Positions 1-37,090 of a stretch of DNA of 37,090 nt are shown piece by piece. The position numbers were made by a program, and so were the translations under genes. The stretch is taken from assembly GCA_013359125.1 (NCBI GenBank), contig JABWCR010000025.1, positions 1-37,090 on the forward strand, read 5' to 3'. How positions within the stretch are numbered: the first letter of the stretch is position 1; each line of letters starts with the position of its first letter. This stretch comes from Armatimonadota bacterium (GTDB lineage Bacteria > Armatimonadota > Fimbriimonadia > Fimbriimonadales > GBS-DC). Below the pieces are notes generated by a model, which saw nothing but the letters and a program-made list of their open reading frames with translations, searched no databases and was not told the origin of the DNA.

Positions 1-42
1 GAACATCGGTCTATCTCGGGCGATTGTGCCCCTCCCCTGTAT

Positions 43-76
43 CCCCTCCCCAAACTCTGGCGAGTTTAGGGAGGGG
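43..76. repeat. strong inverted repeat (hairpin)
   Basis: Positions 43-57 and 62-76 form a 15-position stem with one mismatch (51/68) around a TGGC loop. The sequence is C/G rich on one arm and reads CCCTCCCC...GGGGAGGG style. It lies downstream of the leftward vsr gene and may be part of its transcript end or a dispersed intergenic palindrome; no T-run follows on either strand. Confidence 0.7.
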
Positions 77-100
77 AGCGAAAGGCATCGGATCGGACGA

Positions 101-118
101 GCCAGGCAGAAGCCTGGC
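101..118. repeat. 7-bp perfect inverted repeat GCCAGGC/GCCTGGC
   Basis: GCCAGGC at 101-107 pairs with GCCTGGC at 112-118 around an AGAA loop. It sits 44 nt beyond the vsr stop codon on the minus strand, where it could act as a weak transcription end. The flanking sequence (gagccaggcagaagcctggc) resembles a mobile intergenic palindrome, but only one copy is in this window. Confidence 0.6.
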
Positions 119-161
119 GTTCCAATACAAAAGCGGCCTTTTCAAAAAATGTAGCACAATT

Positions 162-620
162 TTAGGTACGAATCGCCTCCAAGATTCGCAAAACGACGCT
201 CGGAAGATCGGCCTTCAACTCGCATTCCCAAACCACCATCCGGCGCAGGCCCAACAGTTCCAAAGCCTCCGCCACCTCTGTGTCCCGCTCCTGATTTCGT
301 GCGATCTTGGCCTCCCAATAGACCCGGTTGGTGGCCGGTTTCAGACTACGGCCGCACTCGGGGCACCCGTGCCAAAAACAGCCGTTTACATAGACGCACA
401 ACCTCGCGCCGGCAAAATAAAGATCGGGCTTGCCCGGCCATCGCTTGTCGTTCTTGCGGTACCCCCGCGCCCCCACCGCCCACAGCGCGCGCCGCAATCG
501 CCGCTCCGGCTGCGTCTCGGCGGATCGGTTCGCCCGCATCGATTTGGCCGTCTCCTCGCGCACCACAAAGGTCTCCCGCAACCGGTTTAGACCGTACGCC
601 TTCGGCCGATCCTCGCTCAT
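162..620 (-). CDS. vsr: very short patch repair (Vsr-type) endonuclease
   Basis: 152 aa, the usual length for Vsr (E. coli 156 aa). Vsr nicks next to T:G mismatches that arise by deamination of 5-methylcytosine. Visible family marks: the N-terminal block with Pro-Gly-Lys-Pro-Asp (D66 is the expected catalytic Asp), N-G-C-F-W-H-G-C at 79-86 with C89 as zinc/catalytic region, Y-W-x-x-K-I-x-x-N-x-x-R-D at 101-113, and W-E-C-E-L near 132-136. The position matching E. coli His64 is Asn79. A GGAG lies 12 nt before the ATG. It is divergent from the metal ATPase with 39 nt between starts. Vsr is usually linked to a cytosine-C5 methyltransferase; none is in the window. Family assignment is firm; physiological role is inferred. 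Confidence 0.9.
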   Translation of the reverse strand: MSEDRPKAYGLNRLRETFVVREETAKSMRANRSAETQPERRLRRALWAVGARGYRKNDKRWPGKPDLYFAGARLCVYVNGCFWHGCPECGRSLKPATNRVYWEAKIARNQERDTEVAEALELLGLRRMVVWECELKADLPSVVLRILEAIRT

Positions 621-648
621 AAGATGAATCTACTCCATCTGCCTTTGC

Positions 649-654
649 TATAAT
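649..654 (+). promoter_or_regulatory. TATAAT -10 element, extended (TGC) type
   Basis: A perfect TATAAT preceded by TGC ends only 5 nt before the ATG of the ATPase at 660. Transcription would start at or next to the start codon, giving a leaderless mRNA. No convincing -35 hexamer is seen at 17 nt upstream, as expected for an extended -10 promoter. Confidence 0.6.
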
Positions 655-659
655 CGACT

Positions 660-2954
660 ATGAGCGGGCTTTCGTTCGTCCAAAGGCTCAAAAAGCGCAG
701 ACTGGAATCGCGCTCCTGTTCCGAGGAGATGGCGCGAATTGTGCGCGACCGGCCCGGCATCGCTCAGGTTCAATACGACCCCCAAGAAGCGAGGCTGGAG
801 CTGACGTACGACGCCGAACGGGTCTCCGAGATCGACGCTCGACGAACCACGGACAAGATTCAAGACGCGCTGAGCGAGCGAATGCCGACTTGCTCCTTGC
901 GAGAAGAAAGCGGCCTTTGCGAGGATTGCCTGTCTGTAGCCGATGCGGGGCGAAAATGGCTGGCCAAGGGAGGCGACCTGCAGGCCCAGTTCGATCAAGG
1001 CCGTCTCTCCGTACAGCGGCAAGGAACCGCATCGACGGCGATGCTGACGCGAAAGATCAAAGCCGAGGACGCCGAGGCCAAGCGGCGCCGTTTCCGCGCT
1101 ACGGTCGAACCGATTCTGGCCGCGCTCACTCTGCTCTTCTTGATCATCGGGCGTTGGCAGCCCGAGGCCATTTTCGCCGCCTATCTGACGGGCGCCTACT
1201 ATGGCGTCCTGGACGGTTGGCAAACGCTCAAGCATCGGCGGTTGGATGTCAACTTTCTAATGATCGCCGCCGCGCTGGGTGCCGCCACGGTGGGCGAGGC
1301 GCCCGAAGGCGCAACTCTGCTGTTCCTCTTTTCAACGTCGAACGCCCTGCAAAACTACGCATTAGGACGCAGTCGCCGAGCCATACGCTCGCTGATGGCG
1401 CTGAAGCCCGAGACTGCCACTCTGTTGATCGATGGAAAGCAGCAAACCGTCTCGGTCGATAGCCTAAAGCCCGACGATAGGGTATTGGTGCGCCCGGGAG
1501 AACGCTTTCCGGCCGATGGTCGCGTCGTTGCCGGTCGATCCCATGCCGATCAGTCGGCCATGACGGGCGAATCGACACCGGTTGCCAAGGGTCCAGGCGA
1601 CCACGTTTTTGCAGGTACGGTGAACGCCTCGGGCGCATTAGAAGTACTGGTCGAGCGAGCGCCCGAAGAGACCTTGCTGGCCAAAATCCTTGCGCTGGTC
1701 GAGCATGCGCAGGAACAAAAAGCCAAATCGCAACTCTGGCTGGAAAAGTTCGAACAGCGATACGCCGTGATCGTCATCGGCGGAGCGATCGCGACTATCT
1801 TCGCTTTGCTGCCTTTTGGGTTTGGTTGGGAACAGGCCTTCTATCGCGGCATGACGCTGCTGGTCGTCGCTTCGCCCTGCGCTTTGGTGATCGGCGCCCC
1901 GGCCACGCTGCTCTCGGCCTTGGCCGCGGCCGCCCGGCGGGGCGCCTTGATCAAAGGCGGCGAGCCGTTAGAACGATTGGCCGAAGTGCAGATCGTCGCA
2001 TTTGACAAGACCGGCACACTGACCGAAGGCAGGCTGAAAGTTGCCGAGACAGTCTTGATAGAGGGCGAAGAGAGCGAACTTTGGCAGATCGTGGCCGACC
2101 TGGAATCGCGATCGGAGCATCCCATCGCCAAGGCGCTGCTATCGGGCGCGACCGAGCGAGGCTATGCGCCAAGGGAGATTACCGAGCCGACCGCCGTTGT
2201 GGGCAAGGGCATTGTCGCCCAAATCGGCGGCTCGGAGATTCGCGCCGGCAGCGCGCGATTTGCCCAAGAAGCAACCGGCAAATCGGCACCGAAAGAGATA
2301 GGAGCGCTGTTGGCCAAGGGCAATACGACTGTCGTGGTAACGCAGGGCGATCGATGGATCGGAGCGATCGCCGTGGCCGACGTTCCGCGCCCTTCTGCGG
2401 TTGCTTCGATACAGGCGCTGCACCAGATGGGCATCAAGACGGCCATACTCAGCGGGGACGCCCGGCCCATAGCCGAAAGGCTCGCCCAGCAGTTGGGAAT
2501 CGATTCGGTCGAGGCCGAGCTGTTGCCCGATCAGAAGTTAATCGCGCTGGAACGGCTGTCCAAGCAACACGGCTCCATCGCCATGGTCGGGGACGGGGTG
2601 AACGATGCGCCCGCCTTGGCCGCGGCCGATGTGGGCATCGCCATGGGGGCCGGTAGCGACGCCGCGCTCGAATCGGCCGACGCCGCGCTCATCAGCAACG
2701 ACCTGCGACACTTGCCGATCCTGCTTCACCTGGCGCGAAAATCGATGGCGCTGGTCAGGCAGAATCTTTACTTTGCGGTCGGGGTGATCGTCGTGCTGGT
2801 CGGCCTGGTGTTCACCGTCGGACTGCGAATGCCGTTGGGAGTGGTCGGGCACGAGGGCAGCACGATACTGGTCGTGCTGAACGGGTTGCGAATGCTGATC
2901 TATCGCCCGCCAGAAGGATTGGGGCTGCACGGCGCAAAAGAGATTGAGGGTTAG
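660..2954 (+). CDS. P1B-type heavy-metal-transporting ATPase (P1B-4-like)
   Basis: 764 aa inner-membrane pump that would export a divalent transition metal (Co/Fe/Zn class) using ATP. Motifs in order: a degenerate HMA-like fold near 20-75 without CxxC, a Cys-rich stretch (CxxxxxxxCxxC) near 79-91, TGES at 302-305 (actuator), SPC at 405-407 in the metal-binding helix, DKTGT with phospho-acceptor D449, S-E-H-P (nucleotide-binding His-Pro), GDGVND at 644-649 and H-E-G-S-T at 731-735 in the last membrane region. SPC plus HEG(G/S)T is typical of the P1B-4 (CoaT/CtpD/PfeT) group rather than CPC-type Zn/Cu pumps. The last 14 residues are encoded by a 44-nt repeat also found at 5777, so the C-terminus is an acquired tail. 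No Shine-Dalgarno precedes the ATG; see the -10 at 649. Confidence 0.92.
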   Translation: MSGLSFVQRLKKRRLESRSCSEEMARIVRDRPGIAQVQYDPQEARLELTYDAERVSEIDARRTTDKIQDALSERMPTCSLREESGLCEDCLSVADAGRKWLAKGGDLQAQFDQGRLSVQRQGTASTAMLTRKIKAEDAEAKRRRFRATVEPILAALTLLFLIIGRWQPEAIFAAYLTGAYYGVLDGWQTLKHRRLDVNFLMIAAALGAATVGEAPEGATLLFLFSTSNALQNYALGRSRRAIRSLMALKPETATLLIDGKQQTVSVDSLKPDDRVLVRPGERFPADGRVVAGRSHADQSAMTGESTPVAKGPGDHVFAGTVNASGALEVLVERAPEETLLAKILALVEHAQEQKAKSQLWLEKFEQRYAVIVIGGAIATIFALLPFGFGWEQAFYRGMTLLVVASPCALVIGAPATLLSALAAAARRGALIKGGEPLERLAEVQIVAFDKTGTLTEGRLKVAETVLIEGEESELWQIVADLESRSEHPIAKALLSGATERGYAPREITEPTAVVGKGIVAQIGGSEIRAGSARFAQEATGKSAPKEIGALLAKGNTTVVVTQGDRWIGAIAVADVPRPSAVASIQALHQMGIKTAILSGDARPIAERLAQQLGIDSVEAELLPDQKLIALERLSKQHGSIAMVGDGVNDAPALAAADVGIAMGAGSDAALESADAALISNDLRHLPILLHLARKSMALVRQNLYFAVGVIVVLVGLVFTVGLRMPLGVVGHEGSTILVVLNGLRMLIYRPPEGLGLHGAKEIEG
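2911..2954 (+). repeat. 44-nt dispersed repeat, copy 1 (inside ATPase 3' end)
   Basis: Matches 5777-5820 at 38 of 44 positions with no gaps by direct comparison. It starts CAGAAGGAT and ends TTAG. Here it is read in frame as the end of the ATPase, supplying residues up to the stop; at copy 2 it is intergenic. The similarity of the two conceptual peptides (GLHGAKEIEG and RLRGAKKIEA) follows from the DNA identity. Confidence 0.8.
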
Positions 2955-2970
2955 CCGCTGTTTGCTGTCG

Positions 2971-3594
2971 TTAGACCGCTTTTGCAACAAGATAGCACCG
3001 GCGGCTAGGATACTCGGCTCCCTCGTAAGGCTCCCGATGAACCTCTTCGATGACCGCAAGGTTGGCCGACCGAAGAGCATCGATGACCTTTTCTGGCCTA
3101 TGACATCGAAAGTCTAGCGAGACCGGAACGCCAAACAGGTCGCTTCTATGGACCACCTCCTCGCCGCTATGGAAAGCGAAAAGCGCCAGACCGCCAGTCA
3201 TAAGAATCCGTCGCGTTTCGCGAAGAACTGGCGAAAGCTCGGTCAAGTCGAAGTGAACGATGGAATAGAAATGCACGACTCCAGCGACGGTTGCGTCGCT
3301 CGCGCTGAGCTGCCTCATGTCCTCGACGTGGAATTCGAGATCGGGATTCAGGCTCTGGGCTACCGCGACCATCTTCGGGGAGAAGTCGACCCCAAAGACC
3401 GCGACGCCCTGTTGACTCAGGTACCGAGCAACGTGCCCCGGCCCACAGCCGAGATCGGCGACGGGACCCCGACCGCGAGTCTCTTCTGCAAAGCGATTTA
3501 GGAGATGTCTATCGAGCGGCTTGTGCGCGAGTTCGTCTGACAAATGCTCGGCGTAGGCCGCCGCCGCCGAGTCGTAGCTTTCGCGAATGTCCAT
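2971..3594 (-). CDS. class I SAM-dependent methyltransferase
   Basis: 207 aa cytosolic enzyme of the UbiE/Methyltransf_11-like type. Motif I (V-A-D-L-G-C-G-P-G) is at 46-54 and the acidic end of strand 2 is D70 in G-V-D-F-S; the post-I and motif IV regions follow (VHFYSIVHFDL). The substrate cannot be read from sequence; these small enzymes methylate varied small molecules. It is not a DNA methylase, having no NPPY/DPPY or PC motif, so it is not the partner of the restriction-enzyme remnant upstream. GGAG 6 nt before the ATG supports the start. It converges on the ATPase gene with 16 nt between stops. Confidence 0.85.
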   Translation of the reverse strand: MDIRESYDSAAAAYAEHLSDELAHKPLDRHLLNRFAEETRGRGPVADLGCGPGHVARYLSQQGVAVFGVDFSPKMVAVAQSLNPDLEFHVEDMRQLSASDATVAGVVHFYSIVHFDLTELSPVLRETRRILMTGGLALFAFHSGEEVVHRSDLFGVPVSLDFRCHRPEKVIDALRSANLAVIEEVHREPYEGAEYPSRRCYLVAKAV

Positions 3595-3599
3595 TGCTC

Positions 3600-3716
3600 T
3601 CCAGGCGGCCTATCGTTTGCGATCAGAGGCCGAAACGCTGTGAGCCGCTCAATCCGCCTCTTTGGTAGTCGAACGACGATTTCCTTCTCGATACTGTCCT
3701 GTATCGCTAAGTTCAT
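3600..3716 (-). pseudogene. possible remnant of an SRPBCC/AHSA1-like gene start
   Basis: From the ATG at 3716 the minus strand reads M-N-L-A-I-Q-D-S-I-E-K-E-I-V-V-R-L-P, which resembles the first beta strand of AHSA1/SRPBCC proteins (IEKEIVVxAPxExVW). After about 25 residues the resemblance fades and the frame runs into the methyltransferase start region. I infer a truncated or frameshifted fragment; it could also be chance. Low confidence. Confidence 0.25.
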
Positions 3717-3792
3717 GATCGACCTTTGAATTGCATTATACAGCAGGATCGTTTTATGCGTGAAAGGCGGGCCACACATCTTACCGAGCCAT

Positions 3793-4896
3793 TCAGAGAG
3801 TCAGGATGGCTGCTAACGGCCGTCTCAGAATCGCTCGAAGCAACTCGTACTTTTCCGGCAGTCGTCCCGGCAGTAGGATGTCTGTGTACTTGTCACTACC
3901 ATGGAAGGAAACTCCAGCGTCTCCTTCGGCACTCATTCTAAATGCGGTGTTGGTCGTTTTCCGGCCATCGGCATCAGTTTCATAGTGCATAACGGCGAGG
4001 CTGATGTTGTCGCTGGCATGTTTAGGTATTAGGGACGTCTTCAATCGAGTGGTGAGTTCGATGTTCTTAAGTAACTCATCCTGAATCACCCAGACGGTCT
4101 TGCCACCCCATTCTGAAGTCAGCGCGGTCTTCGCAAAAAGCTGGGTTACCATTCGACCACAGACTTGTCTCTTATTGATCCCAGGAGCCTCATGGCCTCT
4201 ATTCATGATGGCGTCACGAAAGGCGCTTCGGATGTCGGTTCCAACTTCAGTGTCCGACCCGCTCGTAGATGCCGTCATCACCTCGATGACCAAGGGGCTG
4301 GTTAACTCGGGCACTAAGATTGCGGAGGTTCTGGGAGTTCGCTCAGCACGAGCAATCAGGCCGACTCGCCTTGCGTCAGCAACAAGTGCATCTGTTTGCG
4401 CATCCGTCATTCGGAACCGTACGGCTTCGTTGTGGATTGTGCTGGACACGATTGGCGCGACGACGTAATCGAAGTGGTAGTTGATGTCGCCCTCATAGCC
4501 GCTAAGCTTCAAATAGACTTCAGACCAGACCCCTACAGGTACGCCACGCGGGGCACCGGCGGCTATAAGTAAATCGCGTTCGTAGGGTTGCAGTTTTGAG
4601 TTGACCTTAGGCGGCGAGGACAAGTCGTTCTTGAAGGCGAGTAGTCTTCTCGGGCACACAACCCATGCGTCTCCTGCCGCTAGGATCGAACAGATTCCCG
4701 GGATGACATCTAGAACACTTTGATCAAAGTAAGCACGAAGCTCCGAGTCGCCAGTTAGGTTGATCTGTCTGGTTGCGGTTCCCGCCACCGTCGCACACAG
4801 CGTCCATAAAAGGGCAACGCTTTAGCTTTCTGGATTCCTCGGCTTGGGCGCTTCGATCCGCTAGGGGAAACCGAACAAGTCAAAGATTTGTGGCAT
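3793..4896 (-). pseudogene. NotI-family type II restriction endonuclease, twice frameshifted
   Basis: The open frame from GTG 4788 to 3793 (331 aa) has G-I-C-S-I ... V-V-C-P-R-R (C33, C45), E90, H-F-D-Y-V-V (D107) and V-I-E-V-M-T (E169), resembling the NotI family: a Cys4 metal-binding N-terminus followed by a PD-(D/E)xK-like nuclease core. The missing N-terminus is recoverable upstream: ATG 4896, preceded by AGGA at good spacing, reads M-P-Q-I-F-D-L-F-G-F-P and stops at TAG 4861-4863. One base earlier, the next frame continues with L-A-D-R-S, then K-R-C-P-F-M-D-A-V-C to about 4785, after which the first frame resumes. The two missing Cys of the Cys4 set lie in that shifted piece. The joined length (about 367 aa) fits NotI (about 380). 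NotI-type enzymes usually have E-x-Q at the site that here is E-V-M. No methylase adjoins. Either a decayed gene or two sequencing indels. Confidence 0.65.
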
Positions 4897-5281
4897 TGAC
4901 GATGATCCTAACGGCAGGTTCATGCCCATCCCCAAATCCGCCCAATCAACATCCGCCCCCTCTGAGAACGCAGTCGAAGCCCGTCGTGCACGGCCAACTT
5001 GACCGCGAAGTTTTTGGGTGAAGGAGATTCATTCGATTTCGGTTAAGTCCAGACAGTCGGGCACGGTATCATCTTTCTACCTCACACCCCGGTGTTCCTG
5101 CCTCTCTCCTCCTTGTGTGCGAGCAGACGAATTCGATTGCCCTTCACCTCCACAAATTTGAGTTGTGAGTTGTCTACTTCGCATATTGCCCCTATCCGCC
5201 TTCGCCTTGCCGTGCTTCTCCTCGATGCGCAAAACATAGCTGGCAACCTGGCGCATGCCCCAATTGGGTAACCTTGAAACT
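4897..5281. other. gene-poor stretch between restriction remnant and VOC gene
   Basis: About 385 nt without a convincing gene. On the minus strand two frames each give a short protein-like stretch between about 5082 and 5270 (V-A-S-Y-V-L-R-I-E-E-K-H-G-K and, one frame over, L-K-F-V-E-V-K-G-N-R-I-R-L-L), which may be a decayed small gene. I cannot name it. No promoter, tRNA or terminator was recognised. Confidence 0.35.
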
Positions 5282-5764
5282 ATGAACCCAGCCAAGAACA
5301 CCGTTTGCCTTTGGTACGACGGAGACGCCGAAGAGGCCGCCCGATTCTACGCCGAAACCTTCCCAGAATCCAGCGTCGACGAGATAACCCGGGCCCCGAG
5401 CGATTACCCCTCGGGCAAAAAAGGGGACGTATTGGTCGTCTGGTTCACCGTCATGGGAATCCCCTGTATGGGGCTCAACGGCGGGCCAACGTTCAAACAC
5501 AACGAGGCGTTCTCGTTCCAGGTTGCGACGAAGGACCAAGAGGAGACCGATCGCTATTGGAACGCCATTGTGGGCAACGGCGGCGAGGAGAGCGTGTGCG
5601 GCTGGTGCAAGGACAAGTGGGGCGTGTCCTGGCAAATCACGCCCGTTGCTCTAACCGAGGCATGGTCCGGCTCAGACCCAACTGCCGCGCAGCGCGTCTT
5701 CGAAGCGATGATGACCATGACAAAGATCGACGTCGCCGCGATCGAAGCAGCGCGTCGCGGTTAA
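5282..5764 (+). CDS. VOC-superfamily protein (PhnB/3-demethylubiquinone-like)
   Basis: 160 aa, starting M-N-P-A-K-N-T-V-C-L-W-Y-D-G-D-A-E-E-A-A. This is the PhnB-like glyoxalase-fold pattern: a first beta strand followed by E-E-A-A-R-F-Y, then M-G-I-P-C-M-G-L-N-G-G-P-F-K-H-N-E-A-F-S-type core, and a C-terminal C-G-W-C-K-D-K-W-G-V-S-W-Q-I-T-P. The function of this subgroup is generally unknown. The upstream in-frame ATG at 5255 is possible but 5282 matches the family start. No clear Shine-Dalgarno precedes it. It stands alone between the restriction remnant and the repeat at 5777. Confidence 0.85.
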   Translation: MNPAKNTVCLWYDGDAEEAARFYAETFPESSVDEITRAPSDYPSGKKGDVLVVWFTVMGIPCMGLNGGPTFKHNEAFSFQVATKDQEETDRYWNAIVGNGGEESVCGWCKDKWGVSWQITPVALTEAWSGSDPTAAQRVFEAMMTMTKIDVAAIEAARRG

Positions 5765-5776
5765 GGCCGTCGCCTG

Positions 5777-5820
5777 CAGAAGGATGGAGGCTGCGCGGCG
5801 CGAAAAAGATTGAGGCTTAG
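5777..5820 (+). repeat. 44-nt dispersed repeat, copy 2 (intergenic)
   Basis: Second copy of the element at 2911-2954 (38/44 identical). It lies 12 nt after the VOC stop and its terminal TTAG runs directly into the AGGAGG ribosome-binding site of the Gfo/Idh gene at 5833. It is on the same strand as copy 1. Confidence 0.8.
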
Positions 5821-5832
5821 GAGGACGGCGCA

Positions 5833-7149
5833 ATGTTTCGACGGATGCAAGAGTTGAGAGTAGGCGTCATCGGATTGAACGGGCGCGGCATGGACCATGT
5901 CGGCGCGTTTGCCAGCCTGCCCGGCGTTACGGTTGCTGCCCTTTGCGATCCGGACGAGGCGACTTGGGGAAGGGCCTTGACCGAACTCGACAAGCGCGGC
6001 AAGCCGAAACCGGCGACCTATCGAGACCTTCGGCGACTTTTGGACGACAAGACGGTTGACGCGGTGAGCATTGCGACGCCTAATCATTGGCACGCTTTAG
6101 CGGCCTATTGGGCGATGGCGGCGGGCAAGCACGTTTATGTGGAGAAGCCGGTATCGCACAATTTTTTGGAAGGCCGAACGCTGATTTTAGCGCAGCGCAA
6201 GTTTGGCAAGATTTGTCAAGGCGGCACGCAATGCCGATCGAACCCGGGCATGATCGAGGCGATGGAGTACCTGCATTCGGGCACTTTGGGCAAGGTGAAG
6301 ATCGCTCGCGGATTGTGCTACAAGCTGCGTCTGAGCATCGGCAAGGGCGCGGGCAGGCCGCCGGCCAGCGCAGATTATGACCTTTGGTTGGGCCCGGCGC
6401 CCAATAAGCCTCTATCGCGCCAGCGATTTCATTACGACTGGCATTGGTTTTGGGATTACGGCAATGGCGATTTAGGCAATCAGGGCGTGCATCAGGTTGA
6501 TATTGCGCGCTGGGGGCTGAAAAAGAACAACCATCCGCGCAGGGTGTCTTCCATTGGCGGACGATTGGGCTACGAGGACGACGGCGAGACGCCGAATACT
6601 CAGATAGTCTGGTGCGACTATGGCGATTCGGAGCTGATCTTTGAGGTGCGCGGACTGCCGACGGACGATTATCAGGGCGCCAAGATCGGGGTCGTGTTCC
6701 ACTGCGAGGGCGGCACAATGGTCGTGCCCAGTTACGACGAAGCAAAGGCGTTCGATCCTGCCGGAAAAGAAATTCGTGCCTTCAAGGGCGGTGCGAACCA
6801 TTACAAAAACTTTGTGGACGCGATCCGGGAGAACAAGCCGAGTTTGCTGACCTCTCCGATCGAGGAAGGTCATTACTCTTCGGCCATCTGCCATGCGGGC
6901 AACATCTCCTATCGTCTCGGCGTCAAAGGCGGATTGGAGTTGGATCGGTTTAACGGCTCTAAGCGAGAAGGCATGGAGCGGATGAGCGAGCACCTATCAA
7001 AGGCATTGAGCGGCAAGCCTTACGAGATTCGGTATGGTCGCGAGCTGGTCATCGACGCCCGCAACGAGAACTTTGGCCGGGACAGAGAGGCGAACGACCT
7101 GCTGTTCCGCGAATATCGAGCGCCCTATATCTTGCCTCGACGACCGTAA
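5833..7149 (+). CDS. Gfo/Idh/MocA-family NAD(P)-dependent oxidoreductase
   Basis: 438 aa, the common length for the long bacterial Gfo/Idh group. N-terminal Rossmann fold with V-G-V-I-G-L-N-G-R-G-M-D-H (glycines at 14, 17, 19) and D39 region for the cofactor, catalytic-lysine motif V-E-K-P with K105, then H/D-rich core (W-D-Y-G-N-G-D-L-G-N-Q-G-V-H-Q-V-D) and alpha/beta C-terminal domain. It probably oxidises or reduces a sugar or cyclitol; the substrate is not readable. There is no Tat or Sec signal, so it is cytosolic. AGGAGG 7 nt before the ATG fixes the start. It is followed directly (TAAATG) by two sugar-ABC permeases, suggesting that it processes the imported compound. Confidence 0.92.
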   Translation: MFRRMQELRVGVIGLNGRGMDHVGAFASLPGVTVAALCDPDEATWGRALTELDKRGKPKPATYRDLRRLLDDKTVDAVSIATPNHWHALAAYWAMAAGKHVYVEKPVSHNFLEGRTLILAQRKFGKICQGGTQCRSNPGMIEAMEYLHSGTLGKVKIARGLCYKLRLSIGKGAGRPPASADYDLWLGPAPNKPLSRQRFHYDWHWFWDYGNGDLGNQGVHQVDIARWGLKKNNHPRRVSSIGGRLGYEDDGETPNTQIVWCDYGDSELIFEVRGLPTDDYQGAKIGVVFHCEGGTMVVPSYDEAKAFDPAGKEIRAFKGGANHYKNFVDAIRENKPSLLTSPIEEGHYSSAICHAGNISYRLGVKGGLELDRFNGSKREGMERMSEHLSKALSGKPYEIRYGRELVIDARNENFGRDREANDLLFREYRAPYILPRRP

Positions 7150-8019
7150 ATGAAGCGGCGGGAGCAGAGGCGACTGATATTTACGTTTCTGGCCCCGCCC
7201 TTGGCGGTCTATTTTATCGTCGTCATCCTGCCCGCTCTCTCGGCGTTTCGCTACAGTCTGTGGCAATGGGACGGGCTGTCCGAACCCGTTTCGGTCGGGC
7301 TGGCCAACTTTAAGAGGCTGTTGCAACCTGGCTCCGATCTGTGGCCCGCTCTGCAGCACAATGCGATTCTGATGTTCGCGCCGGGTCTTTTTATCTTGAT
7401 CTTGGCGCTCTTTTTTGCCTACAGCATCCATCAGAGAGTGATGGGCGCAAGGCTCTTTCGGATCGCCTTCTTCTTCCCCAACATCATCAGCGCGGTCGCG
7501 ATCGCGGTGCTGTGGACGCTGATCTATAGCACGTCGGGCTTTGGATTGCTGAACAACCTACTGCGCTTAGATCCGCCTGTACCGTTTGCCGGCAGCGACA
7601 CCTTGATCATGGCCATTGTGCCGATGATCGTTTGGACGGCGACGGGATTCTATATGGTGCTGTTTTTGGCTTCGATGGAGAGCATCCCGGAGTCGTTTTA
7701 CGAGGCGGCCCGGCTGGACGGCGCAGGGCAATTTGCGCTCTTTCGCAAGATCACGCTGCCCCTCATGTGGGATGTGCTGACCACAGGCATCGTCTTCTTG
7801 ATCATCGGCGGGCTGAAGGTTTTCGACGTGGTTTGGGTGATGGATAACGGCCGTCCCACCGCCAAGACCCACACGATGGCGACCTTGATGTACTCCAGAG
7901 TGTTCGAACAGTACAACATCGGTCAAGGCGCCGCGGTCGCCGTTACGCTGTTTCTGCTGGTCTTGGCGGCAACGCTGATCAGCCTAAGATTGATGCGACG
8001 AGAGAGGCTGGAGTACTGA
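7150..8019 (+). CDS. sugar ABC transporter permease, MalF/UgpA type
   Basis: 289 aa with about six hydrophobic segments (first at about 10-32). The cytoplasmic EAA loop, Y-E-A-A-R-L-D-G-A-G...F-x-x-I-T-L-P-L, is at about 182-203, where the ATPase docks. It belongs to the carbohydrate-uptake CUT1 type. The ATG follows the Gfo/Idh stop without a gap. The operon has no substrate-binding protein and no CUT1 ATPase; these would have to come from elsewhere (many bacteria share an MsmX-type ATPase). The ligand is unknown. Confidence 0.92.
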   Translation: MKRREQRRLIFTFLAPPLAVYFIVVILPALSAFRYSLWQWDGLSEPVSVGLANFKRLLQPGSDLWPALQHNAILMFAPGLFILILALFFAYSIHQRVMGARLFRIAFFFPNIISAVAIAVLWTLIYSTSGFGLLNNLLRLDPPVPFAGSDTLIMAIVPMIVWTATGFYMVLFLASMESIPESFYEAARLDGAGQFALFRKITLPLMWDVLTTGIVFLIIGGLKVFDVVWVMDNGRPTAKTHTMATLMYSRVFEQYNIGQGAAVAVTLFLLVLAATLISLRLMRRERLEY

Positions 8020-8942
8020 TGGAGCGCTTCTGGAGCATACTGCGGTTCCTCTTCTTGTCGATCTATCTGATCGCGGTCGCCTATCCGATGATTTGGGTGT
8101 TCTATACCAGCGGCAAGACGACCCAGCAGATCTATCAGGATCCGTTCGGACTGCCCGCAGTGGTCTCTAGCCCCTCAGCCAAGACGGCGGAGCCGCTCAA
8201 AGAGAACTTTGGCAAAGCGTGGGTGGAGAGCGGGTTCAGTGACTACATTCTGAACAGCGTGAAAGTGGTCTCGATCAGCCTCTTCCTGGTGCTGTTATTG
8301 GGCAGCATGGCGGCCTACGCTTTGGCCCGATTCGAATTCAAAGGGCGTGCCTTCATTGCTACTCTCTTCTTGGCTGGGTTGTTGGCGCCGATGCAGCTCC
8401 TGCTCATACCGCTCTTCTTCCAGTTTGCGGATTACGGCGACTTCATGACCCAGGCGCTGAGGCCGCTCTTTTCGTCGATCGGTTTCAAGGATTTCGCCGT
8501 CTCTTTGCACGATTCTCATGCGGGGCTGATCTTCATCTATGTCGGCGCCAGCCTGCCCTTTACCGTCTTTGTGCTGACCTCGTTCTTTAGGACGATCCCA
8601 TCGGAGATGCGCGAAGCCTCGATGCTGGACGGCGCGAGCGAATTTCGGACATTTTTCCGCGTGATGATGCCGCTGGCTCGGCCCGGATTGACCACTGCGG
8701 CGATCTTCAACTTTCTTGGTTTGTGGAACGAATACCTGTTCGGATTGGTATTCCTTAACAGCAATCACTTAAAGACTTTGCCGCTTGGATTGCAGGGAAT
8801 CGCGATGCAGTCGCAATATAAGAACGACTTTGGCCTGCTGTTCGCCGCGCTGACCATCGCCATGCTGCCGACCTTGTTCGTCTACTTGGTGTTGCAAGAA
8901 CGGCTGACCAAGGGCGTAACGGTCGGGGCGCTGAAAGCATGA
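8019..8942 (+). CDS. sugar ABC transporter permease, MalG/UgpE type
   Basis: 307 aa, the partner of the preceding permease; the start overlaps its stop by one base (TGATG). The EAA loop (R-E-A-S-M-L-D-G-A-S...F-F-R-V-M-M-P-L) is at about 197-218. A 40-residue periplasmic stretch after TM1 and an insertion near 145-165 (G-D-F-M-T-Q-A-L-R) are slightly longer than average MalG proteins. The final V-G-A-L-K-A is the classical end of this family. Its stop overlaps the lptC start (ATGA), coupling sugar uptake to the Lpt genes in one transcript. Confidence 0.92.
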   Translation: MERFWSILRFLFLSIYLIAVAYPMIWVFYTSGKTTQQIYQDPFGLPAVVSSPSAKTAEPLKENFGKAWVESGFSDYILNSVKVVSISLFLVLLLGSMAAYALARFEFKGRAFIATLFLAGLLAPMQLLLIPLFFQFADYGDFMTQALRPLFSSIGFKDFAVSLHDSHAGLIFIYVGASLPFTVFVLTSFFRTIPSEMREASMLDGASEFRTFFRVMMPLARPGLTTAAIFNFLGLWNEYLFGLVFLNSNHLKTLPLGLQGIAMQSQYKNDFGLLFAALTIAMLPTLFVYLVLQERLTKGVTVGALKA

Positions 8943-9466
8943 CGGCAGGTACAATGAGCCGGTTCGGACTGCTGTTCTTGGCTCTCTTGCTGGTTGGATG
9001 CGGTTCCAAAGACGAGCAAAAGTTAACCCGCGTCGATCAGCAGCCGACAGAGGACATCCGGGCGCGCACGGAGGCGATCGAATTGACCCAGCCAGACAAG
9101 GACGGCAAACCAATGTTCAAGATTAAAGCCTCTGCCTCTTTGGGGAGCGCCTCCAACGGCGATGGCGAGGTCCAGTTCGAAGAGGTCGAGGCCGTGCTCT
9201 ACCGGGACGGCCAACCGACGATGGAGATTAAGGCGGATAAGGCGACGTACGATTCCAAACAGAAGCTCTTGAGCACATCGGGCGGCGTCTCGGCTCGGTC
9301 GTCGGTCAACGACGCCTCTATCAAGGCCGATCGAATCGACTGGAGGCCGGACAAAGACCGCCTTGAGGCAACGGGCAACGTCAAGGTAATCTGGAGACAG
9401 ATGGAACTGACCGATCACAAAATCTATGCCGACACAGCCGCCAACGAAATCTGGACGGCGCCGTGA
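8939..9466 (+). CDS. lptC: LptC-like LPS-transport periplasmic protein (putative lipoprotein)
   Basis: 175 aa. N-terminal hydrophobic segment ends in L-L-V-G-C (C21), a lipobox, so this copy may be lipid-anchored rather than held by a TM helix as in E. coli. The rest is repetitive beta structure of the YrbK/LptC fold (I-K-A-D-K-A-T-Y-D, L-S-T-S-G-G-V, I-K-A-D-R-I-D-W, E-A-T-G-N-V-K-V). LptC passes LPS from the LptB2FG extractor to LptA. The ATG at 8939 overlaps the previous stop; an ATG at 8954 is an alternative. Its position directly before an LptA-like gene, lptB and a permease supports the call. Confidence 0.82.
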   Translation: MTAGTMSRFGLLFLALLLVGCGSKDEQKLTRVDQQPTEDIRARTEAIELTQPDKDGKPMFKIKASASLGSASNGDGEVQFEEVEAVLYRDGQPTMEIKADKATYDSKQKLLSTSGGVSARSSVNDASIKADRIDWRPDKDRLEATGNVKVIWRQMELTDHKIYADTAANEIWTAP

Positions 9467-10017
9467 AGAAGATCGCCATTGCCGCTGCCTTGCTTGCGCT
9501 CGTTTGGGCGCAGGATAGCCGTAGCGTCAAGTTTGACGACGTTACGATCACCGGCTACCAGACGATCCGGTCGAAGTTGGGCAAAGAACGGGTTACCCTT
9601 GACCTGACCGGCACGATCGTTCTGGATGCTCCCAGCCAAGGATTGAACTTTGCCGCGCCCAAAATAACGGTAACCGTGCGCGCGCCGGAAGATCGAAATC
9701 AAAACGCCATAGTGGAGACCGCAGAGGCCTCAGGAAACATCCAGGTTGTGTACAAGCAAAAGGACCCTGTACGCACGGTCAATGGCCGAGCCGCCCGCGC
9801 CACTTATTCCGAGCAGACCAAGAAGATCATCTTGACCGGCAATGTCTATGTGCGCTCGGAGGACGAGAACTACATTATCGTTCAAGAGTCGGCAGACCAG
9901 GCGACCATCGACTTGGGGGTCGATCCGATCGAAGTTGAGATTCAGGGCGATCCGAGTAAGAACAAGACGACGGTAACGCTGAAGAAGCCGCCCGCGGGAG
10001 CCGTCAAGTCAAAATGA
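9463..10017 (+). CDS. lptA: LptA/OstA-like periplasmic LPS bridge protein
   Basis: 184 aa with an N-terminal signal ([17 protein letters not shown]). The mature part has OstA-type beta strands, e.g. [18 protein letters not shown] and A-T-I-D-L-G. LptA monomers stack to form the periplasmic bridge for LPS. The start is GTG at 9463, overlapping the lptC stop by four bases (GTGA); no ATG is available near. Divergence from proteobacterial LptA is large, so the name rests on fold pattern and neighbours. Confidence 0.8.
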
Positions 10018-10745
10018 GCGAGCCTTTAGTCTTGGCTTGCGATTCGCTTCGAAAAAGCTACGGCAAGAGCCCTGTGGTGCGAGGCGTTTCGGTAAGCGTC
10101 GGCGCTGGCGAAGTGGTCGGGTTGCTCGGTCCCAACGGAGCGGGCAAGACCACCACTTTCTATATGCTCGTCGGTTTGATCCGGCCTAACTCGGGCGCAG
10201 TCTCGTTGGGCGGACGGGACATCACTCGGCTACCCATGTACAAGCGCGCTCGACTGGGATTGGGCTATCTGCCCCAAGAGGCTTCTATCTTTCGCCAACT
10301 GACCGTCGAACAGAACCTGATGCTGGTCTTGGAGATGAACAAGACGCCGAAGGCGCAGGCAAAGGAACGGATCAACGAGCTTCTGGCCGAGTTCCACGTC
10401 GAGCATCTGCGCAAACAGAAGGGTCAAACGCTTTCCGGCGGCGAGCGGCGGAGGCTGGAGATCGCCCGCGCATTGGCCATCGACCCAAAGTTCATGCTCT
10501 TAGACGAGCCGTTCACCGGCATCGACCCGCTGACGATCGAAGAACTTCAAGGCATCATCCATAAGTTGAAGACGCGCGGGATCGGCATCCTTATCACCGA
10601 TCACAACGTCAACGCGACCCTTCGCATTACCGACCGCAGTTACATCTTGGTAGACGGGCAGATCGTGTCGCAAGGAACGCCTGCGGACGTACTGGCCGAT
10701 CCGCTCGCGCGAAAACATTACTTTGGCGAGAGTTTCGAACTGTAG
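10014..10745 (+). CDS. lptB: LPS export ABC transporter ATP-binding protein
   Basis: 243 aa cytoplasmic ATPase. Walker [10 protein letters not shown] at 39-47, Q-loop in Y-L-P-Q-E-A-S-I-F, signature [15 protein letters not shown] near 140, Walker [14 protein letters not shown], and switch His in I-T-D-H-N-V. The [16 protein letters not shown] and T-D-H-N-V variants are characteristic of LptB among ABC ATPases. It powers extraction of LPS from the inner membrane with the LptF/G permease that follows. The start overlaps the lptA stop (ATGA). Confidence 0.95.
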
Positions 10746-10748
10746 CCC

Positions 10749-11867
10749 ATGACGCTTCTCGACAGGCTGATCTTTCGCGAGTTGTTTCCTTACTTTCTGT
10801 TCGGCGTCGGCCTATTCACCACGCTTCTCTTTGCGGGCGGATACATCTACATGTTTACCGAGTACGCCATAGCGGGCGTGCCCCTTTGGCTGGTGTTGGA
10901 ACTGGCCGCGCTCTACCTGCCCCAGATTGCGGTCAAGACGCTGCCGATGGGAATGCTGTTGGCGGCGCTGTTGGGTTTTGGACGGCTCTCCAGCGATTGG
11001 GAGATTACGGCATTGAGAGGCGCGGGCGCCAGCCTGAGGCGCTTGGCCATGCCCGTGCTGACTATGGGTCTTGCGGTCAGTCTCTTCGCACTGCTCTTCA
11101 ACGAGACCGTCGTTCCTTGGGCGACCGCCAAGGCCAATTCGATCCGATCAGAAATTTTGAAGCAAATTAAGCAACCGGGCAAACTGGCCGCGGGATTCCC
11201 GCAATGGAAAGACGGCCGCCCCGAATCGTTCGTCCTGGTTACGGGCGGTAGGGACCCGAAGACGAACGAACTTTTCGACGTTACTGTCATCAAGTTTGGC
11301 GAAGAGGCTCCTTATGAGCCGGTGGCATTAGCCTTTGCCGAGCGCGCCGTTTGGGAAGGCGGCAGAGAATGGGCCATGTACAACGGTTGGATACGGTTTC
11401 CCAATCGGCCGGACGGCACATTCGCCCGTTATCCAGAACGCATGGACATCAAAGTTACCGATCCTCGCATTCGCAAAGACCCGAATCAGATTCGCGCTTT
11501 GGAGACCGAGGTGGACGCCAAAACCTTTGGCGAACTGCGCGAGATGATTGCCGACCAGCGCAAAGAGGGCATGGAGCCTCGATTGATTCGCCAAATGACC
11601 GTCGAACTTTACAACAAGATCAATTTGCCGCTAGCCAGCCTGGTATTTGGCTTGGTCGGCGCTCCGTTAGGCATTCGAAAGCAGCGATCGGGCGCCGCAT
11701 CGGGCTTTGCGCTCAGCCTGGCGGTCATCTTCTTCTATTGGGTGCTGGCGCGGTATCTGATCATTGTGGGCGGGGGCGGCGTTATTCCGCCCTGGTTTGC
11801 CAGCGCATTGCCCAATGTGTTGGGAATTCTCGCCGCTGGCTGGCTGTTGGCTAAAAAAGAGCGATAG
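10749..11867 (+). CDS. LptF/LptG-family LPS export permease
   Basis: 372 aa. Three N-terminal hydrophobic segments (about 10-35, 48-75, 95-120), a central beta-jellyroll periplasmic domain (about 135-260) and three C-terminal segments (about 285-368) give the YjgP/YjgQ fold. Proteobacteria use LptF plus LptG as a heterodimer; this operon has only one permease gene, so either a homodimer forms or the partner is elsewhere. I cannot decide between F and G. It starts 3 nt after lptB. Its 3' end overlaps the convergent dapF by 17 nt with no terminator visible. Confidence 0.88.
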   Translation: MTLLDRLIFRELFPYFLFGVGLFTTLLFAGGYIYMFTEYAIAGVPLWLVLELAALYLPQIAVKTLPMGMLLAALLGFGRLSSDWEITALRGAGASLRRLAMPVLTMGLAVSLFALLFNETVVPWATAKANSIRSEILKQIKQPGKLAAGFPQWKDGRPESFVLVTGGRDPKTNELFDVTVIKFGEEAPYEPVALAFAERAVWEGGREWAMYNGWIRFPNRPDGTFARYPERMDIKVTDPRIRKDPNQIRALETEVDAKTFGELREMIADQRKEGMEPRLIRQMTVELYNKINLPLASLVFGLVGAPLGIRKQRSGAASGFALSLAVIFFYWVLARYLIIVGGGGVIPPWFASALPNVLGILAAGWLLAKKER

Positions 11868-12684
11868 ATTCGACAACGCCCTGGAAAACTTCGCTCATGG
11901 CAGCCGACAGTCTCATCTTCTGGCCCGGTCGCCACTCCACGGTCGACTCGCCGCCCTTGCTTTCAACGATAACAGGCGAGACCGATTCGCCGCGACGGAT
12001 CGATTCGACTGTCGCGGCGCAAGCCCCCGTGCCGCACCCTAAGGTCTCGCCGGCGCCTCTTTCCCAAATGCGGATCCGCAGTCTATTTTCGCCCAAGTTC
12101 TGAGCCCAGATCACGCTGGTGCGTTCGGGAAAGATTGCATGGTTCTCGATCAACGGACTCAGCTTGAAGAAAAGCTCATCCTCGGGCAGTTGATCGCACC
12201 GGATGATGGTATGGGTCGAACCGGCGCGCATAGAAGCGATCGTAACTTCGTGGCCGTCTATCGCCAGCGGATAGTCTCGGAGCTCCCCAACCGGCGCATC
12301 AAAGGGCACCGAGGCCGCGTCGAAACGGGGTTCGCCCAACTCGACGAAAAGCCCGCCTCTCATCTCAACAGGCACGATGGCGCCCCCCTGAGCCTCAATA
12401 TTGGCCGACTGTCGCCCAATTCTTTCCAGTACTAAGGAGGACGAAAGGAGCAGTCCGTTGCCGCAGAAATCTTCGGTTCCGTCGGGATTGAACATGCGCA
12501 TTCGAGCATCGGCGATGTGAGATTCTCCCAGTATCAATAATCCGTCCGACCCGACCCCAGTGTGATGTGCGCAAAGAGCGATCGCCAGCTTCGAAAGGTC
12601 GGTGCCGGGCGGCAAATCCTCCTCGAAAACCAGCACAAAACTGTTTCCGACCGCCTCCATTTTGAGGAACGGCAACCCCTTCAT
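11851..12684 (-). CDS. dapF: diaminopimelate epimerase
   Basis: 277 aa cofactor-independent racemase converting LL- to meso-diaminopimelate for lysine and peptidoglycan. Catalytic Cys pair visible: C74 in E-D-F-C-G-N-G and C217 in E-T-L-G-C-G-T-G-A-C-A-A; substrate-binding G-N-S-F near 13-16 and G-V-G-S-D-G near 43-48. I chose ATG 12684 (M-K-G-L-P-F-L-K-M). The open frame continues to 12894, but that part is antisense to the L10 leader and has no family similarity. A TATACT -10 lies 8 nt before the ATG, and no Shine-Dalgarno is present, so the mRNA is probably leaderless. Confidence 0.93.
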   Translation of the reverse strand: MKGLPFLKMEAVGNSFVLVFEEDLPPGTDLSKLAIALCAHHTGVGSDGLLILGESHIADARMRMFNPDGTEDFCGNGLLLSSSLVLERIGRQSANIEAQGGAIVPVEMRGGLFVELGEPRFDAASVPFDAPVGELRDYPLAIDGHEVTIASMRAGSTHTIIRCDQLPEDELFFKLSPLIENHAIFPERTSVIWAQNLGENRLRIRIWERGAGETLGCGTGACAATVESIRRGESVSPVIVESKGGESTVEWRPGQKMRLSAAMSEVFQGVVESIALF

Positions 12685-12692
12685 AGAGGCCG

Positions 12693-12698
12693 AGTATA
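12693..12698 (-). promoter_or_regulatory. TATACT -10 element for dapF
   Basis: TATACT on the minus strand, followed by 8 nt and the dapF ATG. This spacing would place the transcription start within a few bases of the start codon. No good -35 at standard spacing was found. Confidence 0.5.
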
Positions 12699-12738
12699 CC
12701 TTTGGGCTTGACAACTCGGGTATTCTATCTGCGAGTTT

Positions 12739-12880
12739 CTGCAGACCGTGGGCGCGGAGGTTTCCGCTTAATCGCTTGACGGCCCACCGAGGAGACGAAG
12801 CCGAATCCAGATTTGACCGCGGCGCAAGGCCGCCGGTCGCCAGATTTGGGGAGCCTCGTCGCCCAGAGGCTCCCCTTTTT
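12739..12880 (+). promoter_or_regulatory. ribosomal protein L10 leader with attenuator
   Basis: The stretch from GCAGACCGTGGGC at 12741 to GGCCCACCGAGG at 12781-12792, with CTTAAT between, matches the conserved L10-leader RNA that binds the L10-(L12)4 complex. GTGGGC pairs with GCCCAC. A second hairpin follows at 12815-12838. Next is a perfect 10-bp stem, GGGGAGCCTC 12848-12857 with GAGGCTCCCC 12866-12875, and T5 at 12876-12880: an intrinsic terminator. Excess L10 would stabilise the terminating fold and reduce rplJL expression. The leader family is known; the mechanism here is inferred. Confidence 0.88.
12848..12880 (+). terminator. intrinsic terminator/attenuator before rplJ
   Basis: Perfect 10-bp GC-rich stem with an 8-nt loop and TTTTT directly after it. 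It stands 37 nt before the rplJ start, so it must be conditional. It belongs to the L10 leader. Confidence 0.85.
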
Positions 12881-12917
12881 GCGTTTGGGCGCAATCAGGG
12901 ACGATAGGAGGTTGACC

Positions 12918-13436
12918 ATGCCAACGCCCAAAAAGGCGAAACAGATCAAGCAGATGGAAACCTGGAACGAGACGGCAAAGGCGCAGATTTTTGCAGACTA
13001 TCGCGGCCTGACCGTGCGCGAGATGATGAATCTGCGACGGAAACTGACGGCCACCGGCACGGAGTTCCATGTCGTCAAGAACACTCTCTATCTTCGAAGC
13101 TGGGGCGAATCGGCCCCCGAAGGTATCGAGGACGTTACCCACGGGCCGACCGCCGTCGCTTACGTGTCGGGCGATGAGGCCGCTGCCGCAAAGGCGCTGG
13201 TCGATTTTGCCAACGAAACGAAGAAGATGAGCTTCAAGGCCGCATTGCTCAGCGGCCAGATCGTCTCTGCCGAGAAGGTCGAAGCCCTGGCTAAACTGCC
13301 TTCGCGAGAGGTCTTGATCGCCAAAACGATGGGAACGATGCTGGCGCCCGGCAACAAGCTGGCCGCCACTCTCAACGAATCGATCGCTCGGCTGGCCCGT
13401 GCTCTGCAGGCCTATGCCGATCAAAAGTCTGCCTAA
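12918..13436 (+). CDS. rplJ: 50S ribosomal protein L10
   Basis: 172 aa. N-terminal part carries the usual F-A-D-Y-R-G-L-T-V-x-x-M-x-x-L-R-x-x-L and V-V-K-N-T-L (rRNA-binding), followed by G-P-T-A-V-A-Y and the C-terminal helix that carries L7/L12 dimers. L10 anchors the stalk that recruits translation factors, and it represses its own mRNA through the leader upstream. AGGAGG 6 nt before ATG 12918 sets the start; the open frame beginning at 12813 includes part of the leader and is not used. rplL follows after 18 nt. Confidence 0.97.
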   Translation: MPTPKKAKQIKQMETWNETAKAQIFADYRGLTVREMMNLRRKLTATGTEFHVVKNTLYLRSWGESAPEGIEDVTHGPTAVAYVSGDEAAAAKALVDFANETKKMSFKAALLSGQIVSAEKVEALAKLPSREVLIAKTMGTMLAPGNKLAATLNESIARLARALQAYADQKSA

Positions 13437-13454
13437 CCACTAAGGAGGAAATCA

Positions 13455-13844
13455 ATGGCTAAAATGTCTACCGATGATGTCTTGAACGCGATTGCCGATA
13501 TGACCATTCTCGAAGTGAGCGAACTGGTCAAAGCGATGGAAGAGAAGTTTGGCGTAACCGCGGCCGCTCCGGTCGCTGTGGCCGCAGTGGGCGCCGCGCC
13601 TGCCGATGGCGGCGGAGCCGCCGCCGAGGAGAAGACCTCGTTCGACGTCGTGCTGACCGCCGCGGGCGAGAAGCGCTTGGAAGTGATCAAGGCCGTGCGC
13701 GAGATCACCAGCCTGGGTCTGAAAGAGGCCAAGGATATGGTAGAAGGCGCTCCTCAGCCGATCGTCCAGGGCGTTGGCAAGGAAGAGGCCGAAAAGGTCA
13801 AAGCCAAGCTGGAAGAAGCTGGCGCCACCGTCGAACTGAAGTAG
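13455..13844 (+). CDS. rplL: 50S ribosomal protein L7/L12
   Basis: 129 aa. N-terminal dimerisation helices (about 1-35), an Ala/Gly-rich hinge (about 36-58), and the C-terminal factor-binding domain with [10 protein letters not shown][19 protein letters not shown] and final A-G-A-T-V-E-L-K. Strong TAAGGAGGAAATCA ribosome-binding site before the ATG. Co-transcribed with rplJ. In most bacteria rpoB comes next; here an unrelated region follows. Confidence 0.98.
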
Positions 13845-13852
13845 TTGTTATC

Positions 13853-13885
13853 GCCCATCGTCGGCCTACTGTATCGACGATGGGC
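13853..13885 (+). terminator. hairpin after rplL (probable transcript end)
   Basis: GCCCATCGTCG (13853-13863) and CGACGATGGGC (13875-13885) form a perfect 11-bp stem with an 11-nt loop, 8 nt after the rplL stop. There is no T-run, so termination would be weak, Rho-dependent, or the hairpin may protect the 3' end. Confidence 0.55.
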
Positions 13886-14076
13886 CTCGCTTCATCAAAA
13901 AGATCCGCCGCTTCTGACCGTTTCACCCTCCGGATCGAAAAAGACCGCGCGACGACCGTTGACTTCGACTCCAACGGCTTCGTGGACGACCAGGATTTGG
14001 AAAGGGTCCTCCGTAGCTTCGTCCTGGATTGCCCGGAGCGAGCCCTGCGCCTTTGGCAATCTAACCGTAGTAGCGG
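13886..14076 (+). other. orphan dockerin-like repeat fragment upstream of acetyltransferase
   Basis: Open in frame from ATG 13880 into the acetyltransferase at 14093. Codons near 13959-14020 read V-D-F-D-S-N-G-F-V-D-D-Q-D-L-E-R-V-L, the same calcium-loop repeat that ends the two secreted proteins at 15792 and 25513. There is no signal peptide and no Shine-Dalgarno before 13880, whose ATG lies inside the rplL hairpin. Most likely a leftover C-terminal fragment of a deleted secreted-protein gene. A real N-terminal extension of the acetyltransferase is less likely because a good promoter lies between them. Confidence 0.5.
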
Positions 14077-14082
14077 TATAAT
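14053..14082 (+). promoter_or_regulatory. sigma-70-type promoter for the acetyltransferase gene
   Basis: TTGGCA at 14053-14058, 18-nt spacer, perfect TATAAT at 14077-14082. The ATG of the downstream gene is 10 nt after the -10, giving a leader of only a few bases. Confidence 0.65.
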
Positions 14083-14092
14083 CGGCGGCGGT

Positions 14093-14674
14093 ATGGGCGA
14101 TTACTTTAAGCACGAGTCGGCCTATGTGGACGAGGGCGCTGCGATCGGCTCGGGCACCAAGATTTGGCACTTCTCGCATATCTCCTCTCCTTGCACCATC
14201 GGACAGAACTGCTCGTTGGGACAGAACGTCTTCGTGGCCAAGCACGTTACTATCGGCAACGGCGTCAAGATTCAAAACAACGTCTCGGTCTACGAGGGCG
14301 TCGTTCTCGAGGATCACGTCTTTTGCGGCCCCAGCATGGTGTTTACCAATGTCAAGACGCCGCGCAGCGCCTTCCCGCGCAATACGGCGGAGGATTACCT
14401 GGAGACTCGCGTCTGTTACGGGGCCAGCATCGGCGCGAACGCGACGATCGTGTGCGGCGTCCGGGTGGGCCAGTGGGCGTTTATCGGCGCCGGCAGCGTC
14501 GTAACCAAAGATGTGCCCGATTATGCGCTGATTGTGGGCGTGCCAGGGCGGCAGGTCGGCTGGGCGTGCGAGTGCGGCTTGGCGTTAAAGTTTAGCGCCG
14601 AGCGATGCCATTGCGACGAGTGCGGGCGAGAATACATGCGCACGGGCGAGTTTACAATCCGGAGGATCGAATAG
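14093..14674 (+). CDS. left-handed beta-helix N-acetyltransferase (WbpD/WlbB-like)
   Basis: 193 aa. Hexapeptide-repeat region from about 10 to 150 (I-G-x-G-T-K-I-W-H-F-S-H-I, V-T-I-G-N-G-V-K-I-Q-N-N-V-S-V-Y, I-G-A-N-A-T-I-V-C-G-V) and the F-x-N-x-x-x-P-R motif. The I-W-H-F-S/H start and V-F-T-N-x-x-x-P-R block are typical of acetyltransferases that modify UDP-2-acetamido-3-amino uronic acids for O-antigen or glycans. The C-terminus has a CxC...CxC/CxxC cluster (C-E-C-G ... C-H-C-D-E-C-G), probably a small zinc ribbon. I start at ATG 14093 because promoter and family alignment agree. The serine hydrolase begins right after its stop. Confidence 0.82.
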   Translation: MGDYFKHESAYVDEGAAIGSGTKIWHFSHISSPCTIGQNCSLGQNVFVAKHVTIGNGVKIQNNVSVYEGVVLEDHVFCGPSMVFTNVKTPRSAFPRNTAEDYLETRVCYGASIGANATIVCGVRVGQWAFIGAGSVVTKDVPDYALIVGVPGRQVGWACECGLALKFSAERCHCDECGREYMRTGEFTIRRIE

Positions 14675-15727
14675 ATGCGCGCGCTGGCCATATTGCTCGT
14701 TCTGATCTCAGCCGTCTGTCAAGCGCAGACGCGACACTCGGCGGAGATCGACCGCCTCATCAGGGCGCACGTCGAGAAATTCGGCGTGGTCGGCCTTTCC
14801 GTCGCTGTGGCCAAAGACGGCCAAATAGTGGAGCAGAAGGCTTACGGCTTTGCAGACTTGGAGCACCAAGTCCCCGTCAAGCCGGAGACCAAGTTCCGAC
14901 TGGCGTCCATCAGCAAGCCGGTTACAGCGGTCGCAGTAATGAAACTGGTCGAGCAGGGCAAGATTAAGTTGGAAGAGGATGCCCGAACCTACGCTCCCAA
15001 GTTCCCTCAAAAAGAGCATCCGTTCACCGTGCGGCAGTTGCTCTGCCATCAGTCGGGCATCCGGCACTATCGCGGCGAGGCCGAGAGCAAAGAGGCCTTC
15101 CTCACGGTCGAAGCAGGCTTAAAGCGATTTGCCGACGATCCTCTGTTGTACAAGCCGGGCGAACGGTACCTCTATTCGACCTATGCCTATACCGTGCTTG
15201 GTCTGGTGATCGAAGGCGCCTCGGGCAAGGAGTATCGTGCGTTTTTGGAAGAAGAGGTCTTCCGGCCTGCCGGGATGGCTAACACTCTTGCCGAAGAGAA
15301 TCGGCTGATCATTCCTAACCGGGCAAGGGGCTATCGTCGTGGCGCGGACGGGAAACCCGTCAACTCCGAGTTTATGGACAACAGTTACAAATGGGCGGGG
15401 GGCGGCCTGGTTTCCACGGCTTCCGACATGGCGCGATTTGGATCGGCGATCTTGCAAGGCAAGCTGCTGAAGCCAGAGACGGTCTCGCTGATGTGGACTC
15501 CCCAGATTCCTTCGGATAACAGCCAGCGCAACTACTGTTTGGGTTGGACCAAGGGAACGATCGAGGGGCAGACCGTCTATCAGCACGGCGGATCGCAAAC
15601 GGGCGCCCGAAGCATGATGATCGTCATTCCCGACAAGGGCGTCAGTTTGTGCGTGCTGACCAACTACGAGAACAACAGCCCTGGCGAATTGGCCGTTGCG
15701 ATTGCGAGTCAATTTGCGAAGGATTAG
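14675..15727 (+). CDS. secreted serine hydrolase, beta-lactamase class C/PBP4* family
   Basis: 350 aa. Signal peptide M-R-A-L-A-I-L-L-V-L-I-S-A-V-C-Q-A-Q. Catalytic S-x-x-K is S78-I-S-K81; the second motif, usually Y-S-N, reads Y167-S-T; the third is H-G-G at 304-306. The family includes esterases, D-amino-acid peptidases and beta-lactamase-like proteins; the exact substrate is unknown. GGAGG 9 nt before the ATG, overlapping the end of the acetyltransferase gene, implies co-transcription. The Asn-to-Thr change in motif 2 is seen in some esterase-type members (from memory) and does not by itself mean loss of activity. Confidence 0.88.
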   Translation: MRALAILLVLISAVCQAQTRHSAEIDRLIRAHVEKFGVVGLSVAVAKDGQIVEQKAYGFADLEHQVPVKPETKFRLASISKPVTAVAVMKLVEQGKIKLEEDARTYAPKFPQKEHPFTVRQLLCHQSGIRHYRGEAESKEAFLTVEAGLKRFADDPLLYKPGERYLYSTYAYTVLGLVIEGASGKEYRAFLEEEVFRPAGMANTLAEENRLIIPNRARGYRRGADGKPVNSEFMDNSYKWAGGGLVSTASDMARFGSAILQGKLLKPETVSLMWTPQIPSDNSQRNYCLGWTKGTIEGQTVYQHGGSQTGARSMMIVIPDKGVSLCVLTNYENNSPGELAVAIASQFAKD

Positions 15728-15750
15728 GCGCGGCGGGGTCGAATCCGGGT

Positions 15751-15756
15751 TATACT
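15751..15756 (+). promoter_or_regulatory. TATACT -10 element before dockerin-repeat gene
   Basis: TATACT 35 nt before ATG 15792; leader of about 28 nt containing AGGAGG. No strong -35 at 17 nt. Separates this gene from the serine hydrolase. Confidence 0.4.
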
Positions 15757-15791
15757 GTTTTGCAACAGACATCCATCTAGGAGGGCAGATT

Positions 15792-16574
15792 ATGAAGGGC
15801 ATTCGCTTACTTTGTCTCGCGGCTCTTGTTGGGGTCGGCTATTCTCAGACCTTAGTGCAGAAGATGGGCTCGGCAGGGGACATCTCTTGGCGGTTGGACA
15901 ATTCCGTTCTCACAGTAACCGGCGCAATCACGTATGGCCCAGAGGTTACAACCAGCGACCCTCAACGCTTTGTTTTTAGGGAGTTGGGCGGCGCTAACGA
16001 CAACTTAGACATCGAACTGGATCTGCTGGAGACCTTTCCGAATCTCGGAATCAATTACCGTGTGCCGTTGATCGCAAACGTGCTAGGGCCGGACCTGATC
16101 GAGTGGTCGGCCAACGTCAACCCTCGCATTTGTGTGCCCGTAACGATCGACGGAACTACCGTCGATGTTCTGATCACCAACGTGAACGGCAAACTGCGCG
16201 GGCGGCTCATGACTGTGGCTTGCCAAGACGATCCAGGCGGCGTGCTGACTCACAAAGTCGTGATCGAGTTGAACGACGAGGGCGGCGATGCCCAAAACTA
16301 TCTGAATGCCACGGCCTATGCGTTCTGCGTAGAGTTCTTTACCTTTAGAGCGAACGTGCAGATGAGACAGTTCGATTGGAAGGGCTGGGGCGGCGATACG
16401 CTGCCCAAGAGCATGGGTAATGTGAATGCCGATTGCTGCATCGACGATGGCGACCTGGCGATCGTGCTGACCGATTTTGGCACGAATGAGGCTCGGTCCG
16501 ATCTGAACAACGATGGAATCGTGGACGACACGGATCTGGCCATCGTGCTCAACAACTTCGGACTCTGCGCCTAA
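15792..16574 (+). CDS. secreted protein with C-terminal dockerin-like repeats (unknown function)
   Basis: 260 aa. Signal peptide M-K-G-I-R-L-L-C-L-A-A-L-V-G-V-G-Y-S-Q; mature body of beta-rich sequence without a recognised domain. The last 50 residues are two calcium-binding-loop repeats: residues about 210-230 (N-A-D-C-C-I-D-D-G-D-L-A-I-V-L) and 237-257 (D-L-N-N-D-G-I-V-D-D-T-D-L-A-I-V-L), ending G-L-C-A with C259. The same design ends the protein at 25513. AGGAGG precedes ATG 15792; the frame is open from 15696 but that part overlaps the previous gene. An intrinsic terminator follows at 16585. Confidence 0.85.
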   Translation: MKGIRLLCLAALVGVGYSQTLVQKMGSAGDISWRLDNSVLTVTGAITYGPEVTTSDPQRFVFRELGGANDNLDIELDLLETFPNLGINYRVPLIANVLGPDLIEWSANVNPRICVPVTIDGTTVDVLITNVNGKLRGRLMTVACQDDPGGVLTHKVVIELNDEGGDAQNYLNATAYAFCVEFFTFRANVQMRQFDWKGWGGDTLPKSMGNVNADCCIDDGDLAIVLTDFGTNEARSDLNNDGIVDDTDLAIVLNNFGLCA

Positions 16575-16584
16575 CTTCATCTTG

Positions 16585-16613
16585 GGGCCGGGCCTTGCGC
16601 CCGGCCCTTTTCT
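16585..16613 (+). terminator. intrinsic terminator
   Basis: GGGCCGGGC (16585-16593) and GCCCGGCCC (16599-16607) form a perfect 9-bp stem with a 5-nt loop, followed by TTTTCT. It ends the dockerin-repeat gene and isolates the sigma-factor operon. Confidence 0.88.
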
Positions 16614-16617
16614 ATCT

Positions 16618-16644
16618 GAACCCCCTTTGCCCTCAGCGCGTCTA
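16618..16644 (+). promoter_or_regulatory. possible ECF-type (self-regulated) promoter
   Basis: GAACCC at 16618 and CGTCTA at 16639 are spaced 15 nt apart, close to the GAAC-N16/17-GTC pattern recognised by many ECF sigma factors. It lies just before the ECF gene at 16660, where autoregulation is common. Suggestive only. Confidence 0.35.
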
Positions 16645-16659
16645 AAAGGGTGCGCAACA

Positions 16660-17196
16660 ATGGCAGACGCTTCCTGGATCGCGAAACTAAGGCAGGGCGA
16701 CCAACGCGCGTTTGAAAGGCTCTTGGAACAGTACCGCGAGCCGATCTTTCGCTTGGCTTATCGCATTGTGGGCCCGGCCGATGCCGACGACGCGGCGCAG
16801 GAAGCCTTCATCAAGATTTACCGAGGACTGCCGACGTTTCGCGGCGGATCGCAGTTGAACACTTGGCTCTATCGGGTTGCGCTAAATGCCTGCTATGAGT
16901 ATCGAAGGCGCAGAAAAGTAGTCGAACTGCCGTTGCTGGCGCCGGTTGAAGTCGACAAAGACGATGATCCGGAAAAGACTGCCATGGAAAACCTTCTTTG
17001 GGCAAGGATCGAGGAAGCGTTGGATAAGATGGACGAGAAGCATCGAGAGGCGCTGATATTGCACGAGCTTCAAGGATTGACCTACGGCGAGGCGGCCAAA
17101 GTGATCGGCGTGCCGGTTGGTACGGTTAAAAGCAGGCTTCACTATGCGTTTCAGGAACTGAGGCGGATACTGCAGGAAATGGGGGTCGAAGCATGA
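16660..17196 (+). CDS. ECF-family RNA polymerase sigma factor
   Basis: 178 aa. Region 2 at about 20-90 (D-A-D-D-A-A-Q-E-A-F-I-K-I-Y-R-G-L, then F-R-G-G-S-Q-L-N-T-W-L-Y-R-V-A-L-N), a short acidic linker (about 100-112) and region 4 at about 125-172 (L-T-Y-G-E-A-A-K-V-I-G-V-P-V-G-T-V-K-S-R-L). Directs RNA polymerase to stress or envelope genes. Start ATG 16660 is preceded by AAGGG and matches the family; the open frame from 16513 crosses the terminator. The TGA overlaps the ATG of the anti-sigma gene, the usual pairing. Confidence 0.95.
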   Translation: MADASWIAKLRQGDQRAFERLLEQYREPIFRLAYRIVGPADADDAAQEAFIKIYRGLPTFRGGSQLNTWLYRVALNACYEYRRRRKVVELPLLAPVEVDKDDDPEKTAMENLLWARIEEALDKMDEKHREALILHELQGLTYGEAAKVIGVPVGTVKSRLHYAFQELRRILQEMGVEA

Positions 17197-18173
17197 GTTG
17201 CGAAAGAGCAGTCTTAAAGTTAAAGGCCTACTCTGACGGGGAGTTGGGCTGGATCGAGCGAGTTCGAGTAGAGAGACATCTGAACGGTTGCGATCAGTGC
17301 CGTGCGGAGTTGGCCGCTATCCATAAGCTTTCTCATGTGCTGAGGGCGCTGCCGGTCGGCTCGCCCAGCGACGATTTTAGCGCCAAGGTTATGAACACGG
17401 TGTGGAAGAGCGATCTGCAAGAGGCCTATTCCCGCCGCTGGTCGCGCAGACCTGCGATGGTCGGAGCGCTTGTCGCCGCGATCTGCCTCGCGTCGTTTGC
17501 TGCCTATCTGGCCATGCCCGATCATCCGGCAGACGTGGGCGAGATCGCGAGACTACAGACTCCCGAATCGACGCGGATGGACGTTGCGAAAGCGACGACA
17601 GAGGATGCTCAGAAAACCCTGGCGCCTAAAGTGCCGGACTTCCCCAAGGATCCGTTCGTTTCCTTTGAACCTGGATCGCCCCCGCCCAAAGCGATCGAAC
17701 AGCCTAAAGAAAAAACAAAGCCCGATGCGCCAACGCCGGAATCGGCCAAGAACGAACCGGCACAGAGCGAGGGAGAGATCGTAATCACTCTCCAGGCTTC
17801 GGACCTTCTGGCCGTCCAAGACAGCGTCGTGCGGGCGTCGGCCGATGCGGGCGCCTACCTGACCTCCGCCGATTATGCCTCGACGGTTGACAAACGCCCG
17901 ATGGTAACGCTCTCTGTTCGGGCGCCGGAAGAAAAAGTCGAATCGCTCAAGTCGAACATTCTGACCCTTGGTCGAGAAGTGAAACGGCTCGATAGCGACG
18001 CCGAGAAGGTCGCGCTGGGCATGGAGTTGAAAGCCCAGCCAGTGCCGCCGACGGTCGAAGACAATCGCGAGAATTCGAACGTCATGCGGTCGCTGAACAA
18101 GGAGGAGTTGTACAATCGACTTGAGAAGGATCGCAAGTTTAGGGAGTTGAGGATCATCATCATCCAGCCGTAG
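17193..18173 (+). CDS. membrane anti-sigma factor with DUF4349-like sensor domain
   Basis: 326 aa. N-terminal zinc-binding anti-sigma domain with H29-x3-C33-x2-C36, which should hold the ECF factor at the membrane; one hydrophobic segment at about 89-108; a Pro/Lys/Glu-rich linker (about 120-190); and a C-terminal extracytoplasmic domain from about 193 (I-V-I-T-L-Q-A-S-D-L ... T-L-S-V-R-A-P-E-E-K-V-E) of DUF4349 type. The layout fits a transmembrane signal receptor released by regulated proteolysis or by ligand binding. Translationally coupled to the sigma gene. Confidence 0.85.
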   Translation: MSCERAVLKLKAYSDGELGWIERVRVERHLNGCDQCRAELAAIHKLSHVLRALPVGSPSDDFSAKVMNTVWKSDLQEAYSRRWSRRPAMVGALVAAICLASFAAYLAMPDHPADVGEIARLQTPESTRMDVAKATTEDAQKTLAPKVPDFPKDPFVSFEPGSPPPKAIEQPKEKTKPDAPTPESAKNEPAQSEGEIVITLQASDLLAVQDSVVRASADAGAYLTSADYASTVDKRPMVTLSVRAPEEKVESLKSNILTLGREVKRLDSDAEKVALGMELKAQPVPPTVEDNRENSNVMRSLNKEELYNRLEKDRKFRELRIIIIQP

Positions 18174-18183
18174 GCGGCTCAGG

Positions 18184-18266
18184 TATAATCGGCTCCCATA
18201 ACGGGTATCGAAAGGGCGAGGTCATCTCGGGGCTTCGCCCTTCATTGTTTGACATGGAGCGAACGG
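18184..18266 (+). promoter_or_regulatory. argS promoter and structured 5' leader
   Basis: Perfect TATAAT at 18184-18189; no good -35. The leader of about 70 nt contains the inverted repeat AAGGGCGA (18212-18219) / TCGCCCTT (18235-18242). It lacks the T-box specifier/antiterminator signature. A GGAG at 18256-18259 follows, 7 nt before GTG 18267. The hairpin could be a terminator remnant or regulate argS. Confidence 0.5.
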
Positions 18267-19958
18267 GTGATTCGACAAACGCTGACAAACTGGATAGAGC
18301 AGGCTCTGCAACGGGCAAAGGCAGACGGCGCGCTCGACTGGCACGAGACGCCTTTGGTCGAACTGGAAGCGCCGAGGCAAAAAGAGCATGGGGACTATGC
18401 CTGCAACGCAGCGATGCTAGTGGCCAAACAGGCTCGACTGGCGCCGCGCGACGCCGCTGAACTGCTCATCGGACTGTTGCCTGCCGAATCATCGGCGTGG
18501 ATCGATCGAGTCGAGGTGGCTGGCCCCGGCTTTCTGAACTTCTTTCTAAAGCCAGGTTGGGCCGGACAGATTGTGCGGCACGCCTTGGCCGAAGGCGAGC
18601 GATTCGGCTCGTCGAACATTGGGCAAGGCGTCAGAACTTTGGTCGAGTTTGTGAGCGCCAACCCTACCGGACCGCTTTCTGTGGCGCACGGGCGCAACGC
18701 CGTGATCGGCGATTGTTTGGTTCGCTTGCTCAACTTTTCGGGCTATCAAGCCGATGCCGAGTTCTATGTAAACGATGCCGTGAACTCGACGCAGATTCAA
18801 AACTTCGCCGCGTCGGTGATCGTACGGTTTAAGCAGTTGATCGGCCAAGAGGCCCAGATGCCCGAGGACGCCTATCACGGCGAGTATGTAACCGAAGTGG
18901 CACAGGCGATTCTTGATCAACAAGGGTCGTCGGCGATCGACGGCGACCCCCTGTTGCGGTTTCAGACCTGGTCGGAAGAAGCGATCAAGCGGCAACAAGA
19001 AGAGGACTTGCGCGACTTCGGCGTCGTTTTCAAACGCTGGTTCTCCGAACGAGAACTGCACGATTCCGGCGCGGTCGATAAGGCGCTGGCGACCCTGCGC
19101 GAATCGGGCTACGCTTACGAGGCGGACGGCGCTTTGTGGCTGCGCTCGACAGCGTTTGGCGACGAGAAGGACCGAACCCTGGTGCGCTCGAACGGATTGC
19201 CGACCTATCTGGCGGGCGACGCGGCCTACCATCTGGACAAGTATCAGCGGGGCTATCAGCGCCTGATCGATGTTTGGGGGCCGGATCATCACGGCTACAT
19301 TGCTCGAATGAAAGCGGTGGTCGGCGCGTTTGGCCACGATCCCGATTCGCTCGAAATCTTGGTGCATCAGATTGTGCGTTTGTTCAAGGACGGCGCTCAA
19401 GTGCGAATGTCGAAGCGCGCCGGAGACATTATCACATTGCGAGAGACGATGGACGAGGCGGGCGTCGATGCGACCAGATTCTTCTACCTTTTGCGATCGC
19501 ACGATAGCCCGTTGGACTTTGATCTAGACTTGGCGACCCGCCAAACGGACGAAAACCCCGTCTACTATGTGCAGTATGGCCATGCGCGATTGTGCAGCCT
19601 GTTGCAGAAGGCGGAAGAGAAGATCGGCCAATTGCCCGATTGGCGCAATGCGGACTTGCGCCTGCTTCAGGCCGAAGCCGAAGGCGAGTTGGCCAAGAAA
19701 CTCGCCGACTTTCCGGATGAGACGCGCACGGCTGCGGAACGCCTCAGCCCGCATCGGATTGCCAACTATGCGCTAGAGCTTTCTCGCGCGCTGCACCACT
19801 TTTACGCCCATTGTCCTGTGCTTGCAGCAGAGAGCGACGCGTTGCGAGATGCCAGAATCTGCCTTTGCTTGGCTGCGCGACAGACTTTGCGCAATGCGTT
19901 GTCGCTTCTGGGAGTCAGCGCGCCGGAGAGGATGGCCGAAAGAGAAGAGGAGCAATAG
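18267..19958 (+). CDS. argS: arginyl-tRNA synthetase
   Basis: 563 aa class Ia synthetase that charges tRNA-Arg. N-terminal additional domain (about 1-110), catalytic core with N-P-T-G-P-L-S-V-A-H-G-R-N (H141), and M-S-K-R-A at 381-385 as the KMSKS equivalent; C-terminal anticodon-binding domain with the family's final arginine-rich block. The first HIGH-like motif is usually H-V-G-H-G-R; here it is S-V-A-H-G-R. I choose GTG 18267 because GGAG is 7 nt away and M-I-R-Q-T-L fits the family start; TTG 18249 would add six residues. The PhyH gene starts 2 nt after the stop. Confidence 0.96.
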   Translation: MIRQTLTNWIEQALQRAKADGALDWHETPLVELEAPRQKEHGDYACNAAMLVAKQARLAPRDAAELLIGLLPAESSAWIDRVEVAGPGFLNFFLKPGWAGQIVRHALAEGERFGSSNIGQGVRTLVEFVSANPTGPLSVAHGRNAVIGDCLVRLLNFSGYQADAEFYVNDAVNSTQIQNFAASVIVRFKQLIGQEAQMPEDAYHGEYVTEVAQAILDQQGSSAIDGDPLLRFQTWSEEAIKRQQEEDLRDFGVVFKRWFSERELHDSGAVDKALATLRESGYAYEADGALWLRSTAFGDEKDRTLVRSNGLPTYLAGDAAYHLDKYQRGYQRLIDVWGPDHHGYIARMKAVVGAFGHDPDSLEILVHQIVRLFKDGAQVRMSKRAGDIITLRETMDEAGVDATRFFYLLRSHDSPLDFDLDLATRQTDENPVYYVQYGHARLCSLLQKAEEKIGQLPDWRNADLRLLQAEAEGELAKKLADFPDETRTAAERLSPHRIANYALELSRALHHFYAHCPVLAAESDALRDARICLCLAARQTLRNALSLLGVSAPERMAEREEEQ

Positions 19959-19959
19959 C

Positions 19960-20709
19960 ATGGTTACTGAGGCGAACGTTCGGCAGTATCGAGAAGAGGG
20001 CTACACTTTAGTGCCGGAGCTCCTGGCGCCGCGCGAAATCGAATGGGCGCGTTCAGTCGTAGATCTTTTTATCGATGAACATCGCGATCAACGGCCCGAG
20101 CATCTGGACAAACCGCACTTTGTGTCGGACGAACTTCTGCAAGTCTGCTCGATGCCGACCCTGTTAGATGCTGTCGAAAAGTTTATCGGCCCCAATATCG
20201 CGCTCTTTTCAAGCCACATCATCGCCAAGGCAAAGGGCGACGGTTTGGCCGTGCCGTGGCATCAGGACGGCATCTTTTGGGATTTAGAGCCGATGAACGT
20301 GATCACGCTGTGGCTCGCTATTGACGATTCGACGGTCGAAAACGGCTGTATGCGCGTCATCCCCAATACGCAGAACGTTGGGCCATTGCCGCATTATGAA
20401 GTCGAGCATCCTGAAACCAAAGTGTTGCATTTGACATTAGGCGGCGAGCATGTGGATGAGGCGAAAGCGGTCGATTGCGTTCTGCCCGCGGGCGGTTGCT
20501 CCTTTCATGCGCCGTATCTGATCCACGGCTCGGCGCCGAACTTTTCTCAAAGTCGCCGATGCGGGTACACGATGCGGTTCATGCCGACCTCGACCAAACT
20601 CCGGCGCGACGGACCCTACGAACAATGGTTCAGAGACCACAAGCTCTACTTGGTCCGAGGCGAGGATCGGGACGGCGTGAACGACTATGTCAACGCTCCT
20701 CGCCATTGA
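19960..20709 (+). CDS. phytanoyl-CoA dioxygenase (PhyH) family protein
   Basis: 249 aa, Fe(II)/2-oxoglutarate-dependent oxygenase fold. Metal ligands visible as H101-x-D103 in W-H-Q-D-G and H189 in L-I-H-G-S-A-P-N; the 2-oxoglutarate-binding Arg lies in R-C-G-Y-T-M-R-F. Substrate unknown; bacterial members hydroxylate secondary metabolites, ectoine or lipids. AGGAG-type site inside the end of argS precedes ATG 19960. Probably co-transcribed with argS and tsaB, without obvious functional link. Confidence 0.9.
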   Translation: MVTEANVRQYREEGYTLVPELLAPREIEWARSVVDLFIDEHRDQRPEHLDKPHFVSDELLQVCSMPTLLDAVEKFIGPNIALFSSHIIAKAKGDGLAVPWHQDGIFWDLEPMNVITLWLAIDDSTVENGCMRVIPNTQNVGPLPHYEVEHPETKVLHLTLGGEHVDEAKAVDCVLPAGGCSFHAPYLIHGSAPNFSQSRRCGYTMRFMPTSTKLRRDGPYEQWFRDHKLYLVRGEDRDGVNDYVNAPRH

Positions 20710-21322
20710 AAGCGCAGGCGGATCGCCGGGCGTAGCGCTCTGCATCGACGGCCAGATTACCGAGCGATCGACCCCTCAGGATCACAATCTGTCCGGGAAT
20801 CTGATCCGTTGCGCAGAGGAACTTTTGGCGGGCAAGCCGATCGGGGAGGTCGATGCCTTTGCCGTGAACGCAGGCCCGGGCGGTTTTACGGCGATCAAGA
20901 TCGGGGTAACGCTTGCAAAGACGTGGGCGCATGTAACGGGAAAGGAGTTGATCGCCGTGGGAGCGTTTCGGGCGCTGCTGCACACCGTTGACATTGAAGG
21001 CGACTGGTTAGCCGCGCTGCCCGCGCGGAAAGACGCGGTCTATTGGGTCGCTTCTTGGAACAGTGAGCCGTCGTTAGCGACAAAAGAGGCGCTCTTTGAT
21101 TTGGTCAGGAACAAGAAGATCGCCCTCTTCGGCGCTGGAGCCGAAAGATGGAGAGACGAGATCGACAACGCTTTCTGGTTGGATCGCCCATGGCCTTGCC
21201 CAAGAGACGTCTTGGCGGTCGCCTTGGAAGTCGGCAAGGGCGAACACCCGTTCGGAGTGCAGCCCGTTTATGTGCAATCGCCGTCGGTTACGATGAGCCC
21301 TAAGAATTTGGGCGGAGCTTAG
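20687..21322 (+). CDS. tsaB: tRNA threonylcarbamoyladenosine biosynthesis protein TsaB
   Basis: 211 aa, ASKHA-fold partner of TsaD in formation of t6A37 on ANN-decoding tRNAs. N-terminus T-L-L-A-I-E-S-A-G-G and the diagnostic V-N-A-G-P-G-G-F-T-A-I-K-I-G-V are present (usual form GPGSFTGLRIG). The ATG lies 23 nt inside the PhyH gene, in another frame. The stop overlaps the stop of convergent lexA by 3 nt (21320-21321 shared region), leaving no space for a terminator. tsaD and tsaE are not in the window. Confidence 0.88.
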   Translation: MSTLLAIESAGGSPGVALCIDGQITERSTPQDHNLSGNLIRCAEELLAGKPIGEVDAFAVNAGPGGFTAIKIGVTLAKTWAHVTGKELIAVGAFRALLHTVDIEGDWLAALPARKDAVYWVASWNSEPSLATKEALFDLVRNKKIALFGAGAERWRDEIDNAFWLDRPWPCPRDVLAVALEVGKGEHPFGVQPVYVQSPSVTMSPKNLGGA

Positions 21323-21957
21323 TAGACCATCTCGCCGTAGTTTCGAATCAGACCCACGACCTTCCCGATAACGCGCGCTTCGCTGGCCGGCGCTTCGATC
21401 GGCTCGTAAGCCGGATTGGCGGCGAACAGGCTGACGGTGCGTTTGTCTTTGTTGTATCGGATGCGCTTGATGGTCGCTTCATCGCCGACTTGCACGGCCA
21501 CCAACTCGCCGTCATAGGCGGTCTTGTCGGGTCGAATCACCACGATGTCGCGAGGCAGGATGTGCTCTCCGATCATGCTGTCGCCGCGAACCTGTAGCAG
21601 GAAAGCGTCCTGAATGTTGCGCACCATGCCGACCGGCACAGGAATCATGTCCTCGATGTTCTCCTGGGCAAGGATCGGCGCGCCTGCGGCAATCGTGCCG
21701 ACCAAAGGCAGAAAGGCCACTTTGTCGTATCCGGTGCCGTAGGCCGGGTGCACAATTCGGATGGAGCGGGCTTGGCTGCCGCGCTCGATGAATCCTTTGC
21801 GCTGAAGAGCGTCGAGATGGATGGCTACCCCGCGCAGACTCTTGATGTTGGCTCCGAGGCCGATCTCGCGCAATGTGGGCGGATAGCCGTTCTCTTGCAA
21901 AAAGCGCTGCACGTACTCTAAGACGTTGCGTTGGTTGGTCGTTAACCCTTTAGCCAT
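21319..21957 (-). CDS. lexA: LexA repressor, SOS regulator
   Basis: 212 aa. Winged helix-turn-helix in residues about 1-70 (P-P-T-L-R-E-I-G ... S-L-R-G-V-A-I-H-L-D-A-L). Autocleavage site A91-G92, catalytic S127 in G-D-S-M-I-G and K164 in A-T-I-K-R. Represses DNA-damage genes until RecA filaments trigger self-cleavage. Very good GGGGAGG site 4 nt before the ATG. Divergent from recO. The recognition helix reads I-K-S-L-R-G-V-A-I, so the operator is not guaranteed to be the E. coli or Bacillus box. Confidence 0.96.
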   Translation of the reverse strand: MAKGLTTNQRNVLEYVQRFLQENGYPPTLREIGLGANIKSLRGVAIHLDALQRKGFIERGSQARSIRIVHPAYGTGYDKVAFLPLVGTIAAGAPILAQENIEDMIPVPVGMVRNIQDAFLLQVRGDSMIGEHILPRDIVVIRPDKTAYDGELVAVQVGDEATIKRIRYNKDKRTVSLFAANPAYEPIEAPASEARVIGKVVGLIRNYGEMVY

Positions 21958-21970
21958 GTTGCCTCCCCTG

Positions 21971-21986
21971 GGCGTCCGAACGCCCG
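21971..21986 (-). promoter_or_regulatory. lexA leader hairpin
   Basis: In the lexA mRNA leader GGGCGT and ACGCCC form a 6-bp stem with a TCGG loop just upstream of the ribosome-binding site. It could restrain translation or stabilise the 5' end. Confidence 0.5.
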
Positions 21987-22002
21987 TGTTTTCACCGTAG
22001 AA

Positions 22003-22016
22003 TATTGTATACCATA
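22003..22016. promoter_or_regulatory. near-palindrome TATTGTATACCATA, candidate operator
   Basis: Inverted repeat with only one mismatched pair (TATnGTATACnATA). It overlaps the lexA -10 region and lies between the divergent lexA and recO genes, the expected place for a LexA operator. No experimental box for this lineage is known to me. Confidence 0.4.
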
Positions 22017-22033
22017 ATTAGTCCCAAAGTCAA
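22006..22033 (-). promoter_or_regulatory. lexA promoter
   Basis: On the minus strand TTGACT (22028-22033) and TATACA (22006-22011) are separated by 16 nt; an alternative -10, TACAAT (22004-22009), gives 18 nt. Either gives a leader of about 40 nt. Confidence 0.65.
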
Positions 22034-22049
22034 GGGTAGACTCAAAATT

Positions 22050-22778
22050 GTGGGGCGAGACATCGTTTGCGAAGCGATCGTGCTCAGTCGTTGGCCGGTC
22101 GGCGAGACGGACAAGCGGGTGAGCCTGTTGACACTGGGCTATGGCCGTCTGTTGGCTACTGCGAAAGGCACGCGCAAGGCCGGTTCGAAGATGGCGGGCT
22201 TGACGGAACCGATTTGCCATGTTCGGTTGAGGCTGATCGAAGGCAAGAGCCAGTGGATCGTGGCGCAGCCCCAGTCGGCCTCTGCCTTTGGCAATCTGCG
22301 ATTCAAGCCCGATCTGCTGCCCTATGGATTGGCGATCTGCGATTTGACGCATCGAGCGCTGCCCGAAGCGCAACCGAGCGACGAAGCTTATGAACTGTGC
22401 GTAAAGGCGCTCAACGGGCTCTCCGTCGCCGAGGCGCCGATCAACGTTTTGGCTTGGTATGCCTGGAGGTTGACGGCAACCTTGGGTTATCGCCCGTTTA
22501 TCGGAGGTTGCGTCGTTTGCGGCGGCGCTCTTAATGGGACGGACGCTTGGCTGGATCCGATGCACGGAGGCAGCGCGTGCGGCCGATGCGCGGACAGGCA
22601 GAGCGGATTTCGGCTGTCGAAAGAGGCGCTGGCCGAGATCGAGGTTTGCATGGAGGCGGACGAAGTTCCGACCGGCTTAACGCAGGCGAGCGCATTGGCG
22701 CCCGCCTGTAGAAGCTACTTGAGGTTCTTTTTAGAGGACGAACTTCGCGTCTTCGAGCTCTTGCCTTTGAATCGATAG
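22050..22778 (+). CDS. recO: DNA repair protein RecO
   Basis: 242 aa recombination mediator that helps RecR load RecA onto SSB-coated DNA. N-terminal OB fold (E-A-I-V-L-S-R-W-P-V-G-E-T-D-K-R-V-S-L-L-T), middle helical part, and a zinc module with C-V-V-C and C-G-R-C. I choose GTG 22050; the frame is open back to TTG 22005, but those residues overlap the lexA promoter and extend beyond the usual N-terminus. CATAAT at 22013-22018 could be its -10. The 3' end overlaps the convergent PEP-CTERM gene by 64 nt. Confidence 0.9.
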   Translation: MGRDIVCEAIVLSRWPVGETDKRVSLLTLGYGRLLATAKGTRKAGSKMAGLTEPICHVRLRLIEGKSQWIVAQPQSASAFGNLRFKPDLLPYGLAICDLTHRALPEAQPSDEAYELCVKALNGLSVAEAPINVLAWYAWRLTATLGYRPFIGGCVVCGGALNGTDAWLDPMHGGSACGRCADRQSGFRLSKEALAEIEVCMEADEVPTGLTQASALAPACRSYLRFFLEDELRVFELLPLNR

Positions 22779-23605
22779 AGGGCTGCGAGCCCGAGACCGA
22801 TCGTCGCAATCGAGGCCGGTTCGGGCACTGGGTCCGGCTTGTCGTTGATCACGATCGCGCCGCCGATGATGAGACCGATCGGTAGCAAAGGGCTCCAACC
22901 TCCCGGCTGAGTGATAATCGGCGTGTCGAGCGGCACGGTCGGTATCGAAGGCGGCAACGGAGCGACGACGGGCGGTGCTTCGGTTACTGGCGCATCGGTT
23001 ACCGGCGTATTGGCGGCTGCCGGAAACTCAATCCGCGGCACGTCGAGGCTTGGCAGCGCGGGAACGGTCGGGGCGCTGGTCAGCACCTCTTTGATCGGCT
23101 CTGGCTCGGTTTCGGCAGGCACGTCGGTCGTAACGGTTGGTTCGAACTTCGGCGCGCTGGTGATCTCGGTCAAAGGAGCAATCGGGGCGGGCGCCAGAGG
23201 AAGGCTGGTCGAAAGCGGATTGCCGCACGAGACCTTCATAACCGGATTGCCCTTGACGGTCGAAAAGACGGCGGTGCCTTTCTTGAACTGGATCCGCTTC
23301 GGATAGACCTTGCCGTCCTCTTTGACGTGATAGACGGTGAAGGTCTCGGCTCTTTGAAGCGTGGTTGCGCGAAGGTTCTTGCTGACGTACTCCGCCAGCC
23401 ACTGGGCGTCAATACCGTAGTGCTTTTCGTATCGTCTGGCGACCCTTGGGTCGGACTTGATGTGTTGAGCAAGACCGGCCGGGCTGCTGACGCTCTTTGC
23501 AATGAAGCTATGCGGCTCGGTATGGCCCGGTATCGGTTTTGAGGAATTGGCCGGGGCCAATCCTAAAGCGGCTATCGTCAGTACGGCGATGGCGATCTTC
23601 TTCAT
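22715..23605 (-). CDS. PEP-CTERM-anchored secreted protein (unknown function)
   Basis: 296 aa. Signal peptide M-K-K-I-A-I-A-V-L-T-I-A-A-L-G-L-A; globular part (about 25-140) without a family I recognise; a Pro/Thr/Val-rich linker (about 140-235); then P-V-P-E-P-A-S at about 259-265, a short hydrophobic helix (I-A-T-I-G-L-G-L-A-A-L-Y) and a basic tail. This is the PEP-CTERM sorting signal used by exosortase systems that link proteins to the outer surface in EPS-producing diderms. No exosortase is in the window. The basic tail is longer than usual (K/S-rich, about 17 residues) and lies in the overlap with recO. Confidence 0.82.
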   Translation of the reverse strand: MKKIAIAVLTIAALGLAPANSSKPIPGHTEPHSFIAKSVSSPAGLAQHIKSDPRVARRYEKHYGIDAQWLAEYVSKNLRATTLQRAETFTVYHVKEDGKVYPKRIQFKKGTAVFSTVKGNPVMKVSCGNPLSTSLPLAPAPIAPLTEITSAPKFEPTVTTDVPAETEPEPIKEVLTSAPTVPALPSLDVPRIEFPAAANTPVTDAPVTEAPPVVAPLPPSIPTVPLDTPIITQPGGWSPLLPIGLIIGGAIVINDKPDPVPEPASIATIGLGLAALYRFKGKSSKTRSSSSKKNLK

Positions 23606-23721
23606 AATTCCCCCCCACGGAGAAGCCCGATTGAACGGACGCTTGATTAGACATCGCCAGGCGTGCCATAGGTTGCAGGGAAATTAACGGGAAGAGTTGA
23701 AACTGGTATTTTTGCGAGGCG

Positions 23722-24513
23722 CTACTCGAACGATTCGTCTTTGCTTGGAAACGAGCCCTCGCGCGCAGCCTCGGCATACTCTCGGACCGCGCTCTTCAGC
23801 GCTTCGCCCAACTCGACAAAGCGCCGCGCATGCTTGTACTTGGCAGGCGTGAGGCCCACAATGTCGTGGACGACCTGGATCTGCCCGTCGCAGCCCGGCC
23901 CGGCGCCGATACCAATGGTCGGGATGGCCAGAGCCTTGCTCGCTTCGTTGGCAATCTGCGAGGGTACTAACTCTAGGACGATCGAAAAGCATCCAGCGTC
24001 TTGAAGCGTACGGGCCGATTCGAGCAAGCGTTGACCGTCTTCGCCTCGACCTTGCACCTTGTGTCCGCCCAAGCGATGCACGCTTTGGGGGGTGAAGCCA
24101 AGATGCCCCATCACAGGGATGCCGATATCGACCATTGCTTGGATGGCGGGAATGCAGGCGGCCCCCTCGATTTTGACTCCGTCGGCCCCCGACTTCATGA
24201 GCGCCGCCGCGTTCTGTACGGACTCCCAAACATCTGCCCCATATGACCCGAAAGGCATATCGGCTATCAAAAGCGCGCCCTTGATCGCACGTCGAACCGA
24301 CTGCACCGCGCGAATCATATCGCTCATCTCGACGGGAATGGTCGATTCGTATCCCAGCATCGTGCTGCCCAAAGAATCGCCCACCAGCACGATATCAACG
24401 CCAGCCTGATCGATCCAAAGCGCCATCGAGTAGTCGTAGGCGGTAATCGCGACGATCTTGCGACCGTCCTGTTTCATCCTTTGAACCGTGTGTATGGTGG
24501 CGGATCCCGGCAT
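23722..24513 (-). CDS. panB: 3-methyl-2-oxobutanoate hydroxymethyltransferase
   Basis: 263 aa. First committed step of pantothenate synthesis: transfers a hydroxymethyl group from 5,10-methylene-THF to 2-oxoisovalerate. Family marks: I-T-A-Y-D-Y-S-M-A, V-L-V-G-D-S-L-G (Mg-binding Asp), G-A-D-G-V-K-I-E-G, M-G-H-L-G-F-T-P-Q-S-V-H, I-G-I-G-A-G-P-G-C-D-G-Q-I-Q-V-V-H-D. It is a full-length (beta/alpha)8 enzyme. A TAGAAT lies 10 nt before ATG 24513 and there is no Shine-Dalgarno, so the message may be leaderless. panC is not nearby. Confidence 0.95.
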   Translation of the reverse strand: MPGSATIHTVQRMKQDGRKIVAITAYDYSMALWIDQAGVDIVLVGDSLGSTMLGYESTIPVEMSDMIRAVQSVRRAIKGALLIADMPFGSYGADVWESVQNAAALMKSGADGVKIEGAACIPAIQAMVDIGIPVMGHLGFTPQSVHRLGGHKVQGRGEDGQRLLESARTLQDAGCFSIVLELVPSQIANEASKALAIPTIGIGAGPGCDGQIQVVHDIVGLTPAKYKHARRFVELGEALKSAVREYAEAAREGSFPSKDESFE

Positions 24514-24523
24514 TGCGCCTGAG

Positions 24524-24529
24524 ATTCTA
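24524..24529 (-). promoter_or_regulatory. TAGAAT -10 element for panB
   Basis: TAGAAT preceded by TG on the minus strand, 10 nt before the panB ATG. Consistent with the other short-leader promoters in this window; no strong -35. Confidence 0.4.
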
Positions 24530-24562
24530 CATGATGGGCGCCTAACGAACGGCGATTCGAAG

Positions 24563-24568
24563 TATAAT
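24563..24568 (+). promoter_or_regulatory. TATAAT -10 element for pseudopilin gene
   Basis: Perfect TATAAT 28 nt before ATG 24597, followed by a leader with GAGGAGG. No clear -35. Confidence 0.5.
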
Positions 24569-24596
24569 AATCGATATTGAGGAGGACGTTCGATCC

Positions 24597-25409
24597 ATGA
24601 GAATTCGAGGCGGCTTTACCCTTATTGAGCTTTTGGTGGTTATCGCCATTATCGCGATTTTGGCAGCGATCCTGTTCCCTGTATTCGCGCAGGCTCGCGA
24701 GAAGGCCCGACAGACGATGTGCACGAGCAATTTGAAGCAGATTTCGACCGCGCAGCAGCTCTATGTCCAGGATTACGACGACACGATGAATCCCTGGACG
24801 AACAACTACAACGACTCCGGTCAGCGCTTCGCGCTTCGCCATATGTTTCCCGGCCTCTTGGACCCCTATATCAAGAACGGCGCCAACACGCAGACGGGCC
24901 AGTTGAAGGAAGTCTGGGCCTGTCCGACAGCCAAGGCCGGCCTCAGCATCATCAGCAATTCCTATTGCTATAACTACTGGTCGCTGGGCGGATTGGACAT
25001 GAGCCCAAATCCGGCTGCCCGAAGCGCGGCCTATGGGCCTTTCCAAAGCCCAACTTACAATTCGCCCGCGCCGCTGGCCACAGTCAAGTACCCTTCCGAA
25101 ACGCTTGTCTTTGCCGATGGCGCTCAGCTCTGCAGACCCCCTCAATACAAGATCGCCTTTAACGGCGACGCTTACTATGTGGCAGTATGGGGCGCTCACG
25201 AGCGCGGCAACGGCAACGTCAATACTACGGCTACGACGAACTCTTACATCAAGAGCATGATCAACGGCAAACTGAGCAACGTCGTCTATGCCGACGGCCA
25301 CGCCAAGAGCAGCAATACCAACAAGTGGTACCACCGCGACTACATCTTTGACAACGGCGCATGGCGCGGCGAGGCGGTGGACAATATGTACTGGGCCCGC
25401 GACTGGTAA
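24597..25409 (+). CDS. DUF1559-type pseudopilin-like protein
   Basis: 270 aa. N-terminal type IV pilin signal: R-G-G then F-T-L-I-E (prepilin peptidase cuts after the second Gly), followed by a hydrophobic helix ([18 protein letters not shown]) and [10 protein letters not shown]. The mature domain ends with [10 protein letters not shown], the H-x-D-G-type motif of these proteins. Very abundant in Planctomycetes and Armatimonadota; they are thought to be cell-surface pseudopilins, function mostly unknown. Good GAGGAGG site. Transcribed alone; a hairpin at 25420 follows. Confidence 0.92.
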
Positions 25410-25419
25410 CGGCATCAAC

Positions 25420-25447
25420 CTCTCGGCGGGCGCTTGTCTGCCGAGAG
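25420..25447 (+). terminator. hairpin after pseudopilin gene
   Basis: CTCTCGGC (25420-25427) and GCCGAGAG (25440-25447) form a perfect 8-bp stem with a 12-nt loop, 10 nt after the stop. No T-run; possible weak terminator. Confidence 0.5.
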
Positions 25448-25453
25448 CCGATG

Positions 25454-25459
25454 TATAAT
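25454..25459 (+). promoter_or_regulatory. TATAAT -10 element before second dockerin-repeat gene
   Basis: Perfect TATAAT 53 nt before ATG 25513; -35 not clear. The leader includes GGAGGA. Confidence 0.5.
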
Positions 25460-25512
25460 CTGAGGGAAGCCCTGAATCTTTTGGGGCAGAATTGAGAAAA
25501 GGAGGAGTTCCT

Positions 25513-26421
25513 ATGCGTGCATTCACGCTTGTTTTGGGCGCGAGCCTTGCGTTTGCGGCCCATTCGCAGTGCATCTTTACCGACTTTGACAGTTTTCCCG
25601 TCTATGGCGGCAACGGCGCTGTGATGTTTAGGCAGCCGAGTTTTAGTGGATCGACCGCTGGCTTTATCGTTACCGATCCGTTCTTCAATCCGACCAATCT
25701 GACGCAGGTTTCTGACCGGCGGGCCTGGAGCGGCAGCAATTCGCTGGAGATGCGATGGCGATGGACGGTTGCCGCCAACGCTTGGTTGCGTTTGACCACG
25801 TTCAACACCCCTAACCTGCCCAACCCGGCCATCAGCGACTTTACAAAGGCCGTGGTGATTTTTATGTACGTGCCGACCGTCAATCCCGATCCGGAGTTCT
25901 TCGGCGCTCCCGTTCCGGATTTGAAGGTAGCTATTGCCGTTCGAGAGACGAATTCGGGAGCCCTGTGCGGCACGAATGGAGGCTCGGCGAACGGGATCGA
26001 GTTTGTACGCGCCGAGCAGGGAGTTTCGCCGCCCGGCGGCAGGGTTATTGGGGCCGACGCCCGAAACCGATGGCTGAAAATCATTTGGCGGCCTTCGACC
26101 GATACGCTCCATGCGTTTGCAGGCGCAACGGCCAATGGCATCCTCGACTTCAACAACGGCACGCTCGAGATGATCGCGTTCTCGCCGGCAACGCCAGGAG
26201 ACGAAGGCCCTTACACGGTTTACATCGACAATCCTGGCGTCTATGACTTGATCGCTGGGGATGTCGATTTGAACGGTTGTGTAGACGATACCGATCTGGC
26301 TCGAGTCCTTGAGGCATTCGGCGCCATCGGCCCGTTCTATCCCGAGGACTTGAACGAGGATGGCACGGTCGACGACGTCGATCTGGCGATCGTACTAGAA
26401 AACTTCGGCGCCGGTTGCTGA
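25513..26421 (+). CDS. secreted protein with C-terminal dockerin-like repeats (unknown function)
   Basis: 302 aa. Signal peptide M-R-A-F-T-L-V-L-G-A-S-L-A-F-A-A-H-S-Q. The body looks like a beta-sandwich/concanavalin-type secreted domain (F-T-D-F-D-S-F-P...W-S-G-S-N-S-L-E-M-R-W), not assigned to a known enzyme. The tail has two repeats: D250-V-D-L-N-G-C256-V-D-D-T-D-L and D279-L-N-E-D-G-T-V-D-D-V-D-L, ending N-F-G-A-G-C302. The pattern D-x-D/N-x-N/D-G-x-V-D-D-x-D-L resembles dockerin calcium loops. GGAGGA before ATG 25513 is better than the upstream TTG 25492. Confidence 0.85.
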   Translation: MRAFTLVLGASLAFAAHSQCIFTDFDSFPVYGGNGAVMFRQPSFSGSTAGFIVTDPFFNPTNLTQVSDRRAWSGSNSLEMRWRWTVAANAWLRLTTFNTPNLPNPAISDFTKAVVIFMYVPTVNPDPEFFGAPVPDLKVAIAVRETNSGALCGTNGGSANGIEFVRAEQGVSPPGGRVIGADARNRWLKIIWRPSTDTLHAFAGATANGILDFNNGTLEMIAFSPATPGDEGPYTVYIDNPGVYDLIAGDVDLNGCVDDTDLARVLEAFGAIGPFYPEDLNEDGTVDDVDLAIVLENFGAGC

Positions 26422-26452
26422 TCAACGGTTGTCGTCTGGTAGAATCAACTCG

Positions 26453-26486
26453 GCGGCCCGGCTTTGTTCAGCCGGGCCGCTTCTTA
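26453..26486 (+). terminator. intrinsic terminator
   Basis: GCGGCCCGGC (26453-26462) and GCCGGGCCGC (26471-26480) form a perfect 10-bp stem with an 8-nt loop, followed by TTCTTAT. It ends the dockerin-repeat gene and lies only 12-18 nt before the next start codon. Confidence 0.82.
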
Positions 26487-26497
26487 TCACAATCATC

Positions 26498-28123
26498 ATG
26501 CGCATTCTCTTAGCCGTCTGTGTTGCGTTTAGCCTGGGCTTTTGCCAAGATTCGACGACCGCCATTGCGCGAAAGCTAGGTTTGCAGGGGCGGGTCATCT
26601 GGGTCGATGCGACGGCCAATATCTCCTGGACCCAGCATCGCGATCGTGTCCGAGATTTTGTGCGAAACTGCCGCGAAGTCGGATTGAACCTGATCATCTT
26701 AGACGTGAAGCCCATCAGCGGGCACGTCATCTACCCTTCTCAATTTGCTCCGAAACTGACCGAATGGCGAGGCGTAACGGCGCCAGTCGACCTCGACATT
26801 TTGGCCATGTTCTTAGAAGAAGCCCATGCGCAGAACATGCCGGTGCACATTGCGCTCAACGTGCTGAGCGAAGGCCATCGAATGTTCTCGGTCGGTCCGG
26901 CATACGATAAACCCGAATGGCAATCCGTTGCTTATACAGGCAAACGGTCTCTCACACTTCCAGGCGGAGCCCGTTTTGACTTAGATCGATTTGAATCGGA
27001 ACCGCCGCCAGATGGCATTTCGGCCTATCTTCGGACGGCCGCGCCTGCGCCCAAAGGCAATGGAGCCAGCCGCGCCTATGCGGTTCTAAGCGATGACTAC
27101 CGCGTTCAAGCCGTTGTAGACGGCGCTTTCATCACGGATCCGATTGCACCGCCGGAAGGCGGCTGGGTGCTGTTGGCCGACGGAAAGGCGGCGGCCACCT
27201 TCGAGCAACTGGCCTCGCTCGGCATTGCCGCTCGCCTGGAAGTCAGCCCGATCTTTAAGCCGATAGCCGATTCGGACACTGAAGGCTTTGCTGTCTTTGT
27301 GAATCCGCTGCTGCCAGAGGTCCGGTCCAGAATCTTGGGCATGATTCGCGAGTTGGTCGAGAACTACCCGATCGACGGCATCGTGATGGATCGATTGCGA
27401 TGGGCGAACATCAATGTCGATTTCAGCGAGACCTCGCGCAGACTGTTCGAGCAGCGATTTGGCACGGACTACCGATTTCCCGAGGACATCATCACCATAC
27501 CGGCTCTGCCAAGGCAGCCGGTGGTGCTGGGCCGCAAGTTTGGACAGTGGGCGCGGTTTCGGTCGGAGGTCATCCGCGATCTGATGTCCGAGATTCGCGC
27601 AACGGTCAAGTCGGTCAAGGACATACCGGTAGGGTCCTATGTGGGCAGTTGGTTCTCGACCTATTACGATGTGGGCGTCAACTGGAGCAGCGACGAAATA
27701 GAACGAGCCTATGGATTTGTAGACGGCGCGTTTCGGTTCAGCTCCTATTTAGGGCGATTGGATTATCTGATGCCCGGATGCTACTATCCCATCGCCTATC
27801 AGGCCGATGCGGCGGCGCAGGACGCCGACGAAAACCGCACGGTCGAAGCGTCGGCCAAGAAGGCGGTCGAATTGGCCGCAAACGACATTTGGGTCTACGC
27901 CAGCATCTACACACAGGATTACCGGGATCGACCAACGGAGTTTGAGAAGGCGATTCGCGCATCCATCCAGAACTCCCACGGGGTGATGATCTTTGACGCC
28001 TCGATGGTGAACGATTGGAATTGGTGGAGCAGCATTCGCAGGTCTCTACAGGGCCCGACGCCCGAGGCGCCGCACGATTTTCCGACCCTGATCGAGTCGA
28101 TCAGGCGGTCGAATCAGAACTGA
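26498..28123 (+). CDS. secreted glycoside-hydrolase-like protein, GHL10 family
   Basis: 541 aa. Signal peptide M-R-I-L-L-A-V-C-V-A-F-S-L-G-F-C-Q. Body is a (beta/alpha)8-type GHL10 (DUF187) domain: G-R-V-I-W-V-D-A-T-A at the first strand, L-I-I-L-D-V-K-P-I-S-G-H-V-I-Y-P-S, Y-P-I-D-G-I-V-M-D-R-L-R-W, and Y-P-I-A-Y-Q near the end. These proteins probably cleave polysaccharides, but substrates are mostly unknown. An insertion at about 150-255 (A-Y-A-V-L-S-D-D-Y-R-V-Q-A-V-V-D) interrupts the barrel. ATG 26498 has no Shine-Dalgarno and follows the terminator directly; no better in-frame start fits the signal peptide. Confidence 0.82.
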   Translation: MRILLAVCVAFSLGFCQDSTTAIARKLGLQGRVIWVDATANISWTQHRDRVRDFVRNCREVGLNLIILDVKPISGHVIYPSQFAPKLTEWRGVTAPVDLDILAMFLEEAHAQNMPVHIALNVLSEGHRMFSVGPAYDKPEWQSVAYTGKRSLTLPGGARFDLDRFESEPPPDGISAYLRTAAPAPKGNGASRAYAVLSDDYRVQAVVDGAFITDPIAPPEGGWVLLADGKAAATFEQLASLGIAARLEVSPIFKPIADSDTEGFAVFVNPLLPEVRSRILGMIRELVENYPIDGIVMDRLRWANINVDFSETSRRLFEQRFGTDYRFPEDIITIPALPRQPVVLGRKFGQWARFRSEVIRDLMSEIRATVKSVKDIPVGSYVGSWFSTYYDVGVNWSSDEIERAYGFVDGAFRFSSYLGRLDYLMPGCYYPIAYQADAAAQDADENRTVEASAKKAVELAANDIWVYASIYTQDYRDRPTEFEKAIRASIQNSHGVMIFDASMVNDWNWWSSIRRSLQGPTPEAPHDFPTLIESIRRSNQN

Positions 28124-29025
28124 CGCTCCGCGGCCTCCTTCAGCAAGTCGAGCGCTCGCTGCATCCCGACCGTGGGCATGAAGCCAGTGCCTTGGCTGGG
28201 CCGAATGCGCCAGCCGTCGTCGCGCCTGACAATCTCGATCCAAACGTGCTGTTGAACGTCGTCCTCGATGACCACCGTGCGGATCATGGCTTTTTCGCGC
28301 GCAGGATCGTAGAGCGTCTCTTTGAACAGGACGGCTATCGACCCTGTTTGGTCGATAGGTGTAAATCTTGCCGGATCGAAACGATGTATCGTATGGCCCT
28401 GCAACGCAATCTCCCTTCGAACGGCTTCCGTTTGGGCGGAAGGAATCGTGATTTTGTAGAAATGGCGGGCGCCTTCGCTCAACCACTTGCGCTCGTACTT
28501 GGTATCGTACCCTGCGGATGTCGTCTTTACGCTGGCTTGAATCGTGCAAGCAACGGCTTGCTCCATGATCCAATCGGCATACTCCTCGCTGTCCGTTACG
28601 ATCGTGGCCTCGCGGCCATTCTTTAGCCGGTTTTGCATCAGCTTGAGAAACGGAGCATCGAAGAGGCGATGTTTTGCGTGTCTTTCCTTAGGCCAGGGAC
28701 AAGGAAAGAGCGATACGATTGCATCGAGAGAGGACGAATCAAATCGATAGGTCAATATCGAACGCGCGTCGCCAAGGCAAACTCGAACGTTAGAAAGACC
28801 CGTTTGAGCAACTCGACGGAGAGCGCGAGCAACGCATTCCCAGTCCATCTCGATGCCGACAAAATCGATCTGCGGATGTGTCGCGGCCTGTTTGACGAGG
28901 TTCTCGCCATGGCCGAATCCTATCTCAAGATGGACTGGCGCCGACCGTCCAAAGATTTGCGCCCAATCGGTGGATTGCGGCCTCCAGACAATCAGGGGTT
29001 TGAGCGAAAGATAGCGCGCCTTCAT
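28114..29025 (-). CDS. trmB: tRNA (guanine-N7-)-methyltransferase with C-terminal extension
   Basis: 303 aa. Residues 1-205 form the TrmB catalytic domain: L-E-I-G-F-G-H-G-E-N (SAM motif), F-V-G-I-E-M-D, F-P-C-P-W-P-K-E-R-H-A-K-H-R-L (family-diagnostic FPDPWPKxRHxKRR variant) and the T-D-x-x-x-Y-A block. It methylates G46 of tRNA. About 90 extra C-terminal residues follow; extensions of this kind are known in Aquifex TrmB. Its TATAAC -10 is 8 nt before the ATG (no Shine-Dalgarno). The 3' end overlaps the GHL10 gene by 10 nt, convergent. Confidence 0.9.
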   Translation of the reverse strand: MKARYLSLKPLIVWRPQSTDWAQIFGRSAPVHLEIGFGHGENLVKQAATHPQIDFVGIEMDWECVARALRRVAQTGLSNVRVCLGDARSILTYRFDSSSLDAIVSLFPCPWPKERHAKHRLFDAPFLKLMQNRLKNGREATIVTDSEEYADWIMEQAVACTIQASVKTTSAGYDTKYERKWLSEGARHFYKITIPSAQTEAVRREIALQGHTIHRFDPARFTPIDQTGSIAVLFKETLYDPAREKAMIRTVVIEDDVQQHVWIEIVRRDDGWRIRPSQGTGFMPTVGMQRALDLLKEAAERQF

Positions 29026-29033
29026 CCTAGCGG

Positions 29034-29039
29034 GTTATA
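29034..29039 (-). promoter_or_regulatory. TATAAC -10 element for trmB
   Basis: TATAAC on the minus strand, 8 nt before the trmB ATG. The divergent gene at 29081 shares this short intergenic space (55 nt). Confidence 0.45.
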
Positions 29040-29080
29040 CCTGAGGTATCCTAAGGCTAATCCCATCAAAGGAGCGGTCT

Positions 29081-29992
29081 ATGAAGCGAATAGTTGGGTT
29101 AACGATTCTATTAGCGGTCTTGACGCCGGTCTTCGCACAACCCGTCGAAAAAATGCCTCCGACTCACGGTCTCACGCGCTTTCAGAGCGATGCTTCGCAT
29201 TCCTTTATCAAGGAGCAAGTCAACTTTGGGCCGCGAGTGCCCGGTACGGCGTCGCATCAAGCATGTCGAGAGTTTCTCAAGCGCGAACTTGCCAAGCATT
29301 GCGATCGCGTCTACGAGCAAGAGTTCACGGTTCTGAATCCCGTCGACAATGTCAGTACGCGGCTTTACAACATCGTAGGCGTTATCAATCCCAGCGCAGA
29401 GAAATCCACGCTGATTGGCGCCCATTACGATACGCAAGCGTTTGCAATCGGAGACAGCAGCGAAGAGAACCGCAAGAAGCCGGTGCCTGGGGCGAACGAT
29501 GGCGCATCGGGGCCGGCGCTGATCATCGAGATGGCTCGCTCGCTCAAGAGCGCCGTGCCGAAAAACGGCTTTGTCTTCGTCCTTTTTGACGGCACGCACG
29601 GACCGGTCGGTCGATTGAACGGGGCCAAGCGCTTCGCCGAGAACCTACCGACGCCTAAGCCGCAGTGGGGCATTATTGTCGACATGGTGGCAGACGAGAC
29701 GCTACAGATCTTTCGAGAAGAGCATTCAGAGACCTTTGCGAAGGAGTTGAACGACCGACTGATCAGCAAAGCGCACGAGATGGAGTACAAGAAGTACTTC
29801 TTCGATCAAGTTCAGCACAAGGTCGAGGCCGAACACGTGCCCCTCAATCAAGCAGGAATCAAGACGATCTATGTGGCCGATCGCGATTATCCGGCATGGC
29901 AGACGTTGCGAGATGCTCCAGGAGCGGTAACCGCGCGCAGTTTGCAAACCGTCGGCGACGTGCTTTTCAACATTTTGTATGAAGAGCGCTAA
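29081..29992 (+). CDS. M28-family (glutaminyl cyclase-like) protein with altered active site
   Basis: 303 aa with signal peptide (M-K-R-I-V-G-L-T-I-L-L-A-V-L-T-P-V-F-A-Q). The fold is that of M28 zinc peptidases/glutaminyl-peptide cyclotransferases: F-G-P-R-V-P-G-T, G-A-H115-Y-D, A-N-D140-G-A-S-G, V-D201-M-V-A-D and A-E-H252. The catalytic/ligand pair normally written F-D-G-E-E is F-D-G-T172-H173 here, so the general-base Glu is gone. The protein may be inactive, binding, or use His as ligand. AAAGGAG 6 nt before the ATG. Its end overlaps the next small gene by 14 nt. Confidence 0.82.
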   Translation: MKRIVGLTILLAVLTPVFAQPVEKMPPTHGLTRFQSDASHSFIKEQVNFGPRVPGTASHQACREFLKRELAKHCDRVYEQEFTVLNPVDNVSTRLYNIVGVINPSAEKSTLIGAHYDTQAFAIGDSSEENRKKPVPGANDGASGPALIIEMARSLKSAVPKNGFVFVLFDGTHGPVGRLNGAKRFAENLPTPKPQWGIIVDMVADETLQIFREEHSETFAKELNDRLISKAHEMEYKKYFFDQVQHKVEAEHVPLNQAGIKTIYVADRDYPAWQTLRDAPGAVTARSLQTVGDVLFNILYEER

Positions 29993-30233
29993 GCCGTGGG
30001 TTGACATTGCAATCGTCTATCGCCTTGGCATTGGGGCGTCCGCGATTTTGCTAACCGTCGGCCTGTTGCAATCTTCAGGCGGCGGTGAGACTATAGCCTG
30101 GGGCCTTTGGACGCTCTTGCTGACGCCTTTGGTCGGACTGGTAGCGCTTGGGTTCGAAAAGTTCGAGTTAAAGCGCATCGGATTCGTAGCGACGACTCTG
30201 GCCGTAATCGGGCTGGGCTATTGGATCGCCTAG
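29979..30233 (+). CDS. small three-TM membrane protein (DUF1634-like?)
   Basis: 84 aa. Hydrophobic segments at about 10-29, 38-57 and 65-83; the central loop contains F-E-K-F-E-L-K-R. The length and layout are like DUF1634 membrane proteins, but I am not certain. ATG 29979 lies within the end of the M28 gene; the 3' end overlaps the FAD oxidase gene by 13 nt, so it is part of the same transcript. Function unknown. Confidence 0.6.
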   Translation: MKSAKPWVDIAIVYRLGIGASAILLTVGLLQSSGGGETIAWGLWTLLLTPLVGLVALGFEKFELKRIGFVATTLAVIGLGYWIA

Positions 30234-31657
30234 CATCGCTGAGAAGCGATCTCGCAGAGATCGTTGGCGAGGACGGCGTACTAACGCACAGCGCCGGATT
30301 GTTGGCATACGACTGCGACGCTTTGACGGTCGAGAGAGCGCTTCCGGCCGCGGTGGTTTTGCCTAAGACGACGGAGCAAGTCGCCGAACTGGTGAGATTC
30401 GCCAATCAAGCGCGAATGCCGTATGTTCCAAGAGGGGCGGGCACTGGGCTGTCGGGCGGCAGTCTGGCTCCGAACGGCGGCCTGATCATTGCGACGACCC
30501 GCATGACTCAAATTATTGAGATCGATGCTCGAAGCCGTCGCATCCATGCGCAGGCAGGCGCGGTCAACGTCGATCTATCAAAAGCCGCCAAGCCGCACTC
30601 GCTCCACTATGCGCCGGATCCGTCCTCCCAAGGCGCCTGCACCATAGGCGGCAACGTCGGCGAGAACTCCGGCGGGCCGCACACGCTCAAGTACGGTGTT
30701 ACGGTCAATCACGTAACCGGTGTTAAGATGGTCTTGCCGGACGGAGAGATTGTCCAGATTGGCGGATGGGAGGACGAGGCGATCGGGCTGGACTTGCTGG
30801 GAGTCATCGTTGGACACGAAGGGACGTTCGGGGTCGTTACGGAGGTCTTTGCCCGGCTGACGCCATTGCCCCAAAGCGTGCGAACGTTTTTGGCCATTTT
30901 CGACACGTTGGAACAGGCAACGGAGACGGTTACGCAAATTATTGGCGCGGGTTTGGTGCCAGCCGCGCTAGAACTGATGGATCGGCTTGCTTTGGAGGCG
31001 GTCGAGGCGGCTTTCAAGTACGGATTCCCTTTGGACGCCGAAGCTGCGCTCTTGATCGAAGTGGACGGTTTGGAGGCTGGCATCGAAAGGCAGGCTTCGT
31101 TGGTTAAGGGCATTTGCGAACGAAGCGGCGCGCGAGAAGTCCGACAGGCAGCGGACGAGTTGGACCGAGCGAGATTGTGGGCTGCCAGGAAGAAGGCGAT
31201 CGGAGCGCTCGGTCGGCTCGCGCCGTCGTGCATCACCCAAGACGGCGTCATTCCACGAGCAAAGTTGCCCAAGGCTCTAAAGGCAGCGGCTGCCATTGCG
31301 CAGAAGCACGACTTAAGGCTCGCGAACGTCTTTCATGCAGGGGACGGCAACCTTCATCCGGTGTTGCTCTTTGACGATTCGGACCCGGATCAAGTTAGGC
31401 GCGTCTTGGCCGCCGGGGACGAGATACTGGAAATGTGCCTGGCCGAGGGCGGCAGTCTGACGGGCGAACACGGAATCGGGGTCGAGAAGCGGAACCTGAT
31501 GGATCGAATGTTTGCCAAAGAGGATCTGGAGGCGATGAGAGTGGTGAAAGACGCTTTCAATCCGGACGACCGGTGCAATCCCGACAAGATGTTCCCCGAT
31601 TCGCGCTTCTGCTACGAAGCGAAGCGCAAACCTCGCAAAGCGGCGTATGGCCTCTAA
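30221..31657 (+). CDS. FAD-linked oxidase, GlcD (glycolate/lactate dehydrogenase) type
   Basis: 478 aa. FAD-binding PCMH domain with P-R-G-A-G-T-G-L-S-G-G, Q-A-G-A-V-N-V-D-L and G-G-N-V-G-E-N-S-G-G-P-H-T-L-K-Y-G-V, then the FAD-oxidase C domain with F-H-A-G-D-G-N-L-H-P (metal/substrate His) and G-E-H-G-I-G-V-E-K-R. Oxidises a 2-hydroxy acid, such as glycolate or D-lactate, passing electrons to a GlcF-like Fe-S protein that is not in the window. I start at TTG 30221 (M-D-R-L-A-S-L-R-S-D-L-A); the earlier TTG 30107 overlaps the whole upstream gene end. No strong Shine-Dalgarno; coupling by overlap is likely. Confidence 0.9.
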   Translation: MDRLASLRSDLAEIVGEDGVLTHSAGLLAYDCDALTVERALPAAVVLPKTTEQVAELVRFANQARMPYVPRGAGTGLSGGSLAPNGGLIIATTRMTQIIEIDARSRRIHAQAGAVNVDLSKAAKPHSLHYAPDPSSQGACTIGGNVGENSGGPHTLKYGVTVNHVTGVKMVLPDGEIVQIGGWEDEAIGLDLLGVIVGHEGTFGVVTEVFARLTPLPQSVRTFLAIFDTLEQATETVTQIIGAGLVPAALELMDRLALEAVEAAFKYGFPLDAEAALLIEVDGLEAGIERQASLVKGICERSGAREVRQAADELDRARLWAARKKAIGALGRLAPSCITQDGVIPRAKLPKALKAAAAIAQKHDLRLANVFHAGDGNLHPVLLFDDSDPDQVRRVLAAGDEILEMCLAEGGSLTGEHGIGVEKRNLMDRMFAKEDLEAMRVVKDAFNPDDRCNPDKMFPDSRFCYEAKRKPRKAAYGL

Positions 31658-32297
31658 AGACCTGCAACTCAAGCTAGTCGAGCGCACCGTTCGAGTCGGC
31701 GGAGAAGAGTATCGGATCGAGATGGTGGACGACATCGATTCGTTGCTCGCTCAGCTGCCTCAGGATGCGGAACTGCCCTATTGGGCGATTCTCTGGGAGT
31801 CCGCAGTGGCTCTAGGCGAACAGATGGCCGAGCGCCCCGAACTGGTTCAGTCCCAATCCGTCCTGGAGCTGGGCGCCGGGCTGGGACTGTGCGGCATGGT
31901 GGCAGCAAGATTGGGCGGCGTGGTAACGCAAACGGACAGCGCCCCGAGCGCCCTAGAGATGTGCCGATCCAATGCAGTTAGAAACGGAATCGAAGGCATT
32001 CGTGTTTTGCAAGAGGACTGGCGCGCCTGGCGTCTGACCGAACTGTTCGATGTCGTGATCGCGTCGGACGTGGCTTACGAGCGCGCGCTGCACGAACCTT
32101 TAATGAGCGCTGTTGAAGCGAGCCTTGCGCCGTGGGGCGTTGCGCTTTTTGCCGATCCATGGCGCGATTCGGGATGGGAGTTTGCCGACAAACTTCTTAA
32201 AGGCGGTTGGAAGTTGGGCCTTCAATCGCGCAAGGTCTGCCCGACGGGCGATGAAGTGGAAGTAACCCTCATTGAGGCCCGGCGCGGCGAGATTTAG
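31647..32297 (+). CDS. class I SAM methyltransferase, METTL21/lysine-methyltransferase-like
   Basis: 216 aa. Typical order: L-P-Y-W-A-I-L-W-E-S-A-V-A-L before the SAM site, motif I V-L-E-L-G-A-G-L-G-L, T-D-S-A-P-S-A at strand 2, and F-D-V-V-I-A-S-D-V-A-Y (DxxY-like) motif. This pattern marks the protein-/small-molecule methyltransferase group PF10294 (Methyltransf_16)-like. The start overlaps glcD by 11 nt. Its substrate is unknown; it is not a DNA methylase. The DUF6941-like gene converges on it with a 4-nt overlap. Confidence 0.82.
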   Translation: MASKDLQLKLVERTVRVGGEEYRIEMVDDIDSLLAQLPQDAELPYWAILWESAVALGEQMAERPELVQSQSVLELGAGLGLCGMVAARLGGVVTQTDSAPSALEMCRSNAVRNGIEGIRVLQEDWRAWRLTELFDVVIASDVAYERALHEPLMSAVEASLAPWGVALFADPWRDSGWEFADKLLKGGWKLGLQSRKVCPTGDEVEVTLIEARRGEI

Positions 32298-32695
32298 GGC
32301 GATGGGGCAACGTTGAAAGTAACCTCGTTCTTTGGGTCGCCATCGACAAAAATGTCGAATCGATGCCGTCCAGGACCCTTGAACTCCACGCCGTTCAGTT
32401 CGAACGCGACCACCATGGGTATGGCCTGATCGACCGGCGTATCGGAAGGAACGTCGATGTCGCCTTGAAGTTTCATCAATTCCTGGCCGTCCTCGTCCAC
32501 TAATCGCACTTCGATGTGACGGCTCTTGCCACGATCCATCGGGCTGGCTTCTAGCTGCATGACGAGCGACATCTTGGGATGACGGCTTGGAAATCCAGGC
32601 GTACCGACGTTGTGGAAGATGCCGATGAGCGAATTCTTGCCCGTGCGGACGTCTTGAATATGATCATCGGCGATTATAGCCCAGCGGACGTTCAT
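32294..32695 (-). CDS. DUF6941-like small protein
   Basis: 133 aa. Starts M-N-V-R-W-A-I-I-A-D-D-H-I and has L-I-G-I-F-H-N-V-G-T-P-G-F-P, then a beta-rich body (H-I-E-V-R-L-V-D-E-D-G-Q-E-L) and I-F-V-D-G. This is the DUF6941 pattern (A-x-x-x-D-D ... I-G-V/I-F/Y). Function unknown. I take ATG 32695 because homology-like sequence starts there; the frame is open to 32797 but the upstream part lies inside rtcB. It follows rtcB on the same strand by 31 nt and may be co-transcribed. Confidence 0.78.
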   Translation of the reverse strand: MNVRWAIIADDHIQDVRTGKNSLIGIFHNVGTPGFPSRHPKMSLVMQLEASPMDRGKSRHIEVRLVDEDGQELMKLQGDIDVPSDTPVDQAIPMVVAFELNGVEFKGPGRHRFDIFVDGDPKNEVTFNVAPSP

Positions 32696-32726
32696 GCGAT
32701 TTCTGTATTTATGGTACCCGGCGGGC

Positions 32727-34112
32727 TCAGTCTTCAGGACGTTCGCCCGCCGGGCACATCTTGACGATGCGCGGATCGAATCGGGCAACCACATCAATCA
32801 GATTGTGCTGATGCGCCATCACCGTATGAATATCCTTGTAGACATCGGGCGCCTCGTCCAATCCCGCGGAAAGAAGGGTGACTCCCCTCTCGGCCAGCAT
32901 TTTCTTCACGTCCGACCATCTCAGCGTGTTGTTCGCCTTGGTGCGGGACATCCGACGACCGGCTCCGTGGCTGGCGCTGAGAAGCGAGCCTTCGTGCCCC
33001 TTGCCGCGAACGACGAACGCCGGGCTGGCCATCGATCCTGGGATGACGCCCAGAACGCCGCGACCCGCCGGCGTGGCGCCTTTTCGATGAACGATCACTT
33101 CTTGGCCGTCGTGAATCTCCTTCCATGCGAAGTTGTGATGGTTCTCGATGCAGGCCATTGCCTTCGCTTTGAGCGCCCGTTCGATGCGCTTGTGAATCAG
33201 TTCGTGATTCGCGTGGGCGTAGCGCCCCATCAGCTCCATGGCCATCCAATACTCTCGACCGGCATCTGTATCCAAGTCGAGCCAGGCCAAACGCTTCAGG
33301 TTGTCGGGAAGCTCCTTGCGCTCTTGCATTGCCAGGCGCGAGTAATGCTGGCAGACCAGCGCCCCGGTCCCGCGAGAGCCGCTGTGCGACATGACGGCCA
33401 GATAGACGCCCGCTTCCAATCCCAAGTCGGGTTGATCGAGAGTCAGCTCGCCGAACTCGACAAAGTGGTTGCCCGAGCCGCTGGTGCCCAACTGCTTCCA
33501 GGCCTTGTCCCTGTTTTGTCGCGTGATCGGGGATACGTCCCAGTCCATTTCCATCACCGGGTGGTCGGTCGGGTCTCGCTGTCCGGCGCCGACGCCAAAG
33601 ACCGTCTCTCGCTCTAACACTTTGGACAAAAAGGCCGCGTCCGTGCGAATAGACTTTGCCGGCATGTCGAAAACGGTCAATCTCATTCGGCAAGCAATAT
33701 CGACGCCCACGGCGTACGGGATGACGGCGTTGTGAGTGGCCAACACGCCGCCAATGGGCAGTCCGTAACCCACGTGCGCGTCGGGCATGAGCGCGCCGCG
33801 CACAGTGATGGGCAGTTGACAGGCGTCCGTCATCTGACGCACCGCGTCTGGCTCCAGGTCGTCGCCCCACTGTTGCCAGGGCGCGTCCTTTGGTTCAAAG
33901 ACAACGGGCGGCTTTTCGATCAGGGCTTGCGCCAATTCGCCGAAGCGCTCGCAGCCTAGGGTCGCCTGCGGGTCTGATGCGACCTTGCGAACTCGATCGC
34001 GGATGGCCTCCGCGCTCAATCCGTGCTTGGCCGCCTTTCGGATGAGTTCGACTGCCAATAGCCGTATCTCTGGATCGGTAATGCCTAGGTTTCTCAGTTC
34101 CTTGCTCTTCAT
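32727..34112 (-). CDS. rtcB: RtcB-family RNA ligase
   Basis: 461 aa GTP- and Mn-dependent RNA ligase that joins 2',3'-cyclic phosphate (or 3'-phosphate) and 5'-OH ends. Visible: M-P-D-A-H-V-G-Y-G-L-P-I-G-G, G-V-D-I-A-C-R-M (Mn-binding Cys), S-G-N-H-F-V-E (G-N-H-F), S-H-S-G-S-R-G, H-H-N-F-A-W, H-R-K-G-A-T-P-A and S-A-S-H-G-A-G-R with H382 as the GMP-accepting His. Longer N-terminus (about 75 residues) than E. coli RtcB. No archease partner is nearby. ATG 34112 has only a weak ribosome site. Confidence 0.95.
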   Translation of the reverse strand: MKSKELRNLGITDPEIRLLAVELIRKAAKHGLSAEAIRDRVRKVASDPQATLGCERFGELAQALIEKPPVVFEPKDAPWQQWGDDLEPDAVRQMTDACQLPITVRGALMPDAHVGYGLPIGGVLATHNAVIPYAVGVDIACRMRLTVFDMPAKSIRTDAAFLSKVLERETVFGVGAGQRDPTDHPVMEMDWDVSPITRQNRDKAWKQLGTSGSGNHFVEFGELTLDQPDLGLEAGVYLAVMSHSGSRGTGALVCQHYSRLAMQERKELPDNLKRLAWLDLDTDAGREYWMAMELMGRYAHANHELIHKRIERALKAKAMACIENHHNFAWKEIHDGQEVIVHRKGATPAGRGVLGVIPGSMASPAFVVRGKGHEGSLLSASHGAGRRMSRTKANNTLRWSDVKKMLAERGVTLLSAGLDEAPDVYKDIHTVMAHQHNLIDVVARFDPRIVKMCPAGERPED

Positions 34113-34155
34113 TGTGATACACCAAGAAACCCTAACGATTGCGGCCGGTCGGATG

Positions 34156-35259
34156 CTAAAGAGCGGTGATGGCTTCTTCGATCTGCGAGCGGCGAGCGGC
34201 GTCCTGCAGTTTGCGCATGGCTTTTCGCTCCATCTGTCTTACGCGCTCTCGCGATGCGCCTATGACCTTCGCGGTTTCTTCTAAAGTAAGCGGGTCGTTG
34301 TCGTCCAAGCCGAATCTTAGTTCGATCACTCTGCGCTCGCTGGGCGCCAGCACGGTTAAGAACTGTTCGATTTGGAGCTTGGCTTCCTCGCGTCCCATGG
34401 CGTCTTCGGCCGATTCTTCGTTACCAGCCAGATAGTCGATCAATGCGGCTTCTTCGCTATCTCCCACGGGCATCTCCAAAGAGATCGGATCCGGAGTAAT
34501 CTTCATCAGATTCGTAACCTGATCGACCGTCATATCGGCGGCATTAGCCAGTTCTTGCAACGAAGGAGGGCGGCCAAGGTGCTGCTCTAGCTCGGCATTG
34601 ATCCTGAGCATCTTGCCGATACTCTCGGCTACATGCCCTGGCAGACGGATCATTCGAGTCTGCTCGCTGATAGCGCGGGTTATGGCTTGTCGTATCCACC
34701 AAGCGGCGTAGGTGCTGAATCGAAAGCCTTTCGATGGGTCGAACTTTTCGACCGCGCGGATGAGGCCGAGATTGCCTTCCTGGATCATGTCCGACAACGG
34801 CATACCGCGCCCCGAAAATCTTTTGGCGATCGAAACGACCAGACGAAGGTTGGCTTGGGTGAACTCGTCGCGAGCATGTTCGTCGCCTGTCAGCATCCGT
34901 TGCGAGAGTTGAACTTCTTGATGCGCGTCAAGGCGCGGCGCCCGGTTGATCTGTCTGATCCAACTCTTGAGCGTGTCTTCGATCGGCGAGGCGTCCATCG
35001 CCGCGATCTCGGCTTCCGTGATGTCGTGCTCGGGCGCAATGGTCGTCGATTTGGGCGGCGGCGCGTCCGTCGAAGAAACGGCGATGCCTTGGTCTTCGAA
35101 GGCCTCGATGATCAGCTCCATGATTTCAGGGTCGGACAGATCGGGCGCCAGGATTTGGTTGATCTCGTCGAGCGTTACGTAGCCCCGTTCGCTCCCCTGA
35201 TTGATAAGGGCTTGATAGGCCCCGCTGTCGAGGCTGTCTTGGACGATGGGATCAAGCAT
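34156..35259 (-). CDS. rpoD: primary RNA polymerase sigma factor
   Basis: 367 aa group 1 sigma-70. Short region 1.1-like N-terminus (about 1-95), region 1.2/2 ([12 protein letters not shown] ... [18 protein letters not shown] ... [13 protein letters not shown]), region 3 (R-L-P-G-H-V), and region 4.2 helix-turn-helix ([19 protein letters not shown]). I use ATG 35259; earlier starts overlap dnaG. It lies 11 nt after dnaG, the classical dnaG-rpoD order; rpsU is absent in front within this window. Confidence 0.95.
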
Positions 35260-35270
35260 GATCGCTGATA

Positions 35271-37037
35271 TTATTCCACTTTTTTGGTCAACTCGATGAA
35301 CTCTGACCACGCCTCGTCTTTGCGCTCGGATTCTGCAATGGTGCGAAGTAGAACAGCAGCCTTTGACTTGGCGGTCTTTTTCCTGAGATAAGCCGCGCAG
35401 TCCTTCAGCTCGGTCTCGGACGGTTCCGTAAAGACGACAGCCTGCGATACGATGTCCGCAAGGGCATGGCGGGCTGGTTCGTCCTGCAATTCGGCGAGCA
35501 TATCAGAGAGGCTGTAGGAGGGAGGCGTTGGCCATTGATCGAGCAAGAGTCGCGCCAGACGCGCGTTCTCCGGGCTGTGGAACAGGGCCGACGCCATGAT
35601 CGACCATGCTTTGGAACGGGTACTAGGCAACAGCGCCGCCGCTAAGATGGTCTGTTCGGACTTTAGGATTGCGGGCCCGAAGGCGGTCGCAACGCGCCGG
35701 GTGGGCGCTTCGGCGCTGGCAGGCTTAGCGCCCTTGCGCTGGCTCCGAATATATGCGGCCAAGTCTTGCCTTAGCGAATCGGCCGCAGCTTTCGGGTTGA
35801 TCTTGAAAGTGGGGGCATAGGGGGCTAACTGTTCCACATAGGCGTCTCGCTCGGAGTTCGATCGAACTTGAGCCAGGACGGGCAGCGCCGCGGCGATCAG
35901 CCTCGCGCGACCATCGTCGGAGCGCAAATCGGCCTTGGCGGCTAGCGCCTTGATCGCATAGCTAGGGTATCGCTCCGCCTCTTTGATCAGGCGCTGCATC
36001 CGATTCGAGCCCTCGGAACGGTACAGACCATCGGGATCTTGTCCGGCGGGCAGCGCTACGACGTAGGTTGCCAAGTTGGTCGCATTCAGAAGTTCGAAAG
36101 CGCGTTCGGTCGCTCGGCTTCCTGCTTCGTCGGCGTCATAAGCCAGGTAAACGCGCTCGACCTGTAAGCGTTGAAATCGTTGAGCGTGCTCTTCGGTCAG
36201 CGCCGTGCCTAAGGTCGCGACGGCATTCTCCACGCCCGCTTGATGAAGGGCGATCAGATCGACATAGCCTTCGACTACGATCACCGAGCGCGACTTGAAA
36301 ATGGCAGAGCGGGCTAGATGCAGCCCATAGAGCGTCTTGCGTTTTTCGAACAGCGGCGATTCGGGCGAGTTGAGGTATTTGGGCTCGCCATCGCCCAATG
36401 CCCGCCCGCCAAAAGCGATCGGTTGCCCGGTCGCATCCCAGATCGGGAACATGATCCGGTTTCGAAACTTGTCGTAGAGGCCTCTTTGCCCAGAATCGAT
36501 GACGCCAGCGTGTTCGGCCTCTTCCAGCCTCACTTCGTTGCGTTTGAGATAGTTCAGCAAACCGTCCCAAGAATCGGGCGCGAACCCGATCTGAAACTTC
36601 TCGATCGTTGCCTCATCGATGCCTCGATTCTGAAGATAGGCGCGAGCGGTCTCGCTCTGAGCGAGCGAGTTTCTGAAGTAGTAGTTGGCGAATTGCACGG
36701 CGCGCTGCAGCCCGGCCAATCGGCTGCGCTCGGTGGCTGATTTTTCAAAAGCATTGTCGGCAAGCTGCACGCCGGCCTTGGCTGCCAAGCGGCGCGCGGC
36801 GTCCGCAAAGCCGATGCCTTCCATGCGCATCAGGAAGGCGAAAGCGTCGCCCGATTCGCCGCAACCGAAACACTTGAATCGGTTCAGGTCGGGGATTACG
36901 AAGAAGGAGGGGGTCTTTTCGTTGTGGAACGGGCAGAGACCCTTTAGGTTCTTGCCGGCTCGCTGAAGCCGCAAGTATCCCGAAACGATCTCTGCCAGAT
37001 CAATCTTCGCTCGGATCTCATCGAGCGGTCCTGCCAT
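35271..37037 (-). CDS. dnaG: DNA primase
   Basis: 588 aa. CHC2 zinc finger C35-x2-H38...C56-x2-C59 (C-P-F-H ... C-F-G-C), RNA-polymerase/TOPRIM core with [12 protein letters not shown] and [10 protein letters not shown], and a helicase-binding C-terminus (about 430-588). Makes RNA primers for lagging-strand synthesis. The ATG at 37037 has a modest AGGCG site. The frame is complete; 53 nt of upstream sequence remain in the window, with no recognised feature. Confidence 0.96.
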
Positions 37038-37090
37038 TCATATCGCCTATTAGAGGGCCGTCGCCGCCGAACCCGCGCCAGCGCGACCAG

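Follow-up and report, generated by a model that had tools for sequence, protein, structure and literature searches.

The gene on the reverse strand at positions 4896-3793 of the window (the whole 37,090-nt stretch of DNA that was analysed) is probably a pseudogene of a type II restriction endonuclease of the NotI superfamily, an orphan that was acquired horizontally and inactivated recently; we assign this reading a probability of about 0.78. Three intact relatives, found at the loci L005, L006 and L007, encode in one frame what the window holds in three, and its most plausible history is the transfer of a restriction system, the loss of its methyltransferase and the breakage of the endonuclease left behind.

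Reading frames and breaks of the gene

Read in three frames, the sequence from 4896 to 3793 on the reverse strand is a single gene, made up of the following parts:

4864..4896, reverse strand: frame 1, which begins at ATG 4896, encodes MPQIFDLFGFP and ends at TAG 4863-4861; it agrees with the first 11 residues of the L006 and L007 relatives
4864..4870, reverse strand: break 1, a T3C4 run immediately 5' of this stop, with one base fewer than in four relatives (DNA alignment)
4763..4863 (open 4879-4727), reverse strand: frame 2, LADRSAQAEESRKLKRCPFMDAVCDGGGNRNQTD, which holds Cys 1 and 2 of the Cys4 site and agrees with L007 residues 12-45
4763..4766, reverse strand: break 2, in the context ACAGATC, with two bases fewer than in the relatives (DNA alignment)
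3793..4764, reverse strand: frame 3, which encodes the remainder of the enzyme, including Cys 3 and 4 (CSI..VVCPRRL), to the stop at 3795-3793
3793..4788, reverse strand: a 331-aa ORF with a GTG start, which gene callers would report; its product has only two of the four Cys

The original prediction had read the frame from ATG 4896 by hand as MPQIFDLFGFP with a stop at 4863-4861, and had assigned the first two cysteines to a middle frame and C-S-I...C-P-R-R to the frame from GTG 4788, all of which the sequence bears out. A possible ribosome-binding site, AGGA, lies about 9 bases 5' of this ATG. Frame 2 contains LADRS..KRCPFMDAVCDGGGNRNQTD, and its open stretch from 4879 to 4727 includes KRCPFMDAVCDGGGNR. 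The return to the original frame had been placed at 4785-4788; it was located instead about 20 bases further downstream, at a junction near 4766-4761 (..NQT/D..NLTGDSEL), with the original frame back at about 4764. Past this junction the frame of the 331-aa ORF reads NLTGDSELRAYFDQ..GICSILAAGDAWVVCPRRLL and then continues to the stop at 3795-3793, and the putative active site carried by frame 3 consists of E (WSEV), D (FDY) and E-x-M (IEVMTASTSGSD).

Aligning the window DNA with that of L006, L007 and two further relatives (L014 and L015) revealed two frame-changing gaps over 4896-3793, with three bases missing in all. The prediction that a run of four C would need a fifth holds in that the T3C4 run is one base short, but the missing base may belong to the T run or to the C run, between which the alignment cannot tell. 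The two shifts had also been described as compensating. As arithmetic this is correct, given that they sum to a whole codon; however, because a stop sits directly after the first site and ends translation there, they fail to rescue the protein.

Intact relatives and their placement in the NotI superfamily

The relatives at L006 (370 aa) and L007 (371 aa) are intact and respectively 53% and 55% identical to the window protein, while that at L005, also intact, is more distant (33% identical) and has a 399-aa ORF, which shortens to about 372 aa if read from the likely native start. In one frame, L006 and L007 carry the start MPTIFDLFGFP, CPFM.AICDGGGNRYQT, GVCSI and WVVCPRRLL, and the N-terminus of the intact relatives runs without interruption as MPTIFDLFGFPLDDRS..RQCPFMGAICDGGGNRYQT..GVCSI..WVVCPRRLL. 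A family profile built from L005, L006 and L007 aligned to window positions 4896-3799 over model positions 1-370, with an E-value of 9.9e-116 and two internal stops. Given that the same N-terminus stands in a single frame in the intact relatives and that the profile spans the whole stretch, the homology across the three frames is, judging from the sequences, not a product of chance. The cysteines C28, C35, C70 and C82 are invariant in the intact relatives, and the window splits these four between two frames; it also has a Cys at an otherwise invariant Trp position. All four cysteines are thus found in relatives of about 370 aa, none of which starts at the GTG, a comparison that supports the predicted NotI-like, Cys4-containing enzyme of the PD-(D/E)xK type, in which two indels divide the Cys4 half.

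The assignment to the NotI family itself had to be narrowed. At its 22-bit cut-off the Pfam model PF12183, the search that had been suggested as a check, matched neither the window ORF nor the read-through, nor any of the intact L005, L006 and L007 proteins. The Pfam search as a whole left the window protein without a match and the intact relatives without a meaningful one; for the window protein, NCBIfam gave no significant match and PHROGs and PADLOC gave none, and a sequence search of the PDB with the family returned nothing meaningful. No relatives were detected among the plasmids, phages and viral contigs searched. The PADLOC REase_II model PDLC03464 matched the L005 relative (E 1.7e-5, residues 242-302), but not the window protein, L006 or L007.

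On the other hand, comparison of profiles brought the family close to members of PF12183. Against PF12183 members from the same phylum the profile-profile value was 95.7%, and against a PF12183 subgroup that includes L022, L026, L028, L031 and L034 it was 97.4% by hhalign (E 1.3e-11), with the alignment covering the full length. A HMMER profile of this subgroup also matched the N-terminus of the family, with E-values down to 2.5e-7 at Z=1000, while reversed and shuffled controls gave E > 25. The identity between the family and the subgroup is about 20-25%, and the Pfam model itself does not detect the family.

An AlphaFold model of L007 from the family-only alignment was poor (pLDDT 54) and gave no match in Foldseek. 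Adding five PF12183 members to the alignment improved the model (pTM 0.70, pLDDT 61.7), and NotI bound to DNA (3c25) occupied ranks 1 and 2 of the Foldseek search (E 1.9e-5 and 9.8e-5), with a probability of 1.00 for rank 1, although the TM-score was only about 0.3, a value kept low by the modest confidence of the model. As the added PF12183 members may have drawn the model towards NotI, the Foldseek result is good but not independent support. Because of the Foldseek match to 3c25 and the profile-profile match to the PF12183 subgroup, the sequence profiles and the predicted structure place the family of the window gene in the NotI superfamily, outside Pfam PF12183, so that the name NotI-family holds at the superfamily level only.

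The likeness to NotI (R.NotI, PDB 3c25) extends to an N-terminal Cys4 site, for which metal binding is predicted in the family and which in NotI is an iron site (PMC4081073), to the order of the active-site residues (E..D..E-x-X), and to a similar length (354 vs 371). E127, D144 and E210 are invariant in the family and align with the active-site E..D..E of NotI. The family differs from NotI in having no PF12183 match and, at the position where NotI has Gln in place of the catalytic Lys (PMC4081073) and most PD-(D/E)xK enzymes have Lys, in having an invariant Met (M212). The endonucleases of L005, L006 and L007 show an invariant E-V/I-M-T in place of the E-x-Q/K of NotI and PD-(D/E)xK enzymes, and Lys131 is likewise invariant in the three. 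Tentatively, the intact relatives could represent a distinct group of the NotI superfamily that cuts DNA with Met for the catalytic Lys or Gln (E-x-Met), or in which this function has moved to another residue, for instance the invariant Lys131.

A further relative, at L014 1429-1995 (G099:C215:5964-6937), has the active-site strand with E-x-M deleted and its frame broken, and the C5 methyltransferase upstream of it is still open. As in the window, it is the endonuclease that tends to be lost.

Missing methyltransferase and bracketed segment

At L005, L006 and L007, as well as at the G099 and G101 loci (L014 and L015), the endonuclease gene is located directly downstream of a C5-cytosine methyltransferase; in L007 a Vsr gene stands between the two. 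A search of the window for a methyltransferase of the cognate type, or a remnant of one, found none. Searched with the cognate methyltransferase, the genome as a whole returned just one match, to a distant Dcm-like protein (43% over 121 aa) whose gene is on contig C5 (L011 6642-7553). The window has a Vsr mismatch endonuclease gene of its own (TIGR00632, E 3.9e-31) at 162-620 on the reverse strand, at the contig end, with no C5 methyltransferase adjoining it.

The broken gene lies within a short segment, whose other features are:

2911..2954, forward strand: left copy of a 44-bp direct repeat, which forms the 3' terminus of the P-type ATPase gene (660-2954)
2971..3594, reverse strand: SAM-dependent methyltransferase (Methyltransf_25/11) of the small-molecule type, not a DNA methyltransferase; an intact passenger
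5255..5764, forward strand: PF06983 (3-dmu-9_3-mt, VOC-fold) gene; an intact passenger
5777..5820, forward strand: second (right) copy of this repeat, with 86% identity to the left one

These two copies of the repeat, the only ones found in the genome, flank a 2.8-kb segment with three genes, the broken one included. In the repeat, the ATPase gene has its 3' terminus duplicated, possibly as the trace of an integration event; an integrase gene was not noticed. The G+C content of the broken gene is slightly below that of the window (0.535 vs 0.581). Of 291 genomes from the phylum, 4 carry the endonuclease family; the 17 other genomes from the taxonomic family of this bacterium all lack it. This patchy distribution, together with the bracketed segment, is a pattern suggestive of horizontal acquisition. 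In an empty-site comparison with genomes of the same taxonomic family, the ATPase and the next gene were only 47-59% identical and were not adjacent.

Endonuclease genes without a cognate methyltransferase, and frameshifted parts of restriction-modification systems, have been described among solitary and decayed type II systems (Ershova 2012, PMC3488263; Oliveira 2014, PMC4176335), which the window locus resembles. It differs from the cases of PMC3488263, in which R is of full length and M is absent or broken, in that the broken gene is R itself, with M missing.

Decay, sequencing error and other explanations

The missing partner and the breaks are observed at the level of the assembly, and an alternative that we judge unlikely is that sequencing or assembly errors produced the breaks in an enzyme that is intact in the organism. 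There are precedents, since annotated frameshifts in restriction-modification genes are sometimes sequencing errors and, of a checked set of frameshifts in one genome, most disappeared when it was sequenced again (Ershova 2012, PMC3488263). Error would fit the position of both break sites, each within or next to a short run of one base, and the good conservation of the remainder of the gene; yet one of the two sites is short by two bases, and a cutter that was intact but orphaned would depend on a methyltransferase, of which the genome has no close one. The breaks, moreover, cluster in two restriction loci. The one true PF12183 (NotI) gene of the genome, at G000:C1:205178-205719 (L010 5083-5867), is likewise split over three frames. 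Adjoining it, a pair of methyltransferase-like ORFs (L010 6807-5864, reverse strand) is split in two frames; these ORFs carry FRYPGGK and DPPYT motifs, assigned by eye, and have no Pfam match.

As a stand-in for the background frameshift rate of this genome we used a search for the ABC-ATPase family. The 44 ABC_tran matches corresponded to about 42 loci, one of them split, or roughly one break per 18 kb; the sole split domain is that at G000:C13:16052-16463, in two frames. Five breaks in 2.8 kb of restriction-modification DNA have a Poisson tail probability of 7e-7 at this background rate and of 5e-4 at four times the background, and because they are so improbable at the control rate, real decay is favoured; we infer that the breaks are present in the organism rather than in the assembly alone. 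Open frames cover 98% of the remainder of the 37-kb window, where gaps of more than 150 bases occur only on the two sides of the 331-aa ORF.

If the breaks are set aside, the gene seems well preserved. The share of window-specific changes that fall at conserved positions (11/55) is like that of the intact L006 (3/16), and pN is far below pS, but dS is saturated, which makes the substitution test for relaxed constraint a weak one. Since the remainder of the gene is so well conserved, its inactivation, if real, was recent.

It is very improbable that the 331-aa ORF from GTG 4788 encodes a functional short protein independent of the Cys4 half, despite being open over 331 codons and conserved. No obvious ribosome-binding site precedes the GTG, and the Cys4 half is present in every relative with an N-terminus among the sequences compared. 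Because the first eight or so residues (MAGTATRQ) are out of frame with respect to the relatives, GTG 4788 is, from the alignment, not a native start. We rejected programmed translational frameshifting, with a slippery site before the stop and a second shift restoring the frame, as the least credible explanation: T TTC CCC TAG (4870-4861, reverse strand), directly 5' of the stop, does fit the -1 slippery heptamer X XXY YYZ, but this account requires a second programmed shift some 100 bases away from the first, and L006 and L007 lack such a heptamer and read straight through.

An inactivated orphan endonuclease is the favoured account of the locus. The ancestral protein, of about 370 aa, was probably NotI-like, with an N-terminal Cys4 metal site helping DNA binding and a PD-(D/E)xK core that, by analogy with NotI, would have cut a specific site. 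To judge from NotI and from the gene order of the relatives, a neighbouring C5-cytosine methyltransferase would have marked and so protected the sites of the host, and the endonuclease would have destroyed unmarked DNA. The gene probably came by horizontal transfer in the short segment now flanked by the 44-bp repeat; the methyltransferase would then have been lost, and two small deletions would have disrupted the endonuclease frame in its Cys4 half, transfer, methyltransferase loss and breaks being the order of events that we infer. A ribosome starting at ATG 4896 would now make 11 residues and then stop. Loss of the protecting partner would make inactivation of the cutter necessary, and because an active endonuclease would be harmful once the methyltransferase is lost, only broken copies would survive.

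A broken orphan restriction gene is in itself a common and ordinary fate of a restriction gene, and the two decayed NotI-type loci of this genome illustrate cleanly how restriction systems die once they have been transferred. NotI is a widely used rare cutter, to which an uncharacterised group of endonucleases encoded beside C5 methyltransferases, and missed by Pfam and NCBIfam, is now tied. The part worth keeping is this intact group of the NotI superfamily outside PF12183, which, with Met at the usual Lys/Gln position, is mildly novel.
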